A DNA stretch of 54,917 bases from Sharpea porci (GTDB lineage: Bacteria > Bacillota_I > Bacilli_A > Erysipelotrichales > Coprobacillaceae), in assembly GCF_009695655.1 (NCBI RefSeq), contig NZ_VUNM01000014.1, positions 1 to 54,917 of the forward strand, in the 5' to 3' direction. The translations under genes were made by a program, and so were the position numbers. Below the pieces are notes generated by a model. The model was not told the origin of the DNA and searched no databases. It worked only from the letters and a program-made list of their open reading frames with translations. The stretch's first letter is position 1; each line of letters opens with the position of its first letter. This document shows, piece after piece, positions 1 to 54,917 of this stretch.

Positions 1-23
1 ACCATATGAGATGGTGTTTTTTT
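1..23 (+). terminator. Partial terminator of a gene left of the window
   Basis: The window opens with ACCAT-ATGAG-ATGGT followed by GTTTTTTT. This is the hairpin and T-run of a rightward intrinsic terminator; the 5' base of the stem may lie outside. It implies a plus-strand gene just left of the window, convergent with the GH3 gene. Confidence 0.55.
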
Positions 24-71
24 ATGCCTGTATATTGCAGAAATCCTCTATCACTCATGGAATCGAAGATG

Positions 72-97
72 AAAAAGAGATCTGCTTAGCAGACCTC
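72..97 (-). terminator. Intrinsic terminator of the GH3 gene
   Basis: Read on the minus strand, GAGGTCTGC-TAA-GCAGATCTC is followed by TTTTTC, 40 bases after the GH3 stop codon. The stem has one G-T pair. Confidence 0.8.
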
Positions 98-135
98 AAA
101 ATATTTAGTTATTTCGGGACATTCCCTTTTTTCAT

Positions 136-2490
136 TTAATGATGTTTTTTACGTATACTTAGCACAATCATACCACATAGAGATACCAATAATGCCCATA
201 CAAAAATCATAATTGGTGTTGTATCAGCCGTGTTAACTGATGATGCTTTTTGTATATTCTTTTTCGTATTTGTCTTTGTATTTGAGATATTCTTGTTATC
301 TTGAGCTTTAAGTGAATGTGCTTCGTTCTTAACATCAGAATGATTCTCTTTTTTGACTTTACCTAAGGCATCAAATGACTGATTAAGGGCTTTTAATGCA
401 GCATCAATATCTTCTTGTGAACTTGTCTTATTTAAAATATCCTTTGCCGCTTTTAATGAATCCTGTAAAGCTGAATATGAGGCTGGTGTGTAGTCTTCTT
501 GATGAAGCGGTTCTAATTGCGCTACTCTTGTCTTAAGAGCCTCATTAGAAATTGTTCTTGCAGGATAAGTCAAGCCAAAACCACGTTTATAAACGATATC
601 ATTTGTATAGGAATCCTTATCAGAATCAAACTTGAAAACATTAACTGGAAGTTTTCCTGTAGCGCCATAAGTCCCCAAAGCGACTTCAACGCCAGCAATA
701 ATATTAGGCCCATAAGCCGCCTTCGAAGAAGTTACACCGCCAACTATCGCTTCTGTTGGATCAACTGACGATCCAGCATCTCCATAAACCGCTAACAGAG
801 CATCAGCATCTGGATAAAGCTGTACATCATATGGTAAATGCACTGACATAACAATTGATTTTTTATTATTCTCTTTACAATATTGAGTAATATTCTTCAC
901 AGCTAAAGAACGCCAGTTTTTATAGGCTGTATCAGATGAACCATAAACTTCTGAATTAATAATCACAGTATCAGCCCAATCAAGATTATTCTTTACATAA
1001 TCGACATCACTATGTCCCATGAAATATTGTGATTTTACCATTGCTCCATCAGGAATAAGTCCAGCACTCTTTGCTCTATTATAGCCCATCAACATCTGTG
1101 CTACTTCATTCTCATAAGGTGTCAGCATTAATATTTTACTATTCTTTTGGACATGCAATGGCAAGATATTATTATTGTTCTTAACAACTGTAACAGCTTT
1201 AGCAGTGATATCTCTTTCTTTTGCTCTATTTGCATCACTGCCTACTGTCGCAAGAGCATGTTCTAATGAATATTGATTTGGATTAAAGTCTAGAATGCCT
1301 TTATTTTCTTTGAGTGTAAGAATTCTTCTAACACCATCATTAAGGCGAGATTCTGAAATTTCACCATCCTGGACAGCTTTTTCAATACCATTGATAATAG
1401 CATCTAAATTATTAAGATCCGCTTTACTCTTTAATTCACAAGGCATACATAACATATCAACACCCGCATTAATTGCCAACTGAGCAGCTTGTACTTGATC
1501 AAATGTATTCGAAATACCTTTCATGTTCATTGCATCGGTCACTACAACACCTTTAAAGCCTAATTCATCTTTTAATAAGTCTGTAATGATCTTATGTGAT
1601 AATGTGGATGGTAATTTTTCTTGTTGACCTGTCTTGTTAGAATAGACTGTTGAATTATCAAGCTGTGGATAAAGAATATGTGCTGACATAATCATATCAA
1701 TGCCCTCATTAATAGCGACTTTATATGGCATCAATTCATTCTTCAATAACATATCCTTATCTTTATTGACAACAGGTAATCCATAATGGGAATCTGTAGC
1801 GACATCACCATGGCCAGGAAAGTGTTTGACACATCCAATCACATGATATTTTGCGAGTCCCTTAATTTCAGCCGCAGCCATATGCCCTACCTGGATGGGA
1901 TCATCACCATAAGAACGCAAGCCAATAACTGGATTGGCTGGATTATTATTAACATCAACAACAGGGGCTAAATCTGTATTAATACCAAGTGAACTCAATT
2001 CACTTCCAATAATTTCTCCAGCTATTTGTGCATTATAACTATCATTTGTTGCTCCTAAGGCCATATTGCCAGGTAATGCAGTTCCTGATCCAAGACGATA
2101 GACCGAACCACCCTCCTGGTCTGTACTGATCAACAATGGAATACCAGCATCTTTTGTTGCTGCAGCCTGCAATGCCATTGATAACTCATAGCTTTGTTTC
2201 GTTTCTTTGATATTATTCGCAAATAATATTACTGAACCAAAATCATAATCTTCTACTATTTTTTGAACTTCTGCATTCATTTGTGTGAAATCAGATGCTT
2301 TACTTTCACCATCTTGTTGCCATTTTCTAAAATCAACCATCATCATCTGTGTTATTTTCTGTCTTAATGTCATTTGTGATAGCAGCTGATCCACACGCGT
2401 ATTGCTTGCGCAAACCAGTGATCCAGACATCATAAAAACAACGACAAAAGAGATTATTGATGTGACTATTTTTGTTGCTTTTCCTTTCAT
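136..2490 (-). CDS. Secreted GH3 beta-N-acetylhexosaminidase with FIVAR domain and C-terminal membrane anchor
   Basis: This 784-residue glycoside hydrolase family 3 protein probably removes N-acetylglucosamine from muropeptides or other glycans at the cell surface. Residues 1-28 form a signal peptide. The NagZ signature KHFPGHG lies at 222-228, DSH at 233-235 (the His-Asp dyad loop typical of NagZ-type GH3) and the nucleophile Asp319 is in VVVTDAMNMKG. After the second (ABS) domain comes a FIVAR domain at roughly 650-715, a charged linker, and a C-terminal hydrophobic segment ending in RKKHH. The sequence NTADTTP before this segment resembles a degenerate sortase-type or plain membrane anchor, but no true LPXTG is present. 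The start is set by GGAGGGAAGGCA before ATG. An extended -10 lies upstream. The exact substrate is inferred from the motif only. Confidence 0.9.
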   Translation of the reverse strand: MKGKATKIVTSIISFVVVFMMSGSLVCASNTRVDQLLSQMTLRQKITQMMMVDFRKWQQDGESKASDFTQMNAEVQKIVEDYDFGSVILFANNIKETKQSYELSMALQAAATKDAGIPLLISTDQEGGSVYRLGSGTALPGNMALGATNDSYNAQIAGEIIGSELSSLGINTDLAPVVDVNNNPANPVIGLRSYGDDPIQVGHMAAAEIKGLAKYHVIGCVKHFPGHGDVATDSHYGLPVVNKDKDMLLKNELMPYKVAINEGIDMIMSAHILYPQLDNSTVYSNKTGQQEKLPSTLSHKIITDLLKDELGFKGVVVTDAMNMKGISNTFDQVQAAQLAINAGVDMLCMPCELKSKADLNNLDAIINGIEKAVQDGEISESRLNDGVRRILTLKENKGILDFNPNQYSLEHALATVGSDANRAKERDITAKAVTVVKNNNNILPLHVQKNSKILMLTPYENEVAQMLMGYNRAKSAGLIPDGAMVKSQYFMGHSDVDYVKNNLDWADTVIINSEVYGSSDTAYKNWRSLAVKNITQYCKENNKKSIVMSVHLPYDVQLYPDADALLAVYGDAGSSVDPTEAIVGGVTSSKAAYGPNIIAGVEVALGTYGATGKLPVNVFKFDSDKDSYTNDIVYKRGFGLTYPARTISNEALKTRVAQLEPLHQEDYTPASYSALQDSLKAAKDILNKTSSQEDIDAALKALNQSFDALGKVKKENHSDVKNEAHSLKAQDNKNISNTKTNTKKNIQKASSVNTADTTPIMIFVWALLVSLCGMIVLSIRKKHH

Positions 2491-2541
2491 TGCCTTCCCT
2501 CCGTAAGATGCACTTGTTGTCTAGACTTGAAGTACAACATG

Positions 2542-2573
2542 ATTGTATCAAATATTTTCATAAAATGAAAGCC
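2542..2573 (-). promoter_or_regulatory. Probable promoter of the GH3 gene
   Basis: On the minus strand TGATACAAT forms an extended -10 about 50 bases before the GH3 start. No good -35 is visible (TTTCAT at 17-base spacing). Confidence 0.45.
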
Positions 2574-2655
2574 TTTTCGTAATATTATTTCATATATTTT
2601 ATATTTTTATTGAAATTGTATTACATATATAACCAATAAAAAAACCTAGTGCTTC

Positions 2656-2682
2656 TGATATGATCCCCTAAAGGTAGACAGT
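2656..2682 (+). repeat. Left terminal inverted repeat of the IS3 element
   Basis: The 27 bases start TGATATGA and end GGTAGACAGT. Against the reverse complement of the right end, the outer eight and inner nine positions match, with mismatches mostly in the middle. Confidence 0.9.
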
Positions 2683-2726
2683 ACAAATACACAAAATGTA
2701 CTGCCCTGCTTTTAGGGGGTTTTATT

Positions 2727-4442
2727 ATGGGAAGAAAAGCAAAATATACATTTGAGCAGAAACTGAAAGCTGTACAGGACTATCTATCAGGAAAGAAATC
2801 AGCTGCTGAGATCGCATCAGAATTAGATATGGGGAAATATGGTGGCAATAGAATACGTGAATGGGCGAGTCTCTATGAAGCCAATGGGACAGAAGCTCTC
2901 AGTCCTAAGGAAAGAAATTCATCTTACTCAAAAGAATTCAAAGAACAGGTAGTTCAGGATTACGTACAGAACGGACTGTCACCGTACGAACTGGCAACAA
3001 AATACAATATTCCCAGTAAAACAGTCATCATTCAATGGATCAAAAGGTATAATAACCATATAGAACAGAGGGATTATCATCCCCATCCGGAGGTCTATAT
3101 GGCAGAAAGAAAGAAAACAACGAAAGAAGAACGAATGGAGATCGTTCAGTACTGCATCAATCATGATCGCAATTACAAAGAAACAGCCGCAAAATATGGC
3201 TGCAGCTATTCTCAGGTCTATTCATGGGTCCGCAAATATGACAGACAGGGAACAGATGGCCTGAATGACAACCGTGGCCATCGCAAGGCGGAAGAAGACC
3301 TTACTGACAAGGAAAAGCTGGAAAGAGAAAACAAACGACTGAAGGAAGAACTGAGACGAAAAGAAATAGAGGTCAAGTTCTTAAAAAAAACTCAGCGAAT
3401 TAGGGAGGGGGCGATAGAGAATGCGCCGAAGATTGCCCGGCCAGCATTGCGTCATAGGGGGAAGATACAGATTTATGAATCAATTCAAACAACGAGCAGT
3501 GATGAGCGATGTTCCATACAGTATCTGTGTCAGCTGGCTGGAATATCCAGGGCATCCTATTATAAATGGATCCATCGCAAGCCATCCAGAGTGGATATCG
3601 AGGACGCAAGGATAGTTCCCCTCATACAGGCCATTGCCGATGAAAACAACAGTTTGTTTGGCTATCAGAAGATGACCTATGCGCTCAATAATAACAGCGA
3701 TATGAAGTATAATCGTAAGCGTATCTATCGCATCATGGCCATCAATGGCATAGAATCTCATTTCCGTATTGACCAGCGTCATTCCACTTACAGGAAATCA
3801 ACACCACAGGAAACGAAGGATAACGTACTGGATCGTGATTTCAATGCCGAAGCACCTAATCTGAAATGGGGCACAGATATAACCGAACTGAAATACGCCG
3901 GTGATAAATTATATATCAGCACGATCCTTGACCTGTATGATCGATATCCTGTTGGCGTCGTCGTCGGCAGAAGAAACGATACCAAGCTGGTCAATGACAC
4001 ATACTTCATGGCCATCACCTTGAATCAGGGCGCCACTTTGCTCCTGCACAGCGACAGAGGATTCCAATACACACGCAAGGGATTTTCCAGGATGCTTGAG
4101 AATGACGGACTGACACAATCCATGTCACGGGTTGGCCACTGTATCGATAACGGACCAGTAGAATCCTTTCAGGGATTCATCAAGGATATGGCTAAGGTTT
4201 TGTTTGGCAAGGCACATACATATGAAGAAGCTGCAGAGATCATATACCGGACATATGAATACTATATCTACAGATATCCACAGAAACGTTTTCACGGGAA
4301 GACTGCGTATCAGGTAAGACAGGAAGCACTGGCCGCAGATACACCGGAACAGTATCCAATTGCACCAAACAGAAGAATAGAACGATTCTGGGAAAAGATT
4401 GAGAAAAGCAAAGCAAAACAGCAAGTGCAATTACAACAATAA
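2727..4442 (+). CDS. IS3-family transposase, OrfA and OrfB fused in one frame
   Basis: This 571-residue DDE transposase contains three helix-turn-helix units (about 1-55, 60-108, 125-180), a coiled coil LERENKRLKEELRRKE near 195-220, then the OrfB part with an HTH_21 segment and an integrase core. The catalytic triad reads D384 (WGTDITE), D443 (LLHSDRG) and E479 (GPVESF), a DD(35)E spacing. Most IS3 elements need a -1 frameshift to join OrfA and OrfB. Here the two are already in one frame, and an A8 tract (3383-3390) sits at the joint. Shifting -1 there meets TAG at 3401, which would give OrfA alone. The start ATG follows GGGGGTTTTATT. Confidence 0.95.
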   Translation: MGRKAKYTFEQKLKAVQDYLSGKKSAAEIASELDMGKYGGNRIREWASLYEANGTEALSPKERNSSYSKEFKEQVVQDYVQNGLSPYELATKYNIPSKTVIIQWIKRYNNHIEQRDYHPHPEVYMAERKKTTKEERMEIVQYCINHDRNYKETAAKYGCSYSQVYSWVRKYDRQGTDGLNDNRGHRKAEEDLTDKEKLERENKRLKEELRRKEIEVKFLKKTQRIREGAIENAPKIARPALRHRGKIQIYESIQTTSSDERCSIQYLCQLAGISRASYYKWIHRKPSRVDIEDARIVPLIQAIADENNSLFGYQKMTYALNNNSDMKYNRKRIYRIMAINGIESHFRIDQRHSTYRKSTPQETKDNVLDRDFNAEAPNLKWGTDITELKYAGDKLYISTILDLYDRYPVGVVVGRRNDTKLVNDTYFMAITLNQGATLLLHSDRGFQYTRKGFSRMLENDGLTQSMSRVGHCIDNGPVESFQGFIKDMAKVLFGKAHTYEEAAEIIYRTYEYYIYRYPQKRFHGKTAYQVRQEALAADTPEQYPIAPNRRIERFWEKIEKSKAKQQVQLQQ

Positions 4443-4495
4443 AAAACAAGGCCAAATCTGATTGACCTTGCTTAGTAGTTATTTTGAATATTTCC

Positions 4496-4522
4496 ACTGT
4501 CTACTTGACAGGGGTCATATCA
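4496..4522 (-). repeat. Right terminal inverted repeat of the IS3 element
   Basis: The 27 bases ACTGTCTAC...GGGGTCATATCA are the inverted partner of the left end. TTC follows directly as the target duplication. Confidence 0.9.
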
Positions 4523-4542
4523 TTCCACACTAGGTTTATGCT

Positions 4543-6303
4543 TTATTTATTTAATGCTTTCTTTTCTACTTCTTCATTTAATAAAGCAACAAATTCATCA
4601 AATGGTACTGTCGTCTGTTCAGTATGACCATATTGTCTGTAAGTTACAGTGCCTTCATCACGTTCATTATTACCAAGAACTAATTCATAAGGAATCTTAT
4701 GCATCTGAGCTTCACGAATACGATAGCCAAGCTTTTCATCACGGTTATCTAACTGAACTCTGAAATGTGCTTTTCTAAGTTTCTTGACAACTTCCTTTGC
4801 ATATTCTTCATGATATTCGTTCTTAACAGGTAAGACAACAACCTGCTTAGGTGCTAACCATAATGGCAGTACACCCTTTGTTTCTTCAAGCAAGAAGGCA
4901 ATGAAACGATCCAATGAACCAAGAATAGCACGATGAATAACGACTGGTCTTACCTTTTCACCATTTTCATCAACATAAGTTAATTCAAAGCGTTCAGGTA
5001 ATTGGTAATCAAGCTGAATTGTTGAAAGGGTAACATCATGACCTAATGCACTCTTAACCTGTACATCCAACTTAGGGCCATAGAAAGCAGCTTCACCTTT
5101 TGCTTCATAGTATTTAACACCCATATCATTTAAGACAGCACGTAATTCATTTTCTGACTTTTCCCAAAGTTCATCATTACCAAAATACTTTTCAGTATCT
5201 TCAGGATCTCTTAATGATAATCTGAATTCATAATCAGTAAAGCCAAAGTCTTTATAGACATCAAGAATAAGCTTTGAAACTTCTTTAAATTCCTGAGCAA
5301 TCTGATCTGGTCTTAAGAAGATATGTGAGTCATTCTGAGTGAAGGCTCTTGCACGTTCAATACCTGTTAAAGCACCACTTGCTTCAAAACGGAAGTCATT
5401 CGCAATTTCAGCCATTCTGATTGGTAGATCACGATAAGAATGTAATTGTGATTTATAGATCATCATATGTTCTGGACAGTTCATTGGACGAAGGACATAG
5501 GCTTCATCATCCATTTCCATAGCTGGGAACATATCATCTTTATAATGATCCCAGTGACCTGAAGTCTTATATAAAGCAACATTGGCAACTGATGGTGTCA
5601 TGACATGTTCATAGCCTAAATCTAATTCCTTATCCATGATATAGTCTGAAAGAATACGTCTTACTGTGAAACCATTTGGTAACCACATTGGTAAACCTCT
5701 ACCAACCAAGTCAGCAAACATAAAGATACCAAGTTCTTTACCTAACTTACGATGATCTCTTTCTTTTGCTTCTTCTAACAAAGCAAGATGTTCATCAAGT
5801 TCTTCTTTTGTAGGGAAGCAAACACCATAGATACGCTGTAAGACTTTGTTGTTTTTATCACCTTTCCAGTAGGCACCAGAATGCTTTAAAAGCTTAAAGT
5901 TCTTACATTTCTTAACTGTATCAACATGAGGACCACGACATAAATCAGTAAAGTCGCCCTGTGAATATGTTGAAATAACAGTACCTTCTGGCATATTGCT
6001 GATGAGGTCTACTTTATATTCATCATCTGCAAACTCTTTTAAAGCTTCTTCTCGGCTGACTTCATGACGAACAATACGCTTGCCATCTTTACAGATTTTT
6101 TTCATTTCTTTTTCAATCTTAGGTAAATCATCATCAGTAATAGTCTGATCACCTAAGTCAATATCGTAATAGAATCCTTCTTCAACAACAGGACCTACCC
6201 AGAACTTAGCCTGTGGATAGAGATGCTTAACTGCCTGTGCCATAACATGTGCACATGAATGATTCAAAGTATTTAATTCAACATCATTTACAAAATCTCT
6301 CAT
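4543..6303 (-). CDS. thrS: Threonyl-tRNA synthetase lacking the TGS domain
   Basis: ThrRS charges tRNA-Thr with threonine. The 586-residue protein starts directly at the editing (SAD) domain, with HSCAHVMAQAV near the N-terminus and TDLCRGPHV further on. The class II catalytic core has zinc ligand Cys in NCPEHM, motif 2 around FRFEASGALTG and motif 3 around GSLDRFIAFLLE; the anticodon-binding domain is C-terminal. Typical bacterial ThrRS is about 640 residues with an N-terminal TGS domain, absent here. The start is fixed by AAGGAGAAAGAAA before ATG, so the TGS domain has not been missed by start choice. Expression is controlled by an upstream T-box. An IS3 element has split its terminator. 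Confidence 0.97.
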   Translation of the reverse strand: MRDFVNDVELNTLNHSCAHVMAQAVKHLYPQAKFWVGPVVEEGFYYDIDLGDQTITDDDLPKIEKEMKKICKDGKRIVRHEVSREEALKEFADDEYKVDLISNMPEGTVISTYSQGDFTDLCRGPHVDTVKKCKNFKLLKHSGAYWKGDKNNKVLQRIYGVCFPTKEELDEHLALLEEAKERDHRKLGKELGIFMFADLVGRGLPMWLPNGFTVRRILSDYIMDKELDLGYEHVMTPSVANVALYKTSGHWDHYKDDMFPAMEMDDEAYVLRPMNCPEHMMIYKSQLHSYRDLPIRMAEIANDFRFEASGALTGIERARAFTQNDSHIFLRPDQIAQEFKEVSKLILDVYKDFGFTDYEFRLSLRDPEDTEKYFGNDELWEKSENELRAVLNDMGVKYYEAKGEAAFYGPKLDVQVKSALGHDVTLSTIQLDYQLPERFELTYVDENGEKVRPVVIHRAILGSLDRFIAFLLEETKGVLPLWLAPKQVVVLPVKNEYHEEYAKEVVKKLRKAHFRVQLDNRDEKLGYRIREAQMHKIPYELVLGNNERDEGTVTYRQYGHTEQTTVPFDEFVALLNEEVEKKALNK

Positions 6304-6320
6304 TTTCTTTCTCCTTCAAT

Positions 6321-6353
6321 AAAAAAGAAGCTATCGTCAAGGACGAAAGCTTC
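6321..6353 (-). terminator. T-box-controlled terminator in front of thrS
   Basis: On the minus strand GAAGCTTTCGTC-CTT-GACGATAGCTTC is followed by TTTTTTATTG. It directly follows the T-box core, so its 5' arm competes with the antiterminator. Confidence 0.9.
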
Positions 6354-6526
6354 GTGGTACCACCTTTATTACTTCTCTTCACTTCATAACGTCTGTGAAC
6401 CGGTTTTTCTTTCGAAATCAGCTATTAGGGAGTACCACCTATACTATGTAGAAGTTTTCACCAACCACTTCTTCTCTAAGCCAATGATATAAGTGACATA
6501 TCCTAAATGATTGCCTTTAGATTACG
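6321..6526 (-). promoter_or_regulatory. T-box riboswitch of thrS
   Basis: The leader carries the T-box core AGGTGGTACCACG (6353-6365 on the minus strand), which pairs with the NCCA end of uncharged tRNA. It also has the Stem I apical pattern GTGGTTGGTGAAAAC upstream, and ends in an intrinsic terminator. Uncharged tRNA-Thr should stabilise the antiterminator and raise thrS expression. ACT in GGTACTCCC is a candidate specifier codon, but I cannot fix it without folding. Together with the promoter it fills the space between pyk and thrS. Confidence 0.9.
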
Positions 6527-6531
6527 GCTCC

Positions 6532-6560
6532 ATTTTCCTACAAACAAACTACTTTGTCAA
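6532..6560 (-). promoter_or_regulatory. thrS promoter
   Basis: TTGACA (6555-6560, minus strand) and GAAAAT (6532-6537) are separated by 17 bases, just after the pyk terminator and just before the T-box leader. Confidence 0.65.
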
Positions 6561-6570
6561 TGCCTGAATC

Positions 6571-6600
6571 AAAAAAAGAGACTGCATTTTGCAGCCTCTT
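6571..6600 (-). terminator. Terminator of the pfkA-pyk operon
   Basis: On the minus strand AGAGGCTGCA-AAA-TGCAGTCTCT is followed by TTTTTTT, 20 bases after the pyk stop. Confidence 0.9.
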
Positions 6601-6619
6601 ACTAAGTAGATTTGCGAAA

Positions 6620-8050
6620 TTATTTAACTGTTACTAATTCAAGATAGTTAGTCTGACCAGTAACACCTGGAGTACCACCAGTTACTAATACTTTTTCACC
6701 AGCAGCAACGCCAACTTCTTTAGCAACAACCTGTGCTAAGTTGACTAAGCCTTCCTTAGACTTCATTTCCTTAACTAATACTGGTTTAACACCCCAGTTA
6801 AGAGCTAAGCCTCTTACAGTCTTTAAGTAAGGAGTAGCAGCGATTACTGGACATTCAGGTCTATATCTAGATACACGCTTAGCAGTTCCACCTGTTTCAG
6901 TGAAAGCGATGATAGCAGCAACTTTGAAGTTGTTTGCAATCTGAGCAACTGACATACAGATAGCTTCTGAAGTGTTGTCATCTGAAGTACGGATGGCCTG
7001 TCTTAATAAATGACCATAATCTAACTGTTCTTCAGTCTTTCTAGCAATCTTGCTCATGTATAATACTGCTTCTTCAGGATATTTACCCTGTGCAGATTCA
7101 CCTGATAACATGATTGCATCAGTACCATCATAAATAGCATTAGCTACGTCAGAAACTTCTGCTCTTGTTGGTCTTGGGTTTTCCTGCATAGATTCAAGCA
7201 TCTGAGTTGCAGTAATAACGATCTTACCAGCAGCATTACATTTCTTGATTAATGACTTCTGAATACCTGGAACATCTTCAGCAGGAACTTCTACACCTAA
7301 GTCACCACGTGCTACCATGATACCATCAGCAACTTCGATGATACCATCCATATTTTCAACACCTTCAACGTTTTCAATCTTAGCTAAGACTTTAACATCA
7401 GGTTTACCATTTTCAACTAATAACTTCTTGATATCTAAGATATCCTGAGGTCTTCTTACGAATGAAGCAGCGATGAAATCGATATCCTGTTCACAACCAA
7501 ATGTGATATCAGATTTATCTTTATCAGATAAGAATTCGAATTCAAGGATTGCACCTGGTACGTTAATACCACGTTTATTCTTAACTTTACCATCGTTAGC
7601 AGCAACAGTGTAGATATCACCATTTTCATCAACATGGTCTACAAGTAATGCTACCTGACCATCATTAACTAAGATGAAACCACCTGGCTTAACATCCTGA
7701 TATAAGTTCTTGTAAGATACAGTGAAACGATCAGAAGTACCTTCGATATCTTCTCTAGTGATTACTGAAACCTGACCCTTTTTGAATTCTGTAGTACCAC
7801 CTACGAAATTACCAGTTCTGATTTCAGGACCCTTTGTGTCAAGCATGATAGCAACATTAGTACCAAGTTCTTCGTTGACTTCTCTTAACTTCTGCATTTT
7901 AGCAGCATGTTCTTCATGGTCACCATGAGAGAAGTTACAACGCATAACATTCATGCCAGCCTTAATTAACTTCTTCAACATTTCCTTGTTGTCAGAAGCT
8001 GGACCGATTGTACAAACGATTTTAGTTTTTTTCATTTTTTCTTTTTGCAT
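6620..8050 (-). CDS. pyk: Pyruvate kinase
   Basis: Pyruvate kinase converts phosphoenolpyruvate and ADP to pyruvate and ATP, the last step of glycolysis. The 476-residue protein has the N-terminal KIVCTIGPAS strand, the substrate-lid and metal-binding regions (IMLDTKGPEIRTG, VLAKIEN, MVARGDLGVE) and the C-terminal allosteric domain ending normally. It lacks the extra C-terminal PEP-utiliser domain found in Bacillus. The first ATG is chosen because AGGGGG lies nine bases upstream; an internal ATG at codon 6 has only a poor site. It is the second gene of a pfkA-pyk pair (82-base gap, no terminator between), the classical Bacillota arrangement. Confidence 0.97.
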   Translation of the reverse strand: MQKEKMKKTKIVCTIGPASDNKEMLKKLIKAGMNVMRCNFSHGDHEEHAAKMQKLREVNEELGTNVAIMLDTKGPEIRTGNFVGGTTEFKKGQVSVITREDIEGTSDRFTVSYKNLYQDVKPGGFILVNDGQVALLVDHVDENGDIYTVAANDGKVKNKRGINVPGAILEFEFLSDKDKSDITFGCEQDIDFIAASFVRRPQDILDIKKLLVENGKPDVKVLAKIENVEGVENMDGIIEVADGIMVARGDLGVEVPAEDVPGIQKSLIKKCNAAGKIVITATQMLESMQENPRPTRAEVSDVANAIYDGTDAIMLSGESAQGKYPEEAVLYMSKIARKTEEQLDYGHLLRQAIRTSDDNTSEAICMSVAQIANNFKVAAIIAFTETGGTAKRVSRYRPECPVIAATPYLKTVRGLALNWGVKPVLVKEMKSKEGLVNLAQVVAKEVGVAAGEKVLVTGGTPGVTGQTNYLELVTVK

Positions 8051-8132
8051 CTACTTAATCCCCCTGTGTCTTCTAGACACCGCTATTATCATACACAATT
8101 TTCAGCAACTTTCAAGATAGAATACCTAAAAA

Positions 8133-9092
8133 TTAACGAAGCTTTAAGACATCTTCATATAATTCTTCAGGAACATCACGTTTAGAGTCAAATAATGTCA
8201 ACATTGGTACTTCAGTAATGACACCACCCTGTTCACAGATGGCAAGACCACCTTTACCCTGTTCAAGTAATTCAACAGCACGTACGCCCATGCGGCTTGC
8301 AAGAACACGGTCATTAGCACTTGGACGTCCACCACGCTGTAAGTGGCCTAAAACGTTAGCTCTTGTTTCAAAGCCAGTAGCCGCTTCAATACGCTTAGCT
8401 AACTCATTTACATCAGTGACATGTTCTGTAATAACAACAATCGCATGCTTCTTGTCACCAGCTTTAGACTGACGTAATCTTTCGATCACTTTTTCTTCAT
8501 CAAAGCCAGTTTCGCTTGTAATAACGATTTCCGCACCACATGCAAGACCAGCATTAACAGCTAAATCCCCACAAGTACGACCCATAACTTCAAGAATAGT
8601 ACATCTCTGATGTGAACCAGAAGTATCTCTTAAACGATCCAATGCTTCAACAATTGTATTTAATGCAGTATCAAAGCCAATTGTATGATCAGTAAGTGGA
8701 ATATCATTATCGATTGTACCTGGAATACCAATACAGTTTACGCCTAGTTTTGTAAGTTCTAGTGCGCCATGATAACTACCATCCCCACCAATAACAACAA
8801 GAGCTTCCATTCCAACAGATTTCATCTGTTCAATAGCTTCTAATCTTGTCTGTGGATTTTTGAATTCAGGGAATCTTGCAGATTTCAAGATTGTCCCACC
8901 AATATTGATGATGTTACGTGTTGAATGTCTGTTGAATTTGTAGAACTGACCTTCATGTAATCCCTTATATCCAAGCATGACGCCATAGACGTCAATCCCC
9001 TTATTAAGGCAAGTACGCGCAACAGCACGAACAGCAGCATTCATGCCAGGTGCGTCACCGCCAGATGTCAAAACACCAATACTTTTTACCAT
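8133..9092 (-). CDS. pfkA: 6-phosphofructokinase
   Basis: PfkA phosphorylates fructose 6-phosphate to fructose 1,6-bisphosphate, the committed step of glycolysis. The 319-residue protein starts MVKSIGVLTSGGDAPGMNAA, with ATP-site IGGDGSYHGA, catalytic PGTIDNDI and the ligand loop GHLQRGGRPSANDR. The start at 9092 is chosen over an ATG six codons upstream because GAGGTG lies seven bases before it and it gives the canonical family length. pyk follows in the same operon. Confidence 0.97.
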   Translation of the reverse strand: MVKSIGVLTSGGDAPGMNAAVRAVARTCLNKGIDVYGVMLGYKGLHEGQFYKFNRHSTRNIINIGGTILKSARFPEFKNPQTRLEAIEQMKSVGMEALVVIGGDGSYHGALELTKLGVNCIGIPGTIDNDIPLTDHTIGFDTALNTIVEALDRLRDTSGSHQRCTILEVMGRTCGDLAVNAGLACGAEIVITSETGFDEEKVIERLRQSKAGDKKHAIVVITEHVTDVNELAKRIEAATGFETRANVLGHLQRGGRPSANDRVLASRMGVRAVELLEQGKGGLAICEQGGVITEVPMLTLFDSKRDVPEELYEDVLKLR

Positions 9093-9136
9093 TTTATTCA
9101 CCTCGTACATAAAATCTCTAAAAACATATTAACACA

Positions 9137-9165
9137 ATTATATTTCAATGAGAATTATTTCTAAT
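9137..9165 (-). promoter_or_regulatory. Probable pfkA-pyk promoter
   Basis: TATAAT (9137-9142, minus strand) has a weak TTAGAA at 17-base spacing. An ATGAGAAT/ATTCTCAT inverted pair (about 9148 and 9219) flanks the region; I cannot assign it to a regulator. Confidence 0.4.
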
Positions 9166-9257
9166 TTGATTTCCAAACTTTTAATAAAATTAACGACAGG
9201 AATACAACATGTGTAAATATTCTCATTAATATGTTCTATTTATACTCCTAAATGTAT

Positions 9258-9284
9258 AGAAAAAGCAACAAATTTCTTTGTTGC
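9258..9284 (-). terminator. Terminator of the Na/Pi transporter gene
   Basis: On the minus strand GCAACAAA-GAAA-TTTGTTGC is followed by TTTTTC, eight bases after the stop. Confidence 0.88.
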
Positions 9285-9291
9285 CTGAAAA

Positions 9292-11007
9292 TTAAGCTGG
9301 CTCGTTTAAGGCATCCTGTGCTTCACCCAGGGCATGGAATGAATTCAAATTCACCTTCCCTGAAACAGCCTCAAGAATATTCATTAAGTTAGCAGCAATA
9401 CGATCAATATTAGATATAATTTCTGTATAAGAAAGAGTTAATTTGTCATTACATTCACCCTTAGCTACACGTTTCAAGTGATCCTTTAAGAGGCCTGCAT
9501 TTTTACGTGTCAATTGTTCCTTTCGTTCCATCAAGCGATGAATACCTTCCGTATCACCTGTAATAACAACCTGTAAAACATCATAATAAAGCTTATAGAC
9601 ATCTTCAAGCATGACTTTAAGATCACTCTTAGCGACTGATGAATAATGTAAGCCATTTTCTAAATCTTCATCCGCAATTTCCTCTAACGCATGAATAAGA
9701 TGGCGAATACGATCAATTTCATTCAGGATATACATAATACCCGCAGAACGAGAAGCCTGTTCCTCAATCAGTGAGCCATTGGAATATAGATTGGCAAGAT
9801 AATCGAGAATCTGTTTATAGATATTCTTACTGTTATTCGCTTTTTCATCAATCTTCTTACGCAAGGCATCATTCTTGCCTCTAAAGACACCTGGTAATTC
9901 CACAAGCATCTCCCCTACAATATTTGCGACATTCATGCTTTCTTCAGCCACTAACTGCAATGCTGCGGCAGGCTGATTTAAGACTTTGTTGTCAAGATAA
10001 AGTGGTGCATTGGGATTGATAGCTTTATCAACATTGGACTCAGGTATGATCTTCATGACAATCTTCACCATTAACCAAACTAATGGTGTCCAGATAATCG
10101 TCATTGTGAGGTTGAAGCCCGTATGGGCATTAGCAATTTGTCTTGAGATGACCTGGAGTTCAGGACCATGCGTTGAGATAGCTTTAATAAGAGCTGCATA
10201 TTGTGGAACAAACCAAATAAACAAGAGTGTGCCTGAAAGATTGAATATAGAATGAGCAATAGCCGTACGCTTTGCGTCCTTACTACCACCAATAGAAGCA
10301 AGCAAAGCTGTAATTGTAGTACCGATATTGTCACCTAAGAGAACAGGAATCGCGCCTGTTAAACCAATGATGCTATGACCATTAGGGCCTGCCTGCATCG
10401 CAAAATTCTGCAAAACGGCAATTGTAGCTGAAGAAGACTGTACAACAAGTGTCATGCACAAACCAACAAGCACGCCTAAAACAGGTATATCTGCAACCTT
10501 CTCTAAAGCATGGATAAAGATAGGTGATGAAGCTAATGGCTTCATGACTGTTGACATTGTTTCAATTCCCAAGAAAAGTAGACCAAACGACAAGATGACC
10601 ATCCCAATGCTCTTTGTCTTTTCTTTCTTCGCAATAAAATTCACTAAGAAGCCAATAAAGATAATAGGATAAATATAATCGCCAATATCAAAGGCAATCA
10701 GCTGGGCTGTCATTGTTGTACCAATATTGGCCCCAAAGATCACCGAAATAGCTTGAGGCAATGACATCAAGCCAGCACTGACAAAGCCAATGGCCATAAC
10801 GGTTGTTGCGGAAGATGACTGTAGGACAGCTGTGACAAGGGCCCCGGCAAGAACACCTTTCACTGGGTTGCTTGTCAGCATGGATAATATTTTCTTCATT
10901 CTCTCTCCGGCAGCCTTTTGTAAAGATTCACTCATTTGATTCATACCAAACAAGAAAATCGCTAGACCTCCTGTTAAACCGAAGATGATTTTTAATGTTT
11001 CGCTCAT
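9292..11007 (-). CDS. Na+/phosphate symporter family protein (NptA-like) with PhoU-like tail
   Basis: This 571-residue protein is a sodium-dependent phosphate transporter of the Na/Pi-cotransporter II family. The membrane half (about 1-330) carries two QSSSATT/QSSSATI repeats (near 60 and 195), the inverted-repeat signature of the family. The C-terminal 230 residues are soluble, helical and PhoU-like. The start is the ATG at 11007, preceded by AAGGAG at eight bases; a TTG seven codons upstream overlaps this ribosome site and is rejected. Upstream lie TTAACA/TTTACA direct repeats resembling a PhoP box, which fits phosphate-starvation control. It has its own terminator. Transport direction and ion are inferred from the family. 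Confidence 0.92.
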   Translation of the reverse strand: MSETLKIIFGLTGGLAIFLFGMNQMSESLQKAAGERMKKILSMLTSNPVKGVLAGALVTAVLQSSSATTVMAIGFVSAGLMSLPQAISVIFGANIGTTMTAQLIAFDIGDYIYPIIFIGFLVNFIAKKEKTKSIGMVILSFGLLFLGIETMSTVMKPLASSPIFIHALEKVADIPVLGVLVGLCMTLVVQSSSATIAVLQNFAMQAGPNGHSIIGLTGAIPVLLGDNIGTTITALLASIGGSKDAKRTAIAHSIFNLSGTLLFIWFVPQYAALIKAISTHGPELQVISRQIANAHTGFNLTMTIIWTPLVWLMVKIVMKIIPESNVDKAINPNAPLYLDNKVLNQPAAALQLVAEESMNVANIVGEMLVELPGVFRGKNDALRKKIDEKANNSKNIYKQILDYLANLYSNGSLIEEQASRSAGIMYILNEIDRIRHLIHALEEIADEDLENGLHYSSVAKSDLKVMLEDVYKLYYDVLQVVITGDTEGIHRLMERKEQLTRKNAGLLKDHLKRVAKGECNDKLTLSYTEIISNIDRIAANLMNILEAVSGKVNLNSFHALGEAQDALNEPA

Positions 11008-11085
11008 ATCGATAACTCCTTCAAACAAAATCTTTTTTGTTCAAGTAAAGAGTAATATGATTCACTTGTTTCTTATATCTCGCTT

Positions 11086-11133
11086 TGTTAAGAGAGAGTT
11101 ATGCTTATGTAAACATTGTTAAGTTTATGTTAA
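11086..11133 (-). promoter_or_regulatory. Pho-box-like direct repeats upstream of the Na/Pi transporter
   Basis: On the minus strand TTAACA (11128-11133), TTAACA (11117-11122), TTTACA (11108-11113) and TTAACA (11086-11091) lie in one orientation. The first pair is spaced 11 bp; an imperfect unit at 11097 would extend an 11-bp phase between 11108 and 11086. This fits the Bacillus PhoP consensus TT(A/C/T)ACA in 11-bp phase. Confidence 0.6.
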
Positions 11134-11181
11134 TTCTTAAAAAGAACTTTCTTAATCACTTAACACTCTTTACATAAATAA

Positions 11182-11210
11182 AAGAAGAGTTTAACTAAAA
11201 ACTCTTCTTA
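11182..11210 (-). terminator. Terminator overlapping the esterase stop codon
   Basis: On the minus strand AAGAAGAGTTT-TTAGT-TAAACTCTTCTT is followed by TTATTT. The esterase stop codon lies inside the hairpin. Confidence 0.8.
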
Positions 11211-11977
11211 TTACACCAAAGATAATCGAAGTAAAGTTTGTTTTGTTTTTCCCAATCCGCTTCACAATGTTTACCATTTTTCTGAATATAGATGGCTGTC
11301 TCAACACCTTTTTCTTCCAGTAGTTTTGTCACTTTCTTAGCACTTCTTGCCATCACTGTAGCATAGATATTCTTAACAGGCAGACTGCTTGCTTCCTTTT
11401 CACCAATTGAAAGATAGACGCGCGTATTGGCATCAATTGCATGGCCTTCAATATCCGCACACAGATTTTTAATACCTGGGCCGATAGCCGAAGAAAGACA
11501 ACCAGCCTTAGAAAAGATATCATTGTGGGCAATTACGCCATAAAGTGCCATGAGTCCGCCCATTGAACTGCCGCAAAGACCTGTTGCTTCACGATGCGCA
11601 TAGGTCGGAAAACGGGCATCAATCATCGGCTTAAGCGTATTAACCATCCAGTCAAGTGTTTCCTTCCCTCTTCCATGCAAGTCTCCCCAGAACTTGCCTT
11701 GATAATGATATGGACAATATTCTACCAATCTTTCATTACCGACATGACTGCATTCTAATCCCACAACAATAAATTCCTTATTGTAGTGATCCAAGAATGT
11801 CTTCAATCCCCAGCTCTTTCCATATGTGGCATCACTGTCAAAGAAAAGATTATGGCCATCAAAATAATACATCACTGGATATCTCTTATCACTTGTCTGA
11901 TAATCATCAGGCAAATAAATATGTAACCCACGTTCACTTTGGGCTGGTGTAAAATAGATTTTTTCTTTTAGAATCAT
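11195..11977 (-). CDS. Esterase D/enterochelin-esterase-like alpha/beta hydrolase
   Basis: This 260-residue cytoplasmic protein belongs to the putative esterase family (PF00756 type). The nucleophile elbow is GSSMGG, preceded by the family's PVMYYFDGHNLF region; HCEAD near the C-terminus holds the probable catalytic His. The substrate cannot be told from sequence. It starts 18 bases after apbE with GGGGGAAACAAA before ATG, so it is probably co-transcribed with apbE, although no functional link is evident. There is no signal peptide. Confidence 0.85.
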   Translation of the reverse strand: MILKEKIYFTPAQSERGLHIYLPDDYQTSDKRYPVMYYFDGHNLFFDSDATYGKSWGLKTFLDHYNKEFIVVGLECSHVGNERLVEYCPYHYQGKFWGDLHGRGKETLDWMVNTLKPMIDARFPTYAHREATGLCGSSMGGLMALYGVIAHNDIFSKAGCLSSAIGPGIKNLCADIEGHAIDANTRVYLSIGEKEASSLPVKNIYATVMARSAKKVTKLLEEKGVETAIYIQKNGKHCEADWEKQNKLYFDYLWCNKKSF

Positions 11978-11995
11978 TTTGTTTCCCCCGTTGCT

Positions 11996-13093
11996 TTAAT
12001 TATACATTCTTTCCTTTTGAAAAACATAAAAATCCTTATTTTTCATCCCCTCACTTAACATAATATGACCATCATTTAAAAGCCAGATAGCTTCAACATC
12101 ATCTAATGAAGCAATAAGCTTTTGACCATCTTCATAGCTCATCAAGAAGAGTGCACTACTCAAATAATCAGCTAAACCAGAATCTTTTGTAATAATCGTC
12201 ACCGAACGCATATAGTGTGCAGGATAACTTGTCCGTGGGTCAATAAGATGACAATAGCGATTGCCCTGTGCATCCAAGAAATAGCGTTCATAATCACCAC
12301 TTGTCACAACAGCCTTATTATCAGCAACAAGAACAGCTTCATAGTCACTCTTTGTTGAGGCATAGTTGCCATCCTTTGGACTCGCAATACCAATACAATA
12401 GTGAGATTGGCAGGCTTTGTAGTCAGCCTCTTCACTTGCGACAAGTCGCTGACCAACACCAACAACATTACCGCCCCCATTCAACAAGAAGGACTTGACG
12501 CCTTGTTTGATTAAACCCTGCTTTATTTTTTCCATTGTATAGCCTTTAGCTACCGCTCCTAGATCAAGTGCCATCTCCGGATCTTCTAAATAGACACTGC
12601 GCCTTTTTTCATCGAGTATCACCTGATTGATATTGGTATGCCCACTTGCTTTTTCTAGTTCCTCTTTACTTGGTGGCTGACCAATATTTTTATGCTTACT
12701 TGCCTGCTCTCTCGCCTCATGCCAAAGCGTGAGCACACTGCCATAGGCAATATTCACCTGTGGTGATATGTTTTGATAGCGTTCTTTGGAGAGCTTTAGT
12801 AAATCAAATAATTCCTGATCAACAACAACAGCTTTCTTCCCCGCATTCTGATTAATAGTCATGACATTTACTATGGATGGATAAGTATGATAATTATCAA
12901 ATAGCTTGTCATAATATTGCAGTCTTTTTTCAATATATTGACATTGCTTTTCAAAATCATCTTCTGAAGATGCATATGTTATATAGGTTGTCATTGTATC
13001 AAGATAATCAGGAAAGCTCTTGGTATAATATTGTATTTTGTTTGAACAGCCACTTAAGATAAGTGCGCAAATAAGTAAAAATATTCTCTTCAT
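11996..13093 (-). CDS. apbE: FAD:protein FMN transferase (ApbE), lipoprotein
   Basis: ApbE moves FMN from FAD to a threonine of target membrane proteins such as RnfG and RnfD. Residues 1-16 form a lipoprotein signal (MKRIFLLICALILSGC), anchoring the enzyme on the outer face of the membrane. The conserved LDLGAVAKGYTM segment, LLNGGGNVV and the metal-binding HLIDPRTSYP are all present over 365 residues. The chosen ATG gives a clean lipoprotein signal, but its ribosome site is poor: AAGGG lies 19 bases away inside a terminator-like hairpin. An upstream TTG at 13129 would disrupt the signal. RNF genes at 25-30 kb are the likely clients, an inference from family knowledge. Confidence 0.93.
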   Translation of the reverse strand: MKRIFLLICALILSGCSNKIQYYTKSFPDYLDTMTTYITYASSEDDFEKQCQYIEKRLQYYDKLFDNYHTYPSIVNVMTINQNAGKKAVVVDQELFDLLKLSKERYQNISPQVNIAYGSVLTLWHEAREQASKHKNIGQPPSKEELEKASGHTNINQVILDEKRRSVYLEDPEMALDLGAVAKGYTMEKIKQGLIKQGVKSFLLNGGGNVVGVGQRLVASEEADYKACQSHYCIGIASPKDGNYASTKSDYEAVLVADNKAVVTSGDYERYFLDAQGNRYCHLIDPRTSYPAHYMRSVTIITKDSGLADYLSSALFLMSYEDGQKLIASLDDVEAIWLLNDGHIMLSEGMKNKDFYVFQKERMYN

Positions 13094-13097
13094 AATC

Positions 13098-13128
13098 AAA
13101 AAAGAACAGCCCTTAGGCATGTTCTTCA
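13098..13128 (-). terminator. Hairpin with T-run between plsC and apbE
   Basis: On the minus strand AGAACATGCC-TAA-GGGCTGTTCT is followed by TTTTTTG. The plsC stop is in the loop and the apbE ATG lies five bases past the T-run. No promoter fits between, so apbE depends on read-through or a promoter inside plsC. Confidence 0.75.
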
Positions 13129-13823
13129 ATACATCTTTCTATAAGTTTCTTAACATGCATAGCGAGTTCTTCAGAATTCATATCTTTATATTCATCATAG
13201 CTGATAGGCTTTAAGAAATGAATCTGACAATGCACTTTTTTCAAAGTGTTACGATCGAGCACTTCATAACAGTTAATATTGGCTACTGGAACAACAGGAA
13301 CCTTGGCATCCATTGCACTCTTAAAGGAACCACCCTTGAATTCAAGTAACTGATTCCCATTCTTGCTTCTTGTTCCTTCGGGGAAGATCACCCAAGGCAT
13401 TCCTTCGCCAAGTTCTTTTTTCACCTGACGAATCACCTTGACACTCTGACGCAAATTTTGACGATCAATAGCGAGATAATCCATGCTGTCTAAAGCATCA
13501 GCCACAATCTTGATTTTTCTTAATTCTTTCTTATAGACAATCTTAAATGGACGATCGATGGCATAAAAGAGAGCGACAATATCAAACATCCCTTGGTGAT
13601 TTGGTGTCATCAGGAAGCCTCCCTTTGCAGGAAGATTTTCAACCCCATAGACCTTTAAATCCACATTAGCTCTTTTCACAGCCTTACGAAGTATCTTACG
13701 CAAAGTATCAATACGTTCATCAATACTTATTTGATCTTTATATTTTAATTGTTTGTGAATACGATGAAATATCCCTGGAATTTCAAAGAAAAAACGTATC
13801 ACAATAAAAACTAATCTAATCAT
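13113..13823 (-). CDS. plsC: 1-acyl-sn-glycerol-3-phosphate acyltransferase
   Basis: PlsC acylates lysophosphatidic acid to phosphatidic acid at the membrane. The 236-residue protein shows the acyltransferase box NHQGMFD and the substrate motif FPEGTRSKNG, with an N-terminal hydrophobic helix (LVFIVIRFFFEIPG). ATG at 13823 is selected because GAGGATAGTT precedes it; the ORF extends 18 codons upstream without a ribosome site. The gene follows the folA terminator, so it has its own promoter or read-through. Confidence 0.92.
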   Translation of the reverse strand: MIRLVFIVIRFFFEIPGIFHRIHKQLKYKDQISIDERIDTLRKILRKAVKRANVDLKVYGVENLPAKGGFLMTPNHQGMFDIVALFYAIDRPFKIVYKKELRKIKIVADALDSMDYLAIDRQNLRQSVKVIRQVKKELGEGMPWVIFPEGTRSKNGNQLLEFKGGSFKSAMDAKVPVVPVANINCYEVLDRNTLKKVHCQIHFLKPISYDEYKDMNSEELAMHVKKLIERCIEEHA

Positions 13824-13880
13824 AACTATCCTCAATTCCTTCTTTTTAACTATAATCAAAATACCTCTTGAATACAAGAA

Positions 13881-13911
13881 AAAACGATAAGCATCAGCCT
13901 ATCGTTCATAG
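13881..13911 (-). terminator. Terminator of the aro-thyA-folA operon
   Basis: On the minus strand AACGATAGGC-TGAT-GCTTATCGTT is followed by TTTTC. The folA stop TAG lies in the 5' arm. Confidence 0.88.
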
Positions 13912-14366
13912 ATTTCTAAAGTAAAAGTATCAAAAGGCTTCTTTTTTGAAAGCTTTAAACCACTTTGATCAATATCAGGGAAATATGTATCTCCTACATG
14001 CTTACCTGGAATACGACTTAAAAGCATACGATCTGCAACACCTAAAGCCTGCTTATAAATACTTGCCCCACCACAGATCATCAAATCCTCATCGCTATTT
14101 TTAAATTCTTCAAATACTTCATCAAGAGAATGACGTACCTCAATGCGATTGTCATCCATTTCTCCTCTTGTGATCACAATTGTATGACGCTTTGGTAATG
14201 GTCGTCCAATTGCTTCATAAGTCTTGCGCCCCATAACAAGGGTATGATGAAGTGTTGTTTGTTTGAAATGCTGGAAATCTTCTTTATTGTGCCAAGCCAT
14301 GCCATTAGCTGAATCACTTGTCCCAATAAGATTGCTTTCATCAACAGCTACAATAATAGTAATCAT
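13899..14366 (-). CDS. folA: Dihydrofolate reductase
   Basis: FolA reduces dihydrofolate to tetrahydrofolate with NADPH, recycling the dihydrofolate made by ThyA. The 155-residue protein has the N-terminal IIVAVDESNLIG, the substrate region MAWHNKEDFQHFK with the catalytic acid at the expected spacing, VMGRKTYEAIGRPLP and MICGGASIY. The usual Pro of the LPW motif is Ala here, a minor variant. It begins eight bases after thyA with AGGTGAGAAG before ATG and is the last gene of the aro operon. Confidence 0.96.
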   Translation of the reverse strand: MITIIVAVDESNLIGTSDSANGMAWHNKEDFQHFKQTTLHHTLVMGRKTYEAIGRPLPKRHTIVITRGEMDDNRIEVRHSLDEVFEEFKNSDEDLMICGGASIYKQALGVADRMLLSRIPGKHVGDTYFPDIDQSGLKLSKKKPFDTFTLEIYER

Positions 14367-14374
14367 CTTCTCAC

Positions 14375-15223
14375 CTACACCGCAATGGGGATATTCTTGA
14401 TTTGAGGACCGTGTTGATAGTCTTCAACAATGAGATCATCCGTTGTAAAGGCATAGAAATCCTTAACATCTGGATTAAGGGTAACATGAGGTGCAGGATA
14501 TTCTTCTCTCGTCAAGAGTTCCTTGATCATTGGCACATGGCGGTCATAGATATGGGCATCATTGATATAATGCACCATCTCCCCAGGAATCATATCAACA
14601 CACTGTGCCACCATCATTAATAAAATGGCATACTGGCAGACATTCCAGTTATTGGCAGCAAGAATATCCTGAGAGCGCTGAATAACGGACATATTGAGCA
14701 CATTGGCACCATGCTCATCTTTTGTGACATTATACATCACTAAGAAACAACAAGGCTCTAAGTGACCACCATCAAGATATTGGGGAATATACATATTGGT
14801 CATAATACGTCTTGAATAAGGGTTGCGCTTAAGTTCTTTCAAGACAAAGTCCATCTGATCAATCATTTCCCCTTTACGCATATCTTCTTGACCTATGACA
14901 TAGCCATAACATGTTCCAATGCTGCCATTTTCATCAGCCCATTCATCCCATATATGGGAATGCAGATCTTTAATATTGTTGCTTTTCTTTTGGTAGATCC
15001 AAAGAATTTCATCCATGGCACTCTTTAAAGCAGTTCGTCTTAAGGTCAAAGCGGGGAATTCTTTCCGTAAGTCATAGCGATTGACAACACCGAATTGTTT
15101 AATCGTATAAGCCTTTTCGCCTGTATCTTCCCAGATTGGTCTAACAATCTCATCTTTTGTATCCGTGCCTTTTTCTAAGACATCCTGGCACATTTTCTTG
15201 AATACCTGATCGGCATAACTCAT
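14375..15223 (-). CDS. thyA: Thymidylate synthase
   Basis: ThyA methylates dUMP to dTMP using methylene-THF. The 282-residue protein has catalytic Cys in EPCCFLVMYNV, followed by VIQRSQDILAANNWN and the C-terminal substrate-binding residues DAHIYDRH. The ATG overlaps the aroK stop by four bases (ATGA), which implies translational coupling. The terminal AV is typical of the family's mobile C-terminus. Coupling with FolA is functionally sensible because the reaction releases dihydrofolate. Confidence 0.97.
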   Translation of the reverse strand: MSYADQVFKKMCQDVLEKGTDTKDEIVRPIWEDTGEKAYTIKQFGVVNRYDLRKEFPALTLRRTALKSAMDEILWIYQKKSNNIKDLHSHIWDEWADENGSIGTCYGYVIGQEDMRKGEMIDQMDFVLKELKRNPYSRRIMTNMYIPQYLDGGHLEPCCFLVMYNVTKDEHGANVLNMSVIQRSQDILAANNWNVCQYAILLMMVAQCVDMIPGEMVHYINDAHIYDRHVPMIKELLTREEYPAPHVTLNPDVKDFYAFTTDDLIVEDYQHGPQIKNIPIAV

Positions 15224-15720
15224 GCATCTTCCTCCTTCATCACATCAATAATCTTCTGACAGATGTCTTCAAGTGTCCCATCATTAATCAAATGATAATC
15301 ACAGCTTTGCATATAAAGTGCACGACGTTCCCGGTCTAAGTCATAAAGCTTTTGAGCTCCATCTTTAAGCAATGGCCTTGATGATGTATCCACATCACTA
15401 ACAATCTGATCAAGTGGACGATCAATGTAGAAGATAATGCCATTCTTCTTCAAATAAGCTATATTCTCAGGACGCTTAATCACACCTCCACCTGTTGAGA
15501 TGATGGTCTGACTTTGTGTACTCATGTCCTTACAGCATGCACTCTCATGATCACGAAAATAGTCCTCAGAAATCTTAAACATATCCGATATGCGCATCTC
15601 ATATTTCTTTTCAAGATATTCATCCATGTCAATAAAAGGCCTATTGAGATCAATACTGAGCTTTTTACCAATGGTTGTCTTACCAGCCCCCATAATACCA
15701 ATTAACACAATATTTTTCAT
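15220..15720 (-). CDS. aroK: Shikimate kinase
   Basis: Shikimate kinase phosphorylates shikimate at O3. The 166-residue P-loop protein has Walker A GIMGAGKTT, the shikimate-binding DMDEY and STGGG, and the lid arginine segment SSRPLL. It overlaps pheA by four bases upstream and thyA by four bases downstream, so the genes are translationally coupled. Confidence 0.96.
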   Translation of the reverse strand: MKNIVLIGIMGAGKTTIGKKLSIDLNRPFIDMDEYLEKKYEMRISDMFKISEDYFRDHESACCKDMSTQSQTIISTGGGVIKRPENIAYLKKNGIIFYIDRPLDQIVSDVDTSSRPLLKDGAQKLYDLDRERRALYMQSCDYHLINDGTLEDICQKIIDVMKEEDA

Positions 15721-16841
15721 GCAATCTTCCTTTCATAATTACCAATCAATCTAAATGTATAGGTACATGCCCTTAATTCATCAATCGTCCTAACAACATT
15801 AGGATCATGTAAACTGCCATCAAAATCCAGATAGAAGTAATATTCCCATGGTGATGACTGAATCGGACGTGATTCAATACGAACCATATTGATTTGATGA
15901 TCTTTGATAATCTGTAAGACTTCATACAGTGCCCCTACTTCATGTCTTAACGTGAAGACTGTAGAAATACGTGAAGCTTGCTTGCTTGATTCAAGATTAT
16001 GACCAATGACAATAAAACGAGTATGATTGCTTTTATCATTATGAATATCGGATGCAAGAACATCCAAGCCATAAAGCTCTGCAGCCTTCTTACTTGCGAT
16101 TGCCCCAATATGTTTATTATTGAGATGGCTGACATAGCTTGCTGCCATTGCTGTATTAGGATATGGTTCCTTGGCAATATGATGCTTGGCTAAAAACTGG
16201 GATGTCTGAAGCAAGCCCTGAGAATGGGAATAGACTGTCTGAATATCATCGATTGTACTTCCGGGAATACCAAGAAGATTTTGGGAGACGGATAAAGATA
16301 ATTCTCCTACAATATAGAATCCATAATCATTAATAAAGTCATAATTATCATTAATTGCCCCAGTTGTTGAATTCTCTAGAGGCAGAATACCATAATCAAT
16401 TTCATGTGCTTTAAGAGCCTTAAAGACATCTTCAAAATGGGGATAATTAACCTTAAAAGCTACACGATCACCAAAATAGCTTTCCATCGCCTCATAGGAG
16501 AAGGAGCCTGGTACACCCTGATAGCCCACGATCAGATTCTCTTCTTTAGCCGGCTTGAGATCAATGATTTCTCCAGGAAGGAAGGTTGTCTGGTAGCGTT
16601 TAGAAAGATTCATATTCTGCAAAACAAAGTTACGCACATAAGGGGCAAGTTTCTTGTCCTGGACACGTTTGAGATTCTTCTCAATAACCTCTGTCTCACG
16701 CCCACTCTGGAAAATTTCCATATGATGTGCCATTTTGTATTCAATGACATCTTCACAGATATGCATACGCTCTTCAAAAAGAGCAATCAGTTTCTGGTCG
16801 ATAGCGTCTATTTCATCACGGCATGTTTTAAGATCCTTCAT
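15717..16841 (-). CDS. pheA: Bifunctional chorismate mutase / prephenate dehydratase
   Basis: The protein converts chorismate through prephenate to phenylpyruvate. Residues 1-85 are an AroQ chorismate mutase (RDEIDAIDQKLIALFEERM), 110-285 a periplasmic-binding-like prephenate dehydratase (QGVPGSFSYEA, LPLENSTTGAIND, NHTRFIVI), and 290-374 an ACT domain with the ESRP phenylalanine-binding motif, so feedback inhibition is likely. It lies between aroC and aroK with four-base overlaps on both sides. No tyrA is in the operon. Confidence 0.96.
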   Translation of the reverse strand: MKDLKTCRDEIDAIDQKLIALFEERMHICEDVIEYKMAHHMEIFQSGRETEVIEKNLKRVQDKKLAPYVRNFVLQNMNLSKRYQTTFLPGEIIDLKPAKEENLIVGYQGVPGSFSYEAMESYFGDRVAFKVNYPHFEDVFKALKAHEIDYGILPLENSTTGAINDNYDFINDYGFYIVGELSLSVSQNLLGIPGSTIDDIQTVYSHSQGLLQTSQFLAKHHIAKEPYPNTAMAASYVSHLNNKHIGAIASKKAAELYGLDVLASDIHNDKSNHTRFIVIGHNLESSKQASRISTVFTLRHEVGALYEVLQIIKDHQINMVRIESRPIQSSPWEYYFYLDFDGSLHDPNVVRTIDELRACTYTFRLIGNYERKIA

Positions 16842-17911
16842 ACGTTCACCTCATCCATAATCGCAATCGCAGCCATGGCTTCAACAACAGAAGGTGCACG
16901 CATAGCAATACAAGGATCATGTCTGCCAACAATCGCAAGCTTGGTATTTTCATGTGTCTCAACATTAATCGTATCCTGTTCTAAGGCAATCGATGATGTT
17001 GGCTTAATGCCAAGCGTAAATAGAATAGGCATTCCATTTGTAATACCGCCAATAATACCACCATTATGATTTGTCTTTGTCTTGACAATCTCACCATCAT
17101 AATAATAAGCATCATTCGCTTCAGAACCATAATATTGCGTAATATCATCAAGATCACCAAATGAAACTGATTTCACAGCTGGAATTGAAAAGAACAGCGT
17201 TGACATTCTTGATTCTAAAGAATCAAAGAAGGGTGAACCAATTCCGGCAGGAACACCTTTAATCATACATTCAATCTTACCACCCACACTATTACGATTC
17301 TTTCTAGCGCTAAGAATAAGTTCACGCATTGCTTCAAATTTCTCATCAGAAAGCACCGAGAATTCTTTCTTGGCAAGAGCTTCTAATTGTTCATCAGTGA
17401 TATTCACACTAAAATGATCATCCTTGATATCCTTAATGGAAAGAACATGGGAATAAATATGAATGCCTTTTGTTGCGAGAATCTGTTTGCAGATAGCCCC
17501 TGCAAAGACAATTGGTGCTGTGAGACGTCCAGAGAAATGACCACCGCCACGGACATCATTAAAGCCATGATATTTGATATAAGCAGGATAGTCTGAATGG
17601 CCTGGTCGCATCTTGATTTTTAATTCTGAATAGTCGTTGGAATGCTGGGATGTATTATAAATCATACCTAGTAATGGGGCACCTGTTGTTATTCCGTCGA
17701 TAAGTCCGCTCATGATTTCAACTTCATCGGGTTCTCTACGTGATGTGGCCATTAAAGTCTGCCCAGGGGCACGGCGTGCCATTTCTTTCTTAACAGCTTC
17801 CATGTCAATCTTAATGCCTGCAGGCAAATTGCCAATATTAATGCCTAATGCTTTTCCATGAGATTCTCCAAAGATGGAGAGTTCGATATTTCTTCCCCAG
17901 TTTGCGCTCAT
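16838..17911 (-). CDS. aroC: Chorismate synthase
   Basis: AroC makes chorismate from EPSP with reduced FMN. The 357-residue protein has the three family signatures: GESHGKALG near the N-terminus, RPGHSDY followed by DVRGGGHFSGR, and RHDPCIAMRAPSVVEAM at the C-terminus. It overlaps aroA and pheA by four bases each. Confidence 0.97.
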   Translation of the reverse strand: MSANWGRNIELSIFGESHGKALGINIGNLPAGIKIDMEAVKKEMARRAPGQTLMATSRREPDEVEIMSGLIDGITTGAPLLGMIYNTSQHSNDYSELKIKMRPGHSDYPAYIKYHGFNDVRGGGHFSGRLTAPIVFAGAICKQILATKGIHIYSHVLSIKDIKDDHFSVNITDEQLEALAKKEFSVLSDEKFEAMRELILSARKNRNSVGGKIECMIKGVPAGIGSPFFDSLESRMSTLFFSIPAVKSVSFGDLDDITQYYGSEANDAYYYDGEIVKTKTNHNGGIIGGITNGMPILFTLGIKPTSSIALEQDTINVETHENTKLAIVGRHDPCIAMRAPSVVEAMAAIAIMDEVNV

Positions 17912-19167
17912 TCCACTTCTCCTCCTAGTTTCACATAATCATTAAAGAATTCTGGATAACTCTTGCTGACACATTCACGATTATCGATGCTAACAGGTTC
18001 TTTTGTGACAGTTGCGGCAATAGCTTCCATCATTGCCATACGATGATCATTGTAGCTTGAAAGTCTGACACCCGTTAAATCCTTTCTGCCGACAATAGTG
18101 ATGGCATCTTCATGCTCTGTAACATCCACATTCATTGCCTTCAGCTCTTCACAAATGGCATGTAATCGATCGCATTCCTTAATGCGTAAACGACGGGCAT
18201 TTGTGATATGACTTGTACCTTCTGCCAAGGCCATGGCCAAAGAAAGCACAGGGATGACATCTGGACAATTGGAAGCATCGACATCCGTTGCAACAAGCTG
18301 ATCTGCTGTCATCTTATAGCCTTCTTCTGTTTGAATAAGCTTTCCACCCATGCGTTCAAGGATCTCCACAATGGCTTTATCACCCTGATGGGTCTCCATA
18401 TTGAGATTGGTAATCGTAATATCATTGCCTAATACATCAGCCACAAGATAGAAAGCTGCCTGTGAGAAGTCTCCTTCAACACTGCTCTTTTGTGCTTGAT
18501 AGACCTGATGCCCAGGTACATGATAGCCTTCTTCTGTTTGTTCTATCTGAATACCATATTCTTTTAGAACATCCAATGTCAGATCAATATAACCAGAGGA
18601 TTCTAAAGGACTTGTTACAATAATATCGCTATCCCCTTCTAAACGTGGCAGGGCAAATAACAAGCCAGTGATAAACTGACTGCTGACATCTCCAGGTACT
18701 TCAAAGCGCCCTGGCTTAAGATGCCCCATAAGATAAAGATCAAGAGCATTCTCACGATAAAGATAGACAACTTTTTGTGAATCAAAGATTTTATAATAGA
18801 CATCAAGTGGTCGACTGCCAAGTTTCCCCTGACCAGTAAAATGCACATAGTTATCATGAATAAGGGAAATAGGAATTAAAAAGCGTAATGTAGAACCAGA
18901 TTCATGGCAATCAATATGAGCATTACTTAAACCATTCGTAAGAGCTCCCGTAATATAGAGCTTACCATCTTCTTCTTTAATTAATGCACCAAGAGCTTTC
19001 ATGCCTTCAATTGTTGCAGTAATATCATCACTCATGGATACATTAGAAATAATGGATTGTCCTGGAGCGAGAGAAGCCGCAATGATTTCTCGATGGGCTA
19101 ATGATTTACTTGTGGGTACAGCAATCGTACCTTTGAGTTTTTTAGGTTGGATCGTGATTGATGACAT
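17908..19167 (-). CDS. aroA: 3-phosphoshikimate 1-carboxyvinyltransferase (EPSP synthase)
   Basis: AroA joins PEP to shikimate 3-phosphate. The 419-residue protein has PTSKSLAHR at the substrate site, ESGSTLRFLIP in place of the Gram-negative NAGTAMRP loop, and the RIKECDRL signature. This loop form is common in Bacillota enzymes and can alter inhibitor response, which cannot be judged here. ATG lies one base after the aroB stop. Confidence 0.96.
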   Translation of the reverse strand: MSSITIQPKKLKGTIAVPTSKSLAHREIIAASLAPGQSIISNVSMSDDITATIEGMKALGALIKEEDGKLYITGALTNGLSNAHIDCHESGSTLRFLIPISLIHDNYVHFTGQGKLGSRPLDVYYKIFDSQKVVYLYRENALDLYLMGHLKPGRFEVPGDVSSQFITGLLFALPRLEGDSDIIVTSPLESSGYIDLTLDVLKEYGIQIEQTEEGYHVPGHQVYQAQKSSVEGDFSQAAFYLVADVLGNDITITNLNMETHQGDKAIVEILERMGGKLIQTEEGYKMTADQLVATDVDASNCPDVIPVLSLAMALAEGTSHITNARRLRIKECDRLHAICEELKAMNVDVTEHEDAITIVGRKDLTGVRLSSYNDHRMAMMEAIAATVTKEPVSIDNRECVSKSYPEFFNDYVKLGGEVE

Positions 19168-19168
19168 T

Positions 19169-20224
19169 TTACATCTCCTCTACTTCTAGAATCATTTTGG
19201 CATCATGTCTTAAGATGGCACTTTCGCCAATCTTGTTTAATACCACAAAAGCAAAAGTATTATCAATATTCTTCTTATCATGGCTAATAGCTTCAAGCAA
19301 GTCCTTGGACTTAAGGCCACAATGCGTAGGCAAGCCATAATGTTCAAGAGCTTCGATAATGCGCTGAGTTGTACCTGGGGCACTGATACCTCTTTGTTCG
19401 CTAATTCTTGTAATATCCACCATGCCTACTGCAACCGCCTCACCATGACTATAGTGCTCATAGTGATAGTACTGTTCAATAGCATGCCCAATCGTATGTC
19501 CAAAATTAAGTGCTAAGCGATCGCCAAAATCAAAAAGATCCTTTTCTACAACATCTCTCTTAATATCTACACATTGATAAATAATATCATCAATATCATG
19601 ATAGAGTTCCTCAAAATTCTTATAACGCTCTAATTTCTCAAAGAGACTTGCACTCTTTATACAGCCATACTTAATCACTTCACCCATCCCATCACGGATA
19701 AAATGATCATCAAGTGTCTTTAATGTCAACGGATCAATAAGTACTAATAAAGGATGCTTAAAAGCTCCCACTAAGTTCTTACCTTCAGGTAAATCAACGG
19801 CTACTTTTCCCCCAACAGACGAATCCACCTGAGCAAGCAAGCTTGTTGGAATCTGAACAAACTTTACACCTCTTAAATATGTTGCAGCAACAAAGCCCGC
19901 CAAATCACCAACAACACCCCCACCTAGGGCAATAATCATATCACTACGAGTGAGATGTGCCTCAAGCAATTGGGAATAAAGAGATGGTAATATATCAAAA
20001 CGTTTACTTAATTCACCATGAGGAATCACAATAGATGTCACCTCATAGTCATTGAGACTTGCCACTAAATCTTTACCATAGAGTGGAAAGACGTTATCGT
20101 CACTGATTACAGCTATTTTCTTACCTTTATAAAGCTCACCAATATATTGATAGGCTTTACTTAAAATACCTTGTTCTATATATATAGGATAACTATCTTT
20201 ACCCAAATTCACATTTAATTCCAT
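19169..20224 (-). CDS. aroB: 3-dehydroquinate synthase
   Basis: AroB cyclises DAHP to 3-dehydroquinate with NAD and a metal. The 351-residue protein contains GGGVVGDLAGFVAATY, PTSLLAQVDSSVGGK, and the zinc histidines in LNFGHTIGHAIE and HGEAV. ATG at 20224 is preferred to a GTG two codons upstream because AGGTAGGGG sits at good distance. It is the first gene of the operon. DAHP synthase, AroD and AroE are not in the window. Confidence 0.97.
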   Translation of the reverse strand: MELNVNLGKDSYPIYIEQGILSKAYQYIGELYKGKKIAVISDDNVFPLYGKDLVASLNDYEVTSIVIPHGELSKRFDILPSLYSQLLEAHLTRSDMIIALGGGVVGDLAGFVAATYLRGVKFVQIPTSLLAQVDSSVGGKVAVDLPEGKNLVGAFKHPLLVLIDPLTLKTLDDHFIRDGMGEVIKYGCIKSASLFEKLERYKNFEELYHDIDDIIYQCVDIKRDVVEKDLFDFGDRLALNFGHTIGHAIEQYYHYEHYSHGEAVAVGMVDITRISEQRGISAPGTTQRIIEALEHYGLPTHCGLKSKDLLEAISHDKKNIDNTFAFVVLNKIGESAILRHDAKMILEVEEM

Positions 20225-20250
20225 GAACACCCCTACCTTTCATTGCGTAC

Positions 20251-20278
20251 ATTATAGCAAAAACTTCTCTTATTCCAA
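20251..20278 (-). promoter_or_regulatory. Promoter of the aro-thyA-folA operon
   Basis: On the minus strand TTGGAA (20273-20278), 16 bases, then TGC-TATAAT (20251-20256, extended -10), just after the upstream terminator and 27 bases before aroB. Confidence 0.7.
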
Positions 20279-20280
20279 AT

Positions 20281-20306
20281 AAAAACTCTTCAATATGAAG
20301 AGTTAA
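20281..20306 (-). terminator. Terminator of the 105-residue gene
   Basis: On the minus strand AACTCTTCA-TAT-TGAAGAGTT is followed by TTTATTT; the stop TAA is at the base of the stem. Confidence 0.85.
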
Positions 20307-20620
20307 AAAGCATAGTAGTCTAATAGAAATTGTCGGCCATCATTAATAAAATCATGAAAGAAATCATAGCTGATCTCTATTTCCCGTGAAAGCGCACTAT
20401 AGTTCAAGACAATATGATCTTGATAATAGAACGCGAGATCATGATCAATCATAATAAAATTACGATAACTAAGCACTTCAGCAATCAATGACGGTGTAAC
20501 ATCAAAATGTTCGCTCTCATCAAAATTTGAGAAACAGACATAATCACATCGCCGTAATTCATTGACAATACTTTGAAACAATTTCGTATTTAAACACTCA
20601 ATAATAAAAAGATCCCTCAT
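20303..20620 (-). CDS. Conserved-looking protein of unknown function (105 residues)
   Basis: I do not recognise this protein. It is rich in Asp, Phe, Tyr and Ile, has no signal or membrane segment and no cysteine cluster. MIDHDLAFYYQDHIVLNY in the middle suggests an alpha/beta fold. GGAGGG lies nine bases before ATG and a terminator ends the gene, so it is a separate transcription unit and likely real. Upstream are three inverted repeats spanning about 100 bases. Confidence 0.7.
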   Translation of the reverse strand: MRDLFIIECLNTKLFQSIVNELRRCDYVCFSNFDESEHFDVTPSLIAEVLSYRNFIMIDHDLAFYYQDHIVLNYSALSREIEISYDFFHDFINDGRQFLLDYYAF

Positions 20621-20643
20621 ACATAATATCCCTCCACTCTTAT

Positions 20644-20747
20644 TTTATCGATTTGTGACGTCTTTGACTATCTACTATAGTTATCTTTACAATACCAACT
20701 ATAGATGCCCTTAATCCCTAAGGGTATACTATGATTTAATCGATAAA
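20644..20747 (-). other. Nested inverted repeats upstream of the 105-residue gene
   Basis: TTTATCGATT (20644-20653) and AATCGATAAA (20738-20747) are a perfect 10-bp inverted pair. They enclose CTATAGTT/AACTATAG (20675-20682, 20697-20704) and CCCTTA/TAAGGG (20708-20724). As RNA this would be a three-way junction ending about 10 bases before the ribosome site. A possible -10 (TATAAG, 20749-20754) would start the transcript inside the outer stem, so paired operator sites in DNA are an alternative. Confidence 0.45.
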
Positions 20748-20822
20748 TCTTATATCTTTCCTGCGTATTCTATAAAAAAGACATATGCCAATTCAGCAAA
20801 ATGGATTTTTTAAAATTGGGAG

Positions 20823-20851
20823 TTGCTTTTGAAGAATAGTTTATGTATAAT
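20823..20851 (+). promoter_or_regulatory. tRNA-Leu promoter
   Basis: TTGCTT (20823-20828), 17 bases, TATAAT (20846-20851), with the tRNA beginning 16 bases later. Confidence 0.8.
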
Positions 20852-20867
20852 GAGTGAGCAACGTAAA

Positions 20868-20954
20868 GCCCTGGTGGCGAAATTGGTAGACGCAGCAGAC
20901 TCAAAATCTGCCGGCTTCAAACCCGTGCCGGTTCGAGTCCGGCCCAGGGCACCA
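20868..20954 (+). tRNA. tRNA-Leu (anticodon CAA)
   Basis: An 87-base class II tRNA with acceptor GCCCTGG/CCAGGGC, D-loop AATTGGTAGACGC, anticodon stem GCAGA/TCTGC around CTCAAAA (anticodon CAA, reading UUG), a long variable arm and GGTTCGAGTCC. The 3' CCA is encoded. It is a single-gene unit with its own promoter and terminator. Confidence 0.97.
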
Positions 20955-20963
20955 TCCGTCAAT

Positions 20964-20990
20964 AACGAAGATGTAAATCTTCGTTTTTTT
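20964..20990 (+). terminator. tRNA-Leu terminator
   Basis: AACGAAGAT-GTAA-ATCTTCGTT followed by TTTTT, ten bases after the tRNA. Confidence 0.9.
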
Positions 20991-21002
20991 ATTTTAATGG
21001 AA

Positions 21003-21028
21003 AATAAAAAACGGTGTTGCCACCGTTT
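21003..21028 (-). terminator. Terminator of the V-ATPase I-like gene
   Basis: On the minus strand AAACGGTG-GCAA-CACCGTTT runs into TTTATTTT, directly after the stop; convergent with the tRNA-Leu terminator. Confidence 0.88.
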
Positions 21029-22335
21029 TAACGTTTACAAGCATCAAGAACAAACTTGCCAACAACCAGAATACCTAAACCGGCAAATAATCGCACGACA
21101 AGATGTATATGAATAAGAGTTGGTGTAAATGACCAGTAATAGAAAACTTGTCCATATAAGAATGCTCCTACAAATGATGTAATTGCTAATGAGAGAAGCA
21201 TCTTATTATTCTTCTTTAACGCAAGGACAAAAAGTACAAGGGCTAGTCCAAAGTCGCCAAAGCATAATGCAAAGACAAGATTATAAAGAATGGCATAACC
21301 AAGTGTGACATCACGTTTACCTGCTTCTGGCTGAGAAAGCACTTCAAATGCCTTTAAAACACCTGTATTGTTGGTTTCAGTTGGGACTTCAAGCTTCTGA
21401 TCAGTGATTGCATCACAAGGTAATTCTGTGAAGTTTATATCCTCAATATTCCTAAACAACTGCTTAAATTCATCAATATGATTTGTTGTAATGAAACCTG
21501 ATAAAGAATATTTTGTCAATAAATCTAAGACATACTCTTTTTCTTGTTCAAGCTTATTTAAATGTAGAGCTGTTGCATAGATTTTCTGTAACTGAAGTGT
21601 CTCTTGATCTTTGATCAGATCAAGCTTGCCATCCATATGAATAACATATTCATCCATTGCATTCTTTTGTTCATTGAGTGCACTAAGGGCATCCATATTT
21701 GTCCCATGAACAATTTTAGGCATTTCAATTTTCTTGAAATTGAGTGCTCCAAAGATATTATCAATTTCACCAATATCCTTATTTGTCGCAATATAGTAGA
21801 GCCAAGTCTCTTTAGCACCTTTCTTAAGGAAATCATAAACAAATGGACGTTCTAAATAATATTTAAGATTATCCATTTGGCTATTCTCTAATGAGCCAAA
21901 ACGTACAGTAAGATAATTGGCATTCATGAGATCTTCGACATTAATATTTTTGGTTGTACATTTATCAAGGAATCCAATAACATCCTTATTTTCATCCAAG
22001 TCATGAATAATATCTTCTTTAATTTTATCTATTTCATCAATCTGAGCATTAATATCATTTAAATACTTCTTTGTGGCATCTAAATCTATTGCTGTATCTG
22101 CACATAATTCAGTATTTAAATCTAAATGTAGTCTTTTTGCGGTATCAACAACTTCCCTTTGTAAATCTTCATAGTCTCTTGTAGGCGTAAGTGCATGAAC
22201 ATCTTTAAGTTCATGTGCAAGCTGACTTGAAGGGATAGGATGATAAAACTTTGAATGATCCAAAATATCTAGGACTTCCGTAAGGTTTTCCTTAGGGAAG
22301 ACAAGGTTAAGAATCTTCGTTTCAATAACTGCCAT
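21028..22335 (-). CDS. Orphan, shortened V-type ATPase subunit I homologue
   Basis: The 435-residue protein resembles the N-terminal stalk arm of V/A-type ATPase subunit I (NtpI/a). It begins with the family strand MAVIETKILNLVFP, has long helical coiled-coil segments, and around 335-380 the pattern PTETNNTGVLKAFEVL followed by ALCFGDFGLALVLF, like the PT-N-PFE-L and FGDxGYG signatures at the first membrane helices. It then ends after about four hydrophobic segments, where subunit I normally has seven or eight (about 640-660 residues). The part that would contact the rotor ring is missing. No other V-ATPase gene is in the window. The start is fixed by GAAGGAAGG before ATG, and the stop runs straight into a terminator, so it is not an obvious assembly break. 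Confidence 0.65.
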   Translation of the reverse strand: MAVIETKILNLVFPKENLTEVLDILDHSKFYHPIPSSQLAHELKDVHALTPTRDYEDLQREVVDTAKRLHLDLNTELCADTAIDLDATKKYLNDINAQIDEIDKIKEDIIHDLDENKDVIGFLDKCTTKNINVEDLMNANYLTVRFGSLENSQMDNLKYYLERPFVYDFLKKGAKETWLYYIATNKDIGEIDNIFGALNFKKIEMPKIVHGTNMDALSALNEQKNAMDEYVIHMDGKLDLIKDQETLQLQKIYATALHLNKLEQEKEYVLDLLTKYSLSGFITTNHIDEFKQLFRNIEDINFTELPCDAITDQKLEVPTETNNTGVLKAFEVLSQPEAGKRDVTLGYAILYNLVFALCFGDFGLALVLFVLALKKNNKMLLSLAITSFVGAFLYGQVFYYWSFTPTLIHIHLVVRLFAGLGILVVGKFVLDACKR

Positions 22336-22362
22336 ATGTCTACCTTCCTTCTAAACGTATTC

Positions 22363-22391
22363 ATTTAACTCCACCTTTTTTCAATAGTCAA
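22363..22391 (-). promoter_or_regulatory. Promoter of the V-ATPase I-like gene
   Basis: TTGACT (22386-22391, minus strand), 17 bases, TTAAAT (22363-22368). Confidence 0.55.
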
Positions 22392-22448
22392 GCGTAAATA
22401 TTCTAAATACAATAGATATATATCTATCATATTTTAACAATATATTTA

Positions 22449-22477
22449 TTTGGATAAAGGCAAAAACTATGTATAAT
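22449..22477 (+). promoter_or_regulatory. Promoter of the RsmF-like gene
   Basis: TTTGGA (22449-22454), 17 bases, TATAAT (22472-22477). It overlaps an in-frame upstream ATG at 22476, which therefore cannot be the start. Confidence 0.65.
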
Positions 22478-22493
22478 GTTAGCGGTGATATAT

Positions 22494-23810
22494 ATGAAAG
22501 AATTCCAAGAAAGAATGAAAATACTTTTAAAAGATGATTACAATCTCTTTGTCGAAGCATTAAAAAAAGATGATCAAAAAGCTTTATATCTTAATATCAG
22601 AAAGGACAACGGGGAACATGTCCTCAAGTCACAATATATCCAAAAACATCCCTATGTTCCCTTAGGTTACTACTTCGATGAAAAGAACTATCATCCAGGT
22701 CGTTCTCCTTATTATCTTGCTGGTCTCTATTATATCCAGGAGCCAAGTGCAATGCTTGTTGCAACAAAGATGCCCATCGAAAAAGATGATTATGTCCTTG
22801 ATATGTGTGGAGCCCCTGGTGGTAAGAGCTGTATGGTAGCTAATAAGCTTGGACCCCAAGGTCTTTTAATTGCGAATGATATTAATTTATCACGGGCAAA
22901 AGTCTTAAGTGAGAATATTGAGCGTTTTGGCGTTGATCAAGCCATCGTGACCTCAACTGATCCTCAGCGCTTTTCAAGCATACTTCCCGGTTTCTTTGAC
23001 AAGATTATTCTTGATGCACCATGTTCAGGAGAAGGTATGTTTCGTTCAAAAGATCTTGCTGAAGCAACATGGTCACTTGATAAAGTTCATGAATGTGCTG
23101 CCATTCAAAAGAGACTTATTGATACAGCCTATAAATTATTGAAGCCTGGTGGATTATTGATGTATTCAACATGTACTTATTCTGTTGAAGAGAATGAAGA
23201 TAATGTACGTTATGCGATAAATCAATATGATATGGAATTAATACCTCTAGTACATGAAGGTGGTATGAGTGAAGGTATTGATATGCCTGAAGCTATACGT
23301 TGCTATCCTCATCGCTATCAGGGTGAGGGACAATTCATGGCATTACTACAAAAACATGGTCATGAAGAGAATCATAAATATAAGGCCATTAAGCCAAAAA
23401 TTAGCCATGATGTTCAAAATGTTGTAGCAAGATTTTATCAGGACAATCTCAATGTTGCTTTGCCACAATCGCTTTATGAGAATAATGGACATGTCTATAA
23501 AATTCTGCCCCAGTTCCCTGATTTGGGAAAAATTCAAATATTGCGCCGTGGCCTTTATTTAGGAGAAGTGCGTAAAAACTATTTTATTCCTAGTTATTCC
23601 CTTGCTCTCAGTTTAAAAAAAGAAGATTTTCAACATTATTATGATTTTTCTGAAGATAGCATGGAAATCAAACAATGGATACATGGTGAAGCATTACCAG
23701 CACGTGGTGGAAAAGGTTATGGAGCGATTCTTGTCGATGGCTACCCCCTCTCCTTCTATAAGGAAAGCAATGCGATTAAAAACCTCTTTCCTAAGGGGTT
23801 AAGACGTTAA
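22494..23810 (+). CDS. RsmF/NOL1-type RNA (cytosine-C5) methyltransferase
   Basis: This 438-residue enzyme methylates cytosine C5 in RNA, most likely 16S rRNA as in RsmF/YebU. SAM motif I is DMCGAPGGKS (103-112). The two conserved cysteines are C177 in DAPCSGEGMF (motif IV) and C227 in STCTYSVEENE (motif VI, nucleophile). The C-terminal 150 residues match the RsmF-specific extension. ATG at 22494 is chosen because the -10 box overlaps the earlier ATG and GGTGAT precedes it; the 5' leader would be only about 10 bases. Target position in rRNA is inferred. Confidence 0.9.
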   Translation: MKEFQERMKILLKDDYNLFVEALKKDDQKALYLNIRKDNGEHVLKSQYIQKHPYVPLGYYFDEKNYHPGRSPYYLAGLYYIQEPSAMLVATKMPIEKDDYVLDMCGAPGGKSCMVANKLGPQGLLIANDINLSRAKVLSENIERFGVDQAIVTSTDPQRFSSILPGFFDKIILDAPCSGEGMFRSKDLAEATWSLDKVHECAAIQKRLIDTAYKLLKPGGLLMYSTCTYSVEENEDNVRYAINQYDMELIPLVHEGGMSEGIDMPEAIRCYPHRYQGEGQFMALLQKHGHEENHKYKAIKPKISHDVQNVVARFYQDNLNVALPQSLYENNGHVYKILPQFPDLGKIQILRRGLYLGEVRKNYFIPSYSLALSLKKEDFQHYYDFSEDSMEIKQWIHGEALPARGGKGYGAILVDGYPLSFYKESNAIKNLFPKGLRR

Positions 23811-23835
23811 CTGAATTGTGTGAATTATGTGAAAT

Positions 23836-23884
23836 CTTAAAATCTTAAGATATTTCTTAATTTTCTTAAGAATTATGTTATAAT
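23836..23884 (+). promoter_or_regulatory. Promoter and repeated CTTAA sites of the NlpC/P60 gene
   Basis: TATAAT at 23879-23884 lacks a good -35. Upstream, CTTAA occurs at 23836, 23844, 23856 and 23865, that is two pairs about 20-21 bp apart, two helical turns. A regulator site seems likely; WalR is a candidate only because CwlO-type genes are WalR targets elsewhere. Confidence 0.5.
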
Positions 23885-23907
23885 GAATCGCGAAGGAGTT
23901 GATTCGT

Positions 23908-25092
23908 TTGAAGAAAAGAAAGATTATTGGTTTCGTTTTAGCCTCAGCAATGGTCGTTCCTTTTGCCGCAGGTTCAGTAAAAGACGCAAATGCAGAAAAC
24001 TTTAGTGGTAAAGAAAAACAATATTATACATTATGTTCATCTAGTTCATTAACAGTTGCAAATAAGAAAACTTGTAAGGAATTCAATGAATATTTAAAGA
24101 ATAAAAATGCTGATCTCAAAAAGAATATTGATACAGCAAGTAGTACAATTTCATCAAGTGAAGATAGTATTAATGCTATTGTAAAGAAAGTTGAAGATCT
24201 AGATAAGCAGATTTCAAGCTATGAAACACAGATTAAGGATGTCACTGCTTCTATTGAACAGACACAAAAAGATATTGAAGCAAGCAAAGAAAAGCTTAAA
24301 GAAAGAATCTATGCTAACCAGTCTAATGTGAATTCAAAAGTGAATGTTAGCTATATCTTCGGTGCTAAAAGCATGACAGATTTCTTCTCAAGAGTTTCTG
24401 CTCTTGCTGATATCAAGGAATCTGATGAAGATTTAATTAATGAAATCAAGGCAAAAGAAGCACAATTAAAAACACAGCAGGAAACACTTACAACTTCTAA
24501 GCAGGCTTTAGAAGCATCAAAAGCGTCTGCTGAAAATGATAAAGCTGTTCTTTATCAGAAGATCAGTGGTGCAAAAGCATCTTTAGAAGAAAGTAAGAAA
24601 GCTTTACAGTCAAATACTGACTCAATCACTTTAATTGCAAGCAATATGGCTGCCATTCAGGAAGCTACTGCCAAGGCAACTGTCAGCAAGGCTGAAGTGC
24701 AGAAAACAACTGTAGCTTTAAGTGGCAACACTTCTCTTGGTGCAAAAGTTGTTTCCCTTGCTTTAAGTAAACAAGGTTGCATGTATTTATGGGGTGCTGC
24801 TGGACCTAATCGTTTCGACTGTTCTGGTTTAGTCAGCTGGGCTTTAAATAATGCTGGTGTTAATGTTGGTCGTATGACTTCTGGCGCCTTCGCATCAGCT
24901 GGTCAGGCTGTTGATCGTAGCCAGTTACAGCCAGGTGATATTATTACATTCGGTTCACCTGTCCATCACGTAGGTATCTATATTGGTGGTAATCAGTTTG
25001 TTCATGCACCATCTACTGGTAAGCCTGTTCAGGTTTCATCATTAACTGGTTATTACAGCAACAACTATCACAATGCAAGAAGATTATTCTAA
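23908..25092 (+). CDS. Secreted CwlO/PcsB-like NlpC/P60 peptidoglycan endopeptidase
   Basis: The 394-residue protein should cut stem-peptide bonds in peptidoglycan during growth or division. It starts with a signal peptide ending near DANA-EN. Residues 30-265 are Lys/Glu/Ala-rich coiled coil, as in CwlO and PcsB, where the coil contacts FtsEX. The C-terminal NlpC/P60 domain has catalytic Cys in RFDCSGLVSWA, His in HHVGIYIGG and a polar third residue in FVHAPS. A TTG at 23908 is the best start, nine bases after AAGGAG; another TTG at 23899 touches the ribosome site. FtsEX partnership is inferred. Confidence 0.92.
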   Translation: MKKRKIIGFVLASAMVVPFAAGSVKDANAENFSGKEKQYYTLCSSSSLTVANKKTCKEFNEYLKNKNADLKKNIDTASSTISSSEDSINAIVKKVEDLDKQISSYETQIKDVTASIEQTQKDIEASKEKLKERIYANQSNVNSKVNVSYIFGAKSMTDFFSRVSALADIKESDEDLINEIKAKEAQLKTQQETLTTSKQALEASKASAENDKAVLYQKISGAKASLEESKKALQSNTDSITLIASNMAAIQEATAKATVSKAEVQKTTVALSGNTSLGAKVVSLALSKQGCMYLWGAAGPNRFDCSGLVSWALNNAGVNVGRMTSGAFASAGQAVDRSQLQPGDIITFGSPVHHVGIYIGGNQFVHAPSTGKPVQVSSLTGYYSNNYHNARRLF

Positions 25093-25097
25093 TAAAT

Positions 25098-25126
25098 AGG
25101 AATTTGGGTGACCAAATTCCTTTTTC
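25098..25126 (+). terminator. Terminator of the NlpC/P60 gene
   Basis: AGGAATTTGG-GTGA-CCAAATTCC followed by TTTTTC. Confidence 0.9.
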
Positions 25127-25152
25127 TTTAAACAAATCAAATGTTATTTTCA

Positions 25153-25178
25153 AAGAGCAGGCTCCCTGCTCTTTTTAC
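25153..25178 (+). terminator. Second, downstream terminator-like hairpin
   Basis: AAAGAGCAGG-CTC-CCTGCTCTTT followed by TT, 30 bases after the first terminator. No gene lies between, so it is either a back-up terminator or a remnant. Confidence 0.65.
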
Positions 25179-25192
25179 TTGTCTGGTCAATA

Positions 25193-25233
25193 AATAAAAA
25201 GTGATGAGCTCACTGTTAAGTAAGTTCATCACT
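25193..25233 (-). terminator. Terminator of the rnf operon
   Basis: On the minus strand AGTGATGA...TCATCACT encloses an imperfect inner stem and is followed by TTTTTATTT, about 35 bases after rnfB. Confidence 0.75.
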
Positions 25234-25267
25234 CTATCTTCCAAGACACTTTGATAATCCAAGGTGA

Positions 25268-25570
25268 TTATTTAATTTCAAGACATTTACCATCAGGTCC
25301 TGGGGTTGTATTCAGGTAGTCGGCAATTTCTTTTTTCGCTATCGAAGATGCAACAACACACTTATTAGGCGTTGTAACCTCCCCTTCGACAAGTGCCTCA
25401 GCTAATCCATGACATCCTGGATATCCACAGCCACCACAGTTTACCCCTGGCAGTTTATCTGTTACAACATCAATTCTTTCATCAACTTCAACCTTAAGAT
25501 ATTTATGTGCAATACCAAGCATCAATCCTAAGATTCCACCAATAATCATTAATGCAATAACCGCATTCAT
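25268..25570 (-). CDS. rnfB: Short RnfB: membrane anchor plus one Fe-S domain, no ferredoxin domains
   Basis: RnfB normally takes electrons from ferredoxin and is 190-330 residues or more. This one has 100: an N-terminal helix (2-22), then the 4Fe-4S domain with C45, C48, C53 and C71 (GVNCGGCGYPGC), and a stop after CLEIK. The CxxCxxCxxxCP ferredoxin domains are absent. The sequence after the stop contains the operon terminator and no Cys-rich frame, so a simple frameshift does not explain it. The ATG overlaps the upstream gene by four bases. It is last in rnfCDGEA-x-B, the usual clostridial position. The electron-entry route must differ from the textbook complex. Confidence 0.85.
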   Translation of the reverse strand: MNAVIALMIIGGILGLMLGIAHKYLKVEVDERIDVVTDKLPGVNCGGCGYPGCHGLAEALVEGEVTTPNKCVVASSIAKKEIADYLNTTPGPDGKCLEIK

Positions 25571-25734
25571 TTCTTTTCACCTTCTTTATAATGTCCACAG
25601 GCTATATTGGCACATCCCTGACAGGCCTTAAAATCTGTTTGGCAGTCTTTAGGGGCTTTTGTATGTTTGTTTAAAAGATATGTACCGATATAAAGAATAA
25701 CAAGTAAAACAAACCAGATGATTGCATAAAGCAT
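25567..25734 (-). CDS. 55-residue membrane protein with four cysteines, inside the rnf operon
   Basis: The protein has one transmembrane helix (residues 3-21) and a short tail with C31, C38, C41 and C46 (C-x6-C-x2-C-x4-C, core ACQGCANIAC). Its ATG overlaps the rnfA stop by one base (TAATG) and its end overlaps rnfB by four, so it is tightly coupled to both. I do not know it from standard rnf operons. The layout, one N-terminal helix then a small Cys cluster, resembles NqrM, which helps build the iron centre between NqrD and NqrE, the homologues of RnfE and RnfA. It could also carry a cluster itself in place of the missing RnfB ferredoxin domain. Both roles are inference. FeoB-associated Cys-rich proteins look similar as well. 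Confidence 0.75.
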   Translation of the reverse strand: MLYAIIWFVLLVILYIGTYLLNKHTKAPKDCQTDFKACQGCANIACGHYKEGEKK

Positions 25735-26309
25735 TAGACAACACCTGCAATTCCCATAATGGCACAAGCCATAATACCTGCTGTAATTAGAGCTATTGGT
25801 GCGCCTTTAAATGATGTTGGTACATCTGCTATATCAAGTCTTTGACGTATTGTCGCAAAGATATAGATGACAATTAAGAAGCCCAATGGTACTGCAATAC
25901 CAGCTACAGCAGCTTCAAGTAAGTTATAATTTGCGGTAATATTATCTAAAGCTACACCAAGAACAGCGCAGTTTGTGGTTATGAGAGGAAGATAAACACC
26001 CATGGATTTATAGATATCCGGACTTGTTTTCTTTAAAAACATTTCCAAAAACTGCACCAATGATGCAATGACAAGAATAAATGTAATAAGATCCATATAG
26101 GTAATATCAAGTGGTACAAGGACATAATAATAAAGCAGCCAGGTAATAATAGATGACAAGAAAATAACAAAGATAACAGCAATTCCCATATTCAGAGCAT
26201 TCTTGGGATTCTTCGACAGTCCCATTAAGGGGCAAATTGCATAGAACTTCGAGAGAACGACATTATTGACAAATGTCAGGGCAATAAAAAGCCCAAAGAG
26301 CTTCATCAT
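25734..26309 (-). CDS. rnfA: RNF complex subunit A
   Basis: RnfA is a six-helix membrane subunit that with RnfE holds a [2Fe-2S] cluster in the membrane. The 191-residue protein has the family segments FVNNVVLSKFYAICPLMG and TTNCAVLGVALD, each with the conserved Cys. ATG overlaps the rnfE stop (ATGA). Length is normal. Confidence 0.95.
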   Translation of the reverse strand: MMKLFGLFIALTFVNNVVLSKFYAICPLMGLSKNPKNALNMGIAVIFVIFLSSIITWLLYYYVLVPLDITYMDLITFILVIASLVQFLEMFLKKTSPDIYKSMGVYLPLITTNCAVLGVALDNITANYNLLEAAVAGIAVPLGFLIVIYIFATIRQRLDIADVPTSFKGAPIALITAGIMACAIMGIAGVV

Positions 26310-26974
26310 TTCTTCACACTTCCCTTCTTCTCAAGATTCTCATCAACCTTGATTGCTTTCTTCATTTTACGGCTATTGATGAAGGCAAGAATACAGCCAA
26401 GGGTCAAGAAAGCACCGGCTGGTAATTTAAATAATGAAATCGCATAATCATCAAATAAATGCAGATCAAAGAAAACCTGTGTACTATTGAATGGATTATA
26501 GAATGATAATCCCCCTGTTCCAATGATTTGTCTGAAAAAGGCAATAATGAAGACAGCTAGCGTATAGCCAATCCCCATCCCCAGGCCATCAAGAATAGAA
26601 TCAAAAGGATGGTTCTTGCTTGCGAAACTTTCAGCCCTTCCAAGAATAATACAATTGACGACTATCAATGGGATAAAGACACCTAAACTTGTATAGAGCG
26701 AAGGTGTATAGGCATTCATTAGAAGCTGCACGCATTTCACAAGTGTGGCAATAATAATGATGAAGACGGGTATACGTATTTCATCAGGAATAATCTTACG
26801 TAATAGTGAAATGATGAAATTACTTGCCACTAAGACCACTGTAACAGCCATGCCCATTCCTATCGCATTAGTCAGTGAAGTGGAGATAGCGAGTGAAGAA
26901 CACATGCCTAGCATCATGACAAAAATAGGATTTTCTTTCCATATTCCATTGGTCAATATTTTAAGCTTTTTCAT
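26306..26974 (-). CDS. rnfE: RNF complex subunit E
   Basis: RnfE is the pseudo-symmetric partner of RnfA. The 222-residue protein has NPIFVMMLGMCSSLAIS and PLIVVNCIILGRAE, the cluster cysteines, and six helices. ATG at 26974 follows GGAGGGAGAAT; the open frame extends upstream through rnfG but this is not coding. The C-terminus is a Lys-rich tail. Confidence 0.95.
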   Translation of the reverse strand: MKKLKILTNGIWKENPIFVMMLGMCSSLAISTSLTNAIGMGMAVTVVLVASNFIISLLRKIIPDEIRIPVFIIIIATLVKCVQLLMNAYTPSLYTSLGVFIPLIVVNCIILGRAESFASKNHPFDSILDGLGMGIGYTLAVFIIAFFRQIIGTGGLSFYNPFNSTQVFFDLHLFDDYAISLFKLPAGAFLTLGCILAFINSRKMKKAIKVDENLEKKGSVKK

Positions 26975-26984
26975 ATTCTCCCTC

Positions 26985-27506
26985 CTACTTATAATGCTTT
27001 TGATAATGTGCGGTAGCCTGTTCAATACCTTTGACAACGGCTTTAGAAGAAATTGTTGCACCTGAAAGTGTATCAATGCCTGATCCAATTTGTTTCTTAT
27101 TAATACGATCAGCCATTTCTTTCGTCCCTACACGACTACCAAAGCCACTTGTCTCCGTAGTAACATCAATAGGTGAATAGCCTAAATACCGACCACTTTG
27201 ATCAAGAGCAACAAGATAAACAATATGACCACCATATCCAGGTGTAGAAATCTTATAAACATAGCCTTCTCGCTTCTCATCTTTTTTAGCTTCATAGATA
27301 TTCTCAATTAAAGGATATTCTTTATGATCAAAAGAAACAGATTGAAAGTGACTTTGTTTATAGATAGCATTAAGTTGTTTTGTTTCGGCTTCTTTTTGAG
27401 CCTGAGTGATAATCGGATGAGTGAGCTGGAAAACATAGCTCATAGCTCCAGCAGACAGTCCTGCAACAAGCGAAAGAAATAAAGCAAGCTTAATAATGAG
27501 CTTCAT
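26985..27506 (-). CDS. rnfG: RNF complex subunit G, covalent FMN carrier
   Basis: RnfG carries FMN bound to a threonine by ApbE. The 173-residue protein has an N-terminal anchor helix and the flavinylation motif SGAT(I) with acceptor Thr151 (chosen start). ATG at 27506 has AGGTG at good distance and overlaps rnfD by 17 bases. An upstream in-frame GTG is less likely. Confidence 0.94.
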   Translation of the reverse strand: MKLIIKLALFLSLVAGLSAGAMSYVFQLTHPIITQAQKEAETKQLNAIYKQSHFQSVSFDHKEYPLIENIYEAKKDEKREGYVYKISTPGYGGHIVYLVALDQSGRYLGYSPIDVTTETSGFGSRVGTKEMADRINKKQIGSGIDTLSGATISSKAVVKGIEQATAHYQKHYK

Positions 27507-28593
27507 AGATTTCACCTACTTTACTTTGTTTTGGTGGCTCTAAAGTCGTACTGACACCACCAATAATTCCTGTGCCCACACATAGTGCCACAAGAACAAT
27601 AATGAGCTGTTTTTTAAGATGTTGATTAGTTCGACCGAGGATGAGTGTATCAATCCAAGGTGTCAACATATTCATAATAAGGATGGAGAAAAGGACACCT
27701 TCAGGATAGTTGGCTTTTAAGCGAATCAGCATTGTCAGAAAGCCAAGACTGATGCCATAGATAATTTTACCTAGCGGTGAACTTGGTGAGGTAACAGGAT
27801 CGGTTGCCATCAAGATAGCCCCAAGCATCAGGCCACCAAGCATCAAGTGTCGTGCTATATTGACGCATGGATGAATGCCTAATACAAGCGCACTTACCAA
27901 AGCGAACAAGGCCACACTGCCAAGATAGCTAATTGTAATACGTGGATCATAGACATGGCGAAGTGCTAAAATAATACCGATGATTACCAATAGAATAATC
28001 AATCCTTCGCCAAGAGCTCCATCATGCATACCAAACAATAAATCACTTAATGAATAATGGAAAGCCGATGTTCCAAACCAATTTGTTTTTGCGAGAGCAG
28101 TAGCTGGCGTTGGGGATGTTGTTGCATCCACAAAGGATAAACTATTCGTCAGCTTTGAAGCAAAGGAAAGATGAACAACAACACGTCCTACAAGAGCTGG
28201 ATTAAAGATATTCTGACCAAAGCCCCCATAAACAAGCTTACCAAAGAATGTCGCAATAAAAGCACCAATAACTACAACATAATAAGGAGTACCAATAGGC
28301 AATGTCAGTGTAAAGATAATTGGAGTATTGAGACAGAATGAATCGGTAACAATACTTTTAAGTGGCTTTTGGTGAATAGAAGCCCATATGCCTTCCGTAA
28401 TAACAGCTGTCATAATCGCAAAGAAATACATGCCTAATGCTTTGAGACCATAATTGATATTATGGCGATATATCTGCATGATGATGGAAGCTATTGCAAG
28501 CGTTCCTTCAGCAATCAATAAATCACGCATGATGGTGGCTGTTGACTGAGGCTGACGATAGGCAGGCGTTGTGCGTTTCATTTTAATAATCAT
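27490..28593 (-). CDS. rnfD: RNF complex subunit D
   Basis: RnfD is a membrane subunit of the NqrB/RnfD family, with up to ten helices and normally a covalent FMN. The 367-residue protein has GGFGQNIFNPALVGRV and LMATDPVTSP. The expected flavin motif ([S/D]xxATP[L/M]) reads DATTSPTPATAL at 156-167, so the acceptor could be T162 or T165. AAGGAGG lies eight bases before an ATG overlapping rnfC by four bases. Confidence 0.93.
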   Translation of the reverse strand: MIIKMKRTTPAYRQPQSTATIMRDLLIAEGTLAIASIIMQIYRHNINYGLKALGMYFFAIMTAVITEGIWASIHQKPLKSIVTDSFCLNTPIIFTLTLPIGTPYYVVVIGAFIATFFGKLVYGGFGQNIFNPALVGRVVVHLSFASKLTNSLSFVDATTSPTPATALAKTNWFGTSAFHYSLSDLLFGMHDGALGEGLIILLVIIGIILALRHVYDPRITISYLGSVALFALVSALVLGIHPCVNIARHLMLGGLMLGAILMATDPVTSPSSPLGKIIYGISLGFLTMLIRLKANYPEGVLFSILIMNMLTPWIDTLILGRTNQHLKKQLIIVLVALCVGTGIIGGVSTTLEPPKQSKVGEIYEAHY

Positions 28594-29894
28594 GCTTTTT
28601 TCCTCCTTAAAGTCAGTCCATAGCGACGTTTGCCTTTTGCGACAAAATCCGTCACTTCAATTTTACTTGGACATATATAAGAACACATGCCGCACTCTAC
28701 ACAGCGCATAACATCGAGTTTACCTAATAAATCACTATCATTGGCCTTTTCTGCCTGCATAATCCGGACAGGCTGTAAATGCATGGGGCAATGTAATGTA
28801 CATTCACCACATTTAAGACATGCGACCGTATGTTCTTCCTGCTTCTTGAGAACGGTTATCGCATTCATATATTCAGAAATGACAAAACGGTCATTCATGA
28901 TTGAACGGCCCATCATCGGTCCTCCTGCTAGCACATAGCCTTCACCATCAGCCACATATCCACCTATAGCTTCAATGATTTCATGAACCGGTGTTCCTAC
29001 TCTTACATCAATATTTGTAGGATATTTAATACCATTGCCACTCACTGTCACAAGACGGGAAATAACAGGCATCCCTGTACGTATCCCCTGACTTAAGCTA
29101 ATAGCACTAGCGGCATTATCAACGATGACATGAGCTTCGCTAGGTAAGCGGTCATATGTACGTTTCGTGAGTGTTTCAATCAACAAGCGTTCCCATCCCA
29201 TTGGATAGACATCAGGCACTTGAGTGACAGTTATATGTTCATAGTTCTTCGCTGTAGCCTCTAATTTTGCATAGAGTTCTGGCTTACCAACCTTAATCGC
29301 AATAATAACTCTTTGAGCCTGTGCTGCTTTTCGAAAATACTCTGCCCCATCACATAGTGCTTGCGTCTGACGCATCATTTCATGATAGTCACTTGTGATA
29401 TAAGGTTCACACTCAACACCATTGATAATAATTGTATCAATATCTTTGACAGCCTCATATTTTTTGTAGGCAGGAAAGCCTGAACCACCCATACCAACAA
29501 TACCAAGCTGTTTGATTGCCTCAATGATATCCTGTTGTGTCATATGATCAGGGTCCTTGATATCAATAACTTTGACTTTCTCGTCTAGATGATTATTCGC
29601 AATAATCACATGGTTTTGTTGGCGCTTAGTCGCATGCATGCGCTTTTCTATTCCCGTAACTACGCCTGAAACAGTTGCATAAAGAGGTACATACATACTT
29701 TTGCGGAGTGCCAAAAGTGTCCCAATCTTCACTTCATCTCCTTCTTTAACACATATTTCAAAATCGGTTGCAGTTCCATCGACTAGTGGAATGGCAATCG
29801 TATCACCAACTGGACATTGTGCAATTTCTCCATGCATGGTCAAATCTTTATGACCTGCAAGGTGCACTCTCCCTTTGCCGGTAAACAATCCCAT
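28590..29894 (-). CDS. rnfC: RNF complex subunit C, NADH-binding
   Basis: RnfC carries the NAD(H) and FMN site and two 4Fe-4S clusters. The 434-residue protein has the flavoprotein region GMGGSGFPAYKKYE and YITSDYHEMM, then CLKCGECTLHCP and CVECGMCSYICP. Length is normal for clostridial RnfC. It is the first gene of the operon, with AAGGAGGGGG before ATG. Since RnfB is short, RnfC holds most of the recognisable cluster motifs. Confidence 0.96.
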   Translation of the reverse strand: MGLFTGKGRVHLAGHKDLTMHGEIAQCPVGDTIAIPLVDGTATDFEICVKEGDEVKIGTLLALRKSMYVPLYATVSGVVTGIEKRMHATKRQQNHVIIANNHLDEKVKVIDIKDPDHMTQQDIIEAIKQLGIVGMGGSGFPAYKKYEAVKDIDTIIINGVECEPYITSDYHEMMRQTQALCDGAEYFRKAAQAQRVIIAIKVGKPELYAKLEATAKNYEHITVTQVPDVYPMGWERLLIETLTKRTYDRLPSEAHVIVDNAASAISLSQGIRTGMPVISRLVTVSGNGIKYPTNIDVRVGTPVHEIIEAIGGYVADGEGYVLAGGPMMGRSIMNDRFVISEYMNAITVLKKQEEHTVACLKCGECTLHCPMHLQPVRIMQAEKANDSDLLGKLDVMRCVECGMCSYICPSKIEVTDFVAKGKRRYGLTLRRKKA

Positions 29895-29923
29895 ACAACC
29901 CCCTCCTTTTCACTATAAATATT

Positions 29924-29953
29924 ATTATAGCATTGAAATTAATAATCGTAAGG
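29924..29953 (-). promoter_or_regulatory. rnf operon promoter
   Basis: Extended -10 TGC-TATAAT (29924-29932, minus strand) with a poor -35 (TTACGA), 30 bases before rnfC. Confidence 0.6.
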
Positions 29954-29980
29954 GGTTACAGTAAGATTTATTTTTCACAA

Positions 29981-30004
29981 TAAAAGGAGAAGCTATGCTT
30001 CTCC
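29981..30004 (-). terminator. Terminator of rmuC
   Basis: On the minus strand GGAGAAGC-ATA-GCTTCTCC followed by TTTTATT; the rmuC stop is inside. Confidence 0.85.
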
Positions 30005-30922
30005 ATCATAGATTTGACCAATACGATCATCAATTTTATGAACTGAAATACCGAGTTCTCGATATTGTCTTTGTAACGTTTGTAAGGTGTTTTCTACTTT
30101 CTCATAACGATCACACATCCTTACACTATTCTCTTTTAAAGCAAGAATCTCCTTCTCTACTCTTTCTAAATTCTGTGAACGTTTGAAGTCTTTGGTAATA
30201 TTGATGAGTGTAAAAGCAACACCCATTAAAGTAGAAGGTGATGTAATAAGAACATGGGCTTTATGCGCCTCGTCAATAAGACTGCTCTCTTCTTGACAGA
30301 TATAGAGATAAATGGCTTCACTTGGAATAAACATCAGCGCTTCTTCAACAGTATCCTCATTGATATATTTTGAAGCAATATCATGAATATGTTTTTTCAC
30401 ATCCTGACGAAATGCCTTCTTTGCATCTTGGTTATTATCAATCTGAGCAAAGTGATCGACAGGAAATTTACTATCGATAGCGAGTATTCTATCACTCCCT
30501 GGAATATGTAATGCCGCATCAACAATCCTTCCATTACTAAGATGATATTGTGTCTCGTAGATGGATTCACTTTCGCCAAAATAAAGTGATAATAAATGAT
30601 AAAGCGTATATTCACCAAAATTACCGCGTTTCTTATTATTGACCATAATATTGTTCATGGCATTCACACTTGTCGCAATACGACTAAGTTTAGCATCAGA
30701 AACACCAAGATATTCTCTTGTTTTCATTGTTTCCGAAAGAATCATCGCAAAGCTTTTTTCATAAGCTTCTTTATTGGCTTTGTCTTCTAATAAAGTACGG
30801 GTATTGTCTTCAATTCCCTTTTCAATTCTTGAAAGCTCTCTTGTGTGATCCTTTTTCAATAAATTCATCAACAACAATACAATCACAATACCAAATCCAA
30901 CAACAATCAATATATTCGTCAT
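29993..30922 (-). CDS. rmuC: RmuC-family DNA-recombination protein
   Basis: RmuC limits recombination at inverted repeats and has a nuclease-like fold. The 309-residue protein has an N-terminal helix (3-21), a coiled coil, and the core motifs KKRGNFGEYTLYHLL, RILAIDSKFP and MFIPSEAIYLY. It is shorter than E. coli RmuC (about 475), as usual in Bacillota. GGGAGGAATCAT before ATG sets the start. A terminator-like hairpin separates it from the upstream gene with no room for a promoter. Confidence 0.9.
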   Translation of the reverse strand: MTNILIVVGFGIVIVLLLMNLLKKDHTRELSRIEKGIEDNTRTLLEDKANKEAYEKSFAMILSETMKTREYLGVSDAKLSRIATSVNAMNNIMVNNKKRGNFGEYTLYHLLSLYFGESESIYETQYHLSNGRIVDAALHIPGSDRILAIDSKFPVDHFAQIDNNQDAKKAFRQDVKKHIHDIASKYINEDTVEEALMFIPSEAIYLYICQEESSLIDEAHKAHVLITSPSTLMGVAFTLINITKDFKRSQNLERVEKEILALKENSVRMCDRYEKVENTLQTLQRQYRELGISVHKIDDRIGQIYDGEA

Positions 30923-30936
30923 ATGATTCCTCCCGA

Positions 30937-30963
30937 CAAAAACCGATAGCTTTCGCTACCGGT
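30937..30963 (-). terminator. Terminator-like hairpin between the TrmA-like gene and rmuC
   Basis: On the minus strand ACCGGTAGC-GAAA-GCTATCGGT followed by TTTTTG, then GGGAGG of rmuC after a few bases. rmuC must be read by passing it. Confidence 0.8.
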
Positions 30964-30964
30964 A

Positions 30965-32275
30965 CTACTTTCTGATAAGTTTAACTACAGATCTTACTCT
31001 TGCGGTATAAGGTTCATGATCTAGTGCTATATATTGATCAAGCTTATAACGTTTTGATAATGCAGTAATGGTTTTAGCAGCTGTAGCGACATTATCTGAG
31101 ATAAAGATAATGGATGGTATCAGTGATTTAATGATGGATTCTTGTAAATCTTCATCAAGTGCTTCTTTATTGAGATGAATGAGCAATGTATCAAAGTCAT
31201 TCTTCTTGCTTTGATAAGTGAATTCCTCAACAACATCGCCCTTCGCAAACATCTTATTCATCATCCCATTCTTAAGTGCATTTCTATTTGCATCTTCAAC
31301 ATGCCAGCTTTCATCCTCAAGTGCAACAGTATCATTCTCTAGTTCTGACTCAATAATCCCATTACCAGCATAGAGCGATAACAACAAGTCTTCTTTTTTC
31401 ATCAGGCGTTTAAGTACTTCGAGAAGTTTTAAATCCATCACTGGATTCTCTAAGATATCACTTTTAATAGAAAGTGCATATTCATGTTCACCAAGATGAT
31501 AAGTCTGTAAATGATCACCATAGATACGTTTATACCCTTTTTCTTCAAATTCCTGATATTTTGCCGTATTCACAGTATAATAAACGCTTGATACATGAGG
31601 AAGTTTTTCAATTTCATCACTAGCATTCTTCTTAATACCATCAGTACCTGTCACAAAGACAATGGACAATGTTTCTTCAACCTGTTTAATCATAATGAAA
31701 CGTAACCCTCTTTGCAGCCGGTCATTATAGTCACGACAGTTATATTTATTTAAGATATCTTCGATGGATACTAAAGTTTCATTGATGATATCTGTCTGTA
31801 AGAAACAGTGGTTCATGAATGTAAAGTATCGATTGCCTCGCTGATAGACCCCGATAGCGAGCTTTCCTTTATAAAATCCAATTGGAAAGCCAATTTCATG
31901 ACGATAACCAGTTGGTGTTGTTGATTCAATAACTGGTTTAAGATCGATTGTATCTAAATCGATATCAGTATATTTTGTAAGAGATTCCTTAATCATCTCA
32001 CGTTTATAATTTAATTGATCATTATAGCGCATATGCATAAATGCACAGCCCAGGCAATTTCTTGATTCACGACATGGTGAAGGAATACGCTGAGATGACT
32101 TCTTATAGAACTTGACAATATGTCCAAGCATATAGCGTCTTTCTTCCTTATCGATTTGTATATCGACTTCATCCCCAACAAGCCCCTGGCTTACAAAACA
32201 AATTTTCTTTTTGATATAACAGATTCCTTCTCCATTAATACCTAGTCCTTTAATAGTCACTCTTTCGATACGCAT
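30965..32275 (-). CDS. TrmA/RlmD-family protein with lost catalytic residues
   Basis: The 436-residue protein has the RlmD architecture: TRAM domain (1-55), 4Fe-4S cysteines C68, C74, C77 (C-x5-C-x2-C) and C157, a central domain, and a Rossmann methyltransferase domain from about 290. Key catalytic residues are missing. The nucleophile motif (V/I)SCNPxT reads FISDNVAT (391-398), with Asp394 for Cys. The DPPRxG motif reads LIHLNKEA (365-372). The general-base region PHTxHVE reads PYTARVR (422-428), with Arg for Glu. The SAM loop is weak (SLYAGNGIIE, 300-309). It may bind RNA without methylating it. GGAGGAAGTT precedes ATG; the frame is intact. Confidence 0.8.
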   Translation of the reverse strand: MRIERVTIKGLGINGEGICYIKKKICFVSQGLVGDEVDIQIDKEERRYMLGHIVKFYKKSSQRIPSPCRESRNCLGCAFMHMRYNDQLNYKREMIKESLTKYTDIDLDTIDLKPVIESTTPTGYRHEIGFPIGFYKGKLAIGVYQRGNRYFTFMNHCFLQTDIINETLVSIEDILNKYNCRDYNDRLQRGLRFIMIKQVEETLSIVFVTGTDGIKKNASDEIEKLPHVSSVYYTVNTAKYQEFEEKGYKRIYGDHLQTYHLGEHEYALSIKSDILENPVMDLKLLEVLKRLMKKEDLLLSLYAGNGIIESELENDTVALEDESWHVEDANRNALKNGMMNKMFAKGDVVEEFTYQSKKNDFDTLLIHLNKEALDEDLQESIIKSLIPSIIFISDNVATAAKTITALSKRYKLDQYIALDHEPYTARVRSVVKLIRK

Positions 32276-32346
32276 AACTTCCTCCTCAAATCTTCTATTC
32301 TCTCAAGACTATATCACATTTTAAGTCTTTAAAGAAATATTTTAGC

Positions 32347-32371
32347 GAAAAGAAAAGAAGAACTATTCTTC
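32347..32371 (-). terminator. Terminator of the CNNM/CorC gene
   Basis: On the minus strand GAAGAA-TAG-TTCTTC followed by TTTTCTTTTC. The stem is short; the stop is in the loop. Confidence 0.55.
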
Positions 32372-33652
32372 GTCCTTCTTCTCTTGTTGTATTTCTAATA
32401 CTAATTCCGTAATACGATTATTCACAACTTTACGTATTGTAAATGTGCAACAATCAATCGTCACCTTTTCTCCTTCTTCCGGTGTCCCATTCACTTCACC
32501 AAGCACCAAGCCACCAATGGATTCAAAGTCTTCTGTCTCAAAATTCGTTCCACATGTTTCATTGACTTCATCAATATCTACAGAACCATCAAGAATATAT
32601 TTATGTGGACCAATTTCATGAATGACTTTTGACGAATCATCATCATATTCATCATCAATTTCACCAACAATCTCTTCAACAATATCCTCCATTGAAACAA
32701 TTCCACTCATAATACCATATTCATCAAGAACAATAGCGAGGGAAACATGTTCTTTACGCATTTTCGCAAAGACATCATTAATAGGATTGAATTCATAAAC
32801 AAAGAATGGCTGACGCATATAGCTCTTTATTCTAAAATTCTCACGATCTACACCAAGTGCCATCAATAGATCCTTGACATTTAAGACCCCTATGAAACGA
32901 TCCAAGTCATCGGAATGAACAGGAATACGTGAGAACTGATTCACTCTCAGGACATTCATTAATTCATCATATGTGACATCATCTTCCACAAAAGCTACTT
33001 TAATACGAGGTGTCATAATTTCTCTAATTTCTGTATCACCAAATTCAAAGACATTATGCAGCATTTCTTTTTCTTCATCTTCAAGCACGCCTTCTTCATG
33101 ACTGACATTGACTATCGTCTTTAAGTCATCTTCAGTCATTGTTGGTCCTTGATCCTGTTGATCGCCCAAAAGCTTAATAATGCCTCTTGAAATAGCTGTC
33201 AAAAGAATAACAACGGGGGTAAATAATATGCGATTAGCCCTCAAGATCTTACATGTCGCAAGAGAAATGGACTCCGCCGAATTGCTTGCCATTGTCTTAG
33301 GAGTTATTTCCCCAAAAACAAGAATAACCAATGTTACAACACCTGTCGCAATCGCTACACCAATTCCCTGATTGCCTAAAAAGCTAATCACAAATGATGT
33401 TGTCAAAGCTGAAGCTGCTGTATTGACAATATTGTTTCCTACAAGAATCGTGCTTAATAGCTTATCAGAATCTTGTAGTAGCTCATCCACAATCTGCGCA
33501 CGTGCCTGTTTCGGATCACTGTCATCTTCTGCTCTTGTTTTAATACGAATCTTGCTGACAGACATGAACGCTGTCTCAGTTGAAGAATAGAATGCCGATA
33601 AGCCAATTAATATAATAAATATCACTAACATTGATATCTGACTCGAGTCCAA
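32363..33652 (-). CDS. CNNM/HlyC-CorC family membrane protein with CBS domains
   Basis: The protein is a probable Mg2+ (or other divalent cation) exporter of the CNNM/CorC family. It has a DUF21 membrane domain (about 1-180, with SAFYSSTETAFMS and VFGEITPKTMA), two CBS domains (about 195-320, including IMTPRI and VLDEYGIMSGIVSMEDIVEEIVG) and a C-terminal CorC domain. A TTG at 33652 is chosen, preceded by AAAGGAG at 12 bases. An in-frame ATG at 33718 overlaps the promoter -35 and cannot be transcribed. Length with this start is 429 residues. Confidence 0.88.
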   Translation of the reverse strand: MDSSQISMLVIFIILIGLSAFYSSTETAFMSVSKIRIKTRAEDDSDPKQARAQIVDELLQDSDKLLSTILVGNNIVNTAASALTTSFVISFLGNQGIGVAIATGVVTLVILVFGEITPKTMASNSAESISLATCKILRANRILFTPVVILLTAISRGIIKLLGDQQDQGPTMTEDDLKTIVNVSHEEGVLEDEEKEMLHNVFEFGDTEIREIMTPRIKVAFVEDDVTYDELMNVLRVNQFSRIPVHSDDLDRFIGVLNVKDLLMALGVDRENFRIKSYMRQPFFVYEFNPINDVFAKMRKEHVSLAIVLDEYGIMSGIVSMEDIVEEIVGEIDDEYDDDSSKVIHEIGPHKYILDGSVDIDEVNETCGTNFETEDFESIGGLVLGEVNGTPEEGEKVTIDCCTFTIRKVVNNRITELVLEIQQEKKDEE

Positions 33653-33694
33653 AATAATGATTATCTCCTTTAAATTGAATTTCTTTTCTTCCCA

Positions 33695-33723
33695 ATTATA
33701 GCAAATATCCCTATTCATGTAAA
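33695..33723 (-). promoter_or_regulatory. Promoter of the CNNM/CorC gene
   Basis: TTTACA (33718-33723, minus strand), 17 bases, TGC-TATAAT (-10 at 33695-33700). The -35 lies inside the T-rich arm of the previous gene's terminator. Confidence 0.8.
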
Positions 33724-33761
33724 ATAAAGAAAGCCCGTATAGGCTTTCTTTATTTTACATG
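33716..33761 (-). terminator. Long perfect inverted-repeat terminator of the BTAD regulator gene
   Basis: A perfect 20-bp inverted repeat (CATGTAAAATAAAGAAAGCC and its complement) surrounds the loop CGTATA. The stem is GC-rich at the tip and T-rich at the 3' side, so it acts on the minus strand and could act on both. Confidence 0.85.
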
Positions 33762-33764
33762 CTC

Positions 33765-34856
33765 TTAACAACGTAGTGACTTTAAATTACGATAATCAAA
33801 TGTCCATCCACTTCCTAATGGATTAAGACGTTCCATAATAACTGGTATAGATTGTTCATCACATTGTAAGAGAAGGAAAAATTGATTTTCTTCAAACTGT
33901 GAAACACAATCACCACTTCTGAGATGATGGAGAAGATTAGCTTTAACATCATCAATAACATAACCATCCATTGTATAAGTAATGGCAATGACATAATCAT
34001 TCCATTGACCTCTTCTTAACTGGCGTCTACGAAGCTGGCAAAAGCGTCCAAACTCTCTTGGTGTGCATTCAAAGGCTTGGTCATTTGGATCATGCGTTAA
34101 GACGGCTTTAAGATCATTTTCTTGATGGCCATTCTTACCTGTAAGTTCGTCAATAGAATGTATCGTAGCTAGACTTAAACACTGATGATAAAGCGGTCTG
34201 ACAACGGCTAAATAGTCATGCAATAGTGCATCCTGATTTTCTTTCACCAATTTACGAATAAGAGACAATTGGAGATAATCATTATTCCCTTTCTCTTTCA
34301 ACAGGCTTCTTGCCATTGTAGAAAAAGCGATACTATGAGAATCATAAGAAAGAAGTAATGCATAAGCCATTTCGCTTAATGCAAGATCCAAAAAATTATC
34401 ACGTCTTGTATATTCTGTCTCACCTTCAATCATTGGTAATAAGGCCCCATGATAGAGTGATAGTGCTTTTCTAGCATAACTTAGATCATGATGATTCTTT
34501 TGAAAATCTTCATAGTTCTTTATAAAATCTTCATAGTCAATCACATATGTTATATGATTGGTCAAATAATAATAGCCTCCCGTTGAACATATCAGCTGTT
34601 CACCATTGAAGTGTTCCCTGAGGAGTGTGCGTGTTCGATAAACAAGTGCCTTGAGTCCATTCAAAGGATTTGAATCAGTTCCTTTGAAGATATATGAAGC
34701 CAATGTATGATTATCAATCTTTTCATTGCGATTTAAAAATAGATAACTCAATAATCTCGTCATTTGTAATGAATGAAGCTCTTCATATTCTAAAACTTTG
34801 TCCTGATATTCAATCCTGAAGTTCCCAAGCATACTTATCTTCATGATTGTCTTCAT
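33765..34856 (-). CDS. SARP/BTAD-type transcription regulator
   Basis: The 363-residue protein has an OmpR-like winged helix (about 5-90, ISMLGNFRIEYQDK) followed by a helical bacterial transcriptional activation domain (about 95-240). The C-terminal 100 residues, with LLHHLRSGDCVSQFEENQFFLLL, resemble a degenerate GGDEF-like fold lacking the GGDEF motif. ATG at 34856 follows GAAAGGGATGAAAGC; the open frame upstream contains the promoter. fucO is directly upstream on the same strand, and GTGAC motifs appear before both genes, which suggests autoregulation and control of fucO. Confidence 0.8.
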   Translation of the reverse strand: MKTIMKISMLGNFRIEYQDKVLEYEELHSLQMTRLLSYLFLNRNEKIDNHTLASYIFKGTDSNPLNGLKALVYRTRTLLREHFNGEQLICSTGGYYYLTNHITYVIDYEDFIKNYEDFQKNHHDLSYARKALSLYHGALLPMIEGETEYTRRDNFLDLALSEMAYALLLSYDSHSIAFSTMARSLLKEKGNNDYLQLSLIRKLVKENQDALLHDYLAVVRPLYHQCLSLATIHSIDELTGKNGHQENDLKAVLTHDPNDQAFECTPREFGRFCQLRRRQLRRGQWNDYVIAITYTMDGYVIDDVKANLLHHLRSGDCVSQFEENQFFLLLQCDEQSIPVIMERLNPLGSGWTFDYRNLKSLRC

Positions 34857-34892
34857 GCTTTCATCCCTTTCAATATCCCTTTTTACAACACT

Positions 34893-34925
34893 ATTATAAA
34901 AAGTACAGGTCACACTAAAGTCACA
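34893..34925 (-). promoter_or_regulatory. Promoter and GTGAC direct repeat of the BTAD regulator
   Basis: TATAAT (34893-34898, minus strand) with TGTGAC repeated at 34909-34914 and 34920-34925, an 11-bp period typical of OmpR/SARP sites, flanking the -35 position. Confidence 0.6.
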
Positions 34926-34942
34926 ATTATGCATAATCCAAA

Positions 34943-34971
34943 ATAAAAAGACTAGTAGATTTCTACTAGCC
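34943..34971 (-). terminator. Terminator of fucO
   Basis: On the minus strand GGCTAGTAGA-AA-TCTACTAGTC followed by TTTTTATTTT. Confidence 0.85.
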
Positions 34972-34982
34972 TTAGTCAACTA

Positions 34983-36134
34983 TTACTGAGGCATTACTTT
35001 TCTGATTAATGCTCTGAAGTCATCCATTGAAGGATCTCTTGGATTACCAGGAGCACATGCATCAGCAGCAGAGTCCTTAGCAAGCTGTTCAACATCTTCT
35101 TCTTTCAAGCCCTTAATTGATTCTGGAATACCAACATCTTTACCAAGCTGTCTTACTGCATCAATGGCTGCCTGACGATATTCTTCCTGAGTCATATCAT
35201 CAACACCCTGAACACCCATAGCACGGGCAATTTCTCTGAATTTTTCGCCTGTATAATCCTTATTGAATTCCATAACAACAGGTAACATAACAGCACATGC
35301 AACACCATGAGGTGTGTCATAGTGAGCTGAGAATGTATGAGCGATTGAATGAGCAATACCCAAACCAACATTTGAGAAGCCCATACCTGCAATATATTGT
35401 GCTAAAGCCATATTTTCTTTAGCCTTTGGTTCCTTCTTAACCGCATCACGTAAATTTTGAGCAATCAACTTAATAGCTTCAAGATGGAACATATCTGTCA
35501 TTTCCCATGCAGCCTTTGTCGTATAACCTTCAATGGCATGTGTTAATGCATCCATACCAGTAGAAGCTGTTAATGCTTCTGGCATGCTCATCATCATCTG
35601 TGGATCAACAACTGCATATGTTGGAATGTCATGTTCATCAACACAGACAAATTTTCTTTCTTTTTCTGTATCAGTAATAACGTAGTTAATTGTGACTTCT
35701 GCAGCAGTACCAGCTGTTGTAGGTACCGCAATAGTAGGTACCGCATGGTTCTTTGTAGGCGCAACACCTTCAAGAGATTTCACATCAGCAAATTCAGGAT
35801 TTGTGATAATAATACCAATTGCTTTAGCTGTATCCTGGGCAGATCCACCACCGATAGCGACAATCGCATCAGCACCAGATTCCTTGAATGCTTTCACACC
35901 TGCCTGTACATTTTCAACTGTTGGATTAGGTTTCACATCAGAGAATAATGCATAAGGAATATCATTCTTCTCAAGTAAATCTGTAACTAAAGATGCTACA
36001 CCAGCTTTCACTAAGCCATTGTCTGTTGAGACAAAGATTTTCTTATATCCCGCTGTTTTTATGATATTTGGGATTTCTTCAATCGCACCTTTTCCATGAT
36101 AAGATACTGTGTTTAATACAATTCTATTAGCCAT
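34983..36134 (-). CDS. fucO: Lactaldehyde reductase / iron-containing alcohol dehydrogenase
   Basis: The 383-residue group III alcohol dehydrogenase closely resembles E. coli FucO along its whole length (MANRIVLN start, ADAIVAIGGGSAQDTAKAIG, VPTTAGTAAEVTINYVITD, KFVCVDEHDIP). It should reduce lactaldehyde to 1,2-propanediol with NADH, the fermentative end of fucose or rhamnose use. Iron ligands Asp and His occur in MDALTHAIEGY, and two further His in AHSIAHTFSAHYDTPHG. No fucose or rhamnose genes are in the window. An inverted repeat and an extended -10 lie upstream. Confidence 0.9.
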   Translation of the reverse strand: MANRIVLNTVSYHGKGAIEEIPNIIKTAGYKKIFVSTDNGLVKAGVASLVTDLLEKNDIPYALFSDVKPNPTVENVQAGVKAFKESGADAIVAIGGGSAQDTAKAIGIIITNPEFADVKSLEGVAPTKNHAVPTIAVPTTAGTAAEVTINYVITDTEKERKFVCVDEHDIPTYAVVDPQMMMSMPEALTASTGMDALTHAIEGYTTKAAWEMTDMFHLEAIKLIAQNLRDAVKKEPKAKENMALAQYIAGMGFSNVGLGIAHSIAHTFSAHYDTPHGVACAVMLPVVMEFNKDYTGEKFREIARAMGVQGVDDMTQEEYRQAAIDAVRQLGKDVGIPESIKGLKEEDVEQLAKDSAADACAPGNPRDPSMDDFRALIRKVMPQ

Positions 36135-36170
36135 TTTCTTTCTCCTTTTTTCTCTTTTTCTTATGTGAAT

Positions 36171-36228
36171 ATTATAACATTCTCCCTTTTCAACTTGAAG
36201 TTACACATTTTACGAAGTGTCACTTTCG
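36171..36228 (-). promoter_or_regulatory. fucO promoter with operator-like repeats
   Basis: Extended -10 TGT-TATAAT (-10 at 36171-36176, minus strand). Upstream are GTGTAACTTC (36197-36206) and GTGACACTTC (36214-36223), 17 bp apart. The second is part of an inverted repeat CGAAAGTG/ACACTTCG (36213-36228). Confidence 0.55.
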
Positions 36229-36282
36229 CATTATTCTTTTCATATGTGCTGTTTTGTATTAAACTAGATGAGGGTGATGAAT

Positions 36283-36546
36283 ATGGAAAAACGTGTTGTT
36301 CAAAGTGTGTATTATGATGATAATGATATTAAATATGATATGGTTGAGTGTTATTATGATGATTTTTTTGTCTATGTTATTGATTATGATCATCTCTCTC
36401 ATGGCCACTTCAATCTAGAAAAGATATATGAACATATGGCTTATGATGTGCCTCACCATGCCATCCCTGTCGGTATGGGTTATGGTGATAATATGTGGCT
36501 TGTTGACTATGCCTACTACCTGGATTTCCATCCACAGGATCAGTAA
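36283..36546 (+). CDS. Small acidic Tyr/Asp-rich protein of unknown function
   Basis: I do not recognise this 87-residue protein. It is very rich in Tyr, Asp and His (for example VYYDDNDIKYDMVECYYDD), has no membrane segment and looks cytosolic. ATG at 36283 is preferred over 36268 because AGGGTG lies six bases before it. It is convergent with the next small gene, sharing a bidirectional terminator. Confidence 0.65.
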   Translation: MEKRVVQSVYYDDNDIKYDMVECYYDDFFVYVIDYDHLSHGHFNLEKIYEHMAYDVPHHAIPVGMGYGDNMWLVDYAYYLDFHPQDQ

Positions 36547-36596
36547 TATTGACATTTTTTACAATCACATGATTCATATTTTAATAGAGATTTGTT

Positions 36597-36647
36597 AATA
36601 TTAATGAAAAAGAGCTATCATCATGATAGCTCCTTTTCATTAATATT
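36597..36647. terminator. Bidirectional terminator between two small genes
   Basis: A long near-perfect inverted repeat AATATTAATGAAAA...TTTTCATTAATATT with core GAGCTATCAT/CATGATAGCTC serves both convergent genes. Confidence 0.88.
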
Positions 36648-36807
36648 TCTTATAATTCTTAGCTTTTTCAGCAATAATATCTTGCATATTTTCGATATCG
36701 ATTTCGATATCATTGTAGTCCTTTACGCTTGGTTTAGACTGTAAGTCCTTGAAAAATTTATGATAAGATTCATTTGATTTTCTAACGATTTCTTTGTAGT
36801 TCAACAT
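36640..36807 (-). CDS. Small helical protein of unknown function (55 residues)
   Basis: The 55-residue product is charged and helical (MLNYKEIVRKSNESYHKFFK start), without membrane segment or cysteines. AAGGAG nine bases before ATG at 36807 and a terminator at the end support a real gene; the longer upstream frame has no ribosome site. Function unknown. Confidence 0.65.
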   Translation of the reverse strand: MLNYKEIVRKSNESYHKFFKDLQSKPSVKDYNDIEIDIENMQDIIAEKAKNYKKY

Positions 36808-36945
36808 TGAATTAATCTCCTTATTGAATACATCCCTACTATACACATTTGCTGTAGACTTGTAAAGAAAATGGTTATATTCATTAATATTATTAACACT
36901 TTCTTGTTAATGTAAAGAGGTTACATGTAAAGATGTGAGAATATG

Positions 36946-37488
36946 TTATTTGAGATGCTGGAGATAGTATTCTAATTTAGGTGGTAATGCTTCAATCAGT
37001 AATGCCGCTAATTCCTTAGGAGCCATCTTCATGCCGTTAATAGCCCATTCGACTGTCATTGTAATCGAAGCATGACAATACATTTCCAGTAAGAATTCTA
37101 AATCTTCAGGAATAGGTCCTTGGAGCTTCTTTTTAAGTATGTCTTTGTAAAAAGCAAGAATACAATGATAATCATAATTTTCTACATTATTATAGTCCTT
37201 GCTTTTAAAAGCTGCTGCAAAGAATGTCTGATCATTTAAAATGAATTCAAATTTCTTTGTCAAACCTTCAAAGAGCGTCTCCTGTGCCCCAATCTGATAG
37301 AAACTCTTATCCGCAAGTCTTTCAAAATACCAGTTCACTAAATCATATTTATCGCTAAAATGACGATAAAATGTCTGTCTTGTCATACCTGCTTTTTTTA
37401 CGATATCCGTAACAGTAATCTTGTCAAGTTCCTGTGTTTTTAATAACGATTTGATTGCCTGAGCAAATATATATCTTGTATCATCCAT
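36946..37488 (-). CDS. TetR-family transcription regulator
   Basis: The 180-residue protein has an N-terminal TetR helix-turn-helix (KITVTDIVKKAGMTRQTFYRHF, written here only as a family match in residues 20-45) and a DhaS-like C-terminal domain. ATG at 37488 follows AAGGTGATATTG. A -10 TATAAT is at 37505-37510. Target unknown; its neighbours are the end of the purine operon, which has its own terminator, and a small unknown gene. No clear terminator follows. Confidence 0.88.
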   Translation of the reverse strand: MDDTRYIFAQAIKSLLKTQELDKITVTDIVKKAGMTRQTFYRHFSDKYDLVNWYFERLADKSFYQIGAQETLFEGLTKKFEFILNDQTFFAAAFKSKDYNNVENYDYHCILAFYKDILKKKLQGPIPEDLEFLLEMYCHASITMTVEWAINGMKMAPKELAALLIEALPPKLEYYLQHLK

Positions 37489-37540
37489 CAATATCACCTT
37501 GTTTATTATATATCGAAAGCTTACGAAAACACAAGTCAGC

Positions 37541-37568
37541 AAAAAAAGCTCATGGTCATCCATGAGCT
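37541..37568 (-). terminator. Terminator of the purine operon
   Basis: On the minus strand AGCTCATGG-ATGA-CCATGAGCT followed by TTTTTT. Confidence 0.9.
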
Positions 37569-37573
37569 AATTT

Positions 37574-38959
37574 CTATTCATATAATGGTTTTTTTGCAAT
37601 TTTTGCAGCATAGCCAATATAGCTAGCAGGTGTCATATTGACAAGTGTGGCACGATCTTCATCACTTAATACTTCAAGTGACTGGGCGAATTCCAAGATT
37701 GCTTCTTTAGAAATATTCTTACCACGGGTGAGTGCTTTTAACTGGTCATATGCATCAGCAATACCATATTTTCTCAGCATTGTCTGAATTGGTTCAGCCA
37801 AGACTTCCCACTTTTCATTAAGATCGTCTGCTAATTTAGCTTCGTTGACAACACACTTAGCAAGGCCAGCTGTTGTTTCATTGATTGCCTGTAAGCTATA
37901 ACCAAAAGCTAAGCCGAGGTTACGCTGACTTGATGAATCAGAGAGATCTCTCTGCATTCGTGATTTTGGTAGCTTATTGCTTAAAGCAACACAGATATTG
38001 TTTGAGAAATCTGCATTGGCTTCAGAGTTTTCAAAGCGAATAGGATTAACTTTATGTGGCATTGTTGATGAACCTACTTCACCAGCAACAGTAATCTGTT
38101 TGAAATATTCCATCGAGATATAAAGCCACATATCCACATCTAAATCCATCAAGACATTATTGAAATGTCTAATACCATCAAGAATATGACAAGTATAATC
38201 ATGGGATTCAATCTGAGTCGTAAATGGATTGAATGTAAGACCAAGATAGTTTTCTACAAAGTCCTTGTTGGCTTCTTCCCAGTTGATTTCTGGAAATGGT
38301 ACTGAGATAGCTGAATAGTTACCTGTCGCACCATTGAATTTTGCCTTGATCTGGATGTTTTCGATATTCTCAATAGAACTCTTGAAACGATAAGCATAGA
38401 CTTTGAATTCCTTACCCACTGTTGTAGGTGTGGCTGGCTGACCATGTGTATGGGCAAGCATTGGGATATTGGCATCCTTGATGGCTAATTTATCAATGTG
38501 TTTCGCAAATGCTTGTGCTGCTGGTAACCAGACATTTTTCAAGCCATCACGAATCATACAGCCATAAGATGTATTATTGATGTCTTCTGATGTACAGCCC
38601 ATATGGACAAAGGATTCAAGATGTTCAAAGCCTAACTCCTTAAGCTTTTCATCAATGAAATATTCGACAGCCTTAACATCATGTCTTGTCGTCGCTTCAA
38701 TTTCCTTGATGCGTTTATAAGAGTCTTCATTGAAGGCTGTATCAATAGCCAATACACCACTCCAATCTCTCTTCTTTGCTTCTTGCATGACTTTTGTATC
38801 AACATTATCTCTTAAGTACTTGAGCCATTGTATTTCTACATGCACACGATATTTCACCAATGCATATTCAGAGAAATAATCTCCTAAAGCATCCTTGATT
38901 TTCCCATAACGGCCATCAAGTGGGCTTAGCGTCTTGCTTTCAAATTCTAGCTTTTCCAT
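37574..38959 (-). CDS. purB: Adenylosuccinate lyase, E. coli-type
   Basis: PurB cleaves SAICAR to AICAR and adenylosuccinate to AMP. The 461-residue protein matches the E. coli type: LSPLDGRYG start, TSEDINN, HGQPATPTTVGKE, and the signature loop GSSTMPHKVNPIRFENSE. Bacillus and most Bacillota have the shorter type (about 430). It begins one base after the purL stop with AAGGAGC before ATG. Last gene of the ZTP-controlled operon. Confidence 0.96.
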   Translation of the reverse strand: MEKLEFESKTLSPLDGRYGKIKDALGDYFSEYALVKYRVHVEIQWLKYLRDNVDTKVMQEAKKRDWSGVLAIDTAFNEDSYKRIKEIEATTRHDVKAVEYFIDEKLKELGFEHLESFVHMGCTSEDINNTSYGCMIRDGLKNVWLPAAQAFAKHIDKLAIKDANIPMLAHTHGQPATPTTVGKEFKVYAYRFKSSIENIENIQIKAKFNGATGNYSAISVPFPEINWEEANKDFVENYLGLTFNPFTTQIESHDYTCHILDGIRHFNNVLMDLDVDMWLYISMEYFKQITVAGEVGSSTMPHKVNPIRFENSEANADFSNNICVALSNKLPKSRMQRDLSDSSSQRNLGLAFGYSLQAINETTAGLAKCVVNEAKLADDLNEKWEVLAEPIQTMLRKYGIADAYDQLKALTRGKNISKEAILEFAQSLEVLSDEDRATLVNMTPASYIGYAAKIAKKPLYE

Positions 38960-38960
38960 T

Positions 38961-41900
38961 CTATTGCTCCTTCTTAAAATATGCTACACCAGCTTCAAAT
39001 AATTTCTGATCCATTTCACCGTAGATATTCAAATTACGATTTTCACCCTGACGTTCGGAATGTCCCATCTTACCAATGACACGACCATCTTTAGAAACAA
39101 TACCTTCAATCGCATACATTGAACCATTTGGATTATATGGAGATTCCATTGTTACTTCGCCCTTTTCATCAACATACTGGAAGGCAACCTGACCATTCGC
39201 AATTAAGTCATCCAATACTTCCTGTGGAGCAACAAAACGTCCTTCACCATGGGATACTGGAATGACATGTTCATCGCCTACTTCAACATATCTTAACCAA
39301 GGTGACTTCACACTACCGACTCTTGTATGAACCATTTGTGAGACGTGACGATGAATTGTGTTGAATGTAAGAGTAGCATCATTTTCATTCATATCACGAA
39401 TATGGCCTGTTGGCAATAAGCCCGTCTTAATAAGAGCCTGGAATCCATTACAGATACCAATAATCAAACCTTCACGATGATCCATTAAATCATCAATAGC
39501 TTCTTTGACTTGAGGATTACGTAAGACTGTCGCAATGAATTTACCTGATCCTTCAGGTTCATCAGATGCTGAGAAGCCACCAGGGAACATGATAATCTGA
39601 CTTTCGTGAATTGCTTCCACAAGTTCAGCAACACTCTTCTTGATATCTTCTTCTGTCTTATTGCGAATAAGCACAATACGAGGTGTTGCCCCAGCTCTTC
39701 TAAAGGCACGAGCTGAATCATATTCACAGTTTGTACCAGGGAATGTTGGAATGACAACCTTAACTTCATCATATTGCTTATCCGCATGCATCTTTGTACG
39801 TTCATGACAATCTGCAACCTTGATATCCTGTGTTGGGGCTTTGGCTGTTGTTGGATAAACATCATCAAGAGGTCTCATATTCCATTCATAAGCTTCATTG
39901 AGACTGACATTTTCGCCTTTATAGCTGACCTGGGCACTTTCATTTGTCTTACCGACAAGGCGCACATTGCTAAATGGCTTAATGACATCTTCATCTTCAA
40001 CTTCCACAAGAATATGACCATAATTCTTAGCTAATAAGTCATTAAGTGTCAATTCTTCATTAATTTCAACACCAATTTCATTCCCAAAGGCACTCTTGAA
40101 GATAGCTTCAATCAAGCCACCATCCTTAATAGTATAAGCTGCTTTGATCTTACCTTCTTGCATTAAAGCATGAATCGTATCATATGTCTTTCTTAAAGCA
40201 TTAAAGTCATAGACTTGATATGCATCCTTTGGCAACATGAATTCTGCTAAAACATGATGGCCGGCCTTTAATTCAGGTGTAATAACATCACTTGTATCAG
40301 CACCCGTAATCGCAAAGGAAACAAATGTAGGAGGAACATCTAAGTCTTCAAATGAACCTGACATAGAATCCTTACCACCTATAGAAGGCAATAATAATTC
40401 TTCCTGAGCACGATAAGCACCAAGAAGTGCCGCAAATGGCTTGCCCCAGCGTTTAGGATCATTACCAAGTCTTTCAAAGAATTCCTGGAAACTGAAGCGA
40501 ATCTTATGCCAATTACCACCCATAGCCACAATCTTAGCTACCGATTCAACAACGGCATGAATGGCACCATGGTATGGAGACCATTCCGTAATCTTTGGAT
40601 TATAACCATAGGCAAAGAGTGAACATGTTGTTGTTTCTTTATTTAATACAGGAATAAGACCTGCCATTCCTTCTGTTTCTGTTCTAAATGTCTTACCACC
40701 ATATGGTGAAAGAACTGAACCATTACCAATTGAAGAGTCAAAACGTTCTACTAAGCCTTTTTGTGAAGCAACGGATAATGCACTTAAATCATCCGCAACA
40801 GTTTCTCTAAAGCTCTTTGTGGCCTCTGGATAGAATGGTAATTTTTCAAAGTCAGGGCTTGCAACATGGATAGCCTGATAACGCTTTGCACCATTCTTGT
40901 TGAGGAAAGCACGGCTGATATCAACAATAGTCTTGCCCATATAATGCATCACAAGACGTGGTTCTTTTGTCACTTCAGCAACTTCTACAACTTCTAAGTT
41001 CTCATCCTTGCAGGCTTGCATCATATAGTCCTGATCTTCCTTATTGATGACAATGGCCATACGTTCCTGAGATTCAGAAATAGCCAATTCAGTACCTGTC
41101 AAGCCTTCATATTTCTTCAAGACGGCATCAAGATGAATATTCAAGCCATCAGCTAATTCACCAATGGCTACAGAGACACCACCAGCACCAAAGTCATTAC
41201 ATCTTACAATCTTTTCAGAGAATTCAGGATTTCTGAATAAGCGCTGAATTTTACGTTCTTCTACAGGATTACCTTTTTGTACTTCTGCACCCGCAGTTTC
41301 TGTTGTTTTGAGCTCATGTTTCTTTGATGAACCTGTAGCTCCGCCAATACCATCACGTCCAGTACGTCCACCAATCAAGAGAACAATCTGACCTGGCTGT
41401 GGTTCAAGGCGCTTAACCTGTTTTTTAGGTGCAGCAGCCACTACGGCACCAAGTTCCATACGCTTTGCGAGATAGCCTTCATCATAGATTTCATGGACAT
41501 AGCCTGTTGTTAAGCCAATCTGATTACCATAGCTAGAAAAGCCAGCCGCTGCTTCACGACAAATCTTACGCTGTGGAAGCTTGCCAGGCATCGTGTCACG
41601 AATAGGTGTACGTGGATCACCAGCCCCGGTAATACGCATTGACTGATAGACATAGGCACGTCCTGATAATGGGTCACGAATACAGCCACCAAGACATGTA
41701 GCTGCACCACCAAATGGTTCAATTTCAGTAGGATGGTTGTGTGTTTCATTCTTGAACATCAATAACCAATCTTCGTATCCCTCATCCGTATGCACTGTGA
41801 GTTCTACAGAGCAGGCATTGATTTCTTCAGAAACTTCCATGTCATCAAGATAACCACGCTTACGTAATTCTTTCATGCCAATTGTTCCTAAATCCATCAA

Positions 41901-42719
41901 TGTCAAAGGACGATCAGTATGAATACCATAAACAAGATGACGACTTGCCTTATAGTTTTCAATATCTTTTTCTAAGATTTCTTTAAATGTACCATTCTCG
42001 ATATCAATATCCGTAATAACTGTTGAGAATGTTGTATGACGACAATGATCAGACCAGTATGTGTCAAGGACTTTGAGTTCTGTTTCAGTCGGATCACGTT
42101 TTTCTTCATTCTTGAAATAATCCTGTGTGACTTTTAAGTCATCATAGTTCATGGCCATACCATTTTGTGTTAAGTAGTGCTCCAACTCTTCTTTAGTGAA
42201 GTTTGTAAAGCCTTCAATAACAGGTACAGGCTTGATATCAATATTAGCATCATCAAGACTTTCTGGCTTATCAAGTGATGCAAGACGTGAGTCAACTGGG
42301 TTAATCAGGTAGTTTTCAATAACAGGGATATCCTCATCTGTAACACCTTTAATCAGATATAAACGTGCACATCTCACCTTTACACCCTTTTCCTCCGTTA
42401 AGAGCTGGAAGCATTGTTCCGCAAAGTCTGCACGAACATCATACTGTCCTGGTAAGTATTCAATTGCGAATACATGATAATGATCAGGTACTGGATAATC
42501 TTCTAAATAGACATCATCAACCATTGGTTCCGATAAAATGGTATGAATGCCCTTATTTAAGACATCTTCACTCATTCCCTGAAGATCATATCGATTCACT
42601 ACAATAACATCATCAACATTCTCCATCATTAACTGATGACGAAGGTTATGTCGGATTTCTTTTGCTTCAACCGCATTTTCTTTTCTTTTGACAACATAGA
42701 CACGATAGACTTTATTCAT
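38961..42719 (-). CDS. purL: Phosphoribosylformylglycinamidine synthase, single-chain
   Basis: The 1252-residue protein forms FGAM from FGAR with glutamine and ATP. It combines an N-terminal PurS-like part, two AIRS-type synthetase halves (SDHCRHTTF, FKNETHNHPTEIEPFGGAAT, GIGGATGS) and a C-terminal class I glutaminase (TFPGTNCEYD, FPGGFSASDE, ICNGFQAL; catalytic Cys in ICNG and His/Glu near SHGEGRF). This large form replaces the separate PurS, PurQ and PurL of Bacillus. GAGGAGG before ATG. Confidence 0.97.
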   Translation of the reverse strand: MNKVYRVYVVKRKENAVEAKEIRHNLRHQLMMENVDDVIVVNRYDLQGMSEDVLNKGIHTILSEPMVDDVYLEDYPVPDHYHVFAIEYLPGQYDVRADFAEQCFQLLTEEKGVKVRCARLYLIKGVTDEDIPVIENYLINPVDSRLASLDKPESLDDANIDIKPVPVIEGFTNFTKEELEHYLTQNGMAMNYDDLKVTQDYFKNEEKRDPTETELKVLDTYWSDHCRHTTFSTVITDIDIENGTFKEILEKDIENYKASRHLVYGIHTDRPLTLMDLGTIGMKELRKRGYLDDMEVSEEINACSVELTVHTDEGYEDWLLMFKNETHNHPTEIEPFGGAATCLGGCIRDPLSGRAYVYQSMRITGAGDPRTPIRDTMPGKLPQRKICREAAAGFSSYGNQIGLTTGYVHEIYDEGYLAKRMELGAVVAAAPKKQVKRLEPQPGQIVLLIGGRTGRDGIGGATGSSKKHELKTTETAGAEVQKGNPVEERKIQRLFRNPEFSEKIVRCNDFGAGGVSVAIGELADGLNIHLDAVLKKYEGLTGTELAISESQERMAIVINKEDQDYMMQACKDENLEVVEVAEVTKEPRLVMHYMGKTIVDISRAFLNKNGAKRYQAIHVASPDFEKLPFYPEATKSFRETVADDLSALSVASQKGLVERFDSSIGNGSVLSPYGGKTFRTETEGMAGLIPVLNKETTTCSLFAYGYNPKITEWSPYHGAIHAVVESVAKIVAMGGNWHKIRFSFQEFFERLGNDPKRWGKPFAALLGAYRAQEELLLPSIGGKDSMSGSFEDLDVPPTFVSFAITGADTSDVITPELKAGHHVLAEFMLPKDAYQVYDFNALRKTYDTIHALMQEGKIKAAYTIKDGGLIEAIFKSAFGNEIGVEINEELTLNDLLAKNYGHILVEVEDEDVIKPFSNVRLVGKTNESAQVSYKGENVSLNEAYEWNMRPLDDVYPTTAKAPTQDIKVADCHERTKMHADKQYDEVKVVIPTFPGTNCEYDSARAFRRAGATPRIVLIRNKTEEDIKKSVAELVEAIHESQIIMFPGGFSASDEPEGSGKFIATVLRNPQVKEAIDDLMDHREGLIIGICNGFQALIKTGLLPTGHIRDMNENDATLTFNTIHRHVSQMVHTRVGSVKSPWLRYVEVGDEHVIPVSHGEGRFVAPQEVLDDLIANGQVAFQYVDEKGEVTMESPYNPNGSMYAIEGIVSKDGRVIGKMGHSERQGENRNLNIYGEMDQKLFEAGVAYFKKEQ

Positions 42720-42730
42720 ACTGTCCTCCT

Positions 42731-43984
42731 CTAATGTAAACCAATATCTTTTCGACAGTACATACCATCAAAATGAATCTTTTCAATTGCCTGATAAACT
42801 TTGTCTCTTGTAGACGTTAAATCCTTACCTTTATTACAGATATTCAAAACACGTCCACCATTTGTCACAAGCTGACCATCTTTAAGCGCGGTTCCGGCAT
42901 GGAAGACAACAATATCATCATCAAGCTGATCTAAGCCTGTAATCACTTTGCCTTTTTCATAGCTGCCTGGATATCCGCCACTTGCAAGAACAACACAGGT
43001 AACAGTATCATCACTCCATTTGACTTCGACATCTTTAAGCTTCTTGTTAGCACAAGCCCACATGATATCAAAGAGATCACTATCTAAGCGCATTAAGATT
43101 GCCTGTGTTTCTGGATCACCAAAACGGACATTGAATTCAAGGACTTTAGCTTTTCCTTGATCAACCATCAAACCGATAAAGACAACACCACGATAATCCA
43201 TCTGATCTTCTGCCAATCCCTTCATAAAAGGATCAAGAATATCTTTTCTAAATGTTGCTTCAACTTCTTTTTCAAGGAATGGATTTGGGGAAACACTACC
43301 CATACCACCTGTATTAGGTCCTTTATTATTATCATAAATCTGTTTATGATCCTTAGCTGAAACCATTGGAACTATTGTCTGTCCATCTGTAAAGCATAAA
43401 AGCGAACATTCAAAGCCTTTTAAGAATTCTTCAAGTACAACCTTTTTACCAGCACCACCAAGAATTTCTCCCGAAAGCATTTCTTTCAATGTTTCTTTCG
43501 CAATAGCTTCATTTTCCGCAATAACAACACCCTTACCAGCTGCTAAACCATCAGCCTTAATAACTACAGGATAGCTGAATTCACTTAGCTTTTCATATGC
43601 ATCATTGAGCTCAGTGACTTCTTCATACTTTGCCGTAGGGATATTGTGACGCGCCATAAAATCTTTCGAGAAAGCTTTTGATCCTTCAAGAGTAGCTGCT
43701 TTCTGACGTGGACCAAACACCTTATGACCGGCATTTTCCAACTGATCAGCCAAACCCATGCAAAGAGGAACTTCAGGCCCAATAACTGTCAGATCAATGT
43801 CATGTGCTTCAACGAAAGCAAGAATACCATCCAGGTCTTCAACACTGCCTTCAACACATTCACCAATTTGTGCAATACCAGGATTACCTGGCCATGCATA
43901 GAGTTTATCCACTTTATCGCTTTTGACAAGGGACCATGCGATGGCATGTTCTCTTCCCCCGCTACCAATGACAAGTACTTTCAT
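42731..43984 (-). CDS. purD: Phosphoribosylamine-glycine ligase
   Basis: PurD makes GAR. The 417-residue ATP-grasp protein starts MKVLVIGSGGREHAIAW and has IKADGLAAGKGVVIA, GPNTGGMGSVSP and EFNVRFGDPETQ. It begins eight bases after purH, with AGGTGACGAT before ATG. Confidence 0.97.
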   Translation of the reverse strand: MKVLVIGSGGREHAIAWSLVKSDKVDKLYAWPGNPGIAQIGECVEGSVEDLDGILAFVEAHDIDLTVIGPEVPLCMGLADQLENAGHKVFGPRQKAATLEGSKAFSKDFMARHNIPTAKYEEVTELNDAYEKLSEFSYPVVIKADGLAAGKGVVIAENEAIAKETLKEMLSGEILGGAGKKVVLEEFLKGFECSLLCFTDGQTIVPMVSAKDHKQIYDNNKGPNTGGMGSVSPNPFLEKEVEATFRKDILDPFMKGLAEDQMDYRGVVFIGLMVDQGKAKVLEFNVRFGDPETQAILMRLDSDLFDIMWACANKKLKDVEVKWSDDTVTCVVLASGGYPGSYEKGKVITGLDQLDDDIVVFHAGTALKDGQLVTNGGRVLNICNKGKDLTSTRDKVYQAIEKIHFDGMYCRKDIGLH

Positions 43985-43992
43985 ATCGTCAC

Positions 43993-44574
43993 CTACTTTT
44001 CTAATTGTGTCTCAAAGTAATGAGAAATCATAGTATCATATGCAGCTGTCTTACTATATGCCTTATAGGCAAGACGCATCCTAAAATGAAAATCATCATG
44101 ATGATTCTTAATGGCATCCAAGACTTCAGGATAATCCTTTGGTTCTGTAACAATTAAGACATCCTTAAAATTCTTAGCTGCTGAACGAATCATTGAAGGA
44201 CCACCAATATCAATATTCTCAACCATTTCAGGTAAATCAGCACCCTTCTCCAATGCCTTGTCAAAGGCATAAAGATTACAACATACTAAATCAATAGGAT
44301 GAATATCCATCTCTTCAATTGTCTTCACGTGTTCAGGATTATCACGTTTATAAAGCAAGCCGCCATGAACTTTTGGATGCAATGTTTTTACTCTGCCATC
44401 AAGTATTTCTGGAAAACCAGTCACTTCTTCAATACCAATAGCTTTGACACCACCATCTTTAAGTGCCTTCAAAGTGCCTCCTGTTGAAACAACTTCAAAG
44501 CCCAATGCTTCTAATCCTTTCGCAAAATCAACAACCCCTGTTTTATCAGTTACTGAGACTAATGCACGTTTCAT
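43993..44574 (-). CDS. purH: Stand-alone IMP cyclohydrolase (N-terminal half of PurH)
   Basis: The 193-residue protein is only the MGS-like IMP cyclohydrolase domain: ALVSVTDKTG, VSTGGT, EILDGRVKTLHPKVHGG, NLYAF and DIGGPSMIRSAAKN. A full PurH has about 510 residues with a C-terminal AICAR transformylase; that domain is absent and purD follows after eight bases, leaving no remnant. The cell must have AICAR transformylase elsewhere, either a stand-alone protein or a PurP-type enzyme. ATG overlaps purN by four bases. Confidence 0.93.
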   Translation of the reverse strand: MKRALVSVTDKTGVVDFAKGLEALGFEVVSTGGTLKALKDGGVKAIGIEEVTGFPEILDGRVKTLHPKVHGGLLYKRDNPEHVKTIEEMDIHPIDLVCCNLYAFDKALEKGADLPEMVENIDIGGPSMIRSAAKNFKDVLIVTEPKDYPEVLDAIKNHHDDFHFRMRLAYKAYSKTAAYDTMISHYFETQLEK

Positions 44575-45164
44575 TCTTCGATTTCCACCCTTTCATCAAC
44601 AACTTTTAATTTACCATCACAGAATAACTGCACTGCTTTTGGCAAAATCTTATGTTCTTCTTCTAAAACTCTTTCCTGAATTTCTTCAGGAGACTTCACA
44701 TCATAAATATCAACAGCCTGCTGTAAAATGATTGGACCTGCATCCACATCTTCTGTTACGAAATGTACAGTACAGCCTGAATATCTTACCCCACGCTTAT
44801 AAACTGCATTATGAACATGCATGCCATACATGCCAGGACCACAGAAACTTGGAATAAGCGATGGATGAATATTGATAATACGATTACGATATGTCTGAAT
44901 CGTTTTTTCTCCTACAATAGCAAGATAGCCAGCTAAAACAATTAAATCAATTTTCTCCTGCGCAAATCTTTCTAAAATAGCCTCTTCATCACGAATCACT
45001 TCAGCTTGAATACCATGATTTTTAGCCCGCGTTAAACCATAAGCATTTTTACGATTGGAAATAACAAGCTTAATAGCCCCATTGATTTCCCCTCTCTCAC
45101 AGGCATCAATGACGCTTTGAAGGTCTGTACCTCCTCCAGAGATACAGACCGCAATATTTAGCAT
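44571..45164 (-). CDS. purN: Phosphoribosylglycinamide formyltransferase
   Basis: PurN transfers formyl from 10-formyl-THF to GAR. The 197-residue protein has VCISGGGTDLQS, LAGYLAIVGE, NIHPSLIPSF with the catalytic Asn-His, and HFVTEDVDAGPII with catalytic Asp. It overlaps purM by seven bases and purH by four. It uses the product of Fhs, first in the operon. Confidence 0.96.
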   Translation of the reverse strand: MLNIAVCISGGGTDLQSVIDACERGEINGAIKLVISNRKNAYGLTRAKNHGIQAEVIRDEEAILERFAQEKIDLIVLAGYLAIVGEKTIQTYRNRIINIHPSLIPSFCGPGMYGMHVHNAVYKRGVRYSGCTVHFVTEDVDAGPIILQQAVDIYDVKSPEEIQERVLEEEHKILPKAVQLFCDGKLKVVDERVEIEE

Positions 45165-46183
45165 AGAGTGACTCCCTTGTCACCCTGTTTGATTTCTCCA
45201 ATCACAAAGCTCTGGTCACCTGTTTGTGCCAATAGTTGCTGTGCTTTTTCAACATCTTCCTTCTTTAATGCAAGAACCATACCAATACCCATATTGAAAG
45301 TATTGTACATCATCTTTTCTTCAACCTGACCATTCTTGGCAATGAGTTTAAAGATTGCAGGAACTTCATAGCTGTCTTTATGAATATAAGCATGAGCATG
45401 TTCTGGAAGCATTCTAGGAACATTTTCAAAGAATCCACCACCAGTAATATGTGAACAGCCCTTAACCTGGATACCATTATTCTTTAATGCCTTTAAAGCT
45501 TTGACATAAATGCGCGTTGGAGCCAACAAGGCCTCACCAAGAGTCTTGCCTAATTCATCATAGTATGTATTTAATGATTCCTCGCTCATATCAAACACTT
45601 TTCTGACAAGTGAGAAACCATTAGAATGCACTCCTGTTGAAGCAATACCAAGAAGAATATCACCTTCAGTAATTGATGATCCATCAATAATTTCATCCTT
45701 TTCCACAACACCAACTGCGAAACCAGCTAAGTCATAATCATTTTCTGGCATTAAACCAGGATGTTCAGCTGTTTCACCACCAATAAGTGCACATTCAGAC
45801 TGTTTGCAGCCTTCTGCAACACCTTTGACAATTGTGGCAATCTTTTCTGGATAATTCTTTCCACATGCAATGTAGTCAAGGAAGAAAAGTGGTTCACCAC
45901 CAGCACATGCAATATCATTGACACACATAGCTACGGCATCAATGCCAATCGTATCATGCTTGTCCATGACAAAAGCCAATTTCACTTTTGTCCCACAGCC
46001 ATCTGTCCCAGAAAGAAGAACAGGATTCTTGTAATTCTTAATCGCACTTAAATCAAAAGCACCGGCAAAACCACCAAGTCCACCTAGAACTTCTGGACGC
46101 ATTGTTTCTTTGACATATTTTTTCATTAATTCCACTGATTGATAACCAGCTTCAATATCAACACCTGCTTTTTTGTAATCCAT
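45158..46183 (-). CDS. purM: Phosphoribosylformylglycinamidine cyclo-ligase
   Basis: PurM closes FGAM to AIR. The 341-residue protein starts DYKKAGVDIEAG and has LLSGTDGCGTKVKLA, DAVAMCVNDI, GGETAEHPG and GCSHITGGGFFENVPR. It lies nine bases after purC. Confidence 0.97.
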   Translation of the reverse strand: MDYKKAGVDIEAGYQSVELMKKYVKETMRPEVLGGLGGFAGAFDLSAIKNYKNPVLLSGTDGCGTKVKLAFVMDKHDTIGIDAVAMCVNDIACAGGEPLFFLDYIACGKNYPEKIATIVKGVAEGCKQSECALIGGETAEHPGLMPENDYDLAGFAVGVVEKDEIIDGSSITEGDILLGIASTGVHSNGFSLVRKVFDMSEESLNTYYDELGKTLGEALLAPTRIYVKALKALKNNGIQVKGCSHITGGGFFENVPRMLPEHAHAYIHKDSYEVPAIFKLIAKNGQVEEKMMYNTFNMGIGMVLALKKEDVEKAQQLLAQTGDQSFVIGEIKQGDKGVTLC

Positions 46184-46192
46184 GTGTATCTC

Positions 46193-46903
46193 CTATTTAT
46201 TTTGCATTCTCGCTAAAACAGCTTTATATGTTTCAATAAGATCACCAATATCCTGTCTAAAGACATCTTTGTCATATTTCTTATTTGTATTAACATCCCA
46301 TAAACGACATGAATCTGGAGAAATTTCATCAGCTAATAAGATATTGCCATCTTTGTCCTTACCAAATTCAATCTTGAAGTCAACAAGCTTTAAGTTTAAT
46401 GAAAGGAAGAATTCCTTTAAGAGTTCGTTGATTTTTAATGTTTCTCTCTTAATTTCTTCATATTCTTCTTCTGTACATAAGCCCATTGCACGTGCATGAT
46501 CTTCATTAATTAATGGATCACCATATTCATCATTCTTATATGAGATTTCAAAGATAGGCTTATCTAAAACTAATCCTTCTGGACAGCCTGTACGTTTACA
46601 GAAAGAACCTGTTGTAATATTACGAACAATAACTTCCAATGGGAAGATTTCGACTTTCTTAACTAAGTCATCACGATCATCTAGCTTCTTGATCAAGTGT
46701 GTCTTGATACCAGCTTCAGTCAACATATCAAAGATAATACCTGAAATAGTATGGTTTAAGACACCCTTACCCGCAAACTGATCATGTTTTACTCCATTAC
46801 CTGCAGTTGCATCATCTTTATAGTGCATGATGATTTCATCATCTTTGTCAGTTGCATAAACCTGTTTAGCTTTTCCATCATATAATAATTTACCTTTTTC
46901 CAT
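46193..46903 (-). CDS. purC: SAICAR synthetase
   Basis: PurC joins aspartate to CAIR. The 236-residue protein starts MEKGKLLYDGKAKQVYATD and has VRNITTGSF, DFKIEFG and ADEISPDSCRLWD. ATG at 46903 has AAGGAG ten bases upstream; a longer open frame overlaps purE and is rejected on length and ribosome site. Confidence 0.97.
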   Translation of the reverse strand: MEKGKLLYDGKAKQVYATDKDDEIIMHYKDDATAGNGVKHDQFAGKGVLNHTISGIIFDMLTEAGIKTHLIKKLDDRDDLVKKVEIFPLEVIVRNITTGSFCKRTGCPEGLVLDKPIFEISYKNDEYGDPLINEDHARAMGLCTEEEYEEIKRETLKINELLKEFFLSLNLKLVDFKIEFGKDKDGNILLADEISPDSCRLWDVNTNKKYDKDVFRQDIGDLIETYKAVLARMQNK

Positions 46904-46934
46904 TGTCTTCTCTCTCCTTTTGGTTTCTGGTTCA

Positions 46935-47420
46935 TTAATACTTCTTAGAAATTTCTTCATTTGTCTTAAGACAAGCTTCATTCATCTGTTTGCGATGTGC
47001 CAACAATTGTTCTTTTAAATCAGCATGCTTATTAGCCATAATCTGTAAAGCTAAATAAGCCGCATTCTTACCACCATTAATCGCAACTGTTGCCACAGGG
47101 ATACCGCTTGGCATCTGAACAATTGATAATAAAGCATCCATCCCATCTAAATTGCTTCCCGCAATTGGTACACCAATAACAGGCAATACTGTTTGGCTTG
47201 CGACAACCCCTGGTAGGGCTGCTGCCATACCTGCGGCAGTAATAATGACTTCTGTACCATCATTATTGCATTCTTCTACAAACTGGCTTAATGCCTCATG
47301 AGCACGATGTGCTGATAGTGCTCTCACACTGACTTCAACACCAAAATCTTTGAGAATCTGGATACATCCCTCTACCTTGGATGCATCACTTGCAGATCCC
47401 ATAATCACTGCAGCTTTCAT
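46935..47420 (-). CDS. purE: N5-carboxyaminoimidazole ribonucleotide mutase
   Basis: PurE converts N5-CAIR to CAIR. The 161-residue protein has MGSASDASKV, SAHRAHE and PVIGVPIAGSNLDGMDALLS, the class I pattern. Class I PurE normally works with PurK, which is not in this operon. GGGGGTAAACGA before ATG. Confidence 0.95.
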   Translation of the reverse strand: MKAAVIMGSASDASKVEGCIQILKDFGVEVSVRALSAHRAHEALSQFVEECNNDGTEVIITAAGMAAALPGVVASQTVLPVIGVPIAGSNLDGMDALLSIVQMPSGIPVATVAINGGKNAAYLALQIMANKHADLKEQLLAHRKQMNEACLKTNEEISKKY

Positions 47421-47431
47421 TCGTTTACCCC

Positions 47432-48904
47432 CTATGAATTTTCCAAGTGATATTTCTTGACAGCTTCGTCAACAGCTTCTCTATCTGAAAAGTGTGTTTT
47501 GACACCATTTACATCGTTATAATCTTCATTTCCTTTACCAATAATCGCAATCATATCACCTATTTCATGATGACTTAAGGCATATTCAATTGCTTCTAAG
47601 CGATCATCTATCTCAATATATTGACCACCAAGAGGTACTAACGTACTCTTGATATCTTGAATAATATCTGTCGTTTTTTCAAAGCGTGAATTATCGGCAG
47701 TCAGGATGGAAAAATCAGCCTTCTTAGCAGCTACCTCTCCCATGCCATAACGTCTCTCTTTTGAGCGATTGCCCCCACAGCCAAAGACAACGACAAGGCG
47801 ATGAGGCTGATATTGTCTTAGCGTATCTAGAAGCGATTCCATCGCTAAAGCATTATGGGCATAATCGACAATAACAGTCATCTCCTTATTACTAAAGGCA
47901 ATTTCCATACGTCCAGCGACAGCTACTTTCTTCAATGCTTCAAGAATCGCATTTTCATGAATTCCCAACATGTCACATAAGGCAATTGCACATAGCGCAT
48001 TATAGACATTATATTTGCCAGGCAGGGCAAGCTTGACATCTAGATGGCATTGTCCTGTGACATTGAATTCTACCCCAACAAAGTCTGCTTCACGCACATA
48101 ATGCATATGGCTTGCACGATATGTGGCCTCACGATCAATCGCAAAGGTTGTCATTGGGCAATCTGCACCATTCTTTAACTCATCTGCGTAATCCGCATCC
48201 ATATTGATAAGGCCTTGTTTGCTTTGGGCAAAGATACGACTCTTATAATATTTATATTCATTAAAGTCTTTATGTTCATGAGGACCAATATGATCGGGTT
48301 CGATATTCGTAAATAAACCATAATCAAATATAATGCCATCAGTACGATGCATTTTAAAGCCCTGGGAAGAACATTCCATCACCAGATATTCAATACCAGC
48401 ATCCACCATTTTTCTAAATGTCTGTTGTAATTCATAGGACTCCGGTGTTGTATTATTGGTCTTTTCAACCTTACCTGCATATTCAATACCATTTGTCCCA
48501 ATCACCCCAACACGCTTACCAGCTGCTTCAAGAATAGCTGAAATCATATGTGCTGTTGTTGTTTTACCTTTAGTCCCTGTAATCCCAATCACACACATTT
48601 CGCGAGATGGATGATGGAAGAGTGCCGCTGACATATAGGCCAGTGCCTGACGAGAGGCTTCCACCTTAATCAGCGTGACATTCTTTGCGACATCAACATC
48701 TTCTTCTACAACAATCACTTTACAGCCCTGTTCAATCACTTGTGGGATAAATTTGTGACTATCAACATTAGCTCCCTTCATGGCAATAAAGAGATTAGTA
48801 TTATTTGCTTTGCGGGAATCAAAGACAACATCTTCAACATCCCCATCCAGTGATCCTTGAACAAGCGTATAATTCAGCCCTTCAAGTAAATCAATTACTT
48901 TCAT
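47432..48904 (-). CDS. murE: UDP-N-acetylmuramyl-tripeptide synthetase
   Basis: MurE adds the third amino acid to the peptidoglycan precursor. The 490-residue protein has ATP loop GITGTKGKTTT (107-117), TTPES, and GCGGNRSKERR. The amino-acid specificity loop reads TADNSR (402-407), close to the DNPR of diaminopimelate enzymes but with Ser for Pro, so the substrate is uncertain. It is second in the purine operon, 11 bases before purE, an unusual place for a cell-wall gene. Confidence 0.94.
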   Translation of the reverse strand: MKVIDLLEGLNYTLVQGSLDGDVEDVVFDSRKANNTNLFIAMKGANVDSHKFIPQVIEQGCKVIVVEEDVDVAKNVTLIKVEASRQALAYMSAALFHHPSREMCVIGITGTKGKTTTAHMISAILEAAGKRVGVIGTNGIEYAGKVEKTNNTTPESYELQQTFRKMVDAGIEYLVMECSSQGFKMHRTDGIIFDYGLFTNIEPDHIGPHEHKDFNEYKYYKSRIFAQSKQGLINMDADYADELKNGADCPMTTFAIDREATYRASHMHYVREADFVGVEFNVTGQCHLDVKLALPGKYNVYNALCAIALCDMLGIHENAILEALKKVAVAGRMEIAFSNKEMTVIVDYAHNALAMESLLDTLRQYQPHRLVVVFGCGGNRSKERRYGMGEVAAKKADFSILTADNSRFEKTTDIIQDIKSTLVPLGGQYIEIDDRLEAIEYALSHHEIGDMIAIIGKGNEDYNDVNGVKTHFSDREAVDEAVKKYHLENS

Positions 48905-48924
48905 AAAACATAAGTCCTTTCAGA

Positions 48925-50595
48925 TTAGAATAGCCCAACAATCTTTCCATCCTCATCAATATCCATATTATTAGCTGCTGGCTGTTTTGGTAAACCAGGC
49001 ATACGCATGATACTACCGGCAATCGCAACTAAGAAACCTGAACCAGTATTAGGAATAAGATCAGAAATAGTAACTTTAAAGCCATGAGGTCTTCCAAGCA
49101 ATGTTGGATCATCAGAAAGTGAGTATTGTGTTTTCGCAATACAGATTGGCAAATGATCTAATCCTTGTGCTGTATACTTCTTGATTTTATTAACGACTTT
49201 CTTTGCCAGAATGATATCATCAGCCCCATAGATTTCCTGTGCAATTGTTCTAAGTTTATCTTCAATTGAACAATCAAGTTCATATATAGGATGATAATGT
49301 GATTCTTTTGTTTCAAGAAGGTGCAATAGCTTGTTGGCAAGATCAATACCGCCTTCTCCACCTTTTGCCCATACTTCAGAAATTGCGACCTCAACACCCA
49401 TGGCATCAACCTTCTGCTTCAACAATTCTAGTTCAGCCTGAGTATCTGTTGGGAAAGCATTGATGGCTACTACTGATGGTAAACCAAACTTACCAATGTT
49501 TTCAATGTGTTTCTTTAAATTTTCAATACCTTTTTCAAGTGCTTCAAGATTTTCTTCACCCAAATCTTTCTTATTCACACCACCATGCATCTTTAAAGCT
49601 CTAATTGTAGCAACTATGACAACGGCATCAGGATGTAAAGAAGCTTGACGACACTTAATATCAAGGAATTTTTCAGCCCCTAAATCAGCACCAAAACCAG
49701 CTTCTGTAATCGCATAATCACCAAGCTTTAAGGCAAGCTTTGTGGCCATGACAGAGTTACAGCCGTGGGCAATATTCGCAAATGGTCCACCATGAACTAA
49801 GACTGGCGTATGATCAAGAGTTTGGACAAGATTTGGCTTGATGGCATCTTTTAAGAGAAGTGTCACCGCACCTGTTGCATGTAAGTCATCTACAGTGACT
49901 GGTTCACCATCCATATTATAAGCCACAATCATGCGGGCAATGCGAGCCTTTAAATCAGGAAGGCTTGTTGCAAGGCAGAGCACACCCATCACTTCACTAG
50001 CGACGGAAATATCGAAGCCGTCTTCACGAGGTACACCATTGGCCTTACCACCTAAGCCAACAACAATATGTCTTAAAGCACGGTCATTTAAATCAACGCA
50101 ACGTTTCCAGACAATCTGTCTAGTATCAATATGGAGGAGATTGCCTTGCTGGATGGAATTATCAAGCATGGCTGCAATGAGGTTATTAGCTGTTGTAATG
50201 GCATGAATATCACCAGTAAAGTGCAAATTGATATCTTCCATTGGTACAACCTGGGCATATCCTCCCCCAGCTGCCCCACCTTTAATACCAAAGCAAGGAC
50301 CTAAGCTAGGTTCACGCATAGCAACAATCGACTTCTTGTTTAATAAATGCATAGCCTGTGATAAACCAATCATTGTTGTTGTCTTACCTTCACCAGCAGG
50401 TGTTGGATTGATTGCTGTTACAAGAATAAGCTTACCATCCTTCTTATTCTCAACCTTTTTTATCGTTTCCAAGGAAATCTTAGCTTTATATTTACCATAT
50501 AATTCTAAGTCATCCTCACTAAGACCAATGCGACTTGCGACATCTTTAATGTTTTCCATTTCTGTGCTTTGAGCAATTTCAACATCTGTTAACAT
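48925..50595 (-). CDS. fhs: Formate-tetrahydrofolate ligase
   Basis: Fhs makes 10-formyl-THF from formate, THF and ATP. The 556-residue protein has the P-loop [30 protein letters not shown], and [18 protein letters not shown] at 50595 follows AGGTGAGATT. It is the first gene behind a ZTP riboswitch, which senses lack of its product. Its formyl group serves PurN directly and AICAR transformylase elsewhere. Confidence 0.97.
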
Positions 50596-50668
50596 AATCT
50601 CACCTATCCTTTTTTCATTCCCATTATAATACAAATCTGTAGAACGACTAAACACTTTCGTCAAAACC

Positions 50669-50718
50669 AAAAAAAGAGCTCAATCGTCCTGGGGGTGGCC
50701 CAGACGGTCGGCTCTTCA
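50669..50718 (-). terminator. ZTP-riboswitch terminator
   Basis: On the minus strand AAGAGC...CGTCTGGG-CCACC-CCCAGGACG...GAGCTCTT is followed by TTTTT. The 5' arm shares bases with the aptamer's 3' part. Confidence 0.85.
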
Positions 50719-50770
50719 ACAATCAATACTCCCTGTGGTAAACTCCACTTCCGTCAGTCGTATGACACGA
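50695..50770 (-). promoter_or_regulatory. ZTP (pfl) riboswitch aptamer
   Basis: The minus strand reads CGACTGACGGAAGTGGAG, TTTACCACAGGGAGTATT, then GCCGACCGTCTGGGC, matching the conserved parts of the pfl motif. ZTP binding, when 10-formyl-THF is short, should block the terminator and turn on fhs and the nine genes behind it. Confidence 0.92.
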
Positions 50771-50772
50771 GT

Positions 50773-50801
50773 ATATTACCATGTAATATACAATTTGACA
50801 A
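50773..50801 (-). promoter_or_regulatory. Promoter of the fhs-pur operon
   Basis: TTGTCA (50796-50801, minus strand), 17 bases, TAATAT (50773-50778), just before the ZTP leader. Confidence 0.7.
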
Positions 50802-50810
50802 TGTCATTTC

Positions 50811-51470
50811 TCAATTCTTATAGACATCTGTGAAGAATGTTTTCTCTTGAATAAACTTATTGGAAATTTTCGCAACATGCCCATTACATAAATAGAGCGA
50901 ACTTCCCTTTCTCTTCGCAATATAATGCAAATTAACATATTGTGATCGATTAACACGCAAGACAATACGTGGATTGGCTTGTAAGAATTTTTTGAGATGA
51001 TGTGTGCTGACATCGAGATGATTGTTTGTTGTATAGAATGTGGATTGGCCATTATGTTTCACAATCTCAATAATGCTTCGTGGGTTAATATTGACCTTCC
51101 CAAGAGCTGTTGAGAGAGGAACTGTATGGATGAGTGTGTTATTGAGTGATGAGAGGATATGTCGTAATTCATAGCGGTCAATATCATGGTTGAGAAAATA
51201 ATCAGCTTGCCAAGTGCGATAGAGATTAGAAAAACTGCCCTGTTTAATCACAACGATTTTATTGCCACACCCTTTAAAGACTCTACAAGCATAAAAGAGT
51301 TTTTCATCATCATTGATATCAAGAAATACGAGATGGTAATTCATTTCATTGGTGAGATAGGACGTTAAATTATCATAACAGTCAACAATTGTATCAGGGA
51401 GAAAGGCAGTTATTTCATTAATGAGGTGGGTCTGTACATGCATGTTTGGGGTAATAATTAATATGCGCAT
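50811..51470 (-). CDS. LytTR DNA-binding protein with degenerate receiver domain
   Basis: The 219-residue protein has a receiver-like N-terminus (1-115) with D51 in LVFLDI but no N-terminal acidic pair (RILIITPN), so phosphorylation is doubtful. Residues 120-215 are a LytTR domain (KVNINPRSIIEIV, LRVNRSQYVNLHYI). GGAGAG lies ten bases before ATG. No sensor kinase is adjacent. The fhs promoter starts ten bases after its stop and no terminator lies between, so some read-through into the purine leader is likely. Confidence 0.82.
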   Translation of the reverse strand: MRILIITPNMHVQTHLINEITAFLPDTIVDCYDNLTSYLTNEMNYHLVFLDINDDEKLFYACRVFKGCGNKIVVIKQGSFSNLYRTWQADYFLNHDIDRYELRHILSSLNNTLIHTVPLSTALGKVNINPRSIIEIVKHNGQSTFYTTNNHLDVSTHHLKKFLQANPRIVLRVNRSQYVNLHYIAKRKGSSLYLCNGHVAKISNKFIQEKTFFTDVYKN

Positions 51471-51628
51471 ATAAGCTTCTCTCCATAATTTTTCTTATTT
51501 CAATTTTATCAAATTCTTAAATTATTTCCAATATAAATACCTTTTTCCGAATTATTTATCGATTTTGTTTTGCTTTTTTCAGGTAATTGAAAGATAATAT
51601 GAAAATATAAGAAGAGGAAGTGAATTGT

Positions 51629-52801
51629 GTGTATAAATCAAATCGTATGAATCTCTTTGGTGAAAGTATTTTCACCACACTCGCTAATATGCGTACACAA
51701 AGGCTACAGGAAGGTAAAGATGTGATTGACCTAAGTATAGGTGCTCCCAACATCCCACCTCATCAGGCTATTCTAGAAACCTTAAGCAAGGAAGCAAGTA
51801 ATCCTAAAAACTACATTTATGCGATAACTGACTTGCCGGAATTACAGGATGCTGTACAGCAATGGTATAAACGTCGTTATCATGTTGATATTGATGGAAA
51901 AACGGAAATGACAAGCTTGCTTGGTTCACAGGAAGGCTTATCCCATCTTGCCATGACACTCGTTAATGATGGTGATGTCATTCTCGTTCCTGACCCTTGT
52001 TATCCTATTTTTAGAGATGGGCCACTCTTAGCAGGGGCAAAAGTTGTCTATATGCCATTGTTGAAAGAAAATGATTATCTTATTGACTTTGATGCCATCA
52101 ATCCCGATGATGCCAAAAAAGCTAAGCTCATGATTGTTTCCTATCCAAACAATCCAACATGTGCAATTGCTAATGAAGCTTTCTATCACAAGCTTATTGC
52201 GTTTGCGAAAAAATATGATATTCTCGTTCTTCACGATAATGCCTATAGTGAATTATTGTTCGAAGGTGTTGGTCATAGTTTTTTAGAATATGAAGGTGCT
52301 AAGGATGTTGGTATTGAGTTCAATTCATTATCAAAGACTTATGGCATGGCTGGGGCAAGAGTTGGCTTTGCGATTGGTAATGCAGTAATCATCAGTCTCA
52401 TAAAAGCACTTAAGTCTAATCTTGACTACGGCATGTTCATCCCTATTCAGAAAGCTGCCATTACAGCTATTACTGGAGATCAGTCATGTGTTGAAACGAC
52501 AAGAGAAGCTTATCGCCATCGTCGTGATTTCTTGTTGGAAAGATTTAAGAAAATCGGCTGGGATATCGATGTTCCTAAGGGTTCCATGTTTGTCTGGGCA
52601 AAAATACCAGATCATTATCATCAAGATGATGAACAATTTACCTATGATCTCTTTAACGAGACAGGTGTCCTTGTTGTCCCTGGTTCGGCATTTGGAAAAC
52701 ACGGCAAAGGATTTGTCAGAATGGCGCTTGTACAAAATGATGACCAGATTGCTCATGCTAGTGAACTCATGGGTCATACAGATCTATTTAAAAAAGCTTA
52801 G
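51629..52801 (+). CDS. Class I/II PLP-dependent aminotransferase
   Basis: The 390-residue fold-type I aminotransferase has the PLP lysine in SLSKTYGMAGARVGF, the SYPNNPT segment with the cofactor-ring Asn, DNAYSE with the Tyr and Asp region, and a C-terminal Arg in GKGFVRMALV that binds the substrate carboxylate. It is of the AlaT/DapL/aspartate subgroup; the donor cannot be named. GTG at 51629 is preferred because GAGGAAG lies eight bases before it; a GTG at 51620 is inside the ribosome site. It is divergent from the LytTR gene. Confidence 0.85.
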   Translation: MYKSNRMNLFGESIFTTLANMRTQRLQEGKDVIDLSIGAPNIPPHQAILETLSKEASNPKNYIYAITDLPELQDAVQQWYKRRYHVDIDGKTEMTSLLGSQEGLSHLAMTLVNDGDVILVPDPCYPIFRDGPLLAGAKVVYMPLLKENDYLIDFDAINPDDAKKAKLMIVSYPNNPTCAIANEAFYHKLIAFAKKYDILVLHDNAYSELLFEGVGHSFLEYEGAKDVGIEFNSLSKTYGMAGARVGFAIGNAVIISLIKALKSNLDYGMFIPIQKAAITAITGDQSCVETTREAYRHRRDFLLERFKKIGWDIDVPKGSMFVWAKIPDHYHQDDEQFTYDLFNETGVLVVPGSAFGKHGKGFVRMALVQNDDQIAHASELMGHTDLFKKA

Positions 52802-52822
52802 GAATTTTTCCCAAGCTTTTTT
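52791..52822. terminator. Shared terminator, aminotransferase and small membrane gene
   Basis: AAAAAAGCTTAGGAA-TTT-TTCCCAAGCTTTTTT works in both directions, with a T-run on each strand. Confidence 0.85.
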
Positions 52823-52973
52823 ATGATACAAAAAGTGAATATATAATAAGGATAATAAACAAAAGTAAAAGAGGTGAAAAAAGCAAGCCAAGAGTAATAC
52901 GAATAATACCTTTTACTAATGCAAACAATAAGCTTAAAAAGATAAAGAATAAGAATAACGACACAAATAACAT
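52821..52973 (-). CDS. 50-residue double-helix membrane protein
   Basis: The gene encodes 50 residues, starting MLFVSLFLFFIFLSLLFALV and ending in a second hydrophobic stretch after VKGIIRIT. The two membrane helices are separated by a short basic loop with Lys and Arg. GGAGGTGGCTT precedes ATG, the stop meets the shared terminator, and a longer frame over the same bases has no such start. It follows the terminator of the tRNA-Ala unit closely, so expression may depend on read-through. Function unknown; similar short proteins are common in Bacillota, by impression only. Confidence 0.7.
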   Translation of the reverse strand: MLFVSLFLFFIFLSLLFALVKGIIRITLGLLFSPLLLLFIILIIYSLFVS

Positions 52974-52990
52974 AAGCCACCTCCATATAT

Positions 52991-53014
52991 AAAAAAAGAA
53001 GCACTTCGTACTTC
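52991..53014 (-). terminator. Terminator of tRNA unit B
   Basis: On the minus strand GAAGTAC-GAA-GTGCTTC followed by TTTTTTT. Confidence 0.85.
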
Positions 53015-53027
53015 CTCACATTCATCA

Positions 53028-53103
53028 TGGTGGAGCTTAGCGGGATCGAACCGCTGACCTCCTGCGTGCAAAGCAGGCGCTCTCCCAGCTGAGCTAAAGC
53101 CCC
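53028..53103 (-). tRNA. tRNA-Ala (anticodon TGC), unit B
   Basis: A 76-base tRNA with acceptor GGGGCTT, anticodon loop TTTGCAC (anticodon TGC) and encoded CCA. It is the third gene of the Ile-Ile-Ala unit B. Confidence 0.97.
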
Positions 53104-53119
53104 ATCTTATAAAAAGAAA

Positions 53120-53196
<77 letters not shown>

Positions 53197-53216
53197 ATTT
53201 CTTGCAATCTTAGAGA

Positions 53217-53293
<77 letters not shown>

Positions 53294-53313
53294 GTCTTGA
53301 AGACTGCTCGTAT

Positions 53314-53342
53314 AATATACCACCCGTTCATATATACGTCAA
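53314..53342 (-). promoter_or_regulatory. Promoter of tRNA unit B
   Basis: TTGACG (53337-53342, minus strand), 17 bases, TATATT (53314-53319), followed by ATACGAGCAGTC as in unit A. Confidence 0.85.
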
Positions 53343-53375
53343 TAAGAAAAACAAGTTTTTTCACATTTCAATCAC

Positions 53376-53403
53376 AAAAAAAGAAGTACATTGTACTTCT
53401 TTG
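53376..53403 (-). terminator. Terminator of tRNA unit A
   Basis: On the minus strand AGAAGTACAATGTACTTCT followed by TTTTTT. Confidence 0.85.
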
Positions 53404-53412
53404 AAATCATTA

Positions 53413-53488
53413 TGGTGGAGCTTAGCGGGATCGAACCGCTGACCTCCTGCGTGCAAAGCAGGCGCTCTCCCAGCTGAGCTAAAGCCCC
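53413..53488 (-). tRNA. tRNA-Ala (anticodon TGC), unit A
   Basis: Same 76-base sequence as the unit B copy; third gene of unit A. Confidence 0.97.
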
Positions 53489-53503
53489 ATCTTATAAAAG
53501 AAA

Positions 53504-53580
<77 letters not shown>

Positions 53581-53598
53581 ATTTCTTGCATCAATTAA

Positions 53599-53675
<77 letters not shown>

Positions 53676-53694
53676 ATCAACTGACTGCTCGTAT

Positions 53695-53723
53695 AATATA
53701 CCATTTTCACTTAATCCCGTCAA
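53695..53723 (-). promoter_or_regulatory. Promoter of tRNA unit A
   Basis: TTGACG (53718-53723, minus strand), 17 bases, TATATT (53695-53700), then ATACGAGCAGTC. Confidence 0.85.
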
Positions 53724-53747
53724 CACCTTTTTTTCTTGCGGTAAAAA

Positions 53748-53825
53748 GAAAAAACAGAGCCAGGGTAGCTCTATTCATTCATGTGTGTGTAATTATTTAG
53801 AGGTTATAGTTAGTATTTACTAACT
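53748..53825 (-). ncRNA. Candidate short RNA of about 77 bases
   Basis: A strong promoter is followed by only about 77 bases before an intrinsic terminator (AGAGC-TACCCTG-GCTCT-GTTTTTT, 53748-53772, minus strand). There is no ribosome site and no ORF beyond ATGAATGAATAG. The predicted 5' end is a perfect 18-bp palindrome. It is either a small RNA or what is left of a regulated gene after a deletion. Confidence 0.45.
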
Positions 53826-53860
53826 GAATAAAATATAGCATACAATGTTAGCCTTGTCAA
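53808..53860 (-). promoter_or_regulatory. Strong promoter with palindromic operator-like site
   Basis: TTGACA (53855-53860, minus strand), 17 bases, TGC-TATATT (-10 at 53832-53837). AGTTAGTA-AA-TACTAACT (53808-53825) overlaps the expected start point, the usual position of a TetR- or MarR-type operator. Confidence 0.75.
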
Positions 53861-54007
53861 ACTGAATATTCATCATTTTCATCGCTTCTGTGAGTCAAAC
53901 ATGATATTGTCTTTATGTACCAAGAAAGAAAGTGTCCTGAATGATAGATCTGAAAAAAGCATGTTACAATAATCTCCTAACTATTCTATAAGACTTGGAG
54001 GTATTGC
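53861..54007. other. Spacer before the second transposase
   Basis: No gene is visible. TGTCCTGAATGATAG near 53932 may be the left end of the IS, but the right end is outside the window so no inverted repeat can be checked. Confidence 0.4.
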
Positions 54008-54917
54008 ATGAGAAAGGTAAATCTGAACTATATGGAAGAATACAAATACAAAGTTATCAAGAAGCTCGTAGAAACAAACGGGAACAAGAAAAGAGTGGCA
54101 TTAAGGCTCAATTGCACTGTCAGGAATGTGAACAGATTAATCGCTAAATACAACGAAGGAGGAAAAGCTGCCTTCCAGCACAAGAACAAGAACCGCAAGC
54201 CTGCTATCACTTTCTCTTCCGAAGTAAAACAACAGATTATTGACTTGTACAAGGAGAAATACAGAGATACTAACTTCAGACATTTTACTGAGATTGTTCA
54301 TGAGGAGCTTGGAGTGAAAGTGAGTGATACGACTGTGAACAAGTGGCTGAGAGAAGAAAACATTCTTTCACCAAAAGCACGTAAAAAAACAAAAAAGCAG
54401 CATAGGAAACTGATGAAAATGAAGCTTAAGAGTGCAAAAAGCGAAAAAGAAAGAAACAAGATCAAGGAAGTAATCTACAAGGTGGAAAAGTCTGAAGCTC
54501 ACCCAAGACGCCCTAGATGCAAATATGCGGGTGAAATGATTCAGATGGATGCAAGTTCCTTCAAATGGAACGGCTCTGATATATGGCATCTGCACGTTGC
54601 AATCGATGATGCCACAGGGGAAATCGTCGGCGCCTATTTTGACCTTCAGGAGACGCTTAAAGGCTATTATGGCGTTGTCTCACAGATTCTTCTGAACAAG
54701 GGCATACCAGCCCTCTTCTATACCGACAGACGCACTGTATTCGAATATAAGAGAAAAAATGCGCCTTTAGACAACGAGGATACTTTCACTCAGTTTGCCT
54801 ACTCAGCGCATCAGCTAGGTATAGAAATAAAAACAACGAGCGTGGCTCAAGCTAAAGGCCGTGTTGAAAGAGTTAACCAGACACTACAATCACGATTACC
54901 AGTAGAATTAAGACGCG
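54008..54917 (+). CDS. Transposase of IS1202/ISNCY type, cut by the window edge
   Basis: The frame is open from ATG at 54008 (GGAGGTATTGC in front) to the window end, 303 codons. It has an N-terminal helix-turn-helix (KKRVALRLNCTVRNVNRLIA), a Lys-rich linker and an integrase core. Catalytic residues are D181 in IQMDASSFKW, D240 in YTDRRTVF and E287 in AKGRVERVNQ. The QMDAS and TDRRTVFEY patterns fit the IS1202 group; exact family is less sure. Its base composition, with more C and G at third positions, differs from neighbouring genes. It may be complete beyond the window. Confidence 0.82.
   Translation, partial: MRKVNLNYMEEYKYKVIKKLVETNGNKKRVALRLNCTVRNVNRLIAKYNEGGKAAFQHKNKNRKPAITFSSEVKQQIIDLYKEKYRDTNFRHFTEIVHEELGVKVSDTTVNKWLREENILSPKARKKTKKQHRKLMKMKLKSAKSEKERNKIKEVIYKVEKSEAHPRRPRCKYAGEMIQMDASSFKWNGSDIWHLHVAIDDATGEIVGAYFDLQETLKGYYGVVSQILLNKGIPALFYTDRRTVFEYKRKNAPLDNEDTFTQFAYSAHQLGIEIKTTSVAQAKGRVERVNQTLQSRLPVELRR

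Follow-up and report, generated by a model that had tools for sequence, protein, structure and literature searches.

A small cysteine-tailed membrane protein encoded between rnfA and rnfB represents a new family tied to RNF complexes with a short RnfB and is a candidate for their electron entry

Among the pumps with which anaerobes conserve energy, RNF is a major one. In the structurally characterised RnfB proteins a C-terminal multi-cluster domain accepts electrons from ferredoxin, and the small flexible cluster domain of RnfB hands electrons to the 2Fe-2S cluster of RnfA/RnfE (PMC12174285); the topology of RnfB places its cysteine-bearing tail on the inside (PMC12174285). NQR depends on NqrM for its intramembrane 2Fe-2S cluster (PMC12174285), and the cysteine-rich FeoB-associated family (PF12669), which Pfam and published work (PMC8749426) link to feoB and not to rnf, has a cysteine motif associated with iron binding (PMC8749426).

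Investigation of the window, the whole stretch of 54,917 nucleotides of Sharpea porci DNA, revealed an operon of the order rnfC-D-G-E-A-[small gene]-B on the minus strand, running from 29894 to 25268. All of its established genes were recovered by Pfam and NCBIfam models, which confirmed the names that a sequence-only reading of this DNA had given to the neighbours (rnfC-D-G-E-A and an rnfB of 100 residues): rnfC (28590..29894; TIGR01945, E 1.4e-104), with an FMN domain and a C-terminal Fer4 pair (PF01512 and Fer4 models), rnfD (27490..28593; PF03116, E 1.3e-74), the FMN_bind gene rnfG (26985..27515; PF04205, TIGR01947), rnfE (26306..26968; TIGR01948, E 5.2e-74), rnfA (25734..26309; TIGR01943, E 4.8e-69), and rnfB (25268..25570). 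Cys26 and Cys114 of RnfA are invariant in the RnfA alignment and are expected to be the ligands of the intramembrane 2Fe-2S cluster. The RnfB is of a short form, comprising a transmembrane helix and one PF04060 FeS domain (residues 40-72, 25355..25453, E 9.6e-14, with the spacing C-x2-C-x4-C-x17-C) without Fer4. A scan for the operon promoter gave a signal no higher than the shuffled expectation.

The small gene between rnfA and rnfB (25567..25734, minus strand; 55 amino acids, MLYAIIWFVLLVILYIGTYLLNKHTKAPKDCQTDFKACQGCANIACGHYKEGEKK), defined by the ORF, family alignments and class-wide searches, starts with an ATG at 25734; the overlap is 1 base with the rnfA stop and 4 bases with rnfB. These overlaps, the single helix and the cysteine pattern C-x6-C-x2-C-x4-C (Cys 31, 38, 41 and 46), all described by the sequence-only reading, were borne out by the ORF list and by AlphaFold2, which models a single helix at residues 2-23 (25666..25731) with a pLDDT of about 90 and a low-confidence tail; the helix is predicted N-out/C-in (AlphaFold2 and the K/R distribution), and the cysteine segment C31-x6-C38-x2-C41-x4-C46 (25597..25644), defined from family alignments, is predicted to be cytoplasmic. 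A sister species carries a copy of 80% identity, with dN 0.14, dS 0.68 and dN/dS near 0.2, which indicates that the small ORF is a genuine coding gene under selective constraint.

Using the window protein alone as the query, homologues at E 1e-4 or better were found in more than half of 60 relatives, and in 30/30 loci first inspected the gene sat between rnfA and rnfB, in most cases overlapping its neighbours or separated from them by just a few bases. An alignment of 22 members has N22, T25, P28, C31, C38, C41 and C46 invariant, while a diverse alignment of 56 members retains as invariant only P28 and the three cysteines C38, C41 and C46 (C-x2-C-x4-C), N22 being nearly so and the tail outside this core changing fast. 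A lack of cysteine conservation, which the sequence-only reading had named as refuting its proposal, is thus not what is seen, but the four are not equally conserved: C31 is substituted across whole lineages and replaced in many members. About 15 sequences carry a cysteine farther downstream in its stead, and in about 17 of 108 homologues there are just the three of the core. A fixed three-cysteine core with a movable fourth ligand would point to a metal or Fe-S site rather than a structural disulfide. Since positive charges follow the helix (K/R behind it exceed K/R ahead of it in 107/108 homologues), the cysteine tail is predicted to be cytoplasmic, matching the topology of RnfB.

The window protein has the features that define the family, namely the transmembrane helix, N-x-x-T-x-x-P, C-x2-C-x4-C and presence with a short RnfB. 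Searches of NCBIfam, PHROGs and PDB sequences gave no match to it, Pfam gave none that is credible, and a literature search found nothing on the gene. The small gene founds a real, previously unnamed family of accessory proteins, new and uncharacterised, that belongs to a known complex and occurs in gut and environmental bacteria, in about 150 of the species sampled; in a search beyond the class, all of the matches listed lie inside it. In family f14, solitary extra small genes with a downstream fourth cysteine (D-x-C-E) were seen at five loci, in genomes that hold several RNF sets.

Regarding known families, the nearest profile was the N-terminal half of the short RnfB (93% over 56 columns), followed by the FeoB-associated cysteine-rich proteins (89% over 19 columns), with 45% for the control pair of FeoB-associated proteins and RnfB; these percentages rest on the helix and the CxxC core, are partly a matter of composition and are no proof of homology. 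The N-terminal region of RnfB has, like the small protein, a single N-terminal helix, a predicted cytoplasmic tail and C-x2-C-x4-C, and the two genes are adjacent. However, the small protein is without the conserved LPG-NCGxCGYPGC motif and has its fourth cysteine upstream (C31), or downstream in some lineages; neither it nor its homologues matched PF04060, whose pattern is C-x2-C-x4-C-x16/17-C; the spacing of the three-cysteine core is shared with that domain and the position of the fourth cysteine is not. Like the small protein, NqrM (PF04400, DUF539) is small, has one transmembrane helix and a four-cysteine tail and is tied to an Rnf/Nqr-type pump, but the small protein is tied to the short-RnfB RNF and not to NQR: it was found in or accompanying rnf and was absent from a genome in which just an NQR-like set was seen. 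The cysteine spacing of NqrM differs as well. Kinship with NqrM, suggested by the sequence-only reading, was not upheld, C-x2-C-x4-C being instead the spacing of RnfB's own FeS domain. The window protein had no PF04400 match at E 1 (the membership cut-off is 22 bits), PF04400 is not in the best 25 most-matched families for the 56 homologues, and the single low-scoring PF04400 hit of the window's genome (E 0.87) maps away from the small gene, so that membership was rejected. PF04400 was detected in 0/296 genomes of the class at E 0.001, a threshold at which no control genome matched either. In function, the small protein may even so act in maturation as NqrM does.

The FeoB-associated family PF12669 also combines a single helix with a cysteine tail, and 20/56 members of the small family match it weakly (best E 1.1e-4); homologues at two loci (L211 and L216) score 17-18 bits. 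The window protein had no PF12669 match at E 1, and none of the PF12669 matches listed in the window's genome is the small gene, the one above the cut-off lying on another contig (C76); the window protein is thereby rejected as a member, and the two families may be remotely related.

The RnfB accompanying the small gene is nearly always about 90-130 residues long, and every companion RnfB checked was short, with a transmembrane helix and one (rarely two) PF04060 domains and no polyferredoxin domain. The RnfA-anchored scan of 80 operons did not pick its loci by the small gene and is a less biased test of this tie: the gene follows rnfA directly in 19/19 short-RnfB operons and is found in 0/58 operons with a long RnfB (261-341 amino acids, Fer4-type motifs), the other 3/80 having no recognisable RnfB. 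The correlation with a short RnfB for which the sequence-only reading had suggested looking is thus present; among the carriers are Massilimicrobiota timonensis, Candidatus Stoquefichus massiliensis, Solobacterium sp. and Faecalitalea sp. The long-RnfB genomes of the class all belong to one genus (g96), and 0/5 of them have the small gene. On the tree of RnfA and RnfE one single change separates short from long RnfB, so the link to RnfB length does not represent many independent events and may reflect descent together with this line of RNF complexes. The short-RnfB form is an ancient type of the pump. The case for a causal link rests on the co-losses, which together with the empty sites provide the independent evidence. 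As separate observations, RnfB proteins of 184-192 amino acids with a duplicated PF04060 and without Fer4 occur in family f9, and in one f9 genome, G099, two small genes lie close to such an rnfB. The rnf operon of g96 (family f6) is of the Clostridia type, clusters with Clostridia on the RnfA and RnfE tree and was probably transferred in as a whole.

Among the 296 genomes of the class sample, with Rnf/Nqr genes scored by PF02508 and the small family at E < 1e-6, Rnf/Nqr genes are present in 168/296, and the small family was detected in 143/168 of these versus 3/128 of the negative genomes. The gene does not, therefore, occur equally in genomes lacking rnf, and the coupling to rnf claimed from sequence stands. 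Two of the three negative carriers (G245 and G290) are 85-86% complete; the third, G228, reported as 96% complete and without detectable rnf, has a member with E 2e-9 and a longer basic tail, possibly a remnant. No strong match to the small family came from about 20 RNF genomes in which no long RnfB was detected; some of them have diverged copies. Seven genera each include one genome with both RNF and the small gene and one with neither, with G228 in one of them (g120) as an exception; this pattern speaks for repeated joint loss of the two. At least 9 of the 10 genomes listed with 2-3 short rnfB genes have 2-3 small genes (hand count), and no small gene was found in G213 (93% complete), the sole genome with just an NQR-like set seen.

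In several families the small gene lies outside the rnf operon, in a locus of the order aspS-(tcdA)-small gene-dCMP deaminase, and another unlinked position is near phosphomannomutase and ung. Translation of the neighbours gave hisS-aspS-tcdA-dCMP deaminase-PDZ-LspA-RluD, ruling out that the unlinked loci are flavin or extracellular-electron-transfer operons, as ORF lengths alone had suggested. At the dCMP-deaminase site the gene is in place in 4 genomes with a short RnfB and cleanly missing from 6 without RNF and from 4 with a long RnfB; one further genome (G257) is uninformative, its contig ending too early. The gene thus vanishes when its RNF is absent or replaced, though not adjacent to it, and the empty sites are the strongest single evidence for a functional dependence on the short-RnfB RNF. 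Taken with the operon scan (19/19 versus 0/58), this pattern indicates that the small gene serves the short-RnfB RNF specifically.

The short RnfB retains the flexible cluster domain alone. That a large clade (gut Massilimicrobiota, Stoquefichus, Solobacterium and Faecalitalea among its members) is without the polyferredoxin domain of RnfB raises the question of how electrons enter, and a small protein tracking exactly this RNF type is the obvious candidate. It probably carries or delivers an Fe-S cluster feeding electrons into the short-RnfB RNF, and the reading preferred here, with a probability of roughly 0.5, is that it is an Fe-S subunit which faces the cytoplasm and supplements the truncated RnfB where electrons enter. 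This reading draws on the co-occurrence with Rnf/Nqr genes, the strict coupling to the short-RnfB RNF, the empty sites, the copy number and the absence from G213, as well as on the RnfB-like C-x2-C-x4-C core, the profile match of 93% versus 45% in the control, and the RnfB-like predicted topology. The single helix would anchor the protein with its N-terminus outside and a roughly 30-residue cysteine tail, by prediction, in the cytoplasm, where the tail would ligate an Fe-S cluster through C-x2-C-x4-C and the movable fourth ligand. Sitting by RnfA/RnfB, the protein would stand in for the missing RnfB input domain and either receive electrons from soluble ferredoxin or dock ferredoxin, and electrons would then pass through the single FeS domain of the short RnfB to the intramembrane 2Fe-2S cluster of RnfA/RnfE. 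The proposed slot, ferredoxin electron entry, is that of the C-terminal polyferredoxin domain of long RnfB, which has no sequence relation to the small protein and holds 2-7 clusters against at most one. It is conceivable, at slightly worse than even odds, that the Bacilli-type RNF is a distinct architecture in which a one-cluster RnfB and a movable mini Fe-S protein, a seventh redox subunit, replace the polyferredoxin RnfB.

Two features sit uneasily with a relay subunit: the three-cysteine homologues (about 17/108) would be unusual for an electron-transfer cluster, and departure of the gene from the rnf operon in several families would be more typical of an assembly factor. Both suit a dedicated NqrM-like maturation factor, whose cysteine tail would supply RnfA/RnfE, or the FeS domain of the short RnfB, with iron or a nascent cluster, the protein itself being no subunit of the finished pump; three-cysteine members would fit a transient donor, the single helix with a cysteine tail recalls NqrM, and the weak matches to PF12669, an iron-system family, point the same way. 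As an RNF-specific equivalent of NqrM, such a factor would likewise be new. However, the RNF complexes with long RnfB need the same RnfA/RnfE cluster and yet have the small gene in 0/58 operons, the NQR-like-only genome is without it, and copies rise with RNF number, an increase that would be unnecessary for a shared catalyst; we regard this explanation, the main rival, as possible, if somewhat unlikely. Of the two roles offered by the sequence-only reading, maturation factor and substitute cluster carrier for the short RnfB, the second thus fits the coupling to RNF and short RnfB better, and membership of the NqrM family is dropped.

Respiratory complexes commonly contain small single-helix subunits, and the tight placement between rnfA and rnfB would also suit a structural accessory subunit stabilising RnfA-RnfB, with cysteines that bind zinc or form no redox centre. 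An invariant Fe-S-type C-x2-C-x4-C within an otherwise fast-changing tail, with a spacing equal to that of the FeS domain of RnfB, makes this improbable. Far less credible still is a FeoB-associated protein that serves iron uptake and stands in rnf operons by chance: the weak PF12669 matches (20/56) and the profile match of 89% over 19 columns are set against the window protein's lack of any such match at E 1, the PF12669 matches listed in its genome, none of which is the small gene, and a presence that follows the short-RnfB RNF.

Regarding other pumps and subunits in these bacteria, G213 (L113:2169-3251) and G266 (L114), both of family f14, have an NQR-like set with a Fer2-FAD-NAD (NqrF-type) gene after the RnfA/NqrE homologue, and such sets may mature without NqrM, since PF04400 had no match class-wide, nor in any control genome. 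RnfD or RnfG homologues of 520-735 amino acids are encoded in several Bacilli RNF operons (four loci noted), suggesting extra fused domains.
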